Shown piece by piece: positions 1 through 63,636 of a DNA stretch of 63,636 bases; position 1 is the first letter of the stretch; every line of letters begins with the position of its first letter. This DNA is from Rheinheimera sp. A13L (GTDB lineage Bacteria; Pseudomonadota; Gammaproteobacteria; Enterobacterales; Alteromonadaceae): positions 1-63,636 of the forward strand of contig NZ_AFHI01000021.1 in assembly GCF_000217935.1 (NCBI RefSeq), given 5' to 3'. The notes below the pieces were generated by a model. The model was not told the DNA's origin and searched no databases. It saw only the letters and a list, made by a program, of their open reading frames with translations. The position numbers were made by a program, and so were the translations under genes.

Positions 1-30
1 CCGCTGCTCTACCAGCTGAGCTAATGACCC
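1..30 (-). tRNA. tRNA-Lys, partial (5' part only)
   Basis: These 30 bases are identical to the first 30 bases (acceptor 5' strand, D arm, start of the anticodon stem) of the complete tRNA-Lys gene just downstream. The anticodon lies outside the window, so the Lys identity is inferred from this identity. The two genes lie in tandem on the minus strand, 26 bases apart, and are probably co-transcribed. Confidence 0.8.
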
Positions 31-56
31 AATTCAAATTGTACCTGGCGCGGGAG

Positions 57-132
57 TGGTGGGTCATGATGGATTCGAACCATCGACCAACGGATTAAAA
101 GTCCGCTGCTCTACCAGCTGAGCTAATGACCC
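57..132 (-). tRNA. tRNA-Lys (anticodon TTT)
   Basis: A 76-base cloverleaf read on the minus strand. The 7-bp acceptor stem is GGGTCAT/ATGACCC. The anticodon loop CTTTTAA places TTT as anticodon. The T-loop GTTCGAATC is present, and the discriminator A is followed by an encoded CCA (bases 57-59). It is the upstream member of a tandem tRNA-Lys pair. The tRNA lies downstream of the tol-pal-cpoB operon and is separated from it by a terminator and a weak promoter. Confidence 0.97.
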
Positions 133-147
133 CTGCCGCGGACGCAT

Positions 148-175
148 ATCTTACTTATTTAAATTTCCAGCGCAA
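148..175 (-). promoter_or_regulatory. Weak candidate promoter for the tRNA-Lys genes
   Basis: On the minus strand a TTGCGC box (170-175) and a TAAGAT box (148-153) are 16 bases apart, with an AT-rich spacer and a GC-rich stretch just before the tRNA. Both boxes match the sigma-70 consensus poorly, so this is a position-based inference. Nothing else recognisable was found in the 348-base gap between the tRNA and cpoB apart from the cpoB terminator. Confidence 0.35.
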
Positions 176-433
176 CCAAAAATTACCAGAATGGTCATTT
201 TCTTTGTTCAACTGCTTAAAATGCCAGCACAAAATCCTGAGCTTGGGTTAAACAGAAACGAACAGTAGCATTTATGTACAGAAAAACGCCAGCAATGACC
301 GAGGCTCAGCAAGGTCCACTCGTTTCTATTTATCGCATTTTTTTGATTTTCAGCTTCAATCTGCAGATCAGATAGCGGCTATTTTCTTGCTGAAAAAAAT
401 GATGAAGAGTATTTTATCCGACAAAAAGTACAT

Positions 434-461
434 AAAAAAACCCGGTATTCACCAGGTTTTT
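434..461 (-). terminator. Terminator after cpoB
   Basis: A 7-bp stem (440-446 with 451-457, one G-T pair) with a 4-base loop is followed on the minus strand by a run of seven T. It sits 20 bases beyond the cpoB stop and closes the tol-pal operon. A T run on the other side could also make it work for plus-strand transcripts. Confidence 0.75.
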
Positions 462-480
462 ATTCAGCACAGCTATTCGC

Positions 481-1338
481 TTACAGAGTTTCTAACTTTG
501 CCTTCGCTGCTTTTGCAGGCTTAGACTGTGGATACTTGCTGACTAAAAGCTGATAAAACTGCTTGGCTGCAGCTGTATCCCCTTCTCTTTCTGCCAGTTG
601 ACCCAATTTAGCCAGAGAATCTGCAGCTTTGGCAGACTGCGGATACTGAGCTACTACACGTTCAAACTGAGCTTTGGCCTTCAGCAGTTCGTTTTTAGTG
701 AAAAACAATTGGCCTAACCAATAGTAAGCATTAGGTGCGTAGCTGGAATCAGGGTAAGAGCGGACGAAATTCTCAAATGCAGGAATAGCTGCATCGTAAT
801 TGCGATCTTTAAGCACCAGATTCACTGCACTTTCATACGTATCATTTTCCGACGGACTGGACGACGCAGCAGCACTGCCTGAATCTATAGTTTCAGCAGC
901 CTGGGTTCCGCCAGCATTCACTAAAGCTGCAGGATTGCCTATAGGCGCCTGTTCAGCTGGTGTTGCGGCATTTTGTGTTGTCGGAGTGGCTGACGTTGAA
1001 CCAGAAGTGGCACCTGAGCCTAATCTTCTGTCAATTTCCTGATAAATATTGCGTTGTTGCTGCAATATTTCTTCTAATTTGTAGGAATGCATTTCAGTCA
1101 CGCCTCGCAGTTCAGACACTTCGTCTAATAAAGCGGACACTTGCTGTTGCATGGCAACCTGAGCATTAGCTCTGGCCTCAACAATACGTTCCAGCGCAGC
1201 TATACGGTCAGCCGTCGAAGCGTATTTTGGAGTCTGGATAGCGCCACCGCCAGCGCGGGACAGATCGGCTACTGGAGCCGGATCTGCCCACGAGGCAATG
1301 CTGATAACAGAAAGCGCAGTAACTAAATATTTTTTCAC
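481..1338 (-). CDS. cpoB: Cell division coordinator CpoB (YbgF)
   Basis: A 285-residue periplasmic protein that in E. coli links the Tol-Pal system to PBP1B during septal peptidoglycan synthesis. A signal peptide occupies residues 1-18, with cleavage after SWA. A trimerising coiled coil rich in Gln/Glu follows (about 45-105), then a Ser/Thr/Ala-rich linker (about 110-165) and three TPR-like repeats (about 165-285), with motifs such as YAPNAYYWLGQLFF and SAKAADSLAKLG. It is the last gene of the ybgC-tolQRAB-pal-cpoB operon, 21 bases after pal. Length, layout and position all fit the family. A terminator follows. Confidence 0.95.
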   Translation of the reverse strand: MKKYLVTALSVISIASWADPAPVADLSRAGGGAIQTPKYASTADRIAALERIVEARANAQVAMQQQVSALLDEVSELRGVTEMHSYKLEEILQQQRNIYQEIDRRLGSGATSGSTSATPTTQNAATPAEQAPIGNPAALVNAGGTQAAETIDSGSAAASSSPSENDTYESAVNLVLKDRNYDAAIPAFENFVRSYPDSSYAPNAYYWLGQLFFTKNELLKAKAQFERVVAQYPQSAKAADSLAKLGQLAEREGDTAAAKQFYQLLVSKYPQSKPAKAAKAKLETL

Positions 1339-1359
1339 TGCTTTGCTTCGTATCAGTTA

Positions 1360-1866
1360 TTAGTAAACTAAAACAGCGCGACGGTTTTTAGAGAACGCGC
1401 TTTCGTCGTTACCTTCAACAGCTGGTTTCTCTTCGCCGTAGCTAACTACTGACATCTGGCCAGCAGAAACGCCCAGGTTAGATAAGTATTGAGTCACAGA
1501 CTGACCACGACGCTCACCTAACGCGATGTTGTACTCTGGAGTACCACGAGCATCAGTGTGACCTTCAACAGTTACAGTGATGTTAGTACGAGCACGTAAG
1601 AAAGCAGCGTGAGCTTCCAGAACAGAAGCGAATTCTGAACGGATTTCTGACTTGTCGAAGTCGAAGTAAATAGTGTTGTCCTGACGCAGAGCTTCTAATT
1701 GCTGACGCAGCAATTCTTCAGCTGACAGGCCTTGTTCAACCACTTGGTTCGTGTTTGCACCAGTGTTTGCATCAGTAGCAGCTACTTCATCAGTTGAGCT
1801 ACAAGCAGCTAAAGTTAACACTGGCACTGCAACTAACAAGCCTTTTAAAACTTTGTTTAAGTTCAT
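1360..1866 (-). CDS. pal: Peptidoglycan-associated lipoprotein Pal
   Basis: An outer-membrane lipoprotein that holds the outer membrane to peptidoglycan and receives TolB. The 168-residue product has a lipoprotein signal with lipobox LAAC. Cys22 is the lipidated residue, and Ser at +2 predicts outer-membrane sorting. An OmpA-like peptidoglycan-binding domain covers about residues 65-168, with the [14 protein letters not shown] motif and the Asp and Arg residues that contact meso-diaminopimelate. A flexible Gln/Thr-rich linker joins the two parts. It lies 42 bases after tolB in the tol operon. Confidence 0.97.
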
Positions 1867-1908
1867 AATTGTTGTCCTTAGTAAATCAATTAACCAAATT
1901 TTTGTTTT

Positions 1909-3258
1909 TTATAAAAATGGTGACCAAGCCGGAGATTTGACTCTGCCGTTTGTCGCCGGTAACCGTGCTTTAAAGCGCCCATCCATGGATACCAGTGCCA
2001 GTACTTGTGACGAACCGTACAAAGTACTATAAATTATCATTGAGCCATTAGGCGCAATGCTTGGTGACTCGTCCAGATAAGTGCGAGTCAACACTTGCAT
2101 ATAGCGACTCTCAACGTCCATGCGGGCGATATTATACTGGCCATTTGTTCTGTTGACCATAACAATACCACGCCCATCTGGAGTATAAGATGCAGCTAAA
2201 TTCATTTCTCCCTCAAATGTTACCCTTTCAGTAACACCAGAAGCTACATTTACGCTATAAATCTGTGGATTACCACCACGTTCTGAACTAAAAATGATTT
2301 TAGAACCATCTGGTGACCAGGAAGGCTCTGTATCAATGCGTCTATGATTCGTCAACTTTGTCAAGGCCTTAGTGGCAATATCCATCACATAAACTTCAGC
2401 ATTGCCGTCTTTTGACAATACCATCGCCATCTTACGACCATCAGGTGACCACTTAGGCGCACTGTTAATTCCTTTAAAGCTGGTTAATATACTGCGACGG
2501 CCCGTATAAATATCTTGAATATAAATTTGTGACTGACGTTTCTCGAACGTCACATAAGCTAATTTGGTACCATCAGGTGACCAGGCCGGAGACATCAAAG
2601 GCTCTTTTGCTCTTAATAAGACCTGCTCATTTTCACCGTCGTAATCAGCGACAACCAGTTGATATCTGAAATCTGCTTTGTCGCGTACTAACACATAGGC
2701 TATTTTGGTCAAAAAAGCACCACGCTCACCCGTTAATTTTTCATAGACTATGTCGCTGATACGGTGAGCATATTGTCTGAACTGATCGCCGCTAATGGTA
2801 GTTTCACGCGCATCCAGTACATGAGTCAGGCCTGTGGTCAGTTGACCACCAATAATGGCAGAAGATGAACCACCGCCCGAAGCCCCTTTAAACACGTCCA
2901 CTAACTCAAAACGCACAGCGTATCTGTTAATACCCACTTCGCGGATAGTACCAGTGACCACAGCTTCAACACCTTGTTTCATCCAGCGCTGATAATCGAT
3001 TTCTTTGCTGTTCGTCGGCTGTTGTGGCATACGGGTAGCAGCTATAGGATTAAATTTGCCACTGCGCATTAAATCCGCGGACACAATATCGGCAATACGT
3101 TGATTGGGTAGTGTATTGCCTTCAAATTTAAATGGCACTATGGCAACAGGGCGAGCACTGTCCACACCATCTGTGATGACAATTTCTAAACTGGCATACG
3201 ACTTTGCACTTAGCACCAGTGCAAACGCCACCAGGCTTTTTCCTATCAACTTCAGCAT
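1909..3258 (-). CDS. tolB: Tol-Pal system beta-propeller protein TolB
   Basis: A periplasmic adaptor between TolA and Pal in outer-membrane constriction. The 449-residue protein has a signal peptide (1-22, cleaved after SYA), an N-terminal alpha/beta domain (about 25-170) and a six-bladed propeller (about 180-445). The blades are marked by repeated [24 protein letters not shown] and TPDG turns. The segment just after the signal peptide (LEIVITDG) corresponds to the TolA-binding strand. The start lies 4 bases after the tolA stop, as expected for translational coupling. Confidence 0.97.
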
Positions 3259-3262
3259 ATTG

Positions 3263-4168
3263 TTATCTCAGTTCCGGTTGTAAAATAGTTGTGATGTCTT
3301 TTAATGCGTCATATACATCAGGGTCCGGTGACATAGGGAAGTTACCTGCCTTTTGTATTGCACGCATCGCCGAGTCACAAAGCGCTCTGTCACCGCCAAT
3401 GATGGTGCTGGCAGTTACAAAACCATTGCTGGCCAAACGAATATTTACCCGACACTCTTTGCCACGCATTGTATCGTCTACAAACCAATTTTGCTGGATT
3501 TTCGCAACAATCATCGCCAGATAGCGTTGCTTTTCAGTCAGGATCTGACCTGCTTTCGCTGCCCGACGCGCATTTGCTTCTTCTTCCAACTGCTCAGCCA
3601 ACATTTCTTCTGCGGCTTCGCGCTCACGCTTTTCTTTTTCGGCTTTGGCCTTTTCAGCTTTTTCTTTGGCTGCTTTTTCTTTAGCGGCCTTTTCTTTAGC
3701 TGCTTGTTCTTTTTTCTTCTTCTCTATTTCCTGCTGCTTTTTCTTCTCGTCATCTTGTTTCTTCTTTTCAGCTGCAAGCTTTTGCTGTTTCTCTTTTTCT
3801 ATGGCCTGTTTTTTCTTTTCTTCAACAGCTTTTTTCTCTGCTATTTCGGCCTGTTTTTTCTCTTGTTCCTGCTTTTTCAAACGCTGTTCTTCAAGGCGTT
3901 TGTTACGCTCTTCCTGCTGCTTTTTCCTTTCCAGGTCTTTTAAGCGCTTTTCCTCAGCCTTTTTTTTCAGCTGATTTTCTTCTTTCATCTCGTCAAACTG
4001 CGACTGGTCGATCACAGTAGCGTTCAGTGGCGCGCTCAAATCGCCAGGCATGGGGACCACTAAAACTTCTTTGCTTTTAAAGAAATTAAAATTGGCAAAT
4101 AACAGCACAACAACCAAAAGGTGTAAGCCACCCGAGATGATCAGCGACTTCTTAAACGCTGGTTCCAT
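3263..4168 (-). CDS. tolA: Cell envelope integrity protein TolA
   Basis: An inner-membrane protein that spans the periplasm and transmits TolQR proton-motive force to TolB/Pal. The 301-residue product has one N-terminal membrane segment (about 8-30). A very long Lys/Glu/Ala/Gln-rich helix follows (about 55-210), with runs such as [13 protein letters not shown]. The globular domain III (about 215-301) holds two cysteines, as in other TolA proteins. I chose the ATG at 4168 (MEPAFKK), one base after the tolR stop with GGAG upstream. An in-frame ATG at 4186 inside tolR would add six residues. The low-complexity helix creates long false reading frames on the opposite strand. Confidence 0.94.
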
Positions 4169-4169
4169 C

Positions 4170-4601
4170 TTAGTTTTGCTCCACATCGTCAGTCATTAAA
4201 CCAACGGAAGGGGCACCGGCATCTTTCAGCAAGTTCAGTAACTGGATAATGGCAGAATAGTTAACACGGCCATCGCCTTTAATAATCACTTGGGTGCCAG
4301 GCTCTAACTGCAAAGTGCCAGCCACTTCCAACTGCATTTCCTGAGCGTTAAATGGACCTTTATTCACGCCATCTTTTTCAAAATAATACAAACCGCCTTC
4401 ATCCACAGTCGCGACCAAAGGGGTTTTACCATCTTTCATTTGCTCTATAGGCTCGGCATCTGATTTAGGTAACTCAACTTTTACACCTTGTGTGATGATA
4501 GGTGTGGTTACCATAAAAATAATCAACAGCACCAACATAACATCTATGTAGGGAACTACGTTGATCTCGGCCACCATACGGCGCTTTTTGCGGACGTACA
4601 T
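4170..4601 (-). CDS. tolR: Tol-Pal system protein TolR
   Basis: An ExbD-family component of the proton-driven TolQR motor. The 143-residue protein has a basic N-terminus, one membrane segment (about 13-37) carrying the proton-path aspartate Asp20 in PYIDVML, and a periplasmic domain (about 45-140) ending in LLKDAGAPSVGLMT. It overlaps the tolQ stop by one base (ATG on TAA) and is followed at once by tolA, so the three are translated as a block. Confidence 0.96.
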   Translation of the reverse strand: MYVRKKRRMVAEINVVPYIDVMLVLLIIFMVTTPIITQGVKVELPKSDAEPIEQMKDGKTPLVATVDEGGLYYFEKDGVNKGPFNAQEMQLEVAGTLQLEPGTQVIIKGDGRVNYSAIIQLLNLLKDAGAPSVGLMTDDVEQN

Positions 4602-5284
4602 TAGTTGTTTTCTCCGTTGGCCATCGCCTGACGGTGCAGAATATTAGCGAACTCTTCCACAAAGTTTGCGTAGGCACTTTCCAGCATTTCCACTTTATGA
4701 GAAAACTTGTTGTATGCAATAACCGCAGGGATAGCTGCAAATAAACCAATAGCTGTTGCGATCAAAGCTTCAGCAATACCTGGCGCAACCATGGCCAGTG
4801 TGGCCTGCTGGACCGCACCTAAAGCGATAAAAGAATTCATGATGCCCCAGACAGTACCAAACAGACCAATGTAAGGACTGATTGAGCCTACAGTGGCCAG
4901 AAATGGTAAGTGCATTTCCAGACGCTCTACTTCACGAGACAAACCAACACGCATAGCCCTTTGAGTGCCTTCCATCACAGCACCGGATTGACGGCTGTTT
5001 TTATGTAAACGGGCAAACTCTTTAAAACCTGCTTTAAACAGAGCTTCCACTCCAGTCACAGTGACTTTAGCGCTAACTTCATTGTAGAGTTTCGACAGGT
5101 CTATACCCGACCAAAACTTGTCTTCAAATTGCTTTGTTTCTTCAACGGCAATATTCAGTGCCTTGTTGCGTTGGATGATCATGGCCCACGACATGACAGA
5201 CATGCCCACTAACAGCAACATAACCAGCTGCACTACTACACTAGCGTGAAGAATTAAATCAAGAACTGATAGTCCGCCTGTCAC
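4601..5284 (-). CDS. tolQ: Tol-Pal system protein TolQ
   Basis: An ExbB/MotA-family stator subunit of the Tol-Pal motor. The 227-residue protein has three membrane segments (about 14-36, 135-157 and 170-192) and the family signature [17 protein letters not shown] followed by [20 protein letters not shown]. The start is a GTG at 5282-5284, and the product begins [11 protein letters not shown], which aligns with known TolQ starts. It overlaps the end of ybgC by 26 bases, which implies coupled translation. Confidence 0.96.
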
Positions 5285-5684
5285 CAGATAACACCCCTAA
5301 AACATCGCGAGGTATTGCACTCGCTTTCATTAATGATAGTTTTACGCAGGCAATACTAACCTGCGCTGAACAAAGTAATTCTGCATCCGCGTTGTAGATT
5401 TCCTGCCAAAATACCAAACTGGCCTTTTTTAACTGTCTAATCTCACTTTTTACCAACAAAAGCTGATTAAACCTTCCCGGCTTATGGTTTTCCATCTGCA
5501 CACTTTTCACAACAAAACCAATATCCTGACGAAGCAACAAGTCTTGTTCGACACCTAAACTTCGAAGCCATTCTGTTCTGGCTCTTTCAAAGAATTTCAG
5601 ATAGTTAGCATAATATACTACGCCACCTGCATCGGTGTCTTCGTAATATACTCTGACCGGAAATTCAAACACCACAAGCTTCAT
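5259..5684 (-). CDS. ybgC: Acyl-CoA thioesterase YbgC
   Basis: A hot-dog-fold acyl-CoA thioesterase and first gene of the tol-pal operon. The 141-residue cytoplasmic protein has the family motif [17 protein letters not shown] near the N-terminus, whose second Asp (Asp18) is the usual catalytic residue, followed by FFERARTEW. The start ATG at 5684 is preceded by a good sigma-70 promoter. In enterobacteria ybgC is also co-transcribed with tolQRAB, probably for a role in phospholipid metabolism. The 3' end overlaps tolQ. Confidence 0.94.
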
Positions 5685-5711
5685 ACTTTTCCGTCATCCA
5701 AATTGGCCGCT

Positions 5712-5740
5712 ATGATATTGGAGGCCACAGCTGAACTCAA
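5712..5740 (-). promoter_or_regulatory. Promoter of the ybgC-tol-pal operon
   Basis: On the minus strand TTGAGT (5735-5740) and TATCAT (5712-5717) are separated by exactly 17 bases. They lie 28 bases upstream of the ybgC start codon. This is the only good sigma-70 match in the region and fits a single promoter for the seven-gene operon. Confidence 0.6.
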
Positions 5741-6057
5741 CAGGGCGAACCTGCTCAGCGCTAAATATTTTTATTCCGGAATTATTTCAGGGCCGTTAAA
5801 AAACCTCTGGTTCTGATATTCACGAAAAGTTTCGTCTTCGCGATGGATGGGGAAAAAACAGCGATTAATGGTTATTTTTCCGGTTCAAAAGTTTTTCATG
5901 TAAAAATTAGTAATTCCCAACAACTATTCAACTTATTCAGCCAAGCTTAATTTTCAAGGCCTTGGCAAGAGTCACCAGATAAATTTGATTAAAATTCACC
6001 CAAAGAAGATATTTATTCAGATTAGAAAAATTAATGTCAAATCTCAATTTTTCTAGT

Positions 6058-6093
6058 TTGAAGTAAATGCACTAACTCCCTAAAATGCCTCCG
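6058..6093 (+). promoter_or_regulatory. rRNA P1-like promoter
   Basis: TTGAAG (6058-6063) and TAAAAT (6081-6086) are 17 bases apart. The stretch AACTCCCTAAAATGCCTCC closely resembles the core of E. coli rrn P1 promoters, with a GC-rich discriminator before the expected start at about 6093. An AT-rich block upstream (about 6015-6055) could serve as an UP element. No protein gene follows. It reads into the candidate RNA described next. Confidence 0.6.
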
Positions 6094-6265
6094 TGTTCTG
6101 AGCTAGCGCAAAAGTTCCGGCCTTGTGCCCTAACTTTAGTGATGAATACTGGTGATGTGATTATCTGTTCGAAGATGATTATGTTGCTTCTCAACATGTT
6201 CCCTGGATTTTGAAGATTTACTTCAACTTGTTGCATTCGCCCGCTAATTTAGCGGGCTTTTTTTT
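6093..6265 (+). ncRNA. Candidate small structured RNA, unknown family
   Basis: A transcript of about 173 bases is predicted between an rRNA-P1-like promoter and a strong terminator, with no credible reading frame. Foldable elements are visible in order: a 5' stem (GCGCAA with TTGTGC, about 6105-6127), ATGTTG/CAACAT (6181-6197), TTGAAG/CTTCAA (6210-6226), and the terminator hairpin (6239-6257). I do not recognise it as 6S, tmRNA, RNase P, Spot 42, GcvB or a CsrB-like RNA. An alternative is the leader-and-tail remnant of a deleted rRNA operon. Confidence 0.5.
6239..6265 (+). terminator. Strong terminator of the candidate RNA
   Basis: A 7-bp stem GCCCGCT/AGCGGGC (6239-6245 with 6251-6257) with a 5-base loop is followed directly by eight T (6258-6265). 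It is in plus orientation, although both neighbouring genes are on the minus strand, which supports an independent transcript ending here. Confidence 0.85.
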
Positions 6266-6289
6266 ACATTTTGCTGTCCTGCAAAATGC

Positions 6290-6560
6290 CCGGTCGGGCC
6301 ACCGTCGCTTCGCTCCTGTGTTAAAAATCGCTCCAGACGATTTTTTCGCCGCCATCCATAGCGCCATTCAGCACGTGGCCTGCACTGTTCAAAAAACAGC
6401 AGGATAGCTGTTTTTCACAGCTTTAGCTGCCGAAGGCGAACATCAGGGACGATGTGAGTGAAATTCGTTCCTGACGAATTTACTCGGGCTATCCTTGCCC
6501 TCGCCTTATCAGGCAAGCTGAAGCTGTTCAAAATCGCTCCCGGCGATTTTGTGTGTCCAA
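6290..6560. repeat. Cluster of three related hairpin repeats
   Basis: Three short inverted repeats share one design, a 7-8-bp AT-rich stem ending in CG and a 7-base loop: 6323-6345 (loop CTCCAGA), 6461-6481 (loop TTCCTGA) and 6529-6551 (loop CTCCCGG). The first is flanked by GGGCCACCGTCGCTTCGC and GCCGCCATCC, which recur with changes in the two 61-bp repeats at the far end of the window. This looks like a dispersed intergenic repeat family that fills the gap before ruvB. The region has no gene. Confidence 0.65.
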
Positions 6561-6577
6561 TGAGAAGGAATACTTAC

Positions 6578-7588
6578 TTAATTCGATTCTGGTAAATCAA
6601 AGCCAAAGTGTTTGTAAGCAGCGGGGGAGACGATGCGGCCTCGTGGCGTGCGCTGGATAAAACCTTGTTGAATTAAAAAAGGCTCTATTACATCTTCAAT
6701 GGTTTCTTTCTCTTCGCCTATAGCGGCCGCCAGGTTATCCAGCCCTACAGGCCCACCACCGAATTTTTCGATGATAGCCAGCATTAACTTGCGGTCCATA
6801 TAATCAAAACCACTGGCGTCAACGTCTACCATATGCAATGCAGCAGAGGCTATTTCCACTGGTACCAGACCATTGGATTTGACCTGAGCAAAATCTCTGA
6901 CTCTTCGCAGCAGACGGTTGGCAATACGAGGTGTGCCACGGGAGCGCCTGGCTATTTCTGTCGCTGCAGGCAGTTCAAGTTCTAAATTCAGATAGTGCGC
7001 TGAACGTAAAATAATTTGTGCCAGCTCATCCACCTTATAAAATTCCAGTCGCTGCACTATACCAAAGCGGTCACGTAGTGGCGAGGTTAAAGCACCGGCT
7101 CTGGTGGTTGCACCTATTAAGGTAAAAGGCGGTAATTCGAGCTTGATAGAACGGGCAGCTGGCCCCTCGCCTATCATGATATCCAGCTGATAGTCTTCCA
7201 TTGCCGGATATAAAATCTCTTCCACTACAGGACTTAGACGATGAATTTCATCGATAAACAGTACATCGTTGGGTTCCAGATTGGTCAGAAGCGCTGCTAG
7301 ATCACCGGCTTTTTCCAGCACGGGACCAGAGGTGTTTTTAATATTCACGCCCATTTCATTGGCGACCACCATAGCCAGTGTGGTTTTACCCAGACCAGGC
7401 GGTCCGAAAATCAGCAAATGATCCAAAGGTTCCCCACGACCGCGGGCTGCTTCGATAAAAATGGCCATCTGCTCTTTGACATGAGACTGCCCGGTATAAT
7501 CCGCCAATGACTTGGGACGGATGGCGCGGTCAATCAGCTCATCTTCACGACTGGCTTTGGTATCGATCAGACGATCGGCTTCTATCAT
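6578..7588 (-). CDS. ruvB: Holliday junction branch migration ATPase RuvB
   Basis: The hexameric AAA+ motor that drives Holliday junction migration with RuvA. The 336-residue protein shows Walker [10 protein letters not shown] (about 65-73), Walker B DEIH (about 117-120), sensor motifs GATTRAG and SPLRDRFG with the arginine finger region, and a C-terminal winged helix (about 260-336, RTPRGR). It lies 23 bases after ruvA, last in the yebC-ruvC-ruvA-ruvB cluster. Confidence 0.98.
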
Positions 7589-7611
7589 GAGTCTTCCTGG
7601 TTAAATCTGGT

Positions 7612-8241
7612 TTAAATCATACTGCGCAATGCCAGTTTGATCAGCTGTTCGCTGGTCATATCGGCCTGCTTAATTTTTTGTACTGCTTTGCTGGCTTGCA
7701 ACTGGCTATAACCCAGAGCCACTAATGCACTGATCGCATCTTGCTCTGCACTTTCCACCAGTTCAAACGAGTCTACTTCATCGCCGTTTAGCACCAAATG
7801 ATCGGTGACAGGAGTGCTGGGCGTCAGCCCCCAGTCTTTTAAGCGATCGCGCATTTCAATCAACAAACGTTCTGCTGTTTTTTTACCAACACCAGGTAAT
7901 TTCACCAGGGTGCTGATATCGTCATGCTGCACACAACGGACAAACTGCTGCGCTGAGAGGCCAGATAAGATAGTAAGAGCTAACTTCGGCCCTATGCCAT
8001 TGGCTTTTATCAACTGTCGAAACAAAGCCCGTTCCGGGCTGGTATGAAAACCATAAAGAAGCTGTGCATCTTCCCGCACCACAAAATGGGTGTAGACCAC
8101 AGCTTCTTTACCGACTTCTGGCAGTTTATAAAAACTGGTTAATGGCAACTGAACTTCGTAACCCACACCTGCAACATCTATTAATAAATCCGGCGCCTGT
8201 TTTTCTAAAATAACACCACGTAATAATCCAATCACAGTCAA
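7612..8241 (-). CDS. ruvA: Holliday junction DNA-binding subunit RuvA
   Basis: Forms tetramers that bind four-way junctions and load RuvB. The 209-residue protein has an N-terminal OB fold (1-65, [11 protein letters not shown]), two helix-hairpin-helix motifs (about 70-140; [15 protein letters not shown] and [13 protein letters not shown]) and a C-terminal RuvB-contact domain (about 160-209, [18 protein letters not shown]). It lies 22 bases downstream of ruvC. I saw no LexA-type box near its start. Confidence 0.97.
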
Positions 8242-8263
8242 AAGCTCCGGTATTCAGAAAAAA

Positions 8264-8785
8264 TCAGCGCAGGCGGCCGCGTACTGTTTTGGTGGCCTGC
8301 CCTGCCATATGCAATAAACTTTGGTGAGTATGCCCGTGACACATAGCCACGGCAAGAGCGTCGGCGGCATCGGCTTGCGGATTGCCTGGTAATTTCAATA
8401 AGGTGCGGATCATATGCTGAACCTGAGTTTTGTCAGCAGCACCTGTACCTACCACAGCTTGTTTCACCTGACGGGCGGAGTATTCAAAGACTTCAAGCCC
8501 GGCATTTTTTGCAGCGACAATAGCGGCACCACGAGCCTGGCCCAGCTTTAAAGCGGAGTCCGGATTACGTGCCATAAACACTTGTTCTATTGCAAATACA
8601 TCAGGCTGGGTTTGCTGAATAATTTCACTGACACCATCAAAAATTTGTTTTAACCGATCAGGAATATCAGTCAGAGTTAAACGAATACAGCCACTGGCAA
8701 TGTATTCAAACTTTTGGCCTGTCTGACGTACCACCCCGTAGCCTGTTAAACGGCTGCCGGGGTCAATACCTAGGATGACAGCCAT
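8264..8785 (-). CDS. ruvC: Crossover junction endodeoxyribonuclease RuvC
   Basis: A dimeric resolvase that nicks Holliday junctions symmetrically. The 173-residue protein has the RNase-H-like fold with acidic residues in [14 protein letters not shown] (Asp8), FAIEQVF (Glu about 68) and [14 protein letters not shown] (two Asp about 139-142). Its ATG touches the yebC stop (one-base overlap at 8785), so the two are coupled. Confidence 0.97.
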
Positions 8786-9525
8786 TAAGGCACTAACGCC
8801 ATGACGTCATCCGCAATCTCAGCATTGTGGTAAACGTTTTGTACATCGTCGAAATCTTCCAGCATGTCGATCAGTTTAAAAAACTTCACTACATGATCCG
8901 CATCTATTTCAGCCTTGACGGAAGGCATCATGGTAATTTCAGCATCATCCGCTATTAACTTCGCAGCCTCCAATGCTTCCCGTACATCGTTAAAACTGTC
9001 AGGGCTGGTGATCACTTCAATGCTGCCATCGTCATGGCTGACTACATCTTCAGCGCCAGCCTCTAAAGCGACATCCAGCACCTGATCTTCAGATAAACCC
9101 GGCGCAAAGGAGATCATGCCTTTTTTACTGAATAAATAGCTGACAGAACCTGCAGTGCCCATATTGCCGTATTTGGTAAACGCACTGCGAACATCAGCCA
9201 CTGTGCGCTTATGGTTGTCGGTCAGGGTTTCGACCACTATAGCCACACCACAAGGGCCATAACCTTCGTATACCAGCTCTTCATAATTGCTGCCATCCTG
9301 CTCACCTGCGCCTCGTTTAATAGCCCTGTCTATTGCGTCACGGGTCATATTATTTAAAAGCGCCTTAGCCACAGCTGTGCGTAAGCGTGGATTAGCGTCC
9401 ACATCCGCGCTGATACGGGCTGAGACGGTCAGCTCACGAATAAGTTTGGTGAAAATCTTGACCCGCTTGGCATCCTGACGAGCTTTGCGGTGCTTCATGT
9501 TAGCCCATTTACTATGACCAGCCAT
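8785..9525 (-). CDS. yebC: YebC/PmpR family protein (transcriptional regulator or translation factor)
   Basis: A conserved 246-residue protein of the YebC/TACO1 family. Family members have been described as DNA-binding regulators and, more recently, as ribosome-associated factors that ease difficult sequences. The hallmark start [20 protein letters not shown] is present, with [14 protein letters not shown] in the middle. I chose the ATG at 9525 by family alignment. In-frame TTG (9534) and ATG (9531) would add two or three residues and sit closer to the GGAG ribosome site. It lies between aspS and ruvC, as in many gammaproteobacteria. Confidence 0.95.
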
Positions 9526-9549
9526 GTGCATCAAACTCCATTGTAATTA

Positions 9550-9578
9550 TAAAAGTGAAGCGGCCTTAGCCGCTTCAA
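9550..9578 (-). terminator. Probable terminator after aspS
   Basis: A 9-bp stem TGAAGCGGC/GCCGCTTCA (9556-9564 with 9569-9577) with loop CTTA is followed on the minus strand by a short T run. It lies between aspS and yebC, and its T tail is only four bases, so read-through into yebC-ruvCAB is likely. Confidence 0.55.
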
Positions 9579-9624
9579 CATAGTTCATCAAAAGCGCGCA
9601 ATAACGGTTGCGGCACTTCGTCAG

Positions 9625-11400
9625 TTATTGTTTTTTTACCACTTGAATACCCAGCTCGGCCAGTTGAGCCGGATTGGCTTCACCTGGTGCATCAGTCAAT
9701 GGACAAGCAGCGGTGGCCGTTTTTGGAAAGGCCATTACATCACGAATTGAAGTAGCGCCGGTCATTAACATCACCAGACGGTCTAAACCAAAAGCTAAAC
9801 CTGCATGTGGAGGAGCACCATAACGTAAAGCTTCTAATAAGAAACCAAACTTCTCAGCGGCTTCTTCATCACTGATCCCCAGCAACTGGAATACTTTGGC
9901 TTGCACCTCTGGCGTGTGGATACGTACTGAACCACCACCTAACTCAGTACCGTTGAGTACCATGTCGTAGGCGTTGGATAACAAGGCTCTGTGATCCAGT
10001 TTGTCCATTTCGGTGGCCAGAAATTCAGCTGTATCCAAAGGTGATGTAAAGGGATGGTGTACAGCAGAAAAACTGCCATCATCGTTTTCTTCGAACATTG
10101 GGAAATCAACCACCCACAATGGCTTCCAGCCTTGAACTGTTAAAGCTAAATCTTCACCTAACTTCAGACGCAAGGCACCCATAGCTTCACAGACCACTTT
10201 GTAGCTGTCTGCACCGAAGAAAATTAAGTCGCCAGAAGTCGCTTGGGTACGGCTTAAAATTTCGCTGATAATTTCAGGTGTTAAAAACTTGGCCACAGGA
10301 GACTGAATACCCTCAGCGCCAGCGTTAATATCATTAACCTTTAACCAGGCTAAACCTTTAGCACCATAAATGCCGACAAAAGCCGTGTAGTTGTCGATGT
10401 CTTTCCTTGATACTTTTTCAGCGGCACCAGGTACTTTTAGCGCAACCACACGACCTTTTTTATCGTTTGCAGGGCCTGAGAATACTTTAAACTCAACCTC
10501 TTTTAACAAGTCTGCCACGTCAACAAACTGCATAGGGTTACGCAGGTCCGGTTTGTCTGAACCGTATAAACGCATGGCTTCGTTGTAAGTCATCCGAGGC
10601 ATTTTACCTAAATCGACATTCAAAAGTTCGAGGAACATCTGGTGAACCATCTGTTCTGTTACTTCCATCACTTGTTCAGAGGTCATGAACGAAGTTTCAA
10701 TATCAATCTGGGTAAATTCTGGCTGACGGTCAGCCCGTAAATCTTCGTCACGAAAACATTTAACGATTTGGTAATAACGGTCTAAACCCGCCATCATCAG
10801 CAATTGCTTAAACAGCTGAGGTGATTGTGGCAAAGCGAAAAACTGACCTTTGTGCGTGCGGCTTGGCACTAAATAGTCACGGGCACCTTCAGGAGTCGCT
10901 TTGGTCAGAATCGGCGTTTCAACATCTAAAAAGCCATTACTATCCATAAAGTTACGCACAAAGCTTGTCACTTTAGCGCGGAACTTTAAACGGTCACTCA
11001 TCAAAGGGCGGCGTAAATCAATATAACGGTACTTTAAGCGCTGCTCTTCACTGTTGTTCTGGTTTGAATCCAACGGCAAAGGTGCTGATTTATTAAGAAT
11101 TGTCAGGCTGGAGGCATACACTTCCACTTCACCTGTGGCCATTTCGCTATTGACCTGAGACTCTGGACGGGCACGCACTGTGCCTGTTAATTGCACACAA
11201 AATTCGTTGCGTAAATCAGCAGCCTGAGAGAATAAGTCGGTTAAATCCGGATCAAAAAATACCTGAACCAGGCCTTCGCGGTCGCGTAAGTCAATAAAAA
11301 TCAAACCACCTAAATCACGACGACGGTTTACCCAACCACATAATGAAACCTGTTGACCTATGTTTTCTGCCTTTAATGAACCGCAATAATGGCTACGCAT
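9625..11400 (-). CDS. aspS: Aspartyl-tRNA synthetase
   Basis: A class IIb synthetase that charges tRNA-Asp. The 591-residue bacterial-type enzyme has an N-terminal OB anticodon-binding domain (1-105, [22 protein letters not shown]), motif 2 ([18 protein letters not shown], about 217-234), a bacterial insertion domain (about 285-420) and motif 3 near the C-terminus ([13 protein letters not shown], about 531-543). It starts the minus-strand cluster with yebC and ruvCAB, and has its own promoter. Confidence 0.98.
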
Positions 11401-11450
11401 TAACTTATCCTTTCAGTCGAACTTTAATCTGCCTGCGAAAATGAGCGCTA

Positions 11451-11478
11451 ATTATATAGAAAAGACGCTTAATGTCAC
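11451..11478 (-). promoter_or_regulatory. Promoter of aspS
   Basis: On the minus strand GTGACA (11473-11478) and a perfect TATAAT (11451-11456) are separated by 16 bases. They lie about 50 bases upstream of the aspS ATG. Confidence 0.7.
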
Positions 11479-11552
11479 TGCTCTTAAGGCCTGTTGAGGT
11501 TTGGAAATTAAATTTTGTTTGTTCTGGCAGTGCTTTGATCGCAAAACGAGGA

Positions 11553-14372
11553 TTAGCAACTAAAGCGATATTGGCTTTTGCCATGTTGTTTGACCTGATA
11601 CATCAGCTTGTCGGCAGACTTTAATAAAGTTGCCGCATCCGTGCCGTCATGCGGGTAAATCGCTATGCCAATGCTGGCGCCTACGCTGGCCTGGCACACC
11701 GACAAAGCCAGTGGTTCCTGCAGATAAAGTAATATTTTCTCTGCCACTATGGCCGCATCATCTTTATCAACCAGACCTGTTAATAAAATCACAAACTCAT
11801 CGCCACCAAAACGAGCCACAGTATCCGTTTTACGTACACAATGACTCAAAAGCGCCGATAACTTCACCAGCATCTCATCGCCCACATCATGACCATACTG
11901 ATCATTCACCAGTTTAAAACCATCCAGATCAATAAACATCAGAGCCAGCATTTCGTTATGGCGGGCATGCTGATGCAATGCTGTCTGCAGGCGTTCAATC
12001 AGCAGACTGCGATTGGGCAGTTGAGTTAAATCATCATGCCCTGCCATAAAACGCATTTTTTCTTCGATTTTACGGCGTAAATTCACTTCACGGCGCAAAG
12101 AGAAATTCCAAATCAAAAAACCAACAATAACCAACAGTGACACAGCGGCGATTTGCAGCACAAGCCGGATCACCCGGCTTTGATCCAACCCCTGCTTGAT
12201 CTCCAGATCCAGCCATTTATCCTGCAAACTTTTCCTGTCCGCATCATTAATGGTTTTAATACCTTTATTCAGGATCACCAATAACTCCGGCAAGTCTTTA
12301 TGCACGCCAAAATAAGAAGGGTAAACAGCCAGATCCGTTGGTAAGTAAGCTCTTAAATTAACATAGCGGGGATCTCGCATTGCAATGCCTGAAGCCACTA
12401 CAGTATCCAGTGCAAAATCAGCCTGCCCTGAAACGACCATCTCCAGACCTTCATCCAGGCTATCCACTGCGATAATCTGATGTTGTTTAAACTCATTTTT
12501 TAGCTGCTTTGCATATTGGTAGTCACGCATCACAGCGATACGTTTACCCTCCATCTCTGCCACTTTGGTGTCAAATCTGGCATCGTGTTTGCCTATCAGG
12601 ATCCATTGCAAAGTCCAGTAATCAATGCTGAATGCACTGTAATTACGCCGCTCTGGTAAATCTGAAATGTTGGCCACCATATGCAACTTTCCGTCTTTAA
12701 AATCAGTCAGTAATTGCTCCCAGTTGCTGTAGGGTTGCGGCACAAAATGCACGCCCAAGCGTTGATTCAGCAGTTTCAGTAAATCAGCAGTAATGCCCTG
12801 AGCTTCGCCTTTTTCATCCACAAATTCCACTGGACGCCAGTTGCTCAGCACGCCAACCCGGATCTGCTGATGTTGATTTAACCAGTGTCGCTCGGCTGCA
12901 GTTAAAGGTACTTTATCGCGAAATGTCTGAAAATAGCCCCCAGCCTCTTTATCAAGCCAGCGACTTTCAATCTCAACCATTTCATCCAGACTGATCTGTG
13001 AAAAACCTTGCTGCACCCTTTGATACAACTCTTCATCTTCGGTGCGGATCAGGGAGTACACCGCAGATTCATAACGAATTCCCGGAAAGACTTTAAGGCT
13101 GCCCTGACTACTGTTTTGTAGCAGACGCGCGCGAACTATGACATCAGAGGCTAAAAAACCGCTTAATTGGTTCTTTAACACCGCTTCAATCATCTGATCA
13201 ACGGTATCAAAGACTTTCAATCTTGCATCCGGAAACTGCTGTTGCAGCTGCGGACCCAAACTGGCTGTATGCAGTAAGCCGAATGTGGCACCTTTGAGTT
13301 GCTCTGGATCAGTCAAATCAGAGGTACTGTTGTAAAATAACGAGGAGTAAATATTGTATAAATGGTAAGCGGGTTTCAGGCCGGTGAATTTTTCCTCATT
13401 TTCCACCTGAGCCATTTGCACATCAATACGGCCTTTACGCAAATAAGCCAAAGAATCTTCCGACTGATTGGGTACAAAGCTGATAGCAACACCGGTTTTT
13501 TTTGACCATAACCGCCATAAATCAACAAAAACCCCTTGTACATCCCCTATAGAACTGACGTGCATAAAAGGCTGGTTACCAACAGATACGCCCACTAACA
13601 AGGTATCAGGGTCTGTATCCACACCGAGCCATTTCCGTTCCAATTGATCCCTGAACGCCATATCCACAGCATCTGCCGCAGCGTTTAACTGCTGCAACAA
13701 TAGCGATTGATTTTGTCCGACCGCAAAAGTCAGCTCGATCTTTCGCACCGGAACTTTTTTATAGACAGGATAAAATGCCATCAGCTCTTTGTAACTATCA
13801 TAACGGGGTGGTAATCGATCAAGGCCAGTAAAAGCTTTAATTTCGCCCCTTAACGCAGAGTCGTACATTTGAGACACTGAGTCGTAATGTTTGAGTACCA
13901 GATCGGGTTGTTGTTGGGTCAGGCTGTCAATGTGAGTGGATCGCTCAACCACGCCCACCAGATGAGGTCTTAAATCAGTTAAGTTATGAACTCCGGCCAG
14001 ATCGCGGTGCACAAACACATTGCTGAATATATCCAGATAACTTTGGCCCAATAAATAAGCTTGCTCCCTTTCAGCAGTTCGCCCCAGGCCACCGTGTAAA
14101 TCAATGACACCAGTGCTCAGCATACTCAGGGTATCGGCCCAGTCAGCGGCAACAAACTCTGTTTTGATGCCCTGCTGTCTTGCAATTTCTCGCCAGTAAT
14201 CCACCACCAAACCCGCAGGCTGGCCTTGCTCATCAACAAACATATAGGGATAAGTGTCGCTGGAGATGCCTATTTTCAGCGAAGCAGGAAGTGAACTGAC
14301 AGCTGCAGAGTCTTGCGCCTGCAAAGTACAGCTCATAAGTAACACACACAACAACAGCAACTTTTTTATCAT
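11553..14372 (-). CDS. Membrane diguanylate cyclase with three tandem solute-binding sensor domains
   Basis: A predicted c-di-GMP synthase controlled by periplasmic ligands. The 939-residue protein has a signal peptide (1-20, ending LQAQDS), then three SBP_bac_3 (Venus-flytrap) domains at about 30-250, 255-475 and 500-735, each opening with a strand such as LKIGISSD, LLVGVSVG or IRVGVLSN. A membrane segment (about 746-768) leads to a GGDEF domain (about 785-939). The active motif ARFGGDEF is intact and an RxxD inhibitory site (RKTD) lies five residues before it. I start at the ATG at 14372. An upstream GTG at 14456 would nearly meet the divergent yecE and lacks a signal peptide. Ligands are unknown. 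Confidence 0.92.
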   Translation of the reverse strand: MIKKLLLLCVLLMSCTLQAQDSAAVSSLPASLKIGISSDTYPYMFVDEQGQPAGLVVDYWREIARQQGIKTEFVAADWADTLSMLSTGVIDLHGGLGRTAEREQAYLLGQSYLDIFSNVFVHRDLAGVHNLTDLRPHLVGVVERSTHIDSLTQQQPDLVLKHYDSVSQMYDSALRGEIKAFTGLDRLPPRYDSYKELMAFYPVYKKVPVRKIELTFAVGQNQSLLLQQLNAAADAVDMAFRDQLERKWLGVDTDPDTLLVGVSVGNQPFMHVSSIGDVQGVFVDLWRLWSKKTGVAISFVPNQSEDSLAYLRKGRIDVQMAQVENEEKFTGLKPAYHLYNIYSSLFYNSTSDLTDPEQLKGATFGLLHTASLGPQLQQQFPDARLKVFDTVDQMIEAVLKNQLSGFLASDVIVRARLLQNSSQGSLKVFPGIRYESAVYSLIRTEDEELYQRVQQGFSQISLDEMVEIESRWLDKEAGGYFQTFRDKVPLTAAERHWLNQHQQIRVGVLSNWRPVEFVDEKGEAQGITADLLKLLNQRLGVHFVPQPYSNWEQLLTDFKDGKLHMVANISDLPERRNYSAFSIDYWTLQWILIGKHDARFDTKVAEMEGKRIAVMRDYQYAKQLKNEFKQHQIIAVDSLDEGLEMVVSGQADFALDTVVASGIAMRDPRYVNLRAYLPTDLAVYPSYFGVHKDLPELLVILNKGIKTINDADRKSLQDKWLDLEIKQGLDQSRVIRLVLQIAAVSLLVIVGFLIWNFSLRREVNLRRKIEEKMRFMAGHDDLTQLPNRSLLIERLQTALHQHARHNEMLALMFIDLDGFKLVNDQYGHDVGDEMLVKLSALLSHCVRKTDTVARFGGDEFVILLTGLVDKDDAAIVAEKILLYLQEPLALSVCQASVGASIGIAIYPHDGTDAATLLKSADKLMYQVKQHGKSQYRFSC

Positions 14373-14467
14373 GTTGAAGATAGAATTTTCACCTTGGTTT
14401 AACAGCCCGAATGCAGCGATAATGCGCGTCTTAATTTTCCTGAAACCTCTTACCACGGAAATCGCAG

Positions 14468-15307
14468 ATGCTTTATCTTGGCTGCCCGGTCTGGGCTAAC
14501 CCCCAGTGGAAAAACCTGATATTTAACAGCAAGCTGGATCCGTCAGACTTTCTTGCTAACTATAGTCGGTATTTCAACTCTGTAGAGGGCAACACCAGCT
14601 TTTATGCTGATCCTTCTCCCCAGACTGTCATGCGCTGGAAGGAACAAAGTAGCGATGGCTTCCGTTTTACCTTAAAAGTTCCTAAGCGGTTAAGTCATCA
14701 GTTTCAACAGTTCCAGCATGCCGAGTTACAACTTTGGCTTGATCTGATAGCGCCATTGGCAGACAAATTAGCCATGGTACATTTACAGCTGCCGGCCTAT
14801 TTTTCGCCAGAGCACTTAAGCTGGCTCAAACAAATGCTCACTACCTTATGCTCATCCTTTTCTGTAGCCGTAGAAGTGCGCCATCCGGTGTTTTTTGATA
14901 AAGCAGAACATGAAATCGGCCTGAACCGTTTATTGCGTGACTTTGATGCCGAGCGGGTGATTTTTGACAGCAGAGCTTTATTTTCAGTGCCAGCTACTAC
15001 TGCAGCATTACTCGATGCGCAGCGGAAAAAACCTTATTTACCAGTGCACGCTTTGGCTTTGACTAAACAGCCTATGCTGCGTTTTGTTGGCACTGACGAT
15101 ATGGCTATTAATCAACATTATTATCAACCCTGGCTCGGAAAAGTCCGGCAATGGCTGGATGAAGGTAAAACGCCTTTTTGTTTTTTTCACAGTCCGGATA
15201 ATTTAACTGCTCCGCAGTTAGCCCGGCAGTTTGTATTGGATTTAGGTATCGATCATCCACTGTTGGCGCCCTGGCCTGAACACCAAAACCAGCTTAGTCT
15301 GCTTTGA
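14468..15307 (+). CDS. yecE: DUF72 family protein YecE
   Basis: A 279-residue member of the DUF72/YecE family, a TIM-barrel-like fold of unknown biochemical role. Family motifs are LGCPVWANPQWK at the start, YFNSVEGNTSFYADPSP (about 35-51), RFTLKVPKRLSH (about 64-75), VEVRHPVFFD and the C-terminal FCFFHSPDN. It lies divergent from the sensory diguanylate cyclase (95 bases between starts) and 63 bases before cmoA. yecE also neighbours cmoAB and aspS in E. coli. Confidence 0.9.
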   Translation: MLYLGCPVWANPQWKNLIFNSKLDPSDFLANYSRYFNSVEGNTSFYADPSPQTVMRWKEQSSDGFRFTLKVPKRLSHQFQQFQHAELQLWLDLIAPLADKLAMVHLQLPAYFSPEHLSWLKQMLTTLCSSFSVAVEVRHPVFFDKAEHEIGLNRLLRDFDAERVIFDSRALFSVPATTAALLDAQRKKPYLPVHALALTKQPMLRFVGTDDMAINQHYYQPWLGKVRQWLDEGKTPFCFFHSPDNLTAPQLARQFVLDLGIDHPLLAPWPEHQNQLSLL

Positions 15308-15370
15308 TTTCGCCCAAAGCCAAAATACGTTAAACTAGCCGCCAATTACAGGTATGAAGTTATTCCATTG

Positions 15371-16114
15371 ATGCAAAAAGATCATATATACGCCGACCCT
15401 CTGGGCCATATCCAGGATTTTTGTTTTGACTCTGCCGTGGTTGATGTCTTTCCGGACATGATCCAGCGCTCTGTACCTGGTTATCAAACCATTATTCAGA
15501 CCATAGGCAAGCTGACCCAACGTTTTCAGCAAGCCAACAGCAACTATTACGACTTAGGTTGTTCGTTAGGAGCCGCAAGCTTAGCTATGCGCCGCCAGAT
15601 CACTGAACCAGGTTGTCAGTTAATAGGTGTGGATAACAGCGCTGCTATGGTCGAACGCTGCACCAGTCATTTACAGGCTTTTCGTTCTGAGGTACCAGCT
15701 ACTGTGTTATTGGCAGATATCCGCAATGTACCTATGGAAAACGCTGCTGTTATAGTCAGTAATTTCACGTTGCAGTTTTTAGCCAAAGAAGACAGAGCAC
15801 GCCTGATTGAGCGTATTTATCAGGCGCTTAAACCAGGTGGTATTTTTGTGTTATCGGAAAAAATTGTCGAACCCGATACCACCACTCATGAATTGCTGAT
15901 TGATTTACACCACGACTTCAAACGCGCCAATGGCTACAGCGAGCTGGAAATCAGCCAAAAACGCACAGCACTTGAAAATGTAATGCGCCCCGACAGTCTG
16001 GCTGAACATAAAGCACGCTTGTCTGCTGCAGGCTTTGAACATATCAGCCTGTGGTTTCAGTGTTTTAACTTTTGCTCTATGGTCGCAATAAAAGCAACAG
16101 AGGAGCCGCGATGA
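15371..16114 (+). CDS. cmoA: Carboxy-S-adenosylmethionine synthase CmoA
   Basis: Makes carboxy-SAM from SAM and prephenate for wobble-uridine modification of tRNA. The 247-residue protein has a Rossmann methyltransferase fold with motif [15 protein letters not shown] (about 58-71), the acidic loop [12 protein letters not shown] and the family motif SNFTLQFL. I chose the ATG at 15371; a TTG immediately before it is less likely. Its TGA overlaps the cmoB ATG (ATGA at 16111-16114), so the two pathway enzymes are translationally coupled. Confidence 0.96.
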
Positions 16115-17076
16115 GTCGTTTTCAACGTTTTTATCAGCAAATTGCCAGCAATAAACTACTGCACTGGCTGGAAACCCTGCCAGCTCAATTAAAAAGCTGG
16201 GAGCAGGAGGCTTTGCATGGCGATTTTAAGCAATGGCAAAAAGTACTGGACCATTTGCCTGTTGCACCGAAAAACTGTGTTGAACTGAAAAACAAAGTCG
16301 AATTTGGCCTGCCCGAAGATGTAAATGACGGCCAGAAACAGCGGCTTGAAGTGCTGTTGCGACAATTGATGCCATGGCGCAAAGGCCCTTTTACTCTGCA
16401 TGGATTAACCATTGATACTGAATGGCGATCTGATTGGAAATGGGACAGAGTTTTACCTCATATCAGCCCGCTTCAACACAGAACAGTGCTGGATGTGGGC
16501 TGTGGCAGTGGTTACCATCTGTGGCGGATGAAAGGTGAAGGTGCAGAATTTGTCGTAGGTATTGACCCTTCGCAGCTGTTTTATTGCCAGTTTGAAGCAA
16601 TCAAACATTTTAATCCCGACCCAACAGTACATTTATTACCAGTTGGCATAGACGATATGCCGGACCTAAAAGCTTTTGATACGGTGTTTTCCATGGGCGT
16701 ATTGTACCACCGCCGTTCCCCTGTCGACTTCTTAGCTCAGTTGAAACAACAACTGCGTCCTGGTGGTGAACTGGTGCTGGAAACCCTAGTGATTGAAGGC
16801 GATGAACAAGCCGTATTAGTGCCCACTGACCGCTACGCAAAAATGCGTAACGTCTGGTTTATTCCAAGCACAGCGGCATTATTACTTTGGTTACAGCGGG
16901 TCGGTTTTAAAAACGCCAACGTAGTGGATTTATCTGTCACCAGTCTGGATGAACAACGTAAAACCGGCTGGATGGAAAATGAAAGTCTGATTGATTTTCT
17001 TGACCCAACTGATCATAGTAAAACCATTGAAGGCTATCCGGCGCCGCTACGTGCTGTGATAGTGGCTCAGGCTTAA
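16111..17076 (+). CDS. cmoB: tRNA U34 carboxymethyltransferase CmoB
   Basis: Transfers the carboxymethyl group from carboxy-SAM to 5-hydroxyuridine-34, giving cmo5U in tRNAs. The 321-residue protein begins [10 protein letters not shown] and has SAM motif [15 protein letters not shown] (about 124-137), then VGIDPSQLF and [12 protein letters not shown]. The start ATG lies inside the cmoA stop, with AGAGGAG upstream. The window also carries tRNA-Pro(TGG), a known type of cmo5U substrate. Confidence 0.96.
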
Positions 17077-17091
17077 ACAGAAGGAATTTCG

Positions 17092-18021
17092 ATGCCATAC
17101 CGCCCCAAGTCAACCATGGAACAATGGCGCATACTGCAAGCTGTAGTGGATGCGGGGGGTTATGCTCAGGCCGCTGATTTATTGAATAAAAGTCAGTCTT
17201 CACTGAATCATGCGGTAGCGAAATTGCAGTATCAGCTGGGTGTGGAACTGCTGGAAGTCAAAGGCCGTAAAGCCTTTTTAACCTCAGCGGGTGAAGTGAT
17301 GTTACGCCGCTCCAGGTTGTTAACCCAACAAATTGAAGATTTGGAACTGTTGGCTTCCAATATTAATGTCGGATGGGAGCCAGAAATTCGCATTGCGGTG
17401 GAATTGATTTACCCGAAAAAATATTTGTATCAGGCATTGGCCAAGTTCCATCCTGTTTCCCGTGGCAGCCGCATTCAGATCATAGATACTGTGATCACTG
17501 GCTCCACTGAAATGATTATTGAACACAAGGCAGATTTAGTCATAGCAGCATCACCCAGCGTACCTAAAGGTTATATAGGTGAACCTTTGACTGTGACCCA
17601 GATGCTGCCCGTGGTGGGGCAAGCTCATGTGCTGGCACAGCAGCCAGAACTGGATTTAAATGAACTGAGTCAACATTTACAGATAGTGATCCGGGATACG
17701 GCCAGCAAACCTAAAGATGTAGGCTGGCTGCGGGCGGAACAACGCTGGACTGTAAATAATTTTTTTGAAGCTATAGATATACTGAAAAGCGGTATTGGGT
17801 TTTGCTGGTTGCCTGGATTTCTGATCGAAGATTTGGTCAAAACCGGCGTTCTGGTCAGCCTTCGTATTCCATTAAGTTCAGCCCGTGTTGTGCCTTTAGC
17901 TTTAATTACACCCAAAGAAGAAACATTAGGGCCTGGCAGCCGTCAGTTACGAGAGCTGTTATTAGCCGAACATAAAAACTACCAGTCAGGGGATAATAAT
18001 GAATCACCAAGAAGTTACTGA
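17092..18021 (+). CDS. LysR-type transcriptional regulator
   Basis: A 309-residue LysR-family protein with an N-terminal winged helix-turn-helix (about 9-70; AVVDAGGYAQAADLLNKSQSSLNHAVAKL). The periplasmic-binding-protein-like effector domain is about 95-295, with motifs IRIAVELIYPKKYL, ADLVIAASP and LKSGIGFCWLPGFL. It begins 15 bases after cmoB and overlaps the next gene by 23 bases, so it is probably co-transcribed with both. LysR regulators are more often divergent from their targets, so its target is not evident. No specific subfamily was recognised. Confidence 0.9.
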   Translation: MPYRPKSTMEQWRILQAVVDAGGYAQAADLLNKSQSSLNHAVAKLQYQLGVELLEVKGRKAFLTSAGEVMLRRSRLLTQQIEDLELLASNINVGWEPEIRIAVELIYPKKYLYQALAKFHPVSRGSRIQIIDTVITGSTEMIIEHKADLVIAASPSVPKGYIGEPLTVTQMLPVVGQAHVLAQQPELDLNELSQHLQIVIRDTASKPKDVGWLRAEQRWTVNNFFEAIDILKSGIGFCWLPGFLIEDLVKTGVLVSLRIPLSSARVVPLALITPKEETLGPGSRQLRELLLAEHKNYQSGDNNESPRSY

Positions 18022-18406
18022 ATTAATGAAAGTGACAGCACAGGATGCTGTTGTTTATGCGGCAGAAGAGCATCAGGTGCTGCTGGATTTCAGCCTGGAC
18101 AGCTTAACCCTGGTCGACGAAATACTCAGCGAGCTGTACTTACGTCAACAGGAACAACGTCATGCAGATGACTTACTGTTCACTTTGTCCAACGTATTTG
18201 GTGCTTATACAGGTGAAGTTTTTATTCATCATGTCGGTGGTCAGTGGTATCACGATGAATCAAACCCTGAAGCGCCCTACATTTGCGTACGTTACAACGG
18301 TAAAGAATTTCCTTTTGCTTCTTTGGTTTATCACCAGATTGCCAAAACCCCAAGTGCCAGTTTACGTAATTATGTCGGCCAGGCCATGAACAATGTGATG
18401 CAATAA
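17999..18406 (+). CDS. Hypothetical protein, unrecognised family
   Basis: A 135-residue acidic soluble protein with no signal peptide or membrane segment, and I do not recognise its family. It begins with a helical half (about 1-55, LMKVTAQDAVVYAAEEHQV). The middle has VFGAYTGEVFIHHVGGQWYHD (about 68-88), which looks like a beta sheet, followed by APYICVRYNGKEFPF and a helical C-terminus. It overlaps the LysR gene by 23 bases, so the two are translationally coupled and may be functionally linked. A ribosome site AGGGGATA precedes the ATG inside the regulator gene. Confidence 0.8.
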   Translation: MNHQEVTELMKVTAQDAVVYAAEEHQVLLDFSLDSLTLVDEILSELYLRQQEQRHADDLLFTLSNVFGAYTGEVFIHHVGGQWYHDESNPEAPYICVRYNGKEFPFASLVYHQIAKTPSASLRNYVGQAMNNVMQ

Positions 18407-18548
18407 CAGGTCTTTGGCACAGAGTTCTGAGGCTGTTCCAGTCGCATTCGCAGACGCTGTGCAGTAAATCCTTTTGTCTGGCGGCTTTACAAGGTAAAAT
18501 GCCGCCAATTTTTTTGGACCTTCACTTTTTAGCCATTTGGGGATTGCC

Positions 18549-19592
18549 GTGAGCGAGCAAAAAACGTCGTTAAGTTACAAAGACGCTGGTGTGGATATTG
18601 ATGCCGGTGAGGCCTTGGTTGACCGTATTAAAGGTGCAGTAAAACGCACAACCCGTAAAGAAGTAATGGGCGGTTTAGGCGGCTTTGGTGCTTTGTGTCA
18701 AATCCCTGCTGGCTATAAAGAGCCGGTACTGGTATCGGGCACTGACGGTGTCGGTACTAAATTGCGTCTGGCGATGGACTTAAAACGCCATGACGGTGTA
18801 GGTATCGACTTAGTGGCAATGTGTGTCAATGACATAGTGGTTTCAGGTGCTGAACCTTTATTTTTCCTCGACTACTACGCCACTGGCAAGCTGGATGTAA
18901 ATACTGCTGCTACTGTTGTTGAAGGCATAGCTAAAGGCTGTGAGCTGGCTGGTTGTGCTCTGGTCGGTGGTGAAACTGCTGAAATGCCAGGTATGTACCA
19001 TGGCGAAGATTACGACATCGCAGGTTTTAGCGTAGGCGTGGTTGAGAAGTCTGAAATTATCGACGGCAGCAAAGTAAAAGCCGGTGATCAGCTCATTGCA
19101 TTAGCCGCCTCTGGTCCTCATTCCAATGGTTTTTCGTTAATTCGTAAAGTGCTGGAAGTCAGTGGTCAGGATCCTCAAACCATGCTGGAAGGCAAAACTA
19201 TTGCCGATCACCTGTTAGAACCTACCCGCATTTATGTAAAAAACCTGCTGGCTTTGATTAAATCTATGCCAGTACATGCTTTGTGCCATATCACGGGCGG
19301 TGGCTTCTGGGAAAATATTCCCCGGGTATTACCAGAAAACACTCAGGCAAAGATTATCGAGAGCAGCTGGCAGTGGCCTGCTATTTTCAGCTGGTTACAA
19401 CAGCAAGGTAATGTGGAACGTTATGAAATGTACCGCACCTTTAACTGTGGTGTAGGTATGATCGTTGTTGTTCCTGCCAGTCATTTAGATGCAGCTTTAG
19501 CCCAGTTAAAAGCAGCAGGCGAAAACGCCTGGCACTTAGGTGAAATCAATCAGGTTGCTGCGGATCAGGCTCAAGTTGTAATTGAAGGCTAA
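18549..19592 (+). CDS. purM: Phosphoribosylformylglycinamidine cyclo-ligase PurM
   Basis: AIR synthetase, fifth step of de novo purine synthesis (FGAM + ATP to AIR). The 347-residue protein shows [12 protein letters not shown] near the start, [25 protein letters not shown] and the family motif [14 protein letters not shown] chose the GTG at 18549 with GGGG nine bases upstream. A TTG at 18537 would add four residues. The gene precedes purN by 8 bases. A TAAAAT box at 18495-18500 could be its promoter, but the -35 spacing is poor. I saw no convincing PurR box. Confidence 0.97.
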
Positions 19593-19600
19593 ATCCATCC

Positions 19601-20251
19601 ATGAAATCTATTGTAGTATTGATTTCAGGCAGTGGCTCCAATCTGCAGGCTATCTTAGATGCCTGCAGTGCTGGGTTTATCGCTGGTAAAGTCACAGCTG
19701 TTGTATCAAACAAAGCCAAAGCTTATGGCCTGGAGCGGGCCAAAAAAGCCGGAGCTGCAGCATTGGTGCTTGATCATAAAGCTTACGCAGACCGGGCGTC
19801 TTATGATAGGGCTTTGATTGAAACTATTGATCAGCATCAACCTGATCTGGTAGTGCTTGCTGGTTTTATGCGTATTTTAACGCCTGAATTTGTACAGCAT
19901 TATCAAGGCCGCTTACTGAATATTCATCCTTCGTTATTGCCGAAATATCAAGGCTTGAATACCCATCAGCGCGCTATTGATGCAGGGGACACTGAACATG
20001 GCTGCTCAGTGCATTTTGTTACGGCGGAGCTGGACGGCGGTCCTGTCATTTTACAAGCCAAGGTTCCGGTGTTTCCGGGCGATGATGCGGATGTAGTGGC
20101 ACAACGTGTACACGAACAGGAACATCGTATTTATCCATTAGTTGTACGCTGGTTTTGTCAGAACCGTTTACAACAGCAGTCAGATAAGGCATTGTTAGAT
20201 GGCCTTTTATTGTCTGACCATGGATATGCAAATGACCAGGATGACGAATAA
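19601..20251 (+). CDS. purN: Phosphoribosylglycinamide formyltransferase PurN
   Basis: Transfers the formyl group of 10-formyl-THF to GAR in purine synthesis. The 216-residue protein has the N-terminal GAR-binding loop ISGSGSNLQAI (about 8-18), the catalytic NIHPSLLPKYQG segment (Asn/His about 106-108) and the DGGPVI region with the conserved Asp. It lies 8 bases after purM and overlaps the start of the DUF3108 gene. Confidence 0.97.
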   Translation: MKSIVVLISGSGSNLQAILDACSAGFIAGKVTAVVSNKAKAYGLERAKKAGAAALVLDHKAYADRASYDRALIETIDQHQPDLVVLAGFMRILTPEFVQHYQGRLLNIHPSLLPKYQGLNTHQRAIDAGDTEHGCSVHFVTAELDGGPVILQAKVPVFPGDDADVVAQRVHEQEHRIYPLVVRWFCQNRLQQQSDKALLDGLLLSDHGYANDQDDE

Positions 20252-20963
20252 ATGGCGCCTTAGTGCGTCATTTTTTTTACTCTTTTCAAGCCTCTTATCT
20301 GCTGAAGAACCTGCAGCAGTGCCTTCAGCTCAGTTATCAACTTTTGAAGCCAGCTACAATGTATTGCGTTCCGACAAAAAACACGGTGAGGCCAAACGTT
20401 ATGTCAAAGTCACTGAACAAGGTTACGAGTTGGGCTACAGCAGTGATATCAGTTGGCTGATTTTCACAGACAAACGTTCAGAACAATCCTTTTTCAGCAT
20501 CAAAGATGGCCGCATTCAGCCCGGCCGTTATGTAATGAAGCGCACTGGCTCAGGCCCTAACCGTTATTACGAGTTAAACCTGAACTGGGAGAACAAAGAG
20601 CTAAGGGTTGGAAAATCTAAAAAAGTTAAAGCGGTGCAATGGAACGAGCAATGGCTTGACCCTTTGAGTTACCACAGCCAGCTGGCTTTGGATTTAAAAG
20701 CCGGGAAAACTGAATTTGTTTATCAGGTACTGAACCGCCATGGTGAAGAACGTAAGTACAGCTTTAAAGTGGCTGGCGAAGAATGGTTATCTCTGCCCTA
20801 CGGCAAAGTAAAAGCGATACGGATTGAACGCACAGGCACAGGGCCTGACAAACAAGTGTTAGCCTGGGTAGCACCGGAACTGGATTATTTGTTGGTGCGT
20901 TTATGGCAGGCTGAAGACAAGGTCGAACAGTTTGATATTCAGCTGGCGACTTTAAAGCAATAA
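20232..20963 (+). CDS. DUF3108 family exported protein
   Basis: A 243-residue predicted periplasmic protein of the DUF3108 family (function unknown), often found after purMN in gammaproteobacteria. It has a signal peptide (about 1-25, WRLSASFFLLFSSLLSAEEPA) and then an all-beta region with FEASYNVLRSDKKHGEA, SDISWLIFTDKRSEQSFF and WLDPLSYHSQLALDL. The start is taken at 20232, with GGAT six bases before. An ATG at 20241 is possible. The start overlaps purN by 20 bases. Confidence 0.85.
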   Translation: MTRMTNKWRLSASFFLLFSSLLSAEEPAAVPSAQLSTFEASYNVLRSDKKHGEAKRYVKVTEQGYELGYSSDISWLIFTDKRSEQSFFSIKDGRIQPGRYVMKRTGSGPNRYYELNLNWENKELRVGKSKKVKAVQWNEQWLDPLSYHSQLALDLKAGKTEFVYQVLNRHGEERKYSFKVAGEEWLSLPYGKVKAIRIERTGTGPDKQVLAWVAPELDYLLVRLWQAEDKVEQFDIQLATLKQ

Positions 20964-20983
20964 AATATCTTAACCAGAGCCGC

Positions 20984-21748
20984 TTATTGCGGCTCTCCTG
21001 CTTTAAACAATTGTGAATGGCCACTGCTCATCATCTGCCATTGCTCATTTGAGGTCAGTGGCAAAGTCGCAATAATAGTCACTACATCCTTTTCAGTGGT
21101 TTCTTTTGAAAAATCAATATCCACATCCACATCGGACAACAGCGCCACACCAAAAGGCGCTCTTCTTGTGATCCAATGCAGTTTGGTGCTGCAATACGCC
21201 AGCAAGTAATCGCCATCTGATATCAACAAATTAAAAACACCTAACTGCTGCAAAGCCGGACACAAGCTAGCAAGGTAATCAAAAGCCTGCTTCATCTCTG
21301 CAGGTGGTGTAGGGAACTGTTGTTCGAGCGCATTGAGCAGATAACAAAACGCATGTTCGCTGTCGGTTTGTCCTACCACAAGATGTTTGCCGGTCGCTAA
21401 AGCTTCAAAACCATGCAACTGACCATTGTGGGCATAAGTCCAGTAACGCCCCCATAAAGTGCGGGTAAAAGGATGTGTATTTTCAAGCCCCACTCCACCG
21501 CTGTTCGCCTGACGGATATGCGCCACCACAGTGGTACTTTTAATGGGGTAGTCACTGATAAGCCGCGCAATTTCAGACTGATAACTCGGATCGGCATCTT
21601 TAAAAGTACTAACCCCTTTGCCCTGATAAAAAGCCACACCCCAGCCATCTTTATGTGGACCCGTCTTGCCACCCCGCTCCCTTAAGCCTTTAAAGCTAAA
21701 ACAGATATCGGTCGGCACATTGGCTGACATTCCTAATAACTCACACAT
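20984..21748 (-). CDS. Class II glutamine amidotransferase, YafJ-like
   Basis: A 254-residue protein of the YafJ/DUG3-like glutamine amidotransferase family. After removal of Met the N-terminal Cys2 (CELLGMSAN) is the expected nucleophile. Conserved parts include HKDGWGVAFYQGKG (about 32-45), VVAHIRQANSGG (about 73-84) and WTYAHNGQLHGF (about 105-116). There is no synthase partner domain, so it is probably a stand-alone amidase. The substrate is unknown. It is convergent with the DUF3108 gene and divergent from fadE. Confidence 0.88.
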   Translation of the reverse strand: MCELLGMSANVPTDICFSFKGLRERGGKTGPHKDGWGVAFYQGKGVSTFKDADPSYQSEIARLISDYPIKSTTVVAHIRQANSGGVGLENTHPFTRTLWGRYWTYAHNGQLHGFEALATGKHLVVGQTDSEHAFCYLLNALEQQFPTPPAEMKQAFDYLASLCPALQQLGVFNLLISDGDYLLAYCSTKLHWITRRAPFGVALLSDVDVDIDFSKETTEKDVVTIIATLPLTSNEQWQMMSSGHSQLFKAGEPQ

Positions 21749-21874
21749 AAATCAGATAGCTTCCTATACTTGGTAACACGACAGACTGAAGCTGCAACAA
21801 AAGTTGACAGTAAACCAGACTGCAAAGTAAGGAATTACTTGCATCTTTGCAACAGGCACACTACTCTAAGCCAA

Positions 21875-21891
21875 CAGTGGTCAGACCTCTA
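21875..21891 (+). promoter_or_regulatory. FadR-type operator upstream of fadE
   Basis: The 17 bases CAGTGGTCAGACCTCTA carry the complete FadR core TGGTCNGACCT and match the E. coli consensus AACTGGTCGGACCTGTT at 12 of 17 positions. The site ends 17 bases before the fadE ATG, so it lies where a repressor would block transcription or early elongation. FadR control of fadE is established in E. coli. Confidence 0.75.
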
Positions 21892-21908
21892 GTTCTCAGG
21901 AGTAAATT

Positions 21909-24371
21909 ATGGATGTGTTATTTTTTTGGGTAGCCTTGCTTGGCACAGTCGCCGTGCTCGCCTACCACAGAGCAAGTTTAACTATGTTTACAGCCGTCAT
22001 CGCTGCTTTATTAGCTATTGCAACTTTCACTGATACAGTGGGTGTGGTCAGCTGGATCCTGTTTTTAATAGTCGCAGTACCATTAAATGTGGCCAGCATA
22101 CGCCAACAGTACTTAACCAAACCGCTGCTGAAGATGTACCGCAAAATTATGCCGGAAATGTCGACCACAGAAAAAGAAGCCATCGATGCCGGTACCACCT
22201 GGTGGGAAGGCGATTTATTTCGTGGCACGCCAGACTGGCACAAACTGCACAACTATCCAAAGCCACGTTTAAGTGCAGAAGAGCAAGCGTTTTTAGATGG
22301 CCCTTGCGAAGAGTTACTGGCTATAGTAGACGACTGGCATACCACGCACGAACGTGCTGATTTATCACCAGAGGTGTATCAGTACCTGAAAGATCATGGT
22401 TTCTTTGCGATGATCATCAAAAAGCAATACGGTGGTCTGGAGTTTTCTGCTTATGCCCAGTCATGTGTACTGCAAAAATTAACCAGCAAAAGCATGGTGT
22501 TATCCAGCGTCGTTGGTGTGCCTAACTCTTTAGGCCCTGGTGAGCTGTTACAACATTATGGTACTAAAGAGCAACAGGATCATTACCTGCCTCGTTTAGC
22601 CAAAGGTTTAGAAATTCCTTGTTTTGCTTTAACCAGCCCGGAAGCAGGCTCTGATGCAGGCGCTATTCCGGATGTGGGTATTGTTTGTAAAGGCGAATGG
22701 GAAGGTCAGGAAATTATTGGTATGCGCCTGACCTGGAACAAGCGTTATATCACGCTGGCTCCTATTGCCACTGTATTGGGTTTAGCCTTTAAAATGCATG
22801 ACCCGGACGGATTATTAGGCGATCAAAAAGATTTAGGCATCACTTGTGCTCTGATCCCGGTCTCAACGCCTGGCGTTAAAATTGGCCGTCGTCACTTCCC
22901 GCTGAACGTACCATTCCAGAATGGTCCTACTCAGGGTGAAGAAGTTTTTGTTCCACTGGACTACATCATAGGTGGACCAAAAATGGCCGGTCAGGGCTGG
23001 CGTATGCTGGTGGAATGTTTGTCAGTAGGCCGGGCTATCACGCTGCCGTCAAACAGCACTGGTGGCATCAAGGCAGCCGCTTTGTTAACAGGTGCTTATG
23101 CCCGTATTCGTCGTCAGTTCAAACTGCCTATAGGTAAAATGGAAGGTATTGAAGAAGCACTGGCTCGTATTGGTGGTTATGCCTATATGGCAGAAGCCTC
23201 GACTACTATGTCGGTAGGTTCTATCGACTTGGGCGAAAAACCATCTGTGATTTCGGCTATTACCAAGTTCCATATGACAGAGCGTATGCGTCAGGCCATT
23301 ACTGATGCTATGGATATTCATGGTGGTAAAGGCATCTGTATGGGCCCAAACAACTATTTAGCCCGTGGTTATCAGGGCGCTCCAGTTGCTATCACTGTGG
23401 AAGGTGCCAATATTCTGACCCGTAATATGATTATTTATGGTCAGGGTGCTATTCGTTGCCATCCTTTTGTATTGGCGGAATTACAGGCTGCTGGTTTAGA
23501 AGATGAACGTGCTGCAGTCACTGCTTTTGATCATGCGTTATTTGGTCATATTGGCTTTAGCATCAGCAACTTCTTCCGTGCTTTATGGTTAGGCTTAAGC
23601 AATTCAGCCTTTTCTTCAAGCCCTTATGCAGATGCCACGGCTAAATACTACAAACAAATGAACAGATACAGTGCTGCGTTGGCGTTAATGTCTGATGTTG
23701 CTATGGGTACTATGGGTGGTGACTTAAAACGCCGTGAGCGTATCTCTGCCCGTTTAGGCGATATGTTATCCATGTTGTATCTGACCTCTACTGTACTGAA
23801 GCGTTATAACGACGATGGCCGTCCGGCGCAGGATTTACCTTTAGTGCAATGGGCTTGTGAAGACAATATGTACAAAGCTCAGGTCGCTCTGGATGAAATG
23901 CTGGATAACTTCCCGAATCGTGTTGTAGGTTCAGTTCTTGGCAAGCTGCTATTCCCTTGGGGTCGCACTTTACGCAAGCCTTCTGATCAGCTGGATCATC
24001 AGGTGTCCCGTATTATGCAAACACCTTGTGAAGCCCGCAGTCGCTTAGGTACTAATCTTTACCTGACGCTGGAACCAAACAACCAGATCGGTTTAATTGA
24101 AAAAGCTCTGACCGACATTCTGGCCGCCGAACCTATCTTCGACAAAGTGGTGCATGCTGCCAATAAACGTCTGCCATTCTTCCGCTTACACGAAGTCGCA
24201 GCTTTAGGTTTAGAGCTGGGTGTGATCACTGAAGCTGAAGCAGAGAAGCTGCGGGTGGCTGAACAAGGCCGTCTGCACACCATCAACGTGGATGATTTTG
24301 ATCCAATTGAACTGGCTGCTGATAAATCATTATTTGATGAAAAGCCAAAAGCAAAATCTGTAGCCGCTTAA
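21909..24371 (+). CDS. fadE: Acyl-CoA dehydrogenase FadE
   Basis: First dehydrogenation of fatty-acid beta-oxidation. The 820-residue FadE-type enzyme is much longer than ordinary acyl-CoA dehydrogenases. It has N-terminal membrane segments (about 3-20, 26-42 and 45-63), then the acyl-CoA dehydrogenase core (about 115-520) with [29 protein letters not shown] and [23 protein letters not shown], and a long C-terminal FadE extension (about 560-800). AGGAG lies 9 bases before the ATG. A FadR operator is upstream and a terminator follows. It stands alone as a single-gene transcript. Confidence 0.97.
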
Positions 24372-24390
24372 GCTGCAACTGCTCAAATCG

Positions 24391-24415
24391 AGCCTGCCCT
24401 GTGCAGGCTTTTTTT
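24391..24415 (+). terminator. Terminator of fadE
   Basis: A stem AGCCTGC/GCAGGCT (24391-24397 with 24403-24409), loop CCTGT, and a run of eight T, 19 bases after the fadE stop. Confidence 0.9.
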
Positions 24416-24549
24416 ATGCCTGTGAAAATACGGGGTTCAGAGATTTAGATAAAGATAAAGGTAAAGATCAGGAAGAGCATTAAACAGAAGGCAGAGAGTG
24501 CGGGGGGTTGTGGTATGCAATGTTGCAGCTTTTCAGAACACCAGAAAGC

Positions 24550-24571
24550 AAAAAACAGCATTGCTGCTGTT
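24550..24571 (-). terminator. Terminator of the Pro-Arg-His-Pro tRNA operon
   Basis: On the minus strand a stem AACAGCA/TGCTGTT (24554-24560 with 24565-24571) with loop GCAA is followed by a run of T. It ends transcription 16 bases after the last tRNA. Confidence 0.75.
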
Positions 24572-24587
24572 ATTTTTACTGGGAGAA

Positions 24588-24664
24588 TGGTCGGTGATGC
24601 AAGATTCGAACTTGCGACCCCTTGGACCCAAACCAAGTGCGCTACCAAGCTGCGCTAATCACCG
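24588..24664 (-). tRNA. tRNA-Pro (anticodon TGG), copy 2
   Basis: A 77-base cloverleaf with acceptor CGGTGAT/ATCACCG, anticodon loop TTTGGGA (anticodon TGG), discriminator A and encoded CCA. It is base-for-base identical to the first gene of the operon, so Pro genes flank the Arg and His genes. It is last in the transcript. Confidence 0.97.
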
Positions 24665-24683
24665 ACATATAACCTCTTCTAAA

Positions 24684-24759
24684 TGGGGTGGCTGATGGGG
24701 CTCGAACCCACGACAACCGGAATCACAATCCGGGACTCTACCAACTGAGCTACAGCCAC
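24684..24759 (-). tRNA. tRNA-His (anticodon GTG)
   Basis: The anticodon loop TTGTGAT places GTG. The acceptor stem is GTGGCTG/CAGCCAC, with discriminator C and encoded CCA. The base before the gene (24760) supplies the extra G-1 that HisRS needs, and it is opposite the discriminator C. Third gene of the four-tRNA operon. Confidence 0.97.
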
Positions 24760-24786
24760 CACGGTAGAACTTTCTTCATGTTGCAA

Positions 24787-24863
<77 letters not shown>

Positions 24864-24892
24864 CAAATTCGAGGCCGCTAGGCTCTCTTAAA

Positions 24893-24969
24893 TGGTCGGT
24901 GATGCAAGATTCGAACTTGCGACCCCTTGGACCCAAACCAAGTGCGCTACCAAGCTGCGCTAATCACCG
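24893..24969 (-). tRNA. tRNA-Pro (anticodon TGG), copy 1
   Basis: First gene of the minus-strand tRNA operon. It has the same 77-base sequence as the Pro gene at the other end, with anticodon TGG, discriminator A and encoded CCA. The identity extends a few bases into both flanks, which suggests a recent duplication or gene conversion. Confidence 0.97.
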
Positions 24970-24998
24970 ACTTCGCTACACTACTGCAACGGGGCGGA

Positions 24999-25027
24999 AT
25001 ATTACAGCCCAACCCTTGGAGCGTCAA
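24999..25027 (-). promoter_or_regulatory. Promoter of the tRNA operon
   Basis: On the minus strand TTGACG (25022-25027) and TAATAT (24999-25004) are exactly 17 bases apart. A GC-rich discriminator (TCCGCCCCG) follows, typical of stringently controlled stable-RNA promoters. The predicted start is about 23 bases before tRNA-Pro copy 1. Confidence 0.85.
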
Positions 25028-25212
25028 ACCTTTTTTGCAGCTAAAAAACTGATTGCTTAATATTTGAACCTATTTGCTGTAAAAGGCATCAATAGCGCGA
25101 AAATATGCTGTTTTTTTAACTTTTTACGCCACTTAAACTGATCTGCTTGGCCTCTTTGCCGTAGCTGTGCGAAAATACAAATCCTCAGGTTTCAGGTCAA
25201 CAGAGCAGTTTT

Positions 25213-26070
25213 ATGGCAGCACAAATCATAGATGGCAAAGCGGTAGCTCAATCTACCCGTCAACAGGTCGCATTAAGAGTTCAGCAACGCCTCGCAGCAG
25301 GGAAAAGAGCTCCTGGCCTTGCGGTAGTACTGGTAGGTATGGATGCTGCGTCTCAGGTCTATGTAGGCAGTAAACGTAAAGCCTGTGAAGAAGTAGGTTT
25401 TGAGTCCTTTTCTTATGATTTGCCTTCAAGTACCACTCAGCAACAGTTATTCGATTTAATCGACACTCTAAACGCCGACACTAAAGTGGACGGTATTCTG
25501 GTGCAATTGCCTCTGCCAGCCGGCTTAGACGCTTCTGCCATTCTGGAACGCATTCATCCACTCAAAGATGTCGATGGTTTCCATCCTTACAATATTGGCC
25601 GTTTGGCTCAGCGTATGCCTGCCCTGCGCCCTTGTACACCCAAAGGCATCATTAAGCTGCTGCAAAGCACTGGTATTCAAATCCGTGGTATGGATGCTGT
25701 GGTTGTAGGAGCCTCTAACATTGTAGGCCGCCCTATGGCATTGGAGCTGTTATTAGCAGGTTGCACTACAACCGTCTGCCATAAGTTCACCAAACAGCTG
25801 GAACAGCATGTACGCCGAGCTGATTTAGTGGTGGTGGCTGTAGGCAAGCCTGAATTTATTCCGGGCGACTGGATTAAACCTGGTGCGCTGGTGATTGATG
25901 TGGGTATTAACCGTTTAGAATCCGGCAAACTGGTTGGTGATGTTGAATTTGATAAAGCCAAAGAGCACGCGCGTTTTATTACGCCAGTGCCTGGTGGTGT
26001 AGGCCCTATGACAGTAGCTTGTCTGATTGAAAATACTTTAGAAGCCTGTGAGCAGTTCCACGATCAATAG
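25213..26070 (+). CDS. folD: Bifunctional methylenetetrahydrofolate dehydrogenase/cyclohydrolase FolD
   Basis: Interconverts 5,10-methylene-THF and 10-formyl-THF, the one-carbon donor for PurN and formyl-Met. The 285-residue protein has the catalytic segment [22 protein letters not shown] (Tyr and Lys near 50-56), [10 protein letters not shown] (about 96-105), the NADP loop [13 protein letters not shown] (about 163-175) and the C-terminal [10 protein letters not shown]. It stands alone between the tRNA operon and convergent cysS. Confidence 0.97.
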
Positions 26071-26090
26071 TCAGATGCAACCATAAATGA

Positions 26091-26124
26091 AAAAGGGGCA
26101 GAGCTAAAACTCTGCCCCTTTTTA
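26091..26124. terminator. Bidirectional terminator between folD and cysS
   Basis: A stem AAGGGGCAGAG/CTCTGCCCCTT (26093-26103 with 26110-26120) with a 6-base loop, an A run on one side and a T run on the other. It serves the convergent folD and cysS genes. Confidence 0.9.
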
Positions 26125-26134
26125 TTGGAGACTA

Positions 26135-27514
26135 TTAACCCCGGCGCCAGGTCGTTATGCCAGCTTTATCTTCCAGAATAATACCCTTAGCAACCAACGC
26201 ATCACGGGCAGCATCAGCTGCAGCCCAGTCTTTGTTCGCTCGTGCTGTATTACGCTGTGCGATTAATGCTTCAATTTCCGCCACATCATCAGAATCCGTG
26301 CCTGATTGTAAAAAGGTCTCTGCATCGCCCTGCAAAATACCCATCACACTGCCGAGTTTGATCAAAAGGCCTGCCAGCTGTGAGGCTTTGGCTGGATCTG
26401 TGGCTTTTTCTTTGTTGATATCACGCGCCAGTTCAAATAACACAGGCAAAGCCAGGGCTGTATTGAAGTCATCATCCATAGCCGCACTGAAGGTTTTGAC
26501 ATAGTCATTGTTCATATCAACATCTGCCGCAGGCTTGACCTCACGCAAGGCTGTGTATAAACGGCCTAAAGCAGAATGCGCCTGCAGTAAGTTTTCAGCC
26601 GAATAATTCAGCTGGCTGCGGTAATGGCTGGAAATCAGGAAATAACGCACAGCTTCAGCGTTGTAATCTGCCAGTACATCTTTCACAGTAAAGAAGTTGC
26701 CTAAAGATTTAGACATTTTTTCTTTATCCACCTGCACCATACCTGTATGGATCCAGGTATTAACGTACGGCGTGTCATGCGCGCAGCAAGACTGAGCGAT
26801 TTCATTTTCATGGTGCGGGAACTGTAAATCTGAACCACCGCCATGAATATCAAAATGCTTACCTAAATGTTTTGCACTCATGGCCGAACATTCGATATGC
26901 CAGCCTGGACGGCCTTCTCCCCAAGGAGATGACCAGCTTGGCTCGTTTGGCTTGGCCATTTTCCACAAGACAAAATCCAGCGGATCGTCTTTGGCCTGAT
27001 CAATTTCAACCCGGGCGCCTGATTGCAGCATGTCCAGATTCTGCTGACTCAACTGACCATAAGCTTCGTATTTACTGACATCAAACAGCACATCACCATC
27101 AGAGGCTATATAGGCATACCCTTTCGCCACCAAAGTTTCTATCAGCTCAATAATTTCGGCCATATGAGTGGTGACCCGGGGTTCAATATCGGCAGGCATT
27201 AACCCCAGAGCTTTAAAGTCATCGTGCATAGCGACCGTATAACGAGCCGTTAAAGCGTCACAGCTTTCACCGTTTTCATTAGCTCTTTTGATAATTTTGT
27301 CGTCTACATCTGTGATGTTACGCACATAAGTCACATCATAACCGCTGAAACGTAAGTAACGGTTCATCACATCAAAAGCGACATAAGTACGGGCGTGGCC
27401 AACATGACAGAAATCATAAATAGTGATGCCGCAGACATACATAGAAACTTTGCCAGGCACTAAAGGCACAAAAGACTCTTTTTTACGGGTCAGGGTGTTA
27501 AAAATCTGCAGCAT
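26135..27514 (-). CDS. cysS: Cysteinyl-tRNA synthetase
   Basis: A class I synthetase for tRNA-Cys. The 459-residue monomer has the zinc-site Cys in VCGITIYD (Cys28), the HIGH-type motif HVGHART (about 37-43), the zinc-binding GWHIECSAM and [18 protein letters not shown] segments, and KMSKS ([10 protein letters not shown], about 268-277). A helical anticodon-binding domain forms the C-terminus. It is divergent from ppiB, with 193 bases between starts. Confidence 0.98.
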
Positions 27515-27648
27515 GGGCTCCTCGGGAAATCATCAAATCATCGGTCACAAAGTGCAACAGTGTAACATTAGCAAATGCCTTGAGCTATCCTCGCTTTGTC
27601 GCTTTGTTCAATCCCCAGAGGATACTGAATTCTTCATCTTGAAGTTAC

Positions 27649-27677
27649 TTGGGTATATACGACAGCTGCGGTACACT
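27649..27677 (+). promoter_or_regulatory. Candidate promoter of ppiB-lpxH
   Basis: TTGGGT (27649-27654) and TACACT (27672-27677) are 17 bases apart, 30 bases upstream of the ppiB ATG. Each box has two mismatches to consensus. Confidence 0.5.
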
Positions 27678-27707
27678 ATCGCCGTTTTTAAGCCACAGGA
27701 GATGATC

Positions 27708-28202
27708 ATGGTTAGCTTACATACCAATTTTGGTGTTATTAAACTGGCATTATTTGCCGACAAAGCCCCTGCAACAGTCGAAAACTTTTTGAATTACGTA
27801 AAAGAAGGTTTTTATGACAACACCATTTTTCACCGTGTGATCAATGGCTTTATGATCCAGGGTGGCGGTTTTACTCCTGACATGGAACAAAAAGAACCAG
27901 GCAATCCAATCAAAAACGAAGCAAATAACAAAGTGGCTAACAAAGCCGGCACTGTGGCCATGGCCCGTACCAGCGACCCGCATTCTGCGACTTGCCAGTT
28001 CTTTATCAACGTGGCCAACAACGACTTTTTAGATTTCAGCTCTGAAACTTCTCAGGGTTGGGGTTACTGTGTATTCGGCGAAGTAGTCGAAGGTATGGAT
28101 GTGATCAACAAAATCAAAACTGTGTCCACTGGCCGCAAGTTTGGTCATGCTGACGTACCAAACGATGCAGTGATCATCGAAAAAGCAGAAATCCATGGCT
28201 AA
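27708..28202 (+). CDS. ppiB: Cytoplasmic peptidyl-prolyl cis-trans isomerase B
   Basis: A cyclophilin-type prolyl isomerase. The 164-residue protein starts MVSLHTNFG and carries the active-site segments [14 protein letters not shown] (about 44-57), [18 protein letters not shown] (about 85-102) and [16 protein letters not shown]. It has no signal peptide, so it is the cytoplasmic PpiB form. AGGAG precedes the ATG by 6 bases. The last codons overlap the lpxH start (ATGGCTAA), so translation is coupled. Confidence 0.96.
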
Positions 28203-28950
28203 AGGCCACAGCCTTTTTATTGCCGATCTGCATTTAAGTGAACAACGCCCGGATATTACCGCGGCGTTTTTGCTTTTTTTACAGCAAAAAGCCGCAGAGG
28301 CCGATGCGCTTTATATTCTGGGCGACTTGTTTGAAGTCTGGATTGGTGACGATAACCCTTCGCCTTTACTGGCTGAAGTTGCTACTGCCATCAAAGCTTT
28401 AACCGACAGCGCGATACCCGTCTATTTTTGCCACGGCAACCGAGACTTTTTGCTTGGCCAAAAATTTGCCAGGCGCTCTGGCATGCAGTTGCTTGAACCT
28501 CTGACCGTGGTTGATTTATATGGCACCCCAACTTTACTGATGCACGGAGATTCGCTCTGCACTCTGGATATTGGTTATCAGAAGTTTCGGGCCTGGTGGG
28601 ATCAAAAGTGGTGGCAAAAGCTAATACTGTCGTTACCGCTGTGGTACCGGCAACATCTGGCACGCAAAGCACGCCGTGTCAGTGCCATGGATAAACAAGG
28701 AAAAACATCCGACATTATGGATGTAACGCCGGATGAAGTGCCTAAAGTCATGGCTCAGTATCAGGTGCAGCATTTAATTCATGGTCACACCCACAGACCT
28801 GCAGTGCATTCATTGCAAGGTGCCGATGGCAGCGCAGCACAACGTTATGTGTTAGGTGACTGGTATAGCCAAAGCTCTTATCTGGATGTTTCCGCCTCTG
28901 ACTGGCAATTGCACTTTAACCCCCTGTCCCGGGCCCAGGCTTCAGAATAA
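28195..28950 (+). CDS. lpxH: UDP-2,3-diacylglucosamine diphosphatase LpxH
   Basis: A peripheral membrane enzyme of lipid A synthesis that cleaves UDP-2,3-diacylglucosamine to lipid X. The 251-residue protein has the metallophosphoesterase motifs DLHLSE (about 10-15), [11 protein letters not shown] (about 43-53), GNRDFLLG (about 82-89) and HGHTHRP (about 197-203) for the two manganese ions. The ATG overlaps the ppiB stop by 8 bases. It is followed 19 bases on by miaE. Confidence 0.96.
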
Positions 28951-28969
28951 ACAGCGTACTGAGATTTTT

Positions 28970-29737
28970 ATGAGTTTTACCGAATTACTTCAGCCCATTC
29001 ACCAGTTTCTCCAGTGTGAGACGCCAGACAGCTGGTTAGTGGAAGCACAAAAGCCAGAACGGCTGCCTGTGCTATTACAGGACCACTTGATCTGTGAATT
29101 AAAAGCGGCTCAAACCGCTATGTATCTGCTGCGCCGTTATGCCTGTGATAAAGACAGCTCTTTAACTTTACTGAACTGGCTAAAGCCTTTTGAAGATTTT
29201 GCTTATCGTTTTAACGGTGATATTCAAAGTTTAAAGCAGGCTGAAAAACTGAATAAAAGCATTATAGGCCGTTCTGATTTTGCTCACTCGGATCGTATTA
29301 TCGATCGCATGGTGTTACTGATCCGCGAAGAACTGCATCATTTTTGTCAGGTGCTGGAGATTATGCTGGACAGAGGCATTCCCTACGAAAATATCACCGC
29401 CAGTCGTTACGCTAAAACCCTGATCCAGAACTGCAAAACCCATGAACCGCAAATTCTGATCGATAAACTGATATGTGGCGCTTATATCGAAGCCCGCTCC
29501 TGTGAGCGCTTCGCTAAACTCGCTGAATTTGTTGACCCGGAGTTAGCCAGCTTTTATACCTCTTTGCTACGTTCCGAGGCCCGGCATTTTGCGGACTATC
29601 TGGAACTGGCTCAGGTGATCTCCAAATCCGATATTACAGAAAGAGTTCGCTTTTTTGGTAAGCTCGAAGCTGAACTGATCTCAAGCCCTGATGCGGATTT
29701 TAAGTTCCATAGCGGTACCCCCATTACGGCCATTTAA
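28970..29737 (+). CDS. miaE: tRNA 2-methylthio-N6-isopentenyladenosine-37 hydroxylase MiaE
   Basis: A non-heme diiron monooxygenase that hydroxylates ms2i6A37 to ms2io6A37 in tRNAs reading UNN codons. The 255-residue all-helical protein carries four-helix-bundle iron ligands: CELKAAQTAMYLLRRYA (Glu), REELHHFCQVLEIM (EExxH), EARSCERFAKLAE, and SEARHFADYLELA (ExxH). The start is the ATG at 28970, and longer in-frame extensions run back into lpxH. It probably shares the ppiB-lpxH transcript. Confidence 0.93.
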   Translation: MSFTELLQPIHQFLQCETPDSWLVEAQKPERLPVLLQDHLICELKAAQTAMYLLRRYACDKDSSLTLLNWLKPFEDFAYRFNGDIQSLKQAEKLNKSIIGRSDFAHSDRIIDRMVLLIREELHHFCQVLEIMLDRGIPYENITASRYAKTLIQNCKTHEPQILIDKLICGAYIEARSCERFAKLAEFVDPELASFYTSLLRSEARHFADYLELAQVISKSDITERVRFFGKLEAELISSPDADFKFHSGTPITAI

Positions 29738-29750
29738 GGCCGTTATTTCT
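29724..29750 (+). terminator. Possible terminator overlapping the miaE stop
   Basis: A stem ACGGCC/GGCCGT (29726-29731 with 29738-29743) spans the TAA stop and is followed by TATTTCT. The stem is short and the T tract imperfect. Confidence 0.45.
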
Positions 29751-29823
29751 AGCCATTTAAACCTCTGTAACTGCTGCTCTGAACCAGCTTTGCTCTGCTT
29801 ACTACAGATTTTCTGCTTTAAAC

Positions 29824-29852
29824 TTGACGAACCTCGTTCTATTAGCCATAAC
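29824..29852 (+). promoter_or_regulatory. Promoter of the Yip1-family gene
   Basis: TTGACG (29824-29829) and CATAAC (29847-29852) are exactly 17 bases apart and lie 60 bases upstream of the ATG at 29913. Confidence 0.6.
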
Positions 29853-29912
29853 AAAGGTAAGGGTTTGTTCTGTGCCCTGTAATGAACAACGTAGTAGCCA
29901 AGGATAACAACT

Positions 29913-30512
29913 ATGATTTTAAACCACTTATGGGGACTGTATGCCCATCCGAAAGAAGAATGGCATACGATAGACGCTCGTCACGAAAGTTTCAGATACA
30001 GTTTAATTCACATCCTGCTGATTGCCTTAATCCCTTCTCTTTGCGCTTATTATTCGGCAGTACACATTGGCTGGAGCATAGGTGTGGGTGAACCAATACG
30101 TTTAACTGCAGACAGCGCCATGATGCTTTCTGTGGCTATGTATATCGCTTTGATAGGCGGAGTCTTCGCGCTGGCTTATCTGGCACACTGGATGGCTCAT
30201 ACTTTTGGTTCTGAACCTACTTATACCCAGACATTGGAATTAGCCTCTTACACTTCCACACCACTGTTTATGGTAGGTTTTGCAGCTCTATTCCCTGAAC
30301 TTTGGTTTGTGATGCTGGTGGGTTTGGCAGGCTTAACCTACTCGGTGTATTTGCTTTATGTAGGCGTGCCTATTCTGATGCATATTCCTGAAGAGCGTGG
30401 CTTTATTTATGCCAGTTCAGTAGTCACTACAGGCTTAATTCTGTTGGTTTGTGTGATGACAGCTACGGCTATTTTATGGAGCTCAGGTTTCGGTCCGGCA
30501 TTTACTCATTAG
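29913..30512 (+). CDS. Yip1-family inner-membrane protein
   Basis: A 199-residue integral membrane protein of the bacterial Yip1-like family. It has a short cytoplasmic N-terminus with the typical LYAHPKEEWHTID motif (about 9-21) and five predicted membrane segments (about 32-52, 70-92, 105-128, 130-152 and 168-190). In other bacteria the family has no firm function. AAGGATAA precedes the ATG. It is a single gene between its own promoter and a bidirectional terminator. Confidence 0.88.
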   Translation: MILNHLWGLYAHPKEEWHTIDARHESFRYSLIHILLIALIPSLCAYYSAVHIGWSIGVGEPIRLTADSAMMLSVAMYIALIGGVFALAYLAHWMAHTFGSEPTYTQTLELASYTSTPLFMVGFAALFPELWFVMLVGLAGLTYSVYLLYVGVPILMHIPEERGFIYASSVVTTGLILLVCVMTATAILWSSGFGPAFTH

Positions 30513-30555
30513 CTTGTACATGAATAACTTTTTAAAACCGCGATTTCAGTAAAGC

Positions 30556-30588
30556 AAAAGGGGCCAGTTTTTAACTGGCCCCTTTATT
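30556..30588. terminator. Bidirectional terminator between Yip1 gene and purF
   Basis: A perfect 13-bp stem AAAGGGGCCAGTT/AACTGGCCCCTTT (30557-30569 with 30573-30585) with a 3-base loop, between convergent genes. Confidence 0.9.
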
Positions 30589-30622
30589 ATTCAGACAAAT
30601 TCTCAGGCTCTCGCTCTGAAAT

Positions 30623-32137
30623 TTAGTTACCTTCGTTATGCAAATCTAAACTTGCAGATAACTCGGCCTCTTTTCTGCGTTTGGACGCTTCATTACGTTG
30701 TGCATCCAGACGGTTCAGGTAGGCCTGGTCAATATCGTTCGTCACATAAACGCCGTCAAAGACTGAAGTTTCAAAACGTTTTAGCTCAGGGTTTTCAGAA
30801 CGCACTGCATCAACTAAATCTTCCAGTGACTGGAAAATCAAACCATCAGCACCAATGATTTTGCAGATACTATCCACATCGTGACCATGGGCAATCAGCT
30901 CGTTGGCTGATGGCATATCAATACCGTAGACGTTCGGAAAACGAATTTCCGGCGCAGCTGAGGCGAAATACACTTTTTTGGCGCCCGCTTCACGCGCCAT
31001 ATCGATGATTTGCTCTGAGGTAGTACCGCGCACTATAGAGTCATCCACCAGCAATACATTTTTGCCTTTGAATTCCTGCCAAATAGCATTCAGTTTACGT
31101 TTAACTGATTTTTTCCGTTCACCCTGACCCGGCATAATAAAAGTACGGCCAATGTAACGGTTTTTCACATAACCCTGACGGTATGGCAGGCCTAGCTCAT
31201 GGGCAATTTGTAAAGCCGCATCGTTACTGGTCTCAGGAATCGGAATAACCACATCAATATCTAAATGTGCCCATTCTTTTTTGATTTTTTCACCGAGTTT
31301 TTTACCCATGGCAACACGGGATGCGTACACAGAGACATTGTCTATGGTCGAATCAGGACGGGCAAAATACACATATTCAAAAATACAGGGCGCATAGCTT
31401 GGGTTTTCAGCACATTGCTGGCTGAACAACTCGCCTTCTTCTGTGATATAGACAGCTTCACCTGGCGCTACATCTCGCAGCACGGTAAAACCGTCGGCAT
31501 CTAAAGCCACGCTCTCAGAAGCCACCATATATTCAGTGCCAAGCGCAGTTTCACGTTTACCCATCACCAGAGGACGGATGCCGTTTGGATCACGAAACGC
31601 CACTAATCCATGGCCAATGACGACAGCCACCACCGCATAACCACCACGGATTTTACGGTGTAAATTGGCGACGGCACGGAAAATATGGTCAGGGTTCACA
31701 TGCATATCAGCATGAATATCCAGCTCATGGGCAAAAGCGTTTAACAAAGCTTCTGAATCTGAGTTGGTATTGACATGGCGACGGGCGGTGCGGAATAACT
31801 CGTCTTTTAATTCTTCCGAATTGGTCAGGTTACCGTTGTGCGCCAAGGCTATACCAAAAGGGCTATTGGTATAAAAGGGCTGAGCTTCAGCCGTACTGGC
31901 AGAACCCGCTGTTGGGTAACGCACATGGCCTATGCCCATATTGCCAGACAAACGCTGCATATGGCGGGCTTCAAATACGTCTTTCACTAAGCCATTGGCT
32001 TTGCGTAAGCGTAAGGTTTTGTTGTCTACTGTCACTATGCCGGCGGCATCCTGACCACGGTGCTGCAACACAGTTAAACCGTCGTACAACGCCTGATTGA
32101 CCGGATACTTACCTACGATTCCAACAATACCACACAT
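30623..32137 (-). CDS. purF: Amidophosphoribosyltransferase PurF
   Basis: Committed step of purine synthesis (PRPP + Gln to phosphoribosylamine). The 504-residue protein has an N-terminal glutaminase domain with nucleophile Cys2 (MCGIVGIVG), [11 protein letters not shown] and LAHNGNLTN, and a C-terminal PRPP-binding domain with [17 protein letters not shown] (about 365-381). There is no propeptide, and it is the enterobacterial type without an FeS cluster. It follows cvpA by 20 bases, the usual cvpA-purF pair. Confidence 0.98.
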
Positions 32138-32157
32138 CGATTATTTCCTCGCCACGC

Positions 32158-32646
32158 TTAGGGTCGCTGCATAAAACTGGAATGGGCTTTGATGTACTCA
32201 AAAAACCATTCAATGATAAAACCAAATTCGGGTATCAATGTGGACGCTTGCCACCAGTCGGTTTGATCCGCAGTAGTAAAAGCATCCAGGAAAAATAACA
32301 ATGCACTAACCACCAGCACACCACGCAGGGCGCCAAAGATCAGGCCGAGTAATCTGTCGGTGCCAGATAAACCTGTAGATTCAACCAAACGGCCAATCAG
32401 GTAATTAATTAAGGCACCAAGAATAAGAGTAGAAATAAACAGAACAGCAATGGAGACCGCATTACGCACCAGTGCGTCTTGCAATTCAGTGAAATAGGTT
32501 GCCAGATAGGGGTAATAATAACTGGCAACAAAAAAGGCCAGTATCCAGATAATCAGTGAAACCGCTTCTTTGGCAAATCCCCGGACAAGACTGATAACAG
32601 TCGACAGGCCGATAATTGCCAGAATGGCATAGTCAATCCAAACCAT
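32158..32646 (-). CDS. cvpA: CvpA family membrane protein
   Basis: An inner-membrane protein required in E. coli for colicin V production and linked to envelope and bile-stress homeostasis. The 162-residue protein has four membrane segments (about 3-21, 28-47, 66-88 and 102-124) and the family pattern [21 protein letters not shown] at the N-terminus. It is co-transcribed with purF. A TAGAAT box with a GC-rich discriminator in the 59-base gap after dedD may give it an extra promoter. Confidence 0.93.
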
Positions 32647-32705
32647 TTGCTACCAAAGGATGCTTAAGGACGGCGCGCATTCTACCAAAACACGCGCCTG
32701 AACAC

Positions 32706-33419
32706 CTAATTATTTTCGATAGGCTTAAAAGCCGTCAGCTTCAGACCTTGAGTTCCGGTCAGTTGCTGCAGTTGAGGCAGTTTTTGTTCCAGACGTTCTT
32801 TCTTCAGTTCAGGCCCCACCACTACGCTCACCATAGATTGACCCTGCGCATTGGTGGTTGAACGGGTAAAAGTGGTAAAACCTGCTTCTTTTAGTTTAGC
32901 TACTAAGGCAGTGGCGTTTTCTGTTTTACCAAAACTGCCTACCCGCACTATCCAGGCTGTTTCATTAAGAGCCGGATTACCTTTGGGTTCAACTGGTGGT
33001 TCTGCAACAGGCGAAGCGGCTGTGCTTGTCACAGGCGCTAAGGGGTTTTCAGTCGGCACAGGTATTGGATCTGTGGTTGCGTCCTCTGAAGGCTCCGCCA
33101 CCATAGCAGCACTATCTGTAACAGCTTCGCTGCCGACAGCTCCGGCTGTGACTTGTGCAAAGCTATTATCAGGTAAGCCAGCATCAGCCGCAGGTTCGTT
33201 GACCGGAGTTGCCAGTAATTCCTGTTGTTTTTCAGCTAATTGCTGTTTAGTAAATACCTGTTCCTGCTGCACAGTAGCGAATTCCGGACGTTCCGGAATA
33301 GCTTTAAATTCATCTTTTACTACCTGTTTTTGCCCATCCAGCAAATCGGGTAAAAAAACAATGGCAGCAATAATTAAAATGCTGCTGCCAATTAAGCGGT
33401 TTTTAAAGGCGCTGGTCAT
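32706..33419 (-). CDS. dedD: SPOR-domain cell division protein DedD
   Basis: A non-essential septal-ring protein. The 237-residue protein has a short cytoplasmic tail, one membrane segment (about 9-26, IGSSILIIAAIVFLPDLLDG), a long Pro/Ala/Thr/Glu-rich periplasmic linker (about 60-150) and a C-terminal SPOR domain (about 155-235; WIVRVGSFGKTENATALVAKLKEAG) that binds denuded peptidoglycan at the septum. The start ATG overlaps the folC stop (ATGA at 33416-33419). Confidence 0.93.
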   Translation of the reverse strand: MTSAFKNRLIGSSILIIAAIVFLPDLLDGQKQVVKDEFKAIPERPEFATVQQEQVFTKQQLAEKQQELLATPVNEPAADAGLPDNSFAQVTAGAVGSEAVTDSAAMVAEPSEDATTDPIPVPTENPLAPVTSTAASPVAEPPVEPKGNPALNETAWIVRVGSFGKTENATALVAKLKEAGFTTFTRSTTNAQGQSMVSVVVGPELKKERLEQKLPQLQQLTGTQGLKLTAFKPIENN

Positions 33420-34696
33420 ACATCTGTCTCCTTTTGCAGCGCTAGAACTGCCGACACTGTAACAAAAGAGCCGAAAATCACCAATAAATCATTAGCCTGC
33501 ATGGATAACAGCGCTTGTTGGTAACCCGACTCTAAATCTGAATAACAGGAATAACTGCTTTGTGCCGGTAACTGCTCCACAAGCATAGTCGCCGAAGCAC
33601 CACGAGCACCTGGCAAGTCCACCAGATGCCAGTGATCCGCAAGCTGATGAAAAGGCGCCAGGCTTTGCTGAATGTCTTTGTCTTTTAACATGCCCACCAG
33701 CAGATGCACCCGAGCATACCCTGCTTTGATGAACTGCAGCTGAGCCGCCAGATAACCGGCAGACTGTGGGTTATGTGCTACATCTAACAAAATGCCGGGG
33801 GTTTTGCTCAGCCACTGCATTCGTCCTGGCAAGCTCAACTCTGCCAGAACCTGAGCAGCTTGTTGCTGTGAAGGTAACAAAGCCAAAGCTTCAAGTGCAG
33901 TAAAGGCAGTGGCAATATTTTGCAAAGGGACTGAGGTCAGAGGTAAAGCATCTAAACGGCTCTGTACACCTTGCCATGCAAAACTCGTTTCTGTAACGCT
34001 GTAATGATAATCCGTATTGATACACAGCAGTTGGGCAGCAATATCCTGACTGTACTTCAGTACCGACTGTGGAATATCAGTCTCACCTATCACAGCAGGC
34101 TTGTTTGTGCGAAACACACCGGCTTTTTCACGGCCAATGCTTTCTCTGTCCGGACCTAAATAATCCTGATGATCTAAATCGACAGTGGTCAGAATGCTTA
34201 AATCAGGTTCGATAATATTGGTCGCATCCAGACGACCGCCTAAGCCCACTTCAATCAGGCATAAATCCGGTTGCTGCTGCTTAAGCAAATAAAAAGACGC
34301 CAGCGTGGTGAACTCAAAATAGGTCAGCTCGATATCACCACGCAATTGCTCGATAAAAGTAAAAGCCTCACACCAAAGGCTGTCGGCCACATCTTCACCG
34401 TTGATACGCAGGCGCTCGTTAAAGCTAAGCAAATGAGGAGAGCTATATACACCCACAGACAAGCCTTGCACACGACAGAGCTGCTCAAGAGTACGGGCTG
34501 TGGTGCCTTTGCCGTTGGTGCCAGCGATCAGGATTTTTTTGCCCGGCAGCAGATGCAAATCAGCACGCTGAGCAATCTTCAGCACACGGGCAAGCCCCAG
34601 CTCAATCTGATGTTGCGGATGTTTTTGTTCTATATAACAAAGCCAATCCGTCAGGGTTTGACAGGATTGGCTTGCAGGCGATAAAAGATTGGTCAT
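33416..34696 (-). CDS. folC: Bifunctional folylpolyglutamate/dihydrofolate synthase FolC
   Basis: Adds Glu to dihydropteroate and to reduced folates. The 426-residue Mur-ligase-like protein has P-loop IAGTNGKGTTART (about 56-68), YSSPHLLSFNERLRING (about 84-100), the Mg-site EVGLGGRLDATN (about 150-161), VDLDHQDYLG, and the C-terminal LLDVAHNPQS. It follows accD by 9 bases in the conserved accD-folC-dedD-cvpA-purF order. Confidence 0.97.
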   Translation of the reverse strand: MTNLLSPASQSCQTLTDWLCYIEQKHPQHQIELGLARVLKIAQRADLHLLPGKKILIAGTNGKGTTARTLEQLCRVQGLSVGVYSSPHLLSFNERLRINGEDVADSLWCEAFTFIEQLRGDIELTYFEFTTLASFYLLKQQQPDLCLIEVGLGGRLDATNIIEPDLSILTTVDLDHQDYLGPDRESIGREKAGVFRTNKPAVIGETDIPQSVLKYSQDIAAQLLCINTDYHYSVTETSFAWQGVQSRLDALPLTSVPLQNIATAFTALEALALLPSQQQAAQVLAELSLPGRMQWLSKTPGILLDVAHNPQSAGYLAAQLQFIKAGYARVHLLVGMLKDKDIQQSLAPFHQLADHWHLVDLPGARGASATMLVEQLPAQSSYSCYSDLESGYQQALLSMQANDLLVIFGSFVTVSAVLALQKETDV

Positions 34697-34705
34697 AACA
34701 CCTTA

Positions 34706-35578
34706 TTAGGCGACGCGGTGTTCCTTGGCAGGAGCTGGCCATCGCATGAATTTAGCCACAAGTCGCGCAATTGTATCGCGCATTTGGCGGCGGTCAACAA
34801 TCATGTCGATAGCACCGTGTTCCAGCAGGAATTCACTGCGCTGGAAACCTTCAGGTAATTTTTCACGTACTGTCTGCTCTATAACACGGGGACCGGCAAA
34901 ACCGATCAGAGCTTTTGGCTCACCAATGTTTAAATCGCCCAGCATCGCCAGACTGGCTGATACACCACCCATAGTAGGGTCTGTCAGTACAGAGATATAA
35001 GGTAAACCTGCTTCGCTCAGCTTGGCTAAAGCCGCGCTGGTTTTGGCCATTTGCATCAAAGACATTAAAGCTTCCTGCATACGCGCGCCACCACTGGCAG
35101 AAAAACAGATAAAAGGCACTTTGTTTTCAATGGCGTATTCAACACCTTTAACAAACTTTGCACCTACTACAGACGCCATAGAGCCGCCCATAAATGCAAA
35201 TTCAAATGAAGCAACCACTACAGGCATGCCCAATAAAGTGCCGCGCATCACCACCATGGCATCTTTTTCATTGGTTTCTTTTTGCGCAGCGATAATACGG
35301 TCTTTGTATCTTTTGCTGTCTTTAAATTTCAGCAGATCCTGAGGCTCTAACTCTGCAGCAAGTTCCACCATACCACCGGTATCAAGGAAATGATTTAAAC
35401 GGTCTCTGGCACTGATGCGCATATGGTTGTCACATTTAGGACAAACCCCTAAGTTCCGATCCAGCTCTGCCTTGTACAACACAGCGTCACAAGAGGTACA
35501 TTTAGTCCAGACCCCTTCAGGAATATTTCGACGGGATGAAGACGAAGTTCTGGGCAGAATTTTTTCTAACCAACTCAT
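34706..35578 (-). CDS. accD: Acetyl-CoA carboxylase carboxyltransferase subunit beta
   Basis: Beta half of the carboxyltransferase that makes malonyl-CoA. The 290-residue protein has an N-terminal four-cysteine zinc ribbon (Cys27, Cys30, Cys46, Cys49) that can bind DNA/RNA in E. coli, followed by a crotonase-fold core with [39 protein letters not shown] and [15 protein letters not shown]. It is the first gene of the accD-folC-dedD-cvpA-purF block, preceded by the truA terminator. Confidence 0.98.
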
Positions 35579-35630
35579 AGTTGTTCCTTGGTATCGCAGC
35601 AGGGCTTGAGCCCAAACTTAGTTTATTGTG

Positions 35631-35664
35631 TAAAAAAGCGCCGATCATGCGGCTAACGGCGCTT
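35631..35664 (-). terminator. Terminator after truA
   Basis: A stem AAGCGCCG/CGGCGCTT (35636-35643 with 35657-35664) with a 13-base loop and, on the minus strand, six T. A competing GCCG/CGGC pairing exists within it. Confidence 0.65.
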
Positions 35665-35713
35665 ATTAAAGCACAAAGCCATGATAGAACCTATAGCTAA
35701 CTGGTCGTAGTTG

Positions 35714-36508
35714 TTAGCAGAAGCTATCCGGCAGGAACAGAGGTCCCAGTGGCATTTTCGGGATACCAAAATGTTCTGGGTAGTCCACATCCACCAGGTA
35801 CAAGCCTTCAGCTTTCGCCGTTGCCGCGGCTAAAGTGCGATCTTTAGCCGCCAGCAACCGGGCAATCCACTCCGGCTCTTTTAATCCCATACCCACCTGT
35901 AACAAACTGCCAGTGATATTACGCACCATATGATGCAAAAAGGCGTTGGCTTTAATATCCAGCACAATAAACTGCCCCACCCGACTTAAATGCAGATGCA
36001 TCAGATTACGGAAAGGGCTGTGCGACTGACACTGGATAGCACGAAATGAGGTGAAATCATTTTCGCCCAGCAAATGGACAGCAGCTTGCTGCATCAGTTC
36101 AATATTTAAATCCTGATGATAGTGACTTAAGCCAGCGCCCAAAATGGCGGGTCTGAATTTGTTGTTATAAATGACATAACGATAGCGGCGGGCTGTAGCA
36201 GAAAAACGGGCATGAAAGTCTTCCGACACTTCTTTTGCCCAGCGAACTGCTATGCCATCCGGCAGATTGGAGTTTGCGCCCATGATCCAGGCTCGCATAT
36301 CACGTTTGACATCGGTATCAAAATGCACCACTTGGCCGGTTGCGTGCACACCAGCGTCAGTGCGGCCAGCACAGGACAATTCGATCCTTGTATTAGCCAC
36401 TTTGGATAACGCAGCTTCCAGATGGCCCTGTACACTTGGCACTTCACGTTGCCTTTGCCAGCCAAATAAACCTACACCGTTGTATTCGATACCTAACGCA
36501 ATTCGCAT
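35714..36508 (-). CDS. truA: tRNA pseudouridine(38-40) synthase TruA
   Basis: Makes pseudouridine at positions 38-40 in the anticodon stem of many tRNAs. The 264-residue protein has [19 protein letters not shown], with the catalytic Asp in RTDAGVHA (about 51-58), RRYRYVIYN and [20 protein letters not shown] use the ATG at 36508 ([11 protein letters not shown]), with GGGAG five bases before. A GTG at 36523 would add five residues. It follows fimV on the minus strand, with 181 bases between. Confidence 0.96.
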
Positions 36509-36654
36509 TCTGACTCCCATCACTTAGGGGCGGAAGTATAACTCAGGGATTACAGGAAACTCACGAATTTTAACGGTTACAAGCGAAGCTCGGTATAAAA
36601 AACAGAAGCATGATTTGATTTTGTGGCGACATGAGGTCAGTATGAAATGGAAAA

Positions 36655-36686
36655 CTGAAGGGCCAGAGGCAAGACTCTGGCCCTAT
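36655..36686 (-). terminator. Probable terminator after fimV
   Basis: A perfect 10-bp stem AGGGCCAGAG/CTCTGGCCCT (36659-36668 with 36675-36684) lies just beyond the fimV stop. Its minus-strand tail (TTCAGTTTT) is only partly T. Confidence 0.6.
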
Positions 36687-36689
36687 GAT

Positions 36690-39600
36690 TTAAAGCTGGT
36701 CTTTTAAGCTTTGCGCTTCTTGTTTGATATGCTCTGGCGCTGTGGAACTTAGTACTTTGTCAATCAGGTGTTCAGCACCATCCTGTTCACCAATCTCAAT
36801 ATAAGCACGAATTAAATCCAGGTCTGCGGCAAAGCCCTGCTCAGCCGGATCCAGTTCTGGTTCATGCTGCGCGGCAATAAAATCCTGATAGTCCTCCAGA
36901 CCAACGTCTATATTACGTACAGGATTTTGAGTTAGTTGTGGCTCATCTTCAGAATCATCCAACAGTTTATCCAGCGCCAGCAACGAGAACGCCAGGTCAT
37001 CAGACTGATCCATCTGCTGAGCTTCGGTTTCGGACTCTGGCAATGGATCACTGTCTGTTTCCGCTTTATCCAAATCTAATTCGGCTAATACCGCATCGGC
37101 GACCTGCTCATCTGCCAGTCTGGCTTCAGTATCAGTTTGCGCATAATCAGCCAGTAAGGTATCAAAGTCAGTTTCATCCAAAGCTTCAAGTTCTGACGCT
37201 ATGTCATTATTGGCCTGTTGGGTATCATGCGAAATGACAGCAGACTCTTCGGCATCCTGAACATTTTGTTCCTGTTCAAAATCATCATCTGTTTCTTCAA
37301 CAGATCCAGCTTCGTCAGAAAACTCCAGATCCGGATACTCTTCCAGCACTTTGCTTGGATTTTCCACTGACAAAGTGGCAGCAGATACACGGCTGACACT
37401 TAAATCTTCCTGCGAATCAAGATCAGGAACCGATTCGGTAGAGGATGGCTCCACAGCCTGATCACTGAGCTCCTGCCATGCTTCATTCGCTTCAGCTTCG
37501 TCTGACATTTCATCGACAAGCACTGCAGAATCGTCATCCGACACTGCTAACTCTGGTTGTAATTCATCGGCTACATCAATGTCATCCAAAGGCGCATCAT
37601 CTACATCCGTCACTAACAACTCGTCCGCTACTGCATCTGAGCTTTGATCTGCAGTTTCTGTTGTATTTTCTGTGATGTCCCCAAGCAGCTCAGCAGCAAT
37701 ATCAGTTTCTTCCAGATGCGTGTCATCCAAGTCCGTCACCAATAGCTCATCCGGCATTGCATCTGAGCTTTGAGCTGCAGTCTCTGTTGTATTTTCAGTG
37801 ATGTCCCCGTGCTCTTCATCGGCAATATCAGTGTCATCCAAAGGCGCATCATCTACATCCGTCACTAACAACTCGTCCGCTACTGCATCTGAGCTTTGAT
37901 CTGCAGTTTCTGTTGTATTTTCTGTGATGTTCCCGTGCTCTTCATCGGCAATATCAATGTCATCCAAAGGCGCATCATCTACATCCGCCACTAACAGCTC
38001 ATCCGGCATTGTATCTGAGCTTTGAGCTGCAGCTTCTGTTGTATTTTCTGCCGTGTCTGCTGCAAACTCATCAGCTAACATGTCAGCATCGGCTTCAAAG
38101 TTCTGAATAAGTTCTGCCAAATCACCATGATCGGCGTGGAAATGCGCAGGCATGGCTGTTAACGGCTCAGTTGATACCTCATCGGATAACAACAAAGCAA
38201 CGTCATCCGGACTCAACGGGTAGTCGTCTTCATCAAATTCCAGAGTGGTTTCAGCATGCACTTCTGGTCCCGCCACAAGCTCAGGTTCATCGGTCAGATT
38301 AAATTCATCATGATTTGGATCACCGGCTTTGTCAGCTTTTACACTGTCTGGCCAATTGGCTGTGCCATCAAGCAAAGCGTCAATATCAATATCGGTTTCG
38401 TTTTCAATAGATAATGGCTCTGAGAATGATAATTCTTCATCGGCAAGCGATTCGGCAAATTCGTCCAGTTCTGAGCTGTCAAAATGCGGTTGTTCCGGCG
38501 TAACATCCAGCACATCTGCAGTATCGTCGACAGGCTGATCCAATGCAGTGTCTGATCGCTGTTCAGCCTGAGGAGCTTCGTTTGTCACCACCAGTTCATC
38601 CAGCAGCGAATCAAAGTCAACCTCTTCAACCTCTTCTATCTCATCCAGGCTGAACTCATCTGTTTCGGCTGAAGGCTGACTGCTGACCTCAAAAGTGTCT
38701 CCGTCCAATTCGTCCAGCTCAATTTCTTCAATCAGCTCATCCTGTTCATCGTTCGTCTGTTCGTTTTGTTTTTGTTTTTGCTCTTCGGCTAACTGCTCAG
38801 CCACAGCCTGAGCAAATACGTCTTCATCCGCATCCAGTTCAGGTTCTTCATCAAATAAAGAGGAGAGATCGGCACCGGACAAAATATTATTCGGATCAAA
38901 CTCTTTTTCCGGCGCTTTTGCTGGTTGATCCAACAAATCATCCAATAACTCATCATCCATTGAACTTGCGTCGAGTAAATCTTTACTGTCCAGCAAGTCA
39001 TCGTCATTCATCAGAATGTCGTCAAACTCATCTGCTCTGGTGTCCAGCAGCATATCATCATGTAAATCAATAGGTTCGTCATCCAGACGTATGCCGTTAC
39101 TGCCTGTATCCAATAAAGATTCATCCAGTGTCATCAGGCTGCTTTCGTCAAAATCCAGACTTTCATCTAAAGGAGGTAAAGGCGAACGATAACCTGATTC
39201 CTGTTGAGGCACTGCTGTAGCCGCATTCACTATTTGCTCTGATTTTTTGGTCCGACGTTTAATCCAGCCTAATACGGCAAACAATACAAACAAGGTCGGT
39301 AAGGAGGCTAATAACACCCAGGTCAGACTACTGGAGGAAATATTTTGCCACAGCTCGGCAAAACTTGTCCCTTGCTGTTCCCGTTCAATCTGAGCTTTCT
39401 GCTGTGCCAGCATTTCAGCCTGCTGTGCGACTAACAATTGCAATTGCTGTTGAATTTCGCTGTCTTTATCTACCTGAGATTTCATCAAAAGCATTTGATC
39501 AGCCAGTTGATCAAGTTTCTGCTTCAGGGCTGTGTTGTCTGCCAATACAGCTTCAACTGTCACCTGGGACTCAGCAAGTTTACTCTGCAGATCAAGAAGT

Positions 39601-40100
39601 TGCCCTTTTTGCTGCCCTTCAACACGGGTCAACTCCTGTTTAATTTCCTGTTTGGCCTTGTCGACATCTTTCTGTTGCGCTGTGTTTACGCCTTGTTTCA
39701 CTTTGGCCGCAGCAGCAGCACGAACTCTGTCAGCCCAGATCCGATCGTCTTCTTCCGATTTACGTTGTGCATCCACTGCATCCACAGTCAGAATTTCATC
39801 GACATTAGGAATTGCTAAAAAAGAGCCTACATTCAAATGGTTAAAGTTATCATCGAGAAAAGCTTCAGGGTTTTTCAGATAGATGGAATACATCACCTGA
39901 TAGATATTTAAACCCGGGTGCGGCCTCACTTCTTCGGCGATACGCCATAAAGTGTCGTTAGGAGTTAAAGGTCCTACCCGGCTGCGGTCCGGATTTTCAC
40001 TGCTTTTAGGGCCTTTAAGACGCACAGTGGTGTCCGCAGTGGCGTTAACACTGCAGATCTGCAACAGAATACTGAAAATAAGAAGCCCAACTAAACGCAT
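36690..40100 (-). CDS. fimV: FimV/HubP-type polar scaffold protein
   Basis: A large inner-membrane protein that organises cell poles and supports type IV pilus, twitching or flagellar placement in related bacteria. The 1136-residue protein has a signal peptide (1-21), a periplasmic FimV N-domain with LysM-like fold (about 35-120; TLWRIAEEVRPHPGLNIYQVMYSIY), a coiled coil (about 150-250), a membrane segment (about 263-283), then a very acidic cytoplasmic region (about 320-1060) and the C-terminal FimV/TPR domain (about 1070-1136). The acidic part carries four 42-residue tandem repeats. The ATG at 40100 has AAAGGATC upstream; an earlier in-frame start would lack a signal peptide. Confidence 0.93.
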   Translation of the reverse strand: MRLVGLLIFSILLQICSVNATADTTVRLKGPKSSENPDRSRVGPLTPNDTLWRIAEEVRPHPGLNIYQVMYSIYLKNPEAFLDDNFNHLNVGSFLAIPNVDEILTVDAVDAQRKSEEDDRIWADRVRAAAAAKVKQGVNTAQQKDVDKAKQEIKQELTRVEGQQKGQLLDLQSKLAESQVTVEAVLADNTALKQKLDQLADQMLLMKSQVDKDSEIQQQLQLLVAQQAEMLAQQKAQIEREQQGTSFAELWQNISSSSLTWVLLASLPTLFVLFAVLGWIKRRTKKSEQIVNAATAVPQQESGYRSPLPPLDESLDFDESSLMTLDESLLDTGSNGIRLDDEPIDLHDDMLLDTRADEFDDILMNDDDLLDSKDLLDASSMDDELLDDLLDQPAKAPEKEFDPNNILSGADLSSLFDEEPELDADEDVFAQAVAEQLAEEQKQKQNEQTNDEQDELIEEIELDELDGDTFEVSSQPSAETDEFSLDEIEEVEEVDFDSLLDELVVTNEAPQAEQRSDTALDQPVDDTADVLDVTPEQPHFDSSELDEFAESLADEELSFSEPLSIENETDIDIDALLDGTANWPDSVKADKAGDPNHDEFNLTDEPELVAGPEVHAETTLEFDEDDYPLSPDDVALLLSDEVSTEPLTAMPAHFHADHGDLAELIQNFEADADMLADEFAADTAENTTEAAAQSSDTMPDELLVADVDDAPLDDIDIADEEHGNITENTTETADQSSDAVADELLVTDVDDAPLDDTDIADEEHGDITENTTETAAQSSDAMPDELLVTDLDDTHLEETDIAAELLGDITENTTETADQSSDAVADELLVTDVDDAPLDDIDVADELQPELAVSDDDSAVLVDEMSDEAEANEAWQELSDQAVEPSSTESVPDLDSQEDLSVSRVSAATLSVENPSKVLEEYPDLEFSDEAGSVEETDDDFEQEQNVQDAEESAVISHDTQQANNDIASELEALDETDFDTLLADYAQTDTEARLADEQVADAVLAELDLDKAETDSDPLPESETEAQQMDQSDDLAFSLLALDKLLDDSEDEPQLTQNPVRNIDVGLEDYQDFIAAQHEPELDPAEQGFAADLDLIRAYIEIGEQDGAEHLIDKVLSSTAPEHIKQEAQSLKDQL
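37563..38048 (-). repeat. 126-bp in-frame tandem repeats in fimV
   Basis: Four head-to-tail units of 126 bases begin at 38048, 37922, 37796 and 37670 on the minus strand; the last is truncated. Each encodes 42 residues starting ENTTE and containing SSDAVADELLVTDVDDAPLDD. Units 2 and 4 are the most alike, while unit 3 has drifted (LDDTHLEETDIAAELLGD). The unit length is a multiple of three, so copy-number change would keep the frame. They lie in the acidic cytoplasmic region. Confidence 0.92.
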
Positions 40101-40248
40101 CGATGATCCTTTAAGGCCGGAGATTATTTGTGACACAAAAACACTGCAAACATCGTTCCACACTGGAATAGTAAACCAGATGAATGCCACTGGCTACGCT
40201 TAAACACTATCTGCATATCGGCTGTTGAATCAATTGCTTTAGAAAACA

Positions 40249-40276
40249 ATAAAGGCTCCAACGGGAGCCTTTCAAT
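40249..40276 (-). terminator. Terminator after asd
   Basis: A stem AAAGGCTCC/GGAGCCTTT (40251-40259 with 40264-40272) with loop AACG is followed on the minus strand by ATTGTTTTC. It separates asd from fimV. The 192-base gap up to the fimV start holds nothing else I can name. Confidence 0.75.
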
Positions 40277-40292
40277 GGTATTTAATCTGCTG

Positions 40293-41312
40293 TTACAGAT
40301 AGTCGCGGATCAAATGCTCAGCGATCTGAATACTGTTGGTGGCTGCACCTTTACGAATATTGTCAGCAACAACCCATAAATTAATGCCATTTTCGTGTGA
40401 AAAGTCCTGACGAATACGACCCACAAATACGTCATCCTGACCAGCTGCATTGCCTGCCTGTGTTGGATAATCTGCATTGTCTTCCATCAGCGTTACACCA
40501 GGTGCATTGGCTAACAGCGCTTTGACCTGTTCAACACTGATAGGCATACGGGTTTCCAGATGCACAGCTTCGGCATGACCATAAAACACAGGCACCCGAA
40601 CTGCCGTGGCGTTTACTGAAATGCTGGCGTCGCCCATAATTTTTTGGGTTTCCCAGTGCATTTTCATTTCTTCTTTGGTGTAGCCGTTATCTAAAAACAC
40701 ATCAATTTGTGGAATGCAGTTAAAGGCAATTTGACGGGCAAACTTGCTGCCTTCTTCCAGTGGACGACCATTGAGTAACTGCGCTGTTTCTTTAGCTAAA
40801 GCTTCAACACCTTGTTGACCAGCTCCAGCCACCGATTGATAAGTCGCTACATTGATACGGCTGATCCCCACTGCATCATGAATAGGCTTTAACGCCACCA
40901 GCATCTGAATAGTGGAGCAGTTTGGGTTAGCAATGATATTGCGGTTACGGAACTCAGCAATAGCATGAGCGTTCACTTCAGGCACCACCAATGGAATATC
41001 AGCTTCGTAGCGGTAGTGCGAGGTGTTGTCGATCACGACACAACCTGCATCGGCAGCCCGGGGCGCATAGGTTGCAGACACGCTGCCACCGGCGGAGAAC
41101 AAACCAATCTGCACTTTAGTCCAGTCAAAAGTCTCAGCATCCAGTACTTCGATTTGTTTACCCTTAAAGGTGATAAAGCCACCAGCAGAGCGGCTGCTGG
41201 CTAAAGGATAAAGTTTATTTACCGGAAAATCGCGCTGTTCTAAAATTTCAATTAAATGCTGGCCTACTAAACCTGTAGCACCTAACACAGCGACATCGTA
41301 TTGCTGAGCCAT
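40293..41312 (-). CDS. asd: Aspartate-semialdehyde dehydrogenase
   Basis: Reduces aspartyl phosphate to the semialdehyde, a branch point to Lys/DAP, Thr and Met. The 339-residue protein has the NADP loop VLGATGLVGQHLIEIL (about 9-24), ASSRSAGG, the catalytic Cys in NPNCSTIQM (about 131-139) and a late Gly/His substrate motif. Its length and GATGLVG loop match the shorter USG-1/Gram-positive-like Asd form rather than the 367-residue E. coli form, so a USG-1-type paralogue cannot be excluded. It follows pdxB by 20 bases. Confidence 0.9.
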   Translation of the reverse strand: MAQQYDVAVLGATGLVGQHLIEILEQRDFPVNKLYPLASSRSAGGFITFKGKQIEVLDAETFDWTKVQIGLFSAGGSVSATYAPRAADAGCVVIDNTSHYRYEADIPLVVPEVNAHAIAEFRNRNIIANPNCSTIQMLVALKPIHDAVGISRINVATYQSVAGAGQQGVEALAKETAQLLNGRPLEEGSKFARQIAFNCIPQIDVFLDNGYTKEEMKMHWETQKIMGDASISVNATAVRVPVFYGHAEAVHLETRMPISVEQVKALLANAPGVTLMEDNADYPTQAGNAAGQDDVFVGRIRQDFSHENGINLWVVADNIRKGAATNSIQIAEHLIRDYL

Positions 41313-41332
41313 GGTTATTCCCCTTTCTTTTG

Positions 41333-42460
41333 TTACTGGCCGTTAAAACCTAATGTTGTTAAAAACTCAGGCACTTCTTGCCCTGTCAGTCGCACCGAGC
41401 TGTATTCACGCCGCGGTGGATATGACTTTCTAAGCCAGTCAAAACCTTGTTTTTTCTGTTGTTGCATCATGTAAAAACGAAATAAAGTATCGTCCCGGCG
41501 CACATCATATAACAGCCGGGTTAAATTTTGGACATCTGAAAGTCCAAAACTTGAATTTATTTTCACCTCTGAAACTTGTGCTGCCGGTAGCACCTGCGCC
41601 AGAGTCTTTTTCGGGGTGAAACCCAGTTGTAAACACAAGGCCTGATACAGCATTTCAGTACCCCGGGCTTTGCCTTCAATACTGTGCCCTGCAATATGAG
41701 CTGTGGCTATATCTATAAACGGGATCAACCTTAAATCAGGTTCTGGTTCATTGGCCCATACATCCAGCACCAGCGCTCTTTTATGACCAGATTGAGCTTC
41801 GTTTAATAAAGCGTTGTTATTGGTCACTTCACCACGACAGGCATTGATCACTGCACATTCTGGTTTTAATAACTTCAGGCTTCGTGTATTTAATAAATCC
41901 ACAGTCGCGTCTGGCCCGGTTTTTACCAAAGGCACATGAAAACTGACGATATCAAGCTGGGGTAATAATTCTTCAAACGGAATATGTGGAAAATCCGGCT
42001 CAGCATCAGCACGTAATGGGTCGCAGCATAAAACCTTGATGGACAAAGCAGTCAGCGCGTTCACCAGAGCCCGCCCTATATTGCCAACTCCTACCACACC
42101 CACTGTTTTTTGCTGCAAATTCCATTGGTACTTTTCAGCCAGTACAAAGATGCTACTCAATACATACTCGACCACAGACTGAGCGTTACATCCCGGCGCA
42201 CTGCTAAAACCAATTGCACGCTGTTGCAAGTAGTGCTGATCGATATGATCAGTGCCAATAGTCGCTGTACCGACAAACTTCAGCCTGGAGCTCTGTGCCA
42301 GTAACTGCGCATTGACTTTAGTGACAGAGCGCACCAGCAGTACATCTGCATCAATAATCTGATCCGCAGTTAAAGTGCGGCCATTCACCAGCGTCACCTC
42401 GCCCAAATCAGCAAAGAAATCTTTGACGTACGGCATATTTTCGTCGGCGTATATCTTCAT
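41333..42460 (-). CDS. pdxB: Erythronate-4-phosphate dehydrogenase PdxB
   Basis: Second step of the DXP-dependent vitamin B6 pathway. The 375-residue D-2-hydroxyacid dehydrogenase starts MKIYADENMPYVKDFF and has the NAD loop VGVVGVGNIGRAL (about 118-130), CRGEVTN, and AHIAGHSIEGKARGTEM with the catalytic His. The C-terminal PdxB dimerisation domain (about 290-375) separates it from generic family members. pdxB-asd order is common in gammaproteobacteria. Confidence 0.95.
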   Translation of the reverse strand: MKIYADENMPYVKDFFADLGEVTLVNGRTLTADQIIDADVLLVRSVTKVNAQLLAQSSRLKFVGTATIGTDHIDQHYLQQRAIGFSSAPGCNAQSVVEYVLSSIFVLAEKYQWNLQQKTVGVVGVGNIGRALVNALTALSIKVLCCDPLRADAEPDFPHIPFEELLPQLDIVSFHVPLVKTGPDATVDLLNTRSLKLLKPECAVINACRGEVTNNNALLNEAQSGHKRALVLDVWANEPEPDLRLIPFIDIATAHIAGHSIEGKARGTEMLYQALCLQLGFTPKKTLAQVLPAAQVSEVKINSSFGLSDVQNLTRLLYDVRRDDTLFRFYMMQQQKKQGFDWLRKSYPPRREYSSVRLTGQEVPEFLTTLGFNGQ

Positions 42461-42544
42461 CTGTATCAGTCCACAGTCAGAATGGCGGTATTGTAACGAC
42501 GCTCTGTGCTTTGAGCTATCGGATTTCTGAATTTTTGACCAACC

Positions 42545-42576
42545 AAAAAAAACGCTGCATCAGGCAGCGTTTTTTT
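42545..42576 (-). terminator. Terminator after fabB
   Basis: A stem AAAACGCTGC/GCAGCGTTTT (42549-42558 with 42564-42573) with loop ATCAG and A/T runs on both sides. It lies 14 bases beyond the fabB stop on the minus strand. Confidence 0.88.
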
Positions 42577-42589
42577 AATCAGGAAAAAA

Positions 42590-43804
42590 TCAACCCTGGT
42601 ATTTTTGCATCACTAAAGTCGCGTTAGTACCGCCAAAACCAAAGCTGTTTGACATCACAGTGGTCAATTGAGCTTCTGTCGCTTTAGTCACAATATTTAA
42701 ACCAGCAGCGGCGTCATCCAGTGTATTGATGTTGATTGAAGGAGCAATAAAGTTATGTTCCATCATCAACAGCGAGTAAATAGCTTCGTGTACACCAGCA
42801 GCACCTAAGGCATGACCCGTCATGGCTTTGGTTGCACTGATGGCAGGAGATTTGCCACCAAAAACTTGCTGAATAGCACCTAATTCTTTTACATCTCCCA
42901 CAGGAGTACTGGTGCCGTGGGTATTGACGTAATCGATGGGACCTTTGACATCTTTCATTGCCATTTCCATACAACGTACGGCGCCTTCACCACTTGGAGC
43001 AACCATATCGTAACCATCTGAAGTTGCACCGTATCCGACGATTTCAGCATAAATTTTAGCGCCGCGGGCCAGCGCATGTTCCAGCTCTTCAACCACTAAA
43101 ATACCGCCACCACCGCTGATCACAAAACCATCACGGTCAGCGTCATAAGTACGGGACGCCAGGTCAGGCGTTTCGTTGTACTTAGTCGACAAGGCGCCCA
43201 TAGCGTCAAATTCCATAGCTAAGGTCCAATGCACTTCTTCACCACCACCGGCAAAAATAATGTCTTGTTTGCCTAACTGGATAAGCTCTACAGCATGACC
43301 AATACAGTGGGCGCTGGTGGCACAAGCTGAGCTGATGGAGTAGTTCACACCTTTGATTTCAAAAGGAGTAGCTAAGCAAGCCGAACAGGTGCTCGACATA
43401 GTTTTAGGAACAGCATAAGGGCCAACACGTTTGACGCCTTTTTCACGTAACGTATCTGCAGCCTCAATTTGAGTTTTAGAGGAAGCGCCACCAGAACCTA
43501 CCACTAAACCAGTGCGGAAATTTGAGACATGCTCTGGAGTTAAGCCTGCATCTTCAATAGCTTGTTGCATAGAGATATAAGCGTAGGCAGCTGCATCACC
43601 CATAAAACGCAACGCTTTGCGGTCAATTAAAGCGGCAGTATCTATTTGAATCTGGCCCCAGACCTGTGATCTCAGGCCCATGTCAGCAAATTCCTGTGAC
43701 GCTTTAATACCGGAGCGCCCGGCTTTTAACGATTCCAGCACTTGCTGTTGATCGTTACCAATACTGGAAACTATGCCTAACCCTGTGATCACTGCTCTTT
43801 TCAT
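42590..43804 (-). CDS. fabB: Beta-ketoacyl-ACP synthase I FabB
   Basis: The elongating condensing enzyme required for unsaturated fatty-acid synthesis. The 404-residue protein starts [16 protein letters not shown] and has the nucleophile Cys in [12 protein letters not shown] (about 160-171) plus the two catalytic His in [11 protein letters not shown] (about 297) and [12 protein letters not shown] (about 333). The C-terminus has [13 protein letters not shown]. The ATG at 43804 has GGAG five bases upstream. A FabR-type palindrome lies in the upstream gap, as in E. coli fabB. Confidence 0.96.
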
Positions 43805-43850
43805 GCTTGCTCCAAACAAAAAATCGGATGTCTTTTAGTAATTGCGCCAC

Positions 43851-43880
43851 ATTGTACGGAGTTTCTTTTCGAAACTGGTC
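43851..43880 (-). promoter_or_regulatory. fabB promoter -10 with FadR-like half site
   Basis: On the minus strand a TACAAT box (43851-43856) has no good -35. The sequence at the -35 position contains GACCAGTT, which read on the plus strand is AACTGGTC (43873-43880), a perfect FadR half site. In E. coli FadR activates fabB from about this position, so a weak -35 with a FadR contact fits the same logic. The second half of the FadR site is poor. Confidence 0.45.
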
Positions 43881-43887
43881 CGCTTTC

Positions 43888-43905
43888 AGCGCACAGTTGT
43901 ACACT
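43888..43905 (-). promoter_or_regulatory. FabR-type operator upstream of fabB
   Basis: AGCGCACAGTTGTACACT (plus strand) matches the FabR palindrome AGCGTACA-NN-TGTTCGCT at 13 of 16 defined positions. It is 83-100 bases before the fabB ATG and beside the FadR-like half site. In E. coli FabR represses fabA and fabB through this type of box. Confidence 0.65.
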
Positions 43906-43970
43906 ATTATCTATTTGTATTGCGGCTAAGTTACAATACCTTATTCTTTTTCGATAGGGTTCTACTTCAG

Positions 43971-45809
43971 TTGCAACAGGCACAAGTTCACTACAACGAC
44001 GCTGGCACACCGGTTTCCGACCTGTTTGGCGATATTTATTTTTCCGACATTGGTGGCCTGGACGAAACCGATTATGTGTTTTTGCATAAAAATCAGCTAC
44101 CAGAACGTTGGTTTACTCACCCACGCGCTTTTTTCCATATCGCTGAAACTGGTTTTGGCACTGGCTTAAACTTTCTGCTGACCTGGCTGCGCTTTCGCCA
44201 ATACAAAACCCAAGCCAAAAACTGTCAGCGTTTGTATTTCAGCAGCTTCGAAAAATACCCCTTCAGTAAAGCTGACTTAATCAAAGCCTTAGCGGCCTGG
44301 CCACAGCTGGCAGAACTCACAACCTTGCTTGCAGAAAGCTATCCTCTGGCCCTGCCCGGTCCGCATCGCATGACCTTTGATGGCGGCTCTGTGGTGCTTG
44401 ATTTATGGTTGGGTGATGTCAATGAACTGCTACCGCAAGTACCAGAGCAGAATAAGGTAGATGCCTGGTTTTTAGATGGCTTTGCGCCAAGTAAAAACCC
44501 GGATATGTGGCAGCAGAATTTGTTTGATCAGATGTTCAGATTAAGCCATAGGGACACCACAGCCTCAACTTTTACCTGTGCTGGTTTTGTCCGTCGTGGC
44601 TTAAACGACGCAGGCTTTTCAGCGAAAAAAACCAAAGGCCATGGCCAAAAACGCGAAATGTTGATTGCCAGTGCGGAAAATGCAGCGGAATTGAATCTGT
44701 ATCCGCCTTCTGACGTGACTATCATCGGTGCAGGTGTGGCTGGGATCAATGCTGCTTTCGCATTAAGGCAAAAGGGAGTGAAGGTACAATTGCTTTGTGC
44801 TGACGCAGAAGCGGGTTTAGGCGCTTCCCACAACCGTCAAGGTGCTGTGTACCCTAACCTGCATGCGACTTACGATTTGATGTCTTCTTTAAGCTGCCAG
44901 AGTTTTTTGTATGCCCGCCAATTTTATGCCCTCTGGCTTGAAAAATTAGCCATATCTGCCGACTGGTGTGGCGTATTAACACTGGCCTGCAACGACAACC
45001 TGATCAAACGCCAGCATAAAATTAAACAACAGCCTTTTGCCTTAAGTGGCCTGTTTAGCGCTGTGACTAAAGAGCAGGCTTATGAGATTGCTGGTTTACC
45101 TTTGCCTTATGACGGCTTATTTTTTCCAACCGCAGGCTGGTTATGCCCCCAGGAGTATTGCCAGAAGTTGGCAGAATGGCTTGGCAGCCAAGGCGTCAAC
45201 ATTAGCTACACCACTCAAGTGCAAGAGATCACTCAGCACAAGCAGCATTGTATGCTGGAAACTTCAGCCGGAACTTTGCAAGCAACTACAGTGGTACTGG
45301 CCACTGGTGCGGCGTTAAACAGTCTCGATCATCAGGAGTCTTTTCCGCTTCGGCAAATCCGTGGTCAGGTCAGTCATCTGCAAAGCCAGACTATGGCGCC
45401 ACTGAAAACTGTGGTTTGCCATCAGGGTTATATCACTCCGGCTCATCAGCAACTGCATTGTGTTGGCGCCACCTTTGACCGCAGCAGTGGGCACAATCAA
45501 GTGCTGGCAGAAGATGATCAGCAAAACCTTGATTTGGTGAATAAGACGCTAAACAGGCCCGATTGGTTTGTCGATGTGCAACTGATATCAGCCAAAGCAG
45601 GTTTACGCGCTACAGTGCCGGATCATATGCCTGTGCTTGGTCAGCAGAACCATCTTTGGCGTTTTGGCGCTTTGGGCGCACGGGGTTTAACCTGGGCACC
45701 ACTGCTGGCTGAAATATTAGCTTGCGCGCTTACTAAAGAGCCTCTACCTTTAACCATACAACAACTGGATAGCATTGATATCCAAAGGTATCTTCGGCTT
45801 AAGGCCTAG
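43971..45809 (+). CDS. mnmC: Bifunctional tRNA 5-methylaminomethyl-2-thiouridine methyltransferase/oxidoreductase MnmC
   Basis: Completes mnm5s2U34 in tRNAs: the C-terminal FAD domain removes carboxymethyl and the N-terminal domain methylates. The 612-residue protein has a MnmD methyltransferase part (about 1-240; AETGFGTGLNFLLTWL, WFLDGFAPSKNPDMW) and an FAD oxidoreductase part (about 245-612) opening with TIIGAGVAGINAAFALR. The start is uncertain: no ATG fits. A TTG at 43971 gives a normal N-terminus (LQQAQVHYNDAGTPV), while another TTG at 43842 would run through the fabB regulatory region. Confidence 0.92.
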   Translation: MQQAQVHYNDAGTPVSDLFGDIYFSDIGGLDETDYVFLHKNQLPERWFTHPRAFFHIAETGFGTGLNFLLTWLRFRQYKTQAKNCQRLYFSSFEKYPFSKADLIKALAAWPQLAELTTLLAESYPLALPGPHRMTFDGGSVVLDLWLGDVNELLPQVPEQNKVDAWFLDGFAPSKNPDMWQQNLFDQMFRLSHRDTTASTFTCAGFVRRGLNDAGFSAKKTKGHGQKREMLIASAENAAELNLYPPSDVTIIGAGVAGINAAFALRQKGVKVQLLCADAEAGLGASHNRQGAVYPNLHATYDLMSSLSCQSFLYARQFYALWLEKLAISADWCGVLTLACNDNLIKRQHKIKQQPFALSGLFSAVTKEQAYEIAGLPLPYDGLFFPTAGWLCPQEYCQKLAEWLGSQGVNISYTTQVQEITQHKQHCMLETSAGTLQATTVVLATGAALNSLDHQESFPLRQIRGQVSHLQSQTMAPLKTVVCHQGYITPAHQQLHCVGATFDRSSGHNQVLAEDDQQNLDLVNKTLNRPDWFVDVQLISAKAGLRATVPDHMPVLGQQNHLWRFGALGARGLTWAPLLAEILACALTKEPLPLTIQQLDSIDIQRYLRLKA

Positions 45810-45810
45810 G

Positions 45811-46434
45811 ATGGTGCACTTGAATTTACTTTTTGCTGAAGATGATGTGTTACTGGCGCAGCTGTTTCAGTTGCAAGCGCAACAAGCAGGCTATCAGGTG
45901 TGCTGGGTAGAAAATGGCGATGCCGCAGTGCAGCAGGCATTAAGTTATCAGCACGACTTAATACTGATGGATGTTCAGATGCCGATCATGGATGGTATCA
46001 GTGCTATGCAAATGTTGCGTCAGCTCGGCTTTGATCGTCCTATAGTGGCCATGTCGGCTGAAGAAGTCACAGAAACTGGTTTTGATTTAGTGCTGAAAAA
46101 ACCATTACACTGGCAGCAGGTACAGCAGCAGTTGGCTCAATTTGAAGTGAGCCCTTCAGTTTCGCTACAGGTACCTGCCGAACTGAAAGAAGCCTACATC
46201 AGCCATGTAGAACAATCTTTGCAACAATTGGAATTACTGGCTTCACAAGAAAAGTGGCAGGAGTTTGCGGCTATAGTGCACCAGTTTAAAGGCAGCGCTG
46301 GCTGCTTTGGTTTGGAAAACATCAGTGAACTGGCTCACCAATTTCAAACCAGCTGGAATACGATTCCGGCAGAACAAAAACTTCCCCGTGCAATCTGGTT
46401 TTTGGAGCAATGTAAGGCATGCAAGCTAAGATAA
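45811..46434 (+). CDS. Response regulator with REC and Hpt domains
   Basis: A 207-residue signalling protein with a receiver domain (about 4-117) and a C-terminal histidine phosphotransfer domain (about 125-205). The receiver has acidic pocket Glu10/Asp11/Asp12, phospho-acceptor Asp54 in DLILMDVQMPIMDG, and KKP at the conserved Lys. The Hpt has His157 in VHQFKGSAGCFG. There is no kinase or output domain. The ATG lies one base after the mnmC stop, and the gene overlaps the next response regulator by 16 bases. It looks like a phosphorelay intermediate split from a hybrid kinase, but the partner kinase is not in this window. Confidence 0.9.
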   Translation: MVHLNLLFAEDDVLLAQLFQLQAQQAGYQVCWVENGDAAVQQALSYQHDLILMDVQMPIMDGISAMQMLRQLGFDRPIVAMSAEEVTETGFDLVLKKPLHWQQVQQQLAQFEVSPSVSLQVPAELKEAYISHVEQSLQQLELLASQEKWQEFAAIVHQFKGSAGCFGLENISELAHQFQTSWNTIPAEQKLPRAIWFLEQCKACKLR

Positions 46435-46856
46435 AAGTACGGGATCAAAAAATACTGCTGGTGGACGATCTTGACTACAACAGACAACTGTTACGCCACA
46501 ATCTGACTGCCCTGTTTTCCCACAACGATCTGAAATACAGATCCTTTAGTTATTTTCAGGCCCATAACGCTTCTTCTGCGTTATTAACCTTTAGCCAACA
46601 AAGCCCGGATTTAGTTTTTCTGGATATTGAGCTGCCTGATGGCTCAGGCATTGACTTGCTCAAGCGTTTTAAACAGCAAAAACCTGATTGTTTTGTGGTG
46701 ATGGTCAGTGGTGTCAGCACATTGGAAAATGTAAAAGCCAGCATAGCTGCTGGCGCTGCGTCATTTATTGTGAAACCTTTTAGCGCTGACAAAATTATGG
46801 CGGTACTCAGGCAATTTGAACGCTTCTACGATAAACAACACAAGACCAGTCTTTAA
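46419..46856 (+). CDS. Single-domain response regulator
   Basis: A 145-residue stand-alone receiver. The acidic pair is Asp16/Asp17 (LLVDDLDYNRQLL), the phospho-acceptor is Asp69 (DLVFLDIELPDGSG), and the conserved Lys is in SFIVKPFSADK. A short insertion (about 34-50) precedes the second strand. It overlaps the REC-Hpt gene by 16 bases, so they form a coupled pair that may exchange phosphate. The output is unknown. A bidirectional terminator follows. Confidence 0.9.
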   Translation: MQAKIKVRDQKILLVDDLDYNRQLLRHNLTALFSHNDLKYRSFSYFQAHNASSALLTFSQQSPDLVFLDIELPDGSGIDLLKRFKQQKPDCFVVMVSGVSTLENVKASIAAGAASFIVKPFSADKIMAVLRQFERFYDKQHKTSL

Positions 46857-46887
46857 CTAAAAAACCCTTAAAAAAATCAGGGTTTTT
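46857..46887. terminator. Bidirectional terminator between response regulator and motY
   Basis: A stem AAAAACCCT/AGGGTTTTT (46860-46868 with 46879-46887) with an A-rich 10-base loop. It overlaps the last codons and stop of motY, where the two transcripts converge. Confidence 0.75.
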
Positions 46888-47743
46888 CCATCTGAATCAC
46901 CACTCGACGGTTTTTGGCACGGCCTAATGAGCTCTCATTGGAGGCCACATGACGCTTTTCACCTAAACCTTCAGTACGAATTCTGCTTTCTTCCAGACCA
47001 AAGCTAATCAGTCGCTCTTTAATAGACTCTGCCCGCTTTATCGACAACTGCTCATTCATCCAACGGCCGCCGTAGGAATCGCTGTAGGCCTGAATATCTA
47101 TACTTTCAATGCTCTGATCATACTTCAGATACAAAGCAATTTGATCCAGTCGTTTTTTCGAGGCTTTGCTCAGCTCAGCGCCACCTGACTCATAGGTCAA
47201 TACAGTAAAAGCAATATCATCAAAAGTGTAAGGTAACAACGAACTGACACATTGGGTAAACTGGTCCATAGCGCCCATAAAATGCACCGGATTTAGTGAC
47301 ACACTGATTCTGTCATAAGGACTGTACCAGTCGGAGAAATAAAAGGTTGGGCTGTACCCCTGTTCCAGCTCCGTCAACATAGTCCAGCTTTCGGCTTTAC
47401 CTAAATCACCATCAAACTGTTTTAGTATTTTCATACTGCTGATGGCTTTGGCCTGCTCGCCCGGACGCCATACCGGCGGTACAGACAACACTTCAGCTAA
47501 AGCATAATGATCAGGCAAACGCAGCATATTGAGTTCAAACTGCATATTCAGCTCTTTACCAGCCTCGCTTCGGAAATAAGCCTCACCAAAATGAGGAATG
47601 GGATGACTTAGTTCGCACAACAAAGGTGTGTTGTGTTGCAAAGACCAACTGGATTGATCCAGTGTGGCTGAATACTGACGTAATCCGGCCTCTGCCTGAG
47701 CAGCAGAAAGCAAAGACAGCACCAGCCAAAGCTTATATCGCAT
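46877..47743 (-). CDS. motY: Sodium-type flagellar protein MotY
   Basis: A T-ring component of Na+-driven polar flagella that helps to recruit the PomAB stator. The 288-residue protein has a signal peptide (1-17, ending AQA), an N-terminal MotY domain (about 20-155; QYSATLDQSSWSLQHNTPLLCELSH) with the conserved Cys pair, and a C-terminal OmpA-type peptidoglycan-binding domain (about 165-288; IQAYSDSYGGRWMNEQLSIKRAES). I use the ATG at 47743; longer starts add a basic tail before the signal peptide. motY beside rnt is common in the Vibrio/Shewanella group. Confidence 0.9.
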   Translation of the reverse strand: MRYKLWLVLSLLSAAQAEAGLRQYSATLDQSSWSLQHNTPLLCELSHPIPHFGEAYFRSEAGKELNMQFELNMLRLPDHYALAEVLSVPPVWRPGEQAKAISSMKILKQFDGDLGKAESWTMLTELEQGYSPTFYFSDWYSPYDRISVSLNPVHFMGAMDQFTQCVSSLLPYTFDDIAFTVLTYESGGAELSKASKKRLDQIALYLKYDQSIESIDIQAYSDSYGGRWMNEQLSIKRAESIKERLISFGLEESRIRTEGLGEKRHVASNESSLGRAKNRRVVIQMEKP

Positions 47744-47874
47744 AGGTTTCCCTTTTTTCATCTCAACAACCCGTTGTTTTTTCACCTTTAACCAGGACAA
47801 ACAAGGTACTCAAACAAGACGCTTTGCAATTTATTTGGCATAATACCTGCCAATCTTATCAGGACACAGGTCTT

Positions 47875-48552
47875 ATGACTCAAGCTTTACATCCGTTAGC
47901 ACAACGTTTTCGTGGCTACTTCCCTGTTGTTATCGACGTAGAAACCGCAGGCTTTAATGCAAAAACAGATGCATTGTTAGAAATCGCTGCAACTTTGTTG
48001 ACTATAGACGAAAAAGGCATGCTTGTTCCAAGCCAGACTTTGCATTTTCATATCGAACCTTTTGAGGGGGCCAACATGGAAGCAAGCTCTTTGGCTTTTA
48101 ATGGTATAGACCCCTACAACCCGCTTCGTGGCGCGGTTTCAGAGCGGGAAGCCCTGACCGAAATTTGTCGCGCAGTACGTAAAGCGCAGAAGGATGCGGA
48201 CTGTCAGCGTGCCGTAGTCGTGGCTCATAACGCTGCTTTTGATCAGGGATTTTTAAATGCAGCCATTGATCGAATTAAATTAAAACGCTCGCCTTTTCAC
48301 GCTTTTGTATCTTTTGATACCACTACTTTATCTGCGCTGGCCTTAGGTCAGACAGTTTTGGCGAAAGCCTGTAAACAGGCTGGTATTGATTTTGACAACA
48401 AAGAAGCCCACAGCGCTTTGTATGATACAGAACGCACAGCTGAACTCTTTTGCTACATAGTCAATCGCTGGCATCAACTGGGCGGCTGGCCGCCACCTAT
48501 GCTGATGGACGATTGTGAAAAGGAAGAAAGTACGGAATCAGACCCGGCCTGA
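47875..48552 (+). CDS. rnt: Ribonuclease T
   Basis: A DEDDh 3'-5' exoribonuclease that trims tRNA, 5S and 23S rRNA ends and turns over tRNA CCA. The 225-residue protein has exo motifs [10 protein letters not shown] (Asp and Glu, about 20-29), [15 protein letters not shown] (about 121-135) and [14 protein letters not shown] with the final His and Asp. The Phe-rich substrate loop [18 protein letters not shown] is present. The ATG at 47875 follows a 131-base divergent gap with motY. Confidence 0.96.
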
Positions 48553-48568
48553 CCCGTTTTGCTGATAC

Positions 48569-48596
48569 AAAAAAGGCAGCCGAAGCTGCCTTTTTC
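48569..48596. terminator. Bidirectional terminator between rnt and grxD
   Basis: A stem GGCAGC/GCTGCC (48575-48580 with 48585-48590), loop CGAA, with A run before and T run after, between convergent genes. Confidence 0.88.
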
Positions 48597-48610
48597 TTTC
48601 AGACGAGAAT

Positions 48611-48949
48611 TTATTCAGCGCTTTCGCTGTTAAATTTAGCTGCAGTTTCATTAATCAACGGCTGCAATTCACCACGCTGGAACATTTCCAGGATAATGTC
48701 ACAACCACCAATCAGCTCACCTTCAACCCACAACTGTGGGAAAGTTGGCCAGTTGGCATATTTTGGTAATTCAGCACGGATATCCGGATTTTGCAGAATG
48801 TCGACAAACGCAAAAGGTTGGCCACATGCAATCAGGGCTTGAGAAGCCTGAGCTGAAAAACCGCAACTCGGTAATTTTGGTGAACCTTTCATGTAAATAA
48901 TGATTGGATTATCAGCCAACTGTTGTTTAATTTTCTCAATGGTTTCCAT
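48611..48949 (-). CDS. grxD: Monothiol glutaredoxin GrxD (Grx4)
   Basis: A CGFS-type glutaredoxin that carries [2Fe-2S] clusters and interacts with BolA proteins. The 112-residue protein has the active site SCGFSAQASQAL (Cys about 29), then the thioredoxin-fold TFPQLWVEGELIGGCDIILEM (about 68-88) with the cis-Pro and glutathione-binding GG. Its start faces sodB across a 225-base gap that carries an IscR-type site, consistent with an FeS link. Confidence 0.97.
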   Translation of the reverse strand: METIEKIKQQLADNPIIIYMKGSPKLPSCGFSAQASQALIACGQPFAFVDILQNPDIRAELPKYANWPTFPQLWVEGELIGGCDIILEMFQRGELQPLINETAAKFNSESAE

Positions 48950-49099
48950 TTTCAGCCTCTGGCACTACTGGGTTTAAAAATTTGTCTCATTTTACGCTGA
49001 GTTCGTTCGTTTCGCACTTGAGATTTCACAAAATGCCCCAAGATTATTATGAGCAGACACTTGTATCGCGCTAAGCCCAAGCTTTAAAACTCACGACTA

Positions 49100-49132
49100 A
49101 AACTTGAGTAATTTAGTCAGGTTTTGTAGTCT
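49100..49132 (+). promoter_or_regulatory. IscR type-1-like site overlapping the sodB promoter
   Basis: The 25 bases at 49100-49124 match the published E. coli IscR type-1 motif at about 22 of 25 positions. They contain CTTGAGTAATTTAGTCAGG, with one mismatch in the first GACT half. TTGAGT (49104-49109) with a weak TAGTCT (49127-49132), spacer 17, may be the sodB promoter, so a bound regulator would block it. An overlapping reading is the inverted repeat GACTAAA/TTTAGTC (49095-49118). It could serve sodB, grxD or both. Confidence 0.5.
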
Positions 49133-49174
49133 ACGCGATGCAGACCCCATAAACAACGCCTACGGAGAACGACA

Positions 49175-49759
49175 ATGGCTTTCGAATTACCAGCATTACC
49201 TTTCGCAAAAGACGCATTATTACCTCATATCTCTCCTGAAACTCTGGATTATCACCATGGCAAACACCATAACGCCTATGTTGTGAAACTGAATTCATTG
49301 GTTGAAGGTACTGAATTCGCCGGTAAGTCTTTAGAAGACATTATCCGTACTTCTCAGGGCCCTGTTTTTAACAATGCCGCTCAGATTTGGAACCACACCT
49401 TTTACTGGAACTGCTTATCACCAGATGGTGGCGGTGAACCAACTGGCGCTTTAGGCGATGCAATTACGGCTCAGTGGGGCTCTTTTGCTGCATTCCAGAC
49501 CGCTTTTAACGACAAAGCCGTGAACAACTTCGGTTCAAGCTGGACCTGGTTAGTGAAAAAAGCAGACGGTTCTTTAGATATCGTCAACACCAGCAATGCC
49601 GGCACACCATTAACGGATAGCTCAGTGACTGCACTGATGACTGTGGATCTGTGGGAACATGCTTACTACATCGATTTCCGTAATGCACGTCCAACTTACT
49701 TAAATGCCTTCTGGGCATTAATCAACTGGGAATTTGCTGCGACAAACTTCGCTGCTTAA
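49175..49759 (+). CDS. sodB: Superoxide dismutase [Fe]
   Basis: Cytoplasmic superoxide removal. The 194-residue protein has the metal ligands His27 (DYHHGKHHNAYV), His74 (WNHTFYWNCL) and the Asp/His pair in VDLWEHAYYIDFRN. The FeSOD-type motifs AAQIWNHTFYWNCLSPDGGG and FGSSWTWLVKKADG, rather than the Mn-type pattern, support iron. GGAGAACGACA precedes the ATG. It is a single gene with a terminator. Confidence 0.97.
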   Translation: MAFELPALPFAKDALLPHISPETLDYHHGKHHNAYVVKLNSLVEGTEFAGKSLEDIIRTSQGPVFNNAAQIWNHTFYWNCLSPDGGGEPTGALGDAITAQWGSFAAFQTAFNDKAVNNFGSSWTWLVKKADGSLDIVNTSNAGTPLTDSSVTALMTVDLWEHAYYIDFRNARPTYLNAFWALINWEFAATNFAA

Positions 49760-49775
49760 TTTGCTGTTGCTGTAA

Positions 49776-49805
49776 AAAATAAAGCCCGGTTTTCCGGGCT
49801 TTATT
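49776..49805 (+). terminator. Terminator of sodB
   Basis: A stem AAAGCCCGG/CCGGGCTTT (49781-49789 with 49794-49802), loop TTTT, followed by ATTATT. Confidence 0.88.
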
Positions 49806-49852
49806 ATTAGTACCCATTTAAAACCCAGCCGACATCCGTCACCTGCTTTCCT

Positions 49853-49868
49853 GTTCTGTGCACAGAAC
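49853..49868. repeat. 16-bp perfect palindrome upstream of prkA
   Basis: GTTCTGTGCACAGAAC is a perfect palindrome 122 bases before the prkA ATG. It is followed by AT-rich sequence and a second imperfect inverted repeat (ATTCA...TGAAT, 49881-49900). It is placed where an operator for the prkA-yeaH-spoVR operon would be expected. No regulator is assigned. Confidence 0.5.
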
Positions 49869-49990
49869 TCTACAAAAAAAATTCATATATTTCTGTGAAT
49901 TAGTTGAGCGAAGCGCTTTTTTACTGTCTAACCTTACATCAGTGGCTTTATTTGCATTCAGTTCCCACAGACCAGTTTCGGAGGTGCACT

Positions 49991-51913
49991 ATGGGCATTT
50001 TTGAGCACTACAAATCTAGATACGAAGCAGCCAAAGAAGAGGAATACAGCATCCAGGAATATCTGGAACTGTGTAAAAATGACAAAAGTTGTTATGCAAG
50101 CGCTGCCGAGCGTTTGTTAATGGCTATAGGTCAACCTGAGCTGATTGATACAGCGCAGGACTCTAAACTCAGCCGCCTGTTTTCCAACCGTGTGATTGGC
50201 CGTTATCCGGCTTTTGCTGAGTTTTATGGCATGGAGGACGCGATAGAGCAAATTGTCTCCTACCTGAAACACTCTGCTCAGGGCCTGGAGGAGCGTAAGC
50301 AAATTCTATATCTGTTAGGCCCTGTCGGCGGTGGTAAATCATCTTTGGCAGAAAAGCTTAAATCACTGATGCAGCAAGTTCCTGTGTATTACATCAAAGG
50401 CTCCCCTGTCTACGACAGCCCTTTGTGTTTGTTTGATGTGAACGAGGACGGCAATATTCTGGAGCAGGAATACGGCATTCCCAAACGTTACCTGAAAACC
50501 ATTATGTCGCCATGGGCCAGTAAACGGCTGCATGAATTTAACGGCGATATCAGCCAGTTTAAAGTGGTAAAAAAATACCCTTCTATACTGGACCAAATCT
50601 GTATTGCCAAAACCGAACCTGGTGATGAAAACAATCAGGATATAGCCTCCTTAGTAGGTAAAGTGGATATCCGTCAGTTGGAGCACTTTGCCCAAAACGA
50701 TCCTGACGCATACAGCTACTCTGGTGCTTTATGCCGCGCCAATCAGGGCCTGATGGAGTTTGTCGAGATGTTTAAAGCACCGATCAAGGTGCTGCACCCC
50801 CTGTTAACAGCCACTCAGGAAGGTAATTACAACGGCACTGAAGGTTTAGCCGCTCTCCCCTTTGAAGGCATTATTCTGGCGCACAGTAACGAATCAGAAT
50901 GGCAAACCTTCCGAAATAACAAAAACAATGAGGCCTTTTTAGACAGGGTGTATATTGTCAAAGTACCTTATTGCCTGCGCGTGTCAGAAGAAGTCAAAAT
51001 TTATGAAAAACTGCTGGAACACAGTGAGTTAAAAGTTGCACCTTGTTCTCCAGCTACTTTAACCTCACTGGCGCAGTTTGCAGTATTATCCCGTTTAAAA
51101 GCGCCGGAAAATTCCAGTTTGTATTCAAAAATGCGGGTTTATGATGGCGAAAGCTTAAAAGACACGGACCCCAAAGCCAAGTCCTATCAGGAATACCGCG
51201 ATTACGCTGGTGTCGATGAAGGCATGTCGGGTTTATCCACCCGTTTTGCCTTTAAAATTTTATCCAGGGTGTTTAACTTTGACTCCACCGAAGTGGCCGC
51301 TAACCCTGTGCATTTATTTTATGTGCTGGAACAGCAGATAGAGCGGGAGCAATTCCCTTCCGATGTATCAGAGCGTTATCTGGAACATTTAAAAGGTTAT
51401 TTAATTCCAAAATACATTGAGTTTATTGGTAAAGAAATTCAGACCGCTTATTTAGAGTCCTATTCTGAATATGGTCAGAATATTTTTGACCGTTATGTGA
51501 TTTATGCTGATTTCTGGATCCAGGATCAGGAATATCGTGACCCTGAAACCGGCCAGCTGTTTGACAGAGCTGCACTGAATGCTGAGCTGGAGAAAATTGA
51601 AAAACCAGCAGGTATCAGTAATCCAAAAGATTTCCGCAATGAAATCGTCAATTTTGTCCTTAGGGCCAAAGCCAAAAATAATGGCAAAAATCCAACCTGG
51701 ACCAGCTACGAAAAACTTCGCACTGTGATAGAGAAAAAAATGTTCTCCAGCACAGAAGAGCTGTTGCCTGTGATTTCCTTTAATGCCAAAACCTCTACAG
51801 ACGATCAGAAAAAGCATGATGATTTTGTCGACCGTATGATGGAGAAAGGCTACACCCGTAAACAAGTGCGCTTACTCAGCGAGTGGTATTTACGGGTTCG
51901 CAAATCGCAGTAA
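49991..51913 (+). CDS. yeaG: PrkA family serine protein kinase (YeaG)
   Basis: A AAA+-linked kinase of the PrkA/YeaG family that acts in adaptation to starvation and stationary phase in enterobacteria. The 640-residue protein begins MGIFEHYKSRYEAAKEEE. It has Walker A LLGPVGGGKSSLAEKL (about 107-122), an AAA-like region with ILAHSNESEW and FLDRVYIVKVPYCLR (about 295-330), and a C-terminal PrkA domain (about 390-640). GGAGGTGCACT precedes the ATG at 49991; in-frame codons further upstream lack this ribosome site. First gene of the prkA-yeaH-spoVR operon. Confidence 0.96.
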   Translation: MGIFEHYKSRYEAAKEEEYSIQEYLELCKNDKSCYASAAERLLMAIGQPELIDTAQDSKLSRLFSNRVIGRYPAFAEFYGMEDAIEQIVSYLKHSAQGLEERKQILYLLGPVGGGKSSLAEKLKSLMQQVPVYYIKGSPVYDSPLCLFDVNEDGNILEQEYGIPKRYLKTIMSPWASKRLHEFNGDISQFKVVKKYPSILDQICIAKTEPGDENNQDIASLVGKVDIRQLEHFAQNDPDAYSYSGALCRANQGLMEFVEMFKAPIKVLHPLLTATQEGNYNGTEGLAALPFEGIILAHSNESEWQTFRNNKNNEAFLDRVYIVKVPYCLRVSEEVKIYEKLLEHSELKVAPCSPATLTSLAQFAVLSRLKAPENSSLYSKMRVYDGESLKDTDPKAKSYQEYRDYAGVDEGMSGLSTRFAFKILSRVFNFDSTEVAANPVHLFYVLEQQIEREQFPSDVSERYLEHLKGYLIPKYIEFIGKEIQTAYLESYSEYGQNIFDRYVIYADFWIQDQEYRDPETGQLFDRAALNAELEKIEKPAGISNPKDFRNEIVNFVLRAKAKNNGKNPTWTSYEKLRTVIEKKMFSSTEELLPVISFNAKTSTDDQKKHDDFVDRMMEKGYTRKQVRLLSEWYLRVRKSQ

Positions 51914-51934
51914 GGTCAGAGCCTTGGAGGTTGT

Positions 51935-53203
51935 ATGGCGCATTTTATTGACCGACGTCTGAATGGCAAAAACAAAAGTGCTGTCAACCGACAGCGCTTT
52001 ATTCGCCGCTATAAACAACAAATTAAACAAGCTGTGTCTGATGCCATCAGCAAACGTAGTGTGACTGATATCAATAATGGTGAAAAAGTCTCTATTCCTG
52101 GCAAAGACATTACAGAACCTTTTTTCCATCAGGGTCAGGGCGGCCATAGAGAACGTGTGCATCCGGGTAATGATCAATTCAGCCCTGGTGATAAAATCAA
52201 GCGTCCTCAAGGTGGACAAGGTGGAGGTTCAGGTCAGGGTGATGCCAGTGCTGATGGTGAAGGCGAAGACGAATTTGTGTTTTCGATATCTAAAGATGAA
52301 TACCTTGATTTGTTGTTCGAAGATTTAGAATTGCCAAACCTGAAAAAAAATCAGCTGGATAAGCTGGTGCAATACAAAAATGTGCGGGCCGGTTTTCGCT
52401 CTGAAGGCGTGCCCACCAATATAGATATAGTACGTTCTTTACAAGGTTCTTTAGCCCGCCGTGTGGCTATGACGGCAGGTAAAAAACGTGAGTTGCATGA
52501 ACTGGAAGCCCAATTAGCTTTGGTAGAAGCCGAACCTGTGCCGGATCAACACCAGTTAATGGCACTGCGGGAACAAATTGAGCTGCTTGTAAAACGAATA
52601 GGCGCAGTACCTTTTATCGACAGCTTTGATTTACGTTTTCGCAATTTTCAGAAAAGACCAGAACCCACCAGCAAAGCCGTCATGTTTTGCCTGATGGATG
52701 TATCGGGTTCTATGGATCAGGCGACAAAAGACATGGCCAAACGTTTTTATATACTGCTGTATATGTTTTTAAGCCGCAGCTATAAAAATGTCGAAGTGGT
52801 CTATATCCGTCACCATACCCAAGCCAAAGAAGTGGATGAGCAAGAGTTTTTTTACTCACAAGAAACTGGTGGCACTATAGTCTCCAGCGCGCTAAAAATG
52901 ATGGCCGACATTGTCAAAGACAGATATGACCCGGCACAGTGGAACATCTACGCAGCGCAAGCCTCAGATGGCGATAACTGGGCCGATGACAGTCCGCAAT
53001 GCGCTGACTTGCTGGCGCAGCAGATCCTGCCTTTTGTGCGTTATTACGCTTATATAGAAATTACTCCACGCCCCCACCAAAGCCTGTGGCTGGAGTACGA
53101 AAAATTGCAGCAAAGTTTTGATAATTTTGCCATTCAGCCGATACGGCAAGTAGCGGACATTTATCCTGTATTTCGCGAACTCTTCAAAAAACAGGCCGCT
53201 TAG
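51935..53203 (+). CDS. yeaH: YeaH family VWA-like protein
   Basis: A 422-residue partner of PrkA/YeaG of the YeaH/YhbH family. It has a basic N-terminus ([22 protein letters not shown]), an acidic Gly-rich linker (about 85-112), a helical middle, and a C-terminal von Willebrand A-like domain (about 250-420) with the metal-site motif [16 protein letters not shown] and the distal ASDGDNW. It starts 21 bases after prkA with GGAGG upstream. In E. coli yeaG and yeaH are co-expressed under nitrogen starvation and RpoS control. Confidence 0.95.
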
Positions 53204-53226
53204 CTACTGACTTCAGGGAGTTGCTT

Positions 53227-54729
53227 ATGTCTTCTGTTGAACAAAAACAACCTTTATCCGATGGCCCGGACTGGAGTTTTGAGTTACTGGGGCAGTATCA
53301 GACCGAAATTGAGCGGGTGGCCAAACTTTATAAACTGGATACCTACCCCAATCAGATTGAAGTTATTACTGCAGAACAAATGATGGATGCTTACTCCAGT
53401 GTAGGTATGCCTATAGGTTATAACCACTGGTCTTATGGCAAAAAATTTATCCAGACCGAACAAAATTACAAACGCGGTTTTATGGGGTTGGCCTATGAGA
53501 TTGTGATTAACTCCAACCCTTGTATTGCTTATCTGATGGAGGAAAATACCATGACAATGCAGGCGCTGGTGATGGCGCATGCCTGTTATGGTCATAATTC
53601 TTTTTTTAAGAACAACTACTTATTTCGTACCTGGACAGATGCTTCATCCATTATCGACTATCTGGTCTTTGCCAAACAGTACTTAAGTCAGTGCGAAGAA
53701 AAATACGGCATCAGCGAAGTGGAAGATATGCTGGACTCCTGCCATGCGCTGATGAATTACGGTGTGGACAGATACAAAAGACCACAAAAAATTTCGATGG
53801 ACGAAGAGCAAAAACGCCAGAAAGACCGCGAAGCATATTTGCAATCTCAGGTGAATCAGCTGTGGAAAACTATTCCGAATAAAGGTGATTTATCCGCAGA
53901 ACATGAATACCGTTTTCCGTCTGAACCTCAGGAAAACATTTTGTATTTTATTGAAAAAAATGCGCCGCTGCTCAAACCCTGGCAACGTGAAGTTGTGCGT
54001 ATAGTGCGGAAAATTTCGCAGTACTTTTATCCACAAAAACAAACACAAGTGATGAATGAAGGCTGGGCCACCTTCTGGCATTACACTATTCTGCAGCATC
54101 TGTATCAGGAGAACTTAGTGACAGACAAGTTTATCCTGGAAGTGCTGCACAATCACACCAATGTGGTGTTTCAACCGGAGTACCACAGCAAATATTATTC
54201 GGGTATTAACCCCTATGCTCTGGGTTACGCCATGTTTACTGATTTACGCCGTATTTGCGAAGATCCGACCGAAGAAGATAAAGAATGGTTTCCGGATATC
54301 GCTGGCTCTGACTGGTTGGAGACTTTGCATTTTGCCATGCAGAACTTTAAAGACGAGAGCTTTATCAGCCAGTATTTATCGCCCAAAATTATCCGCGATT
54401 TTCATTTGTTTGCCATCACTGATGATGACAAAGAAAGTACTTTGGAAGTGGCCGCCATCCATAATGCTGAAGGTTATCAGCAGATCCGTCAAACTTTGTC
54501 GGCTCAGTATAATTTAAGCAATATTGAACCTAATATTCAGGTGTATAGTGCGGATATCGCAGGAGATCGCAGCTTAACCTTAAGATTTATTCCCAATAAA
54601 CGTATTCCACTGGCAGATAACTTCCAGCAAGTACTGAAGCACGTACACCGGCTCTGGGGCTTTAATGTGCAGCTGGAGCAACAAAACGAAGATGGCAGCA
54701 TAAAACTCTTAGGCAGCTGTCCTGTGTAA
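53227..54729 (+). CDS. ycgB: SpoVR family protein (YcgB)
   Basis: A 500-residue member of the SpoVR family, named from Bacillus spore cortex formation but widespread with PrkA/YeaH in non-sporulating bacteria. The function is unclear, though recent work links the trio to stress-induced peptidoglycan or translation changes. Conserved parts include MMDAYSSVGMPIGYNHWSYGK (about 55-75), NPCIAYLMEENTMTMQALVMAHACYGHNSFFKNNYLF and NEGWATFWHYTI with metalloprotease-like His/Glu residues. The ATG at 53227 has GGGAG six bases before. An in-frame TTG at 53221 adds two residues. Confidence 0.95.
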   Translation: MSSVEQKQPLSDGPDWSFELLGQYQTEIERVAKLYKLDTYPNQIEVITAEQMMDAYSSVGMPIGYNHWSYGKKFIQTEQNYKRGFMGLAYEIVINSNPCIAYLMEENTMTMQALVMAHACYGHNSFFKNNYLFRTWTDASSIIDYLVFAKQYLSQCEEKYGISEVEDMLDSCHALMNYGVDRYKRPQKISMDEEQKRQKDREAYLQSQVNQLWKTIPNKGDLSAEHEYRFPSEPQENILYFIEKNAPLLKPWQREVVRIVRKISQYFYPQKQTQVMNEGWATFWHYTILQHLYQENLVTDKFILEVLHNHTNVVFQPEYHSKYYSGINPYALGYAMFTDLRRICEDPTEEDKEWFPDIAGSDWLETLHFAMQNFKDESFISQYLSPKIIRDFHLFAITDDDKESTLEVAAIHNAEGYQQIRQTLSAQYNLSNIEPNIQVYSADIAGDRSLTLRFIPNKRIPLADNFQQVLKHVHRLWGFNVQLEQQNEDGSIKLLGSCPV

Positions 54730-54735
54730 ACTTAA

Positions 54736-54786
54736 AATGGAGTCAGATCACATTGTTAACTGTTAACAATGTGATCTGACTCCATT
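54736..54786. repeat. Perfect 25-bp inverted repeat with one-base centre
   Basis: Bases 54736-54760 are the exact reverse complement of 54762-54786, with T54761 at the centre. The arm reads AATGGAGTCAGATCACATTG and then TTAAC. It lies between the convergent spoVR and GGDEF genes and overlaps the GGDEF stop codon. It could work as a bidirectional terminator, but it is longer, less GC-rich and more perfect than the other terminators here, and may be a mobile palindromic repeat (REP or MITE type). Confidence 0.9.
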
Positions 54787-55744
54787 ATTTTTCAGCTTTG
54801 GTAATACAATTTCGCCCTGCAGCTTTGGATTGATATAAAGCTTTATCTGCAGCTTCTATCCAGTCACGATACTCATCCATTTCCTCATGGAATTCAGCCA
54901 AACCTATACTGACTGTTACCCGCAGTATTTGTTGATTAAACTCCACCGCCATAGCTTCGACGTTTTTACGTAAGCGTTCGGCGAAAAACATCGCCTGCTC
55001 TACAGTGGTGTCCAGCAGCAACACCGCAAACTCTTCTCCGCCATAACGCCCTGCCACATCGGTGCTACGCAGATTTTTTTTCACAGCGACTGCAACCTGC
55101 TGGATCACCGCATCACCAGCCGCATGGCCATAGGTATCATTCACCCGTTTAAAGTGGTCAATATCGCACATCAGTAATGTACTGTGATGACCGCTGCGTT
55201 TAATCCGCTTGTATTCATTGATCAGCGCTTCTTCCCAGAAGCCTCTGTTATTTAAATTGGTCAGGAAGTCTGTTTTGGATAAAGTGCGTAATTGACCATT
55301 CATTGACTCCAATTCTAACCGGCTGACAGCCACGTCAGTGACATCATAAATAATCAGACACAGGTGGGTCACTCTGCCCATAGTATCGCTCAGCGGGAAT
55401 ATAGTGCTGTTTTGGTACATGTATTCAGCAGAGCCAGTGATAGGACGGTAATTACGGAATTTAAAAATATAAGGCCGTTGCTCCCAAATAGTAAAAGCAC
55501 GGTTTTTCAGTAAAATAACCGGATCACATTTACGACGTAACCAGTCTTCATCTATTTCTGAGAATAAATCAAACAAATATCTGTCGCGCACCTGACGAGG
55601 TGTCAGGCCACTGTGATTTTCCATAAAGCCGTTCCACACCTGGATGCGGTAATCGGCAGACAACACCACCAGGCCAACGTCAACCGTTTGGAACATGTCC
55701 ATCAACCAGTGGATTTCAGATACATCTACGCTGTTTTGTGACAT
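54785..55744 (-). CDS. PAS-GGDEF diguanylate cyclase
   Basis: A predicted cytoplasmic c-di-GMP synthase of 319 residues. An N-terminal PAS domain (about 10-140; VDVGLVVLSADYRIQVWNGFME) precedes a GGDEF domain (about 155-315) with active motif GRYGGEEFAVLL and an RxxD inhibitory site (RSTD) five residues before it. No membrane segment is seen. The start codon directly abuts the stop of the upstream REC-CheX gene, so the two are coupled and the receiver protein may control this cyclase. Its stop overlaps the 51-bp palindrome. Confidence 0.93.
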   Translation of the reverse strand: MSQNSVDVSEIHWLMDMFQTVDVGLVVLSADYRIQVWNGFMENHSGLTPRQVRDRYLFDLFSEIDEDWLRRKCDPVILLKNRAFTIWEQRPYIFKFRNYRPITGSAEYMYQNSTIFPLSDTMGRVTHLCLIIYDVTDVAVSRLELESMNGQLRTLSKTDFLTNLNNRGFWEEALINEYKRIKRSGHHSTLLMCDIDHFKRVNDTYGHAAGDAVIQQVAVAVKKNLRSTDVAGRYGGEEFAVLLLDTTVEQAMFFAERLRKNVEAMAVEFNQQILRVTVSIGLAEFHEEMDEYRDWIEAADKALYQSKAAGRNCITKAEK

Positions 55745-56776
55745 TTAATCTTCCAGAAGGAATTCGACTTTATAATTCAGGGTTTTGATGCTGTCTTCAG
55801 TAAACAGCAGTAATAAGTCACAGCTGATATTATAGTTTTCAATACCATAGCTTATTTCTATCGCCAAAGTACGACGCCAGCGCCTGGCATTGGCTTTAAT
55901 CAACTCGCTGACCGGGGCATGTTGACCTAACACCACAGGATGGCCCTGACTGAAGGTCATATCAATTTGTTCGGCCAGGCCTTTGAGCACAGCACCAATC
56001 AGAATATTTGCGATGTCCATCAAGAGTTCAAGCTCGACCTTAGTGGTCAGCTCACCGTCATATTGCATCAACCGCGCTATATCAACAAAACTGGAGTCAT
56101 TTAAAATCAGCAGCGCTTCACCTGCCACACCACCGCCGATAAAGCCCTGACAGACAGCTGAGGTATTTTCCTTTTGCTCCACTGAGGCGATAGCCATGTG
56201 CAACTCGCTGACTTCAATCACGTTTACATTGGGAATAGGCAGTTTGACAAAGACGTTCAGCAGGCGCGCCAACAAATCACCTGCCTGGCCCATGGCTACA
56301 TTACTTAATTCCTGAAACACGTCGCGTAAATCATTGGATAAAACAAAAGAGCCTGTGTTCCTGGCCGCAGAAACCTTAGGTTCAGTTTTGGCTTCTTCTT
56401 GCTGCTCTACAGTTTTTTGCTCAACCAGCCCCAATACATGATTCAGTTTTTGTTGATCCACAGGCTTTTTAATAAAATCTAAAGCGCCGTAAGATAAAAC
56501 CCGCTCCCGCGCTTCCGGCTGAATATCCCCGGATACCACTATGGTTTTCACCTGGATCTGTTGCTGCTGAATGGCGGCGAGCACCTGATAACCATCCAGA
56601 ATGGGCATATTTAAATCGAGGAAAAGTAAATCGATAGGTTGACGCTGTAAAATGTCTAAAGCTTCGCCGCCGTGCCCCGCAAATTGAATATTTTGCTGCC
56701 ACTGAGCAGGTAAAGCTCTTGCCATTTGTTTACGTGCAAGGTTGGAATCGTCACATATCAAAACTGCTGCTACCAT
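55745..56776 (-). CDS. Response regulator with CheC/CheX-like phosphatase domain
   Basis: A 343-residue protein with a receiver domain (about 1-120; Asp9/Asp10, acceptor Asp54 in DLLFLDLNMPILDG, Lys in FIKKPVDQ), a Gln/Glu-rich linker (about 120-145) and a CheC/CheX-like domain (about 150-335). The latter has ELSNVAMGQAGDLLARLL and ELLMDIANILIGAVLKGLAEQ, which carry the Glu-x2-Asn phosphatase pattern of this family (ELSN, DIAN). It may dephosphorylate its own or another receiver. It is coupled to the PAS-GGDEF gene. Confidence 0.9.
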   Translation of the reverse strand: MVAAVLICDDSNLARKQMARALPAQWQQNIQFAGHGGEALDILQRQPIDLLFLDLNMPILDGYQVLAAIQQQQIQVKTIVVSGDIQPEARERVLSYGALDFIKKPVDQQKLNHVLGLVEQKTVEQQEEAKTEPKVSAARNTGSFVLSNDLRDVFQELSNVAMGQAGDLLARLLNVFVKLPIPNVNVIEVSELHMAIASVEQKENTSAVCQGFIGGGVAGEALLILNDSSFVDIARLMQYDGELTTKVELELLMDIANILIGAVLKGLAEQIDMTFSQGHPVVLGQHAPVSELIKANARRWRRTLAIEISYGIENYNISCDLLLLFTEDSIKTLNYKVEFLLED

Positions 56777-56921
56777 TTACGGCTCACTTCACGTATTGTT
56801 ATTTTCCAGTGTAGTCAGAAAGATGGCTCTGCGCTAACCCAGTGTAGTATCTGACAAAAAATAACCAACACCTACTATTTTTTTCACTTTTAACCGTATT
56901 ACCAATCTGGGAGACATCCGA

Positions 56922-57530
56922 ATGTCATTAAATTTGATAAAAACTATCATTTGTTGTCTGGCTATTAGCCCTGCAGTCTGGGCCGTCGATTTAAATGCAC
57001 AACTACCAAGCCGTTTATCTGAAGTAAAAGCAGGCAATAAAGCGGTTGAGTTACAAGGTCATCCTGTGCAACTGCAGCAACAGGCTCCTGATTTCAAAGT
57101 AGTAGACGACAAATTCAAAACAATTCAGTTAAGTGATTTTAAAGGCAAAACTGTGTTGATCAGCGTAGTGCCTAGTGTGGACACCGGCATTTGTTCGCTG
57201 CAAACCAAAAGGTTTAATCAGGAAGTCAGCAAAGTCTCAGAGGATGTGGTGATGATGACCATCTCTACTGACCTGCCATTTGCACAAAAACGCTACTGTG
57301 CTCAGGAAAAGGTTGACCAGTTGATGGTGCTGTCTGACGCTGTCTGGCGTGATTTTGGCAGCAACTACGGCCTGTTGATCAAAGACATGGGCATTCTGGC
57401 TCGTGCAGTGTTAATTATTGATCCTAAAGGCAATTTGGCCTATCAACAATTAGTACCAGCTCTGGCACAAGAGCCCGATTATGCCCACAGCATGGCTGCA
57501 CTTGCACAAATTACCGGTAAAAAATCTTAA
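56922..57530 (+). CDS. tpx: Thiol peroxidase Tpx with N-terminal signal peptide
   Basis: An atypical 2-Cys peroxiredoxin that reduces H2O2 and alkyl hydroperoxides. The 202-residue protein has the Tpx core (about 38-200) with peroxidatic Cys91 in VPSVDTGICSLQTKRFN and resolving Cys126 in KRYCAQEK, spaced as in the E. coli enzyme. Unusually it starts with a signal peptide (1-21; LIKTIICCLAISPAVWA, cleavage before VDLN), so export to the periplasm is predicted. GGGAG lies about 9 bases before the ATG. Single gene. Confidence 0.92.
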   Translation: MSLNLIKTIICCLAISPAVWAVDLNAQLPSRLSEVKAGNKAVELQGHPVQLQQQAPDFKVVDDKFKTIQLSDFKGKTVLISVVPSVDTGICSLQTKRFNQEVSKVSEDVVMMTISTDLPFAQKRYCAQEKVDQLMVLSDAVWRDFGSNYGLLIKDMGILARAVLIIDPKGNLAYQQLVPALAQEPDYAHSMAALAQITGKKS

Positions 57531-57549
57531 TTTTTTTGCTTGGCCCTCT

Positions 57550-57578
57550 CTTGAAAATTCTCTAAGTGCACTTATCTA
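57550..57578 (+). promoter_or_regulatory. Sigma-32 (heat-shock) type promoter of hsp20
   Basis: CTTGAAA (57550-57556) is a perfect sigma-32 -35 box. Thirteen bases later ACTTATCTA (57570-57578) is a partial match to the CCCCATTTA-type -10. The predicted start near 57585 gives a leader of about 80 bases that carries the ROSE-like element. Confidence 0.55.
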
Positions 57579-57580
57579 GT

Positions 57581-57660
57581 AAGCAGGTGGCCATCCGGCA
57601 CCTGCTTAAATTGCTCGTTCAATTGAAGAGCAGAACAGATAAATTGCTTTAGAGGATTTT
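57581..57660 (+). promoter_or_regulatory. ROSE-like RNA thermometer in the hsp20 leader
   Basis: The leader folds into three hairpins: AAGCAGGTG/CACCTGCTT (57581-57607), TGCTC/GAGCA (57612-57633) and a last one sequestering the ribosome site. In the last, AAATTGCT (57641-57648) pairs with AGGATTT (57653-57659) across the loop TTAG. This leaves one G (57646) bulged opposite the Shine-Dalgarno, which is the TTGCT/AGGA hallmark of ROSE elements in small heat-shock genes. The AUG follows at 57665. The structure is inferred by eye. Confidence 0.7.
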
Positions 57661-57664
57661 AAAC

Positions 57665-58147
57665 ATGCATACAGTAGATTTCAGCCCATTTTACCGCTCA
57701 TTTATTGGTTTTGATCATTTAGCCAACCTGATGGATGCCGCTGCCCGCAACGAAAAGCAGCCAGCTTATCCACCTTACAATATTGAGGTGACAGGTGAGG
57801 ATCAGTACCGCATTACCATGGCTATTGCCGGCTTTGATGAAGCTGAGTTATCCATTGAAACCGAACACAACAACTTAGTAGTGCGTGGTCAGAAAGCTGA
57901 CAAAACCGAAGGTCGCCGTTTCCTGCATCAGGGCATAGCTGAGCGTAACTTTGAACGTAAGTTCCAGCTGTCTGACTATATTAAAGTGACAGGCGCGCAG
58001 ATGAGCCATGGTTTGTTGCATATTGAGCTGGTACGTGAAGTACCTGAAGCATTAAAACCACGCAAAATCAGCATCAATCAACAGCCAACAGTAAAAGTAG
58101 TACCACAACTGCTGGATGAACCTTTATCCCAGGTGAGCAATAGCTAA
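57665..58147 (+). CDS. Small heat-shock protein Hsp20 (IbpA family)
   Basis: An ATP-independent holdase chaperone that keeps unfolding proteins refoldable. The 160-residue protein has an N-terminal IbpA-like start (DFSPFYRSFIGFDHLANLMD), an alpha-crystallin domain (about 38-128; PPYNIEVTGEDQYRITMAIAGFDEAEL and NFERKFQLSDYIKVTGAQMSHGLLHIEL) and a short tail after KPRKISIN. The IxI-like motif is ISI. It has a heat-shock promoter and RNA thermometer. Its stop overlaps the stop of the convergent hydrolase by three bases. Confidence 0.96.
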   Translation: MHTVDFSPFYRSFIGFDHLANLMDAAARNEKQPAYPPYNIEVTGEDQYRITMAIAGFDEAELSIETEHNNLVVRGQKADKTEGRRFLHQGIAERNFERKFQLSDYIKVTGAQMSHGLLHIELVREVPEALKPRKISINQQPTVKVVPQLLDEPLSQVSNS

Positions 58148-58890
58148 GCTAAGCGCTGAATAAACTCAAGCAGAACAGAGTTCACCAGTTCTGCATCTGT
58201 AACGGGCCCCATGTGGCCCGTTTTTACAGTCTGAAACTCAACCCAAGGTAAGGTATCAGCCAGCATTCTGGCCAGACGTTGTGCCGACAACTGGCTGTGT
58301 TCGCCACTGAGCAACAACACAGGGCAACGAATGGCGTTGGCATAATCAGCCAATTCAGCAGGCTCGCTACTTAAAGCTTCAAAATCAGCGGCCACTTTGC
58401 CAACCTGCCCTGTCAGCTTTTGTTGCATCACGGACGGTAAATTGGCGAAATAGCTATTTCCCTGCCAGTAGTCGATAAAAAGCGCTGCCGCATCTTTTGC
58501 ACTGACATTCAGCATTTGTTGGCTTAAGTGCTGAACTTGCTGATACAAGTCTGGTTCTGCGTCTTTAAGCAGATGAAATGCCACAGGTTCAAACACCAGC
58601 ACGGCTTTAAAAAGCTCTGGCCTGGTTCTGGCCATATGCAAAGCCACGGCTCCACCAAAAGAATGGCCAATCAGTATCACGGAGCTTTCGGGTTTCCCTT
58701 GCAACAATGGCCACAGATGACTGGCTTCATCAGAGAGGCGCATAGGCCGTGGATAGCTGATGCTGTTAGTACCGTAACTCATCAGATCCGGGTTCAGAAC
58801 TTCATACTCTGCTTTCAGAGCCATTTTAAGGCCTTGCCATTGCCTCCCGCTGGATAAAGAGCTGTGCAACATCAGCACTGTGGTCTGCAT
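58144..58890 (-). CDS. Alpha/beta hydrolase
   Basis: A 248-residue cytoplasmic alpha/beta-hydrolase-fold protein. The oxyanion HSS motif is near residue 9-11, the nucleophile elbow is LIGHSFGGAVALHMA (Ser about 76), the acid region follows PVLLLSGEHSQ, and the catalytic His is in VKTGHMGPVTDAE near the C-terminus. There is a lid-like helical insert (about 110-175). The substrate is unknown. It is the last gene after adk-hemH-MAPEG on the minus strand, 3 bases from the MAPEG stop. Confidence 0.88.
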   Translation of the reverse strand: MQTTVLMLHSSLSSGRQWQGLKMALKAEYEVLNPDLMSYGTNSISYPRPMRLSDEASHLWPLLQGKPESSVILIGHSFGGAVALHMARTRPELFKAVLVFEPVAFHLLKDAEPDLYQQVQHLSQQMLNVSAKDAAALFIDYWQGNSYFANLPSVMQQKLTGQVGKVAADFEALSSEPAELADYANAIRCPVLLLSGEHSQLSAQRLARMLADTLPWVEFQTVKTGHMGPVTDAELVNSVLLEFIQRLA

Positions 58891-58893
58891 AGA

Positions 58894-59274
58894 TCACTTC
58901 AGCAACAAAAATACAGCGCCAACAATGAGTGCCGCAAAAGTCGAGATCATGCCTAAAAAACGCGGCACCGAAGTACCGCTGCTCTGCCATAAGCCAACAG
59001 CATGCAACACACGGCCTGCTAAAGTTAAACCAGCCACCAGATGCAGTTGCCAGACCGGGCTTTGCTGTAGTTCCATTAAGGCCACCAGGATCAGCAGAAA
59101 TGGCACATATTCGGCAAAGTTACCGTGCATCCGTACTGTTTGTAACAGCTGGGGCTCTTTGCCTGTGCCAAGACCGACACGACACTTAAAACGTTGCCGT
59201 ATCACCAGTACAGCTAAAACCACATAAATCAACGCCAGAACAGCGGCATAAAAAGACGTAATAGCTAAAGTCAC
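58894..59274 (-). CDS. MAPEG family membrane protein
   Basis: A 126-residue integral membrane protein of the MAPEG superfamily, related to microsomal glutathione transferases and eicosanoid enzymes. It has four membrane segments (about 5-25, 50-70, 74-94 and 105-125) and the family motifs RMHGNFAEYVPFLLILVALMEL and LAGRVLHAVGLW. Bacterial members mostly lack proven activity. I chose the GTG at 59274, which overlaps the hemH TAA region. A TTG at 59283 would add three residues. It is probably co-transcribed with hemH. Confidence 0.85.
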   Translation of the reverse strand: MTLAITSFYAAVLALIYVVLAVLVIRQRFKCRVGLGTGKEPQLLQTVRMHGNFAEYVPFLLILVALMELQQSPVWQLHLVAGLTLAGRVLHAVGLWQSSGTSVPRFLGMISTFAALIVGAVFLLLK

Positions 59275-59276
59275 AC

Positions 59277-60275
59277 TTACCAACCTTGAAGTTGTTGCAG
59301 AACTATCTGCTCAAATAAACGGATATGACAAGGAGAGTCATTCAGCGCTGACACATACTGATAACTTTCACCGCCTGCGTGCATAAAAATTTCTTTGTTT
59401 TCCACCGCCAGTTCTTCCAGAGTTTCCAGGCAGTCGGCCGCAAAAGCAGGGCTTAATACCTGCAGGTTTTTAATGCCTTTGCCAGGTAATTCTTCCAGTA
59501 ACTGGTCTGTATAAGGCGTCAGCCACTGCTCTTTGCCAACCCTGGACTGGAAGCTGACAATGACTTTTTCCGCTGGCCAGCCCAAATCAGCGGCCAAATT
59601 GACTGCGGTTTCACGACAATGTTGCTGGTACGGGTCGCCCAAACGCACAAAACGTTCCGGAATACCATGAAAGGACAATAACAACGCCTCTGCCTGACCA
59701 TGTTTTTGCCAATGACTGCGCACAGAACCCGCTAATGCGGCTCTGTAGGTCGGATGATGGTGATAATGCTTATGAAAACGTATTTCCGGCAAATTGCGGG
59801 TTTGTTTAACAAAATCAGCGACCTGATCAGCAATAGCCGCTGTGGTCGTAGCCGAATACTGTGGATAGAGCGGTAAAATTACTATACGTTTAACACCTGA
59901 CTCGCAGAGTCGCTCTAAAGTACTGCCGATGGAAGGCTGACCATAGGTCATGGCATAACAGACCTGAACTGGTGTTTCTGTCAGCTCCAGACGTTTTCCC
60001 AGAGCTTTTACCTGACGTTCGGTGATCACCCGAAGCGGTGAACCTTCAGGCCACCAGATAGACTGATAAGCTTTAGCCACCTTGCGGCTGCGAAAAGGTA
60101 AAATAATGCCACGCAGTAAAGGCTGCCACAGAATGTCCGGGTAATCTACAACACGTTTGTCAGACAAAAACTGCTTTAAATAAGCTTTAATTTCAGGGAC
60201 TTCTGGAGCGGCCGGAGTTCCTAAATTGACCAGCACCACAGCATACTCGGATAGGGGTAAAGCTAATTTAGTCAT
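59277..60275 (-). CDS. hemH: Ferrochelatase
   Basis: Inserts iron into protoporphyrin IX as the last step of heme synthesis. The 332-residue protein has VLVNLGTPAAPEVPEIKAYLKQFLSDKRVVD at the start, the metal-site His in LLLSFHGIPERFVRLGDPY (about 195), FQSRVGKEQWLTPYTD and the conserved PAFAADCLETLEEL. I chose the ATG at 60275 (MTKLALP); an upstream start at 60296 runs into the adk terminator. Confidence 0.97.
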   Translation of the reverse strand: MTKLALPLSEYAVVLVNLGTPAAPEVPEIKAYLKQFLSDKRVVDYPDILWQPLLRGIILPFRSRKVAKAYQSIWWPEGSPLRVITERQVKALGKRLELTETPVQVCYAMTYGQPSIGSTLERLCESGVKRIVILPLYPQYSATTTAAIADQVADFVKQTRNLPEIRFHKHYHHHPTYRAALAGSVRSHWQKHGQAEALLLSFHGIPERFVRLGDPYQQHCRETAVNLAADLGWPAEKVIVSFQSRVGKEQWLTPYTDQLLEELPGKGIKNLQVLSPAFAADCLETLEELAVENKEIFMHAGGESYQYVSALNDSPCHIRLFEQIVLQQLQGW

Positions 60276-60283
60276 TATGATCC

Positions 60284-60311
60284 TAAAAAAGCCCACTCTA
60301 AGTGGGCTTTA
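60284..60311 (-). terminator. Terminator after adk
   Basis: A stem AAGCCCACT/AGTGGGCTT (60289-60297 with 60301-60309) with loop CTA, followed on the minus strand by six T. It lies between adk and hemH and overlaps the presumed hemH leader, so hemH needs its own promoter or read-through. Confidence 0.8.
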
Positions 60312-60326
60312 CTGAAGCTTGAATTG

Positions 60327-61025
<699 letters not shown>

Positions 61026-61163
61026 TTACATAATGTGCATCATCAGACAAGGAATTTGTCTGCTTGTCTTACCTGATCGGCCCAAGTCAAGCCTACTTTG
61101 GTAGGATAACTTGCTACAACAGCCGATTGGGCCATCTCCAGAGCGGAAATAGGACTGGCAGGC

Positions 61164-61197
61164 AAAAAAGTCGAATAAAGACAGTAAGCTATTCGAC
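61164..61197 (-). terminator. Terminator of the candidate RNA upstream of adk
   Basis: A perfect 8-bp stem GTCGAATA/TATTCGAC (61170-61177 with 61190-61197) with a 12-base loop, followed on the minus strand by six T (61164-61169). It stands 193 bases before the adk start with no gene ending just before it. Confidence 0.7.
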
Positions 61198-61252
61198 TAA
61201 GGTAGTGCGTATTTATTAGGCTTGAGCCTAACATCACCAACAAAGTGTTGAA
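61164..61252 (-). ncRNA. Candidate small RNA upstream of adk
   Basis: A transcript of about 90 bases is predicted on the minus strand from TTGGTG (61281-61286) and TACAAT (61259-61264), spacer 16, to a terminator at 61164-61197. It can form CAACA/TGTTG, TTAGGC/GCCTAA with loop TCAA, and the terminator stem. A 66-codon frame crosses it but ignores the terminator and has no good ribosome site. I do not recognise the family. It could instead be a leader or attenuator for adk. Confidence 0.4.
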
Positions 61253-61390
61253 AACTAAATTGTATTACTGATGAAATAACCACCAACACAAGATAAACAC
61301 AATCATTTGATTTAAAAAGAATTAAAACAAAAACACCTTAATCACAGGCTGCAGAATTGATAGAGATCAATAAAACGGAGAATTTCATAA

Positions 61391-61427
61391 AGAAAGGCTT
61401 CGGAAGCACATAAAAAGTTCCGAAGCC
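61391..61427 (-). terminator. Terminator after the DUF3379 gene
   Basis: A perfect 10-bp stem GGCTTCGGAA/TTCCGAAGCC (61396-61405 with 61418-61427) with a 12-base loop and a minus-strand TTTCTTTAT tail. It closes the DoxX-sigma-DUF3379 operon. The 464-base gap from here to adk otherwise holds only the candidate small RNA. Confidence 0.75.
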
Positions 61428-61436
61428 CTGTTTTGC

Positions 61437-62147
61437 TCAGGCTTTAAATTGCAGCTGTTGAAGCAGTTGCTTCTCGCCCCGTTGCAATACTTCAGCTTTA
61501 TCACTCACCATCACCAAAATAGCTTTATGGCTGTTGATACTACGCCCCTGGTATTTATCGTCGTGAAACTCTGCTTCAAAATCTAATGAGTTCTGTTTTG
61601 GTACCACAAAAACTGTCATCAGGCCTTGTTCAGTATCCAGCACCAGATGCAAAGAGCGGGTGCCACGAAAGTTACAGAAGTTGGCATAAACAACGGCATG
61701 GCTATTTTCAGCAAGGCTGGCATCAAATTCAGCCAGTTTGGCGTTCACATCGGATAAAGACAAAGCCGTCGTCATATACTGCATATAAGGCTCTTCATGA
61801 TAAACATGAGCCAGAGAGTTTTCACCCAGGCTTTGTGAGCCATACATAAAAAATGACCAGTTCAGCGCGAAACCAGCTAAAAAAGCCACTGAAGCCGCTA
61901 CAGCAATCAGATTCTGATAAAAGCGTTTCTGCTGTTTCTGTTTGTGTTTGTGCTGCTGCATCAATAATGCATTTTCCAGATCTTTTGGCACGGGCGGACT
62001 TAACAGTTGTTTGATCTGCCGATCCAGTTTTAGTACATCCTGGTGAAACTGCTGACTGTCAGGATCTTGCTGCAACTGCTCTAACTGTTCAGTAGTGAGC
62101 TGATATGGGTCGGTCAGCAAGCGACGGCGAACTTCTAACTCATCCAT
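61437..62147 (-). CDS. DUF3379 family membrane protein, putative anti-sigma factor
   Basis: A 236-residue protein with a cytoplasmic N-terminal region (about 1-75; MDELEVRRRLLTDPYQLTTEQLEQLQQDPDSQQF, Gln-rich and helical), one membrane segment (about 80-102; LIAVAASVAFLAGFALNWSFF) and a periplasmic C-terminal domain (about 110-236) with the Cys in YANFCNFRGTRSLHLVL. This single-span layout directly after an ECF sigma gene is typical of anti-sigma factors, so that role is inferred. The ATG at 62147 has GGGAG seven bases before and overlaps the sigma stop by 8 bases. Confidence 0.82.
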   Translation of the reverse strand: MDELEVRRRLLTDPYQLTTEQLEQLQQDPDSQQFHQDVLKLDRQIKQLLSPPVPKDLENALLMQQHKHKQKQQKRFYQNLIAVAASVAFLAGFALNWSFFMYGSQSLGENSLAHVYHEEPYMQYMTTALSLSDVNAKLAEFDASLAENSHAVVYANFCNFRGTRSLHLVLDTEQGLMTVFVVPKQNSLDFEAEFHDDKYQGRSINSHKAILVMVSDKAEVLQRGEKQLLQQLQFKA

Positions 62148-62793
62148 TTTTTTGCTCCCTGACATGTCCATGGTTTAACAGATCCCGTAATTGCTTACGA
62201 GCGCGAAACAAACGGGTATTCACAGTGTTGAGGTTCAGTTCCAGCAATTGCGCTATTTCGTCACCGCTAAAGCCGCCAATAATCTGCAGGATCAAAGGTT
62301 CACTGTACTCTGCTTCTAAACTCTCAATTTGCTTCAGCAACTGCTGCTGTGAATAGAGTTGCTCGGGACTAACCTGGTGTTCATCCAGTAATAAATCCTG
62401 CTCCACCTCCTGATACTGAAACTGTTTACGTTCAAAACGCCTGGCGTTTTCATTGCGTAAAATAGTAAAAAGCCAGGCTTTAGCCGACGCTTCGTCTTGC
62501 AGCAGATCAATACTTTTCCAGGCTCGCAAATAGGTATCCTGTACCAAATCTTGCGCTATATCAGCGCTACGACAAATCCAGCAACTATAGCGATATAAAT
62601 CGGCATGATAGAGACGAACCAGCTGCATATAACTATGCTGCCGCTGCTCTTTCTCAGTTAGCTGCTTTTTTGCCGCTACTTTGTCAGTGGACCACCACAT
62701 TCGTTTTTTTGTCCTTGTCGCTAAAAGCCCAGTGTCCGGCGGTTCTGTTGGTTCTGGCTGCTCACTATAGGACATAGACTGAAGAAAACTCAA
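62140..62793 (-). CDS. ECF-type RNA polymerase sigma factor
   Basis: A 217-residue group-4 sigma factor. Region 2 (about 58-125) contains YHADLYRYSCWICRSADIAQDLVQDTYLRAWK, and region 4 (about 155-210) carries SGDEIAQLLELNLNTVNTRLFRARKQLRDLL. An unusual N-terminal extension of about 55 basic residues precedes region 2. The start appears to be a TTG at 62793 that overlaps the DoxX stop (TTGA), with AGGTGG upstream; an ATG at 62775 lacks a ribosome site. It lies between a DoxX protein and a DUF3379 membrane protein in one operon. Confidence 0.9.
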   Translation of the reverse strand: MSFLQSMSYSEQPEPTEPPDTGLLATRTKKRMWWSTDKVAAKKQLTEKEQRQHSYMQLVRLYHADLYRYSCWICRSADIAQDLVQDTYLRAWKSIDLLQDEASAKAWLFTILRNENARRFERKQFQYQEVEQDLLLDEHQVSPEQLYSQQQLLKQIESLEAEYSEPLILQIIGGFSGDEIAQLLELNLNTVNTRLFRARKQLRDLLNHGHVREQKNG

Positions 62794-63446
62794 GGCGCCA
62801 CCTGCTGTTCTGTGATCACTTTAGTAGCTTTGCGGCTGAGCCAATAATCCAGACTTAACCAGCGCCCTGCACCATAAATAACTAACACCAGCAAGATCAC
62901 AAAATAAGTTGCGGCAAACTCAATACCGTTATTGAGCACGACAAACTTGCCACTGGAGATCAACCAGTCGTAATCAGGTTGTTGCTGCAAGAGTTCATTG
63001 GCTTTGGCCAGCTTGTCGGGAGCAGCCATTACAGTTTCATTCAGGAAGATAGTGCCATCAGCCAACCAGCTCGACGCATCAGCTATCGCCAGCCAGCCGT
63101 TTTTCGCATGCACAGTCAGCATAGCCACCACCATGGTGATACTTAATCCCAACGCTGTGATTCGGGTCAACACACCCAATAGCAAAGCAAAACCACCACC
63201 GAGTTCAACCAAAATCACCAGCGCTAACAACATAGCTGGCGCAGGCAAACCTAAACCCCAATCCGGATTGGCGAACCAGCTTAAGGTACTGTCAAAGTTT
63301 TGCAGCTTAGTCCAGCCCGCCTGCATCATCACTGGAGTTAAATACAACCGCAGCAATAACAATGGAATAAAGTCCAGTTGCTGTAGTTTAACTACTGCGT
63401 TCTGGTAAAAATGAATGCTTTGTTGGATCACAATCAGGCTCTGCAT
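62790..63446 (-). CDS. DoxX family membrane protein
   Basis: A 218-residue integral membrane protein of the DoxX/SURF4-like family. It has four main membrane segments (about 26-45, 70-92, 97-118 and 172-198) and the family motif LLLLRLYLTPVMMQAGWTKLQNF followed by ELGGGFALLLGVLTRITALGL. A loop of about 50 residues (about 120-170) lies between the third and fourth segments. DoxX proteins have been linked to redox and sulfur stress in a few bacteria. It is the first gene of a coupled operon with the sigma factor, and its stop overlaps the sigma start. Confidence 0.88.
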   Translation of the reverse strand: MQSLIVIQQSIHFYQNAVVKLQQLDFIPLLLLRLYLTPVMMQAGWTKLQNFDSTLSWFANPDWGLGLPAPAMLLALVILVELGGGFALLLGVLTRITALGLSITMVVAMLTVHAKNGWLAIADASSWLADGTIFLNETVMAAPDKLAKANELLQQQPDYDWLISSGKFVVLNNGIEFAATYFVILLVLVIYGAGRWLSLDYWLSRKATKVITEQQVAP

Positions 63447-63500
63447 ACTATGGTTGTGATAAGAGACAGGTGAGCAGCGGAAAATCTTTCACTTGTACAT

Positions 63501-63636
63501 AAAAAATTACCCGGAGCAATTTTTAACAATGCAAAGCATTGGCCCAAAGGGTGAGCGCCACGGATGGCTGCGAATAAAAAATTGTCAGGAGCAATTTTTA
63601 ACAACGCGAAGCCTTGGCCCAAAGGGTGAGCGCCAC
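63501..63636. repeat. Two direct copies of a 61-bp hairpin-bearing repeat
   Basis: Copies at 63501-63561 and 63576-63636 (the window end, perhaps continuing) are nearly identical and end TTGGCCCAAAGGGTGAGCGC. Each contains an 8-bp-stem hairpin with a 7-base loop (63502-63524 and 63577-63599), the same design as the cluster at 6.3 kb. Read on the minus strand, the flanks GGGCCA, GCTTCGC and GCAGCCATCC match those of the 6323-6345 copy. The open frame through it only translates the repeat. Confidence 0.85.

Follow-up and report, generated by a model that had tools for sequence, protein, structure and literature searches.

A small RNA gene conserved in the Alteromonadaceae, with a GcvA-type site upstream and a probable GcvB-like role

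The analysed stretch of DNA, here called the window, is 63,636 nucleotides in length and comes from Rheinheimera sp. A13L (contig NZ_AFHI01000021.1, positions 1 to 63,636). Positions 6093–6265 of the window are an sRNA gene that is conserved in the family Alteromonadaceae and is absent from Rfam at the cut-off; that the conserved gene is real is very likely. We think it fairly probable that the gene product is a GcvA-activated, glycine-responsive and trans-acting sRNA, which fills the role of GcvB in the Alteromonadaceae. Judging by the sites upstream of its promoter, the sRNA is likely under the control of GcvA; by analogy, the balance tips towards GcvB-like work. If this is true, it names an sRNA family that occurs in most sampled genera of a big aquatic bacterial family and was missed by Rfam, and its signal (glycine, GcvA) is testable. 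The GcvA/GcvB circuit would then have been rewired, with the same regulator and promoter geometry but another locus and another pairing sequence, and what holds sRNA regulons in place during evolution would become directly testable.

A conserved unit between ybgC and ruvB

The unit is located in a gap between minus-strand genes, as the earlier note on this DNA had stated. On one side, ybgC (minus strand) starts at 5684, and tolQ is located farther out; on the other side is ruvB (minus, 6578–7588). Based on their translations, we take these genes to be ybgC, tolQ and ruvB. The gap contains a sigma-70 type promoter, TTGAAG-17-TAAAAT (6058–6086, plus strand), and one intrinsic terminator, GCCCGCTAATTTAGCGGGC-TTTTTTTT with 8 T (6239–6265, plus strand), which was recognized by the scan and in the alignment of the relatives; both are present as described before. 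The small RNA (6093–6265, plus strand) is ~173 nt in length; its start would be at 6093, owing to the promoter position and the point where conservation begins. Covariance model R1 gives it 192 bits in the window, the window sequence being among those used to build the model. In the consensus scans, neither the promoter (2 matches versus 1.7 in shuffles) nor the terminator (1 match versus 1.0 in shuffles) is better than chance; it is the conservation that places the unit far above chance. The −35 element is of TTG type in 38 of 39 promoter regions, all promoter-region counts being based on 39 of the 49 family promoter regions.

One proposal of the earlier note was a small, structured RNA that has a promoter and a terminator to itself, and this is supported by the fold and by conservation in the relatives. 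The fold of the whole RNA is −50.9 kcal/mol, with z of −4.06 versus shuffles; when the terminator is left out, z is −2.53. The statement that there is no reading frame is nearly right. One nominal plus-strand ORF of 42 codons does exist (6085–6213), but it begins before the point where the RNA is expected to start, and its region is broken by indels in the relatives, as judged from the 25-sequence alignment.

Dispersed repeats are present between the terminator and ruvB (6259–6577). Segments of 29–32 nt from 6259–6290 recur on two contigs of the same genome, C17 (four copies, three of them 81 bp apart) and C49; three 26-nt copies are located within 6319–6550.

The alignment in related genomes suggested by the earlier note showed that the unit is both conserved and syntenic. 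With 6040–6268 as query, blastn matched 31 of 60 genomes. These are the own genome, the 21 other members of its genus, every one of which matched, and nine more; several of these nine matches outside the genus are terminators only. At E ≤ 0.01, the covariance model (25 sequences) matched 233 of 295 family genomes and 48 of 52 genera, and gave no match in the other 62 genomes. RuvB and TolQ are on opposite sides of the sRNA in 35 of the 40 loci that were fetched, and at least one of RuvB, YbgC and TolQ is present in 38; none of the three was found at L073 and L092. An exact scan with the 19-letter 5′ motif identified 46 loci, which belong to Rheinheimera, Arsukibacterium, Alishewanella, Alkalimonas and Gammaproteobacteria MAGs; this count and those of the family genomes are not independent, because several genomes are common to both sets. 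All 46 loci contain the 11-letter seed TGTTCCCTGGA, 45 have RuvB, and all 46 have a terminator-like end, by a loose criterion for which a run of T is enough. The unit was also found in the single-contig genomes G015 and G021.

The Rfam covariance search, likewise suggested before, was run and left the sRNA place with no Rfam family at the cut-off. In the window, only five tRNAs are above the gathering score, and in the gap nothing comes near any cut-off; for 20 loci of other genera, no family reaches the gathering score. Our literature searches (sRNA with the ruvB/ybgC intergenic region), which mostly covered sources open without subscription, retrieved no published account of this RNA. Searches for GcvB with Alteromonadales or Rheinheimera retrieved none either, and no GcvB was among the matches listed in broader searches.

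Outside the family, covariance model R1 has matches at E ≤ 0.001 in 35 genomes of the order. From these, 19 places in 19 genomes were fetched, together with one blastn place. Among the 20 loci, only L111 (genome G378) adjoins RuvB/YbgC/TolQ; its 10/10 palindrome is 112 nt upstream of where the model begins. Of the remaining 19, most are apparently terminator matches; these places were rejected. Eight of the fetched loci (family f6: L107, L108, L109, L113, L114, L117, L118 and L126) have another leader, common to all of them, with a GCCTGCTC terminator stem and no Rfam match; no GcvA-type site of ≥9/10 is present within 500 nt upstream. In the three f6 loci that were read over their full length, the leader contains, by eye, one small ORF (MSYTG..WQNTWF..), and in two of these three it is located upstream of a permease-like gene.

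One of the readings offered earlier was the scar of a lost rRNA operon, to which an assembly collapse may be added. Although it is rated 100% complete, the own assembly has no 16S rRNA gene, so the near relative G015 was used for the rRNA comparison. Upstream of two of its four 16S operons is the core AACTCCCTATAATGC, which differs from that of the window at 2 of 16 positions; the comparison with rrn leaders proposed by the earlier note thus matched the P1-like core. In the span compared, namely the four 16S genes of G015 and 1.5 kb on each side of them, no 14-mer is in common with the unit. The window contains no Rfam rRNA match, and no rRNA sequence follows the core there. A search with the promoter-core 19-mer found no match in the genome contigs searched, and the plasmid search was likewise empty. 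The P1-like core is all that speaks for a scar or collapse. Given the conservation and synteny across the family, with the single-contig genomes G015 and G021 included, that reading falls, and we consider it vanishingly improbable.

Structure of the RNA and proposed pairing stretches

The 5′ domain (6093–6149, plus strand) contains the conserved GTGTTCTGAGCTAGCGC, one closing stem (GUGUUC/GAAUAC) and one inner hairpin; it appears in the folds and forms a near-invariant block in the alignment. It is followed by one long central hairpin of 16 bp (6151–6188, plus strand), in which the letters vary and the pairing is kept through compensatory changes. Further downstream is ACATGTTCCCTGGA (6194–6207, plus strand), the putative main seed. 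One small hairpin, TTGAAG-ATTTA-CTTCAA (6210–6226, plus strand), is present in the folds, and the alignment shows the conserved CAACTTGTTGCA (6224–6235, plus strand), which may be a short, GU-rich second pairing site. Near-invariant in the 25-sequence alignment are the 5′-terminal GTGTTCTGAGCTAGCGC, CATGTTCCCTGGA (24 of 25 sequences), TCAACTTGTTG and the terminator.

The central stem covaries. In eight clade-B sequences, 94 of the 104 cells are paired, with UA/GC, AU/GC and UA/AU exchanges, and a single constant G-G mismatch accounts for eight of the ten unpaired cells. The count includes eight of the nine clade-B sequences, L028 being omitted owing to its different register; clade A was folded only. 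The RNAalifold consensus missed the central hairpin, with a covariation term of only −0.35, and it has the flanks of the seed paired.

We infer the seed function of ACATGTTCCCTGGA from its conservation and from unpaired probabilities. Only 20 of the 49 family sequences have the exact 11-mer TGTTCCCTGGA; the others have variants, such as GTTTCCTGGAA. In the 20 exact sequences, mean unpaired probabilities are 0.70 to 0.96 for the UCCCU core and 0.15 to 0.56 for its flanks; the core is thus mostly free, whereas pairing often involves the flanks. The complement of the seed, TCCAGGGAACATG, looks like an SD sequence plus a start codon. When at most one mismatch is allowed, four genomes have 13 sites for the seed complement outside the sRNAs, versus 18 for the reversed control; there is no excess. 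In the own genome, one site with one mismatch is 19 nt upstream of the start of a gene that we take to be DsbA-like (L212, 1501–1512; own contig C71:178242), and it may be a target.

The neighbours of the sRNA are fixed and the RNA runs toward the 3′ end of ruvB, which would suit a leader or antisense element that acts in cis on ruvB or ybgC. However, the unit has its own promoter and its own terminator, the terminator is ~310 nt before the ruvB end, and on this contig the seed complement has no second site, even with one mismatch allowed. Action in cis is, in our opinion, very unlikely.

GcvA-type sites upstream of the sRNA and of gcvA

One GcvA-type inverted repeat, IR1 (ATTAGAAAAATTAAT; 6021–6035, plus strand), matches ATTAG-N5-CTAAT at 9 of 10 positions, and its centre is at −65 from 6093. 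One AT block (AATTTTTCTAG; 6046–6056, plus strand) has its centre at −42; from its position, it is probably IR2, the second GcvA site, or a UP element. The UP-like AT block of the earlier note is present; together with the sequence that precedes it, it falls on the GcvA repeats, the probable one centred at −42 and IR1 at −65. In the 39 promoter regions, the −50 to −35 stretch has a mean A+T content of 77%. In PMC5002191, ATTAG-N5-CTAAT is the GcvA motif of the gcvA-gcvB region, where −65 is the position given for IR1 and −43 that for IR2. We checked the E. coli gcvB sequence, in which the motif centre is also at −65.

The motif upstream of the sRNA was counted in 24 hand-chosen genomes of 21 genera, four of them from the own genus. 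It is present at 9 or 10/10 in 20 genomes and at 8/10 in the other four; in the base-shuffled control, 1.3% reached ≥9/10 and 17% reached ≥8/10. The IR1 of GcvB has its counterpart at −65 in the window, and at ≥9/10 in those 20 genomes; IR2 is represented by the AT block at −42 alone. In 20 of the 24 genomes, the motif centre is 63–66 nt before the model start; it is at other distances in G069, G378, G032 and G174, probably because the left end of the model is not the RNA start there. Among the 19-letter-motif loci, the GcvA-type site is 65–67 nt before the motif, with ≥8/10 in all 45 loci that have enough upstream sequence and ≥9/10 in 30 of the 45.

GcvA protein was found in all 24 genomes. 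Within 200 nt upstream of gcvA, the motif is present at 9 or 10/10 in 19 genomes (base-shuffled control, 2.2%), and the site is only 6/10 in G003, G013 and G087. Two of the four own-genus genomes (G003 and G013) are among these, and a third has 8; the gcvA site is thus not always kept within the own genus. The own GcvA scores 461 bits with NCBIfam GcvA (cut-off 288) and shares 68% identity with E. coli GcvA over 299 aa. Just upstream of the own gcvA is one 15-mer identical to IR1 of the sRNA, and one 10/10 site is located 226 nt upstream of the own gcvT. When the own genome was searched with one C of the motif relaxed to Y, the motif had 20 strand-matches at 15 places versus 15 for the reversed control, and several of the places sit inside genes. 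Since these counts are barely above the control, motif presence alone is weak evidence, and it is the locations that carry weight.

Two more GcvA-type repeats, 195 bp apart, were noticed in the gap between two other genes of the own genome, which we take from their translations to be yebG-like and katG-like (L143 and L144, each near its position 1501; C56:84939 and C56:85134 of the own genome).

These sites also bear on the proposal that the unit is a growth-rate controlled sRNA with a promoter of rrn-P1 type, the palindrome then serving another LysR-type regulator. The likeness to rrn P1 is real: the AACTCCCTAxAATGC core is present in the window and in two operons of the near relative G015, at the 2/16 distance given above. 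It is not kept in the family, however. AACTCCC occurs in only 2 of 39 family promoter regions, and four of the 39, the window included, are within three mismatches of the 16-mer core, whereas the palindrome is widely kept. Moreover, the palindrome is the published GcvA motif and recurs at gcvA and gcvT. Growth-rate control through an rrn-P1-type promoter is not a conserved feature of this unit, and we consider such a role unlikely, though growth-rate or ppGpp control may still act on it.

In the mechanism we prefer, GcvA, a regulator of LysR type, would occupy the repeat centred at −65 as well as another site around −42, and would activate the sRNA when glycine is plentiful, as for E. coli gcvB. 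The transcript would fold into the 5′ domain and the variable central hairpin, ending at the U8 terminator. The UUCCCUGGA stretch, and perhaps CUUGUUG too, would pair with the ribosome-binding sites of target mRNAs. Hfq is probably involved, and the targets are probably amino-acid or peptide uptake genes. Transcription, GcvA binding, the glycine response, Hfq, the seed and the targets are all predictions from sequence. According to PMC3879156 and PMC3658693, the targets of GcvB are uptake genes.

Comparison with GcvB and other small RNAs

GcvB of E. coli and its relatives (RF00022) and the window sRNA belong to the same size class, and both have the GcvA repeat at −65, a second site near −43 (a probable one in the window sRNA), a sigma-70 promoter and a rho-independent terminator. 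RF00022, with its gathering score of 42 bits, gives the window stretch 19.5 bits, and in the own genome the sRNA place is absent from its matches up to E of 10. No GcvB is over the cut-off in the own genome, nor in any of 40 family genomes; in the order, RF00022 is over the cut-off in 57 of 247 genomes, none of them from this family. Among 20 fetched RF00022 places of the order, 13 have an adjoining GcvA (48–76% identity), six have no GcvA, and L169 has a distant LysR protein only. The own gcvA is 98 bp from the next upstream ORF, which is on the same strand, and is not divergent from the sRNA.

With a GcvA-type site at the same distance as in E. coli, the sRNA might be a true GcvB orthologue, which moved from gcvA to the tol-pal/ruvB gap and diverged beyond RF00022. 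The UCUGAGC near the 5′ end is common to the sRNA and the canonical GcvB L163, and E. coli GcvB has CCUGAGC; by eye, the CCTGT...CCCTG order resembles the 3′ part of GcvB in several genera. RF00022 has a match of some kind in 38 of 40 family genomes, and among the matches listed, at E ≤ 1, it marks the sRNA place in at least 6 of the 40. Among the matches listed for each genome, the one at the sRNA ranks first in G146, G180, G029 and G032, second in G072 and fifth in G022. However, RF00022 is never over the cut-off at the sRNA, and the likenesses are short. The R1 14-mer, AUGUUGUGUUUGCA, is exact in 12 of 14 canonical GcvBs (1 and 3 mismatches in the other two), whereas in the 49 sRNAs the best match has 3 mismatches (one sequence), 4 (five) or ≥5 (43). 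One profile of the 14 canonical GcvBs scored 0 of the 49 sRNA bodies, with some match in 81 of 1960 shuffled bodies, and E. coli gcvB gives no match with covariance model R1. Taken together, we hold the orthologue to be a doubtful reading, though not a far-fetched one. The other way to the same circuit is non-homologous replacement, in which GcvA and its site were kept in the Alteromonadaceae while the RNA was exchanged for one of no kinship to GcvB, which pairs through a different sequence and so has a different regulon; we propose this tentatively, as somewhat short of an even chance.

ArcZ and SdsR of E. coli have the letters UUCCCUGG or UUCCCUGGA in common with the window sRNA, and these shared seed letters gave the lead that the sRNA could be one of them. 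Both are at other loci, and their regulators differ from GcvA. The lead was dropped, because covariance model R1 finds neither.

Compared to these, the likeness to GcvB is in control. GcvB has the R1 element and its locus is beside gcvA; the window sRNA is without R1, has the conserved UUCCCUGGA stretch instead, and is located between tol-pal and ruvB. As the R1 element, the RF00022 score and the gcvA neighbourhood all differ, we class the sRNA as GcvB-like in control and not as a GcvB member. Acting from the tol-pal/ruvB gap, and with another pairing sequence, this RNA would work as GcvB does.
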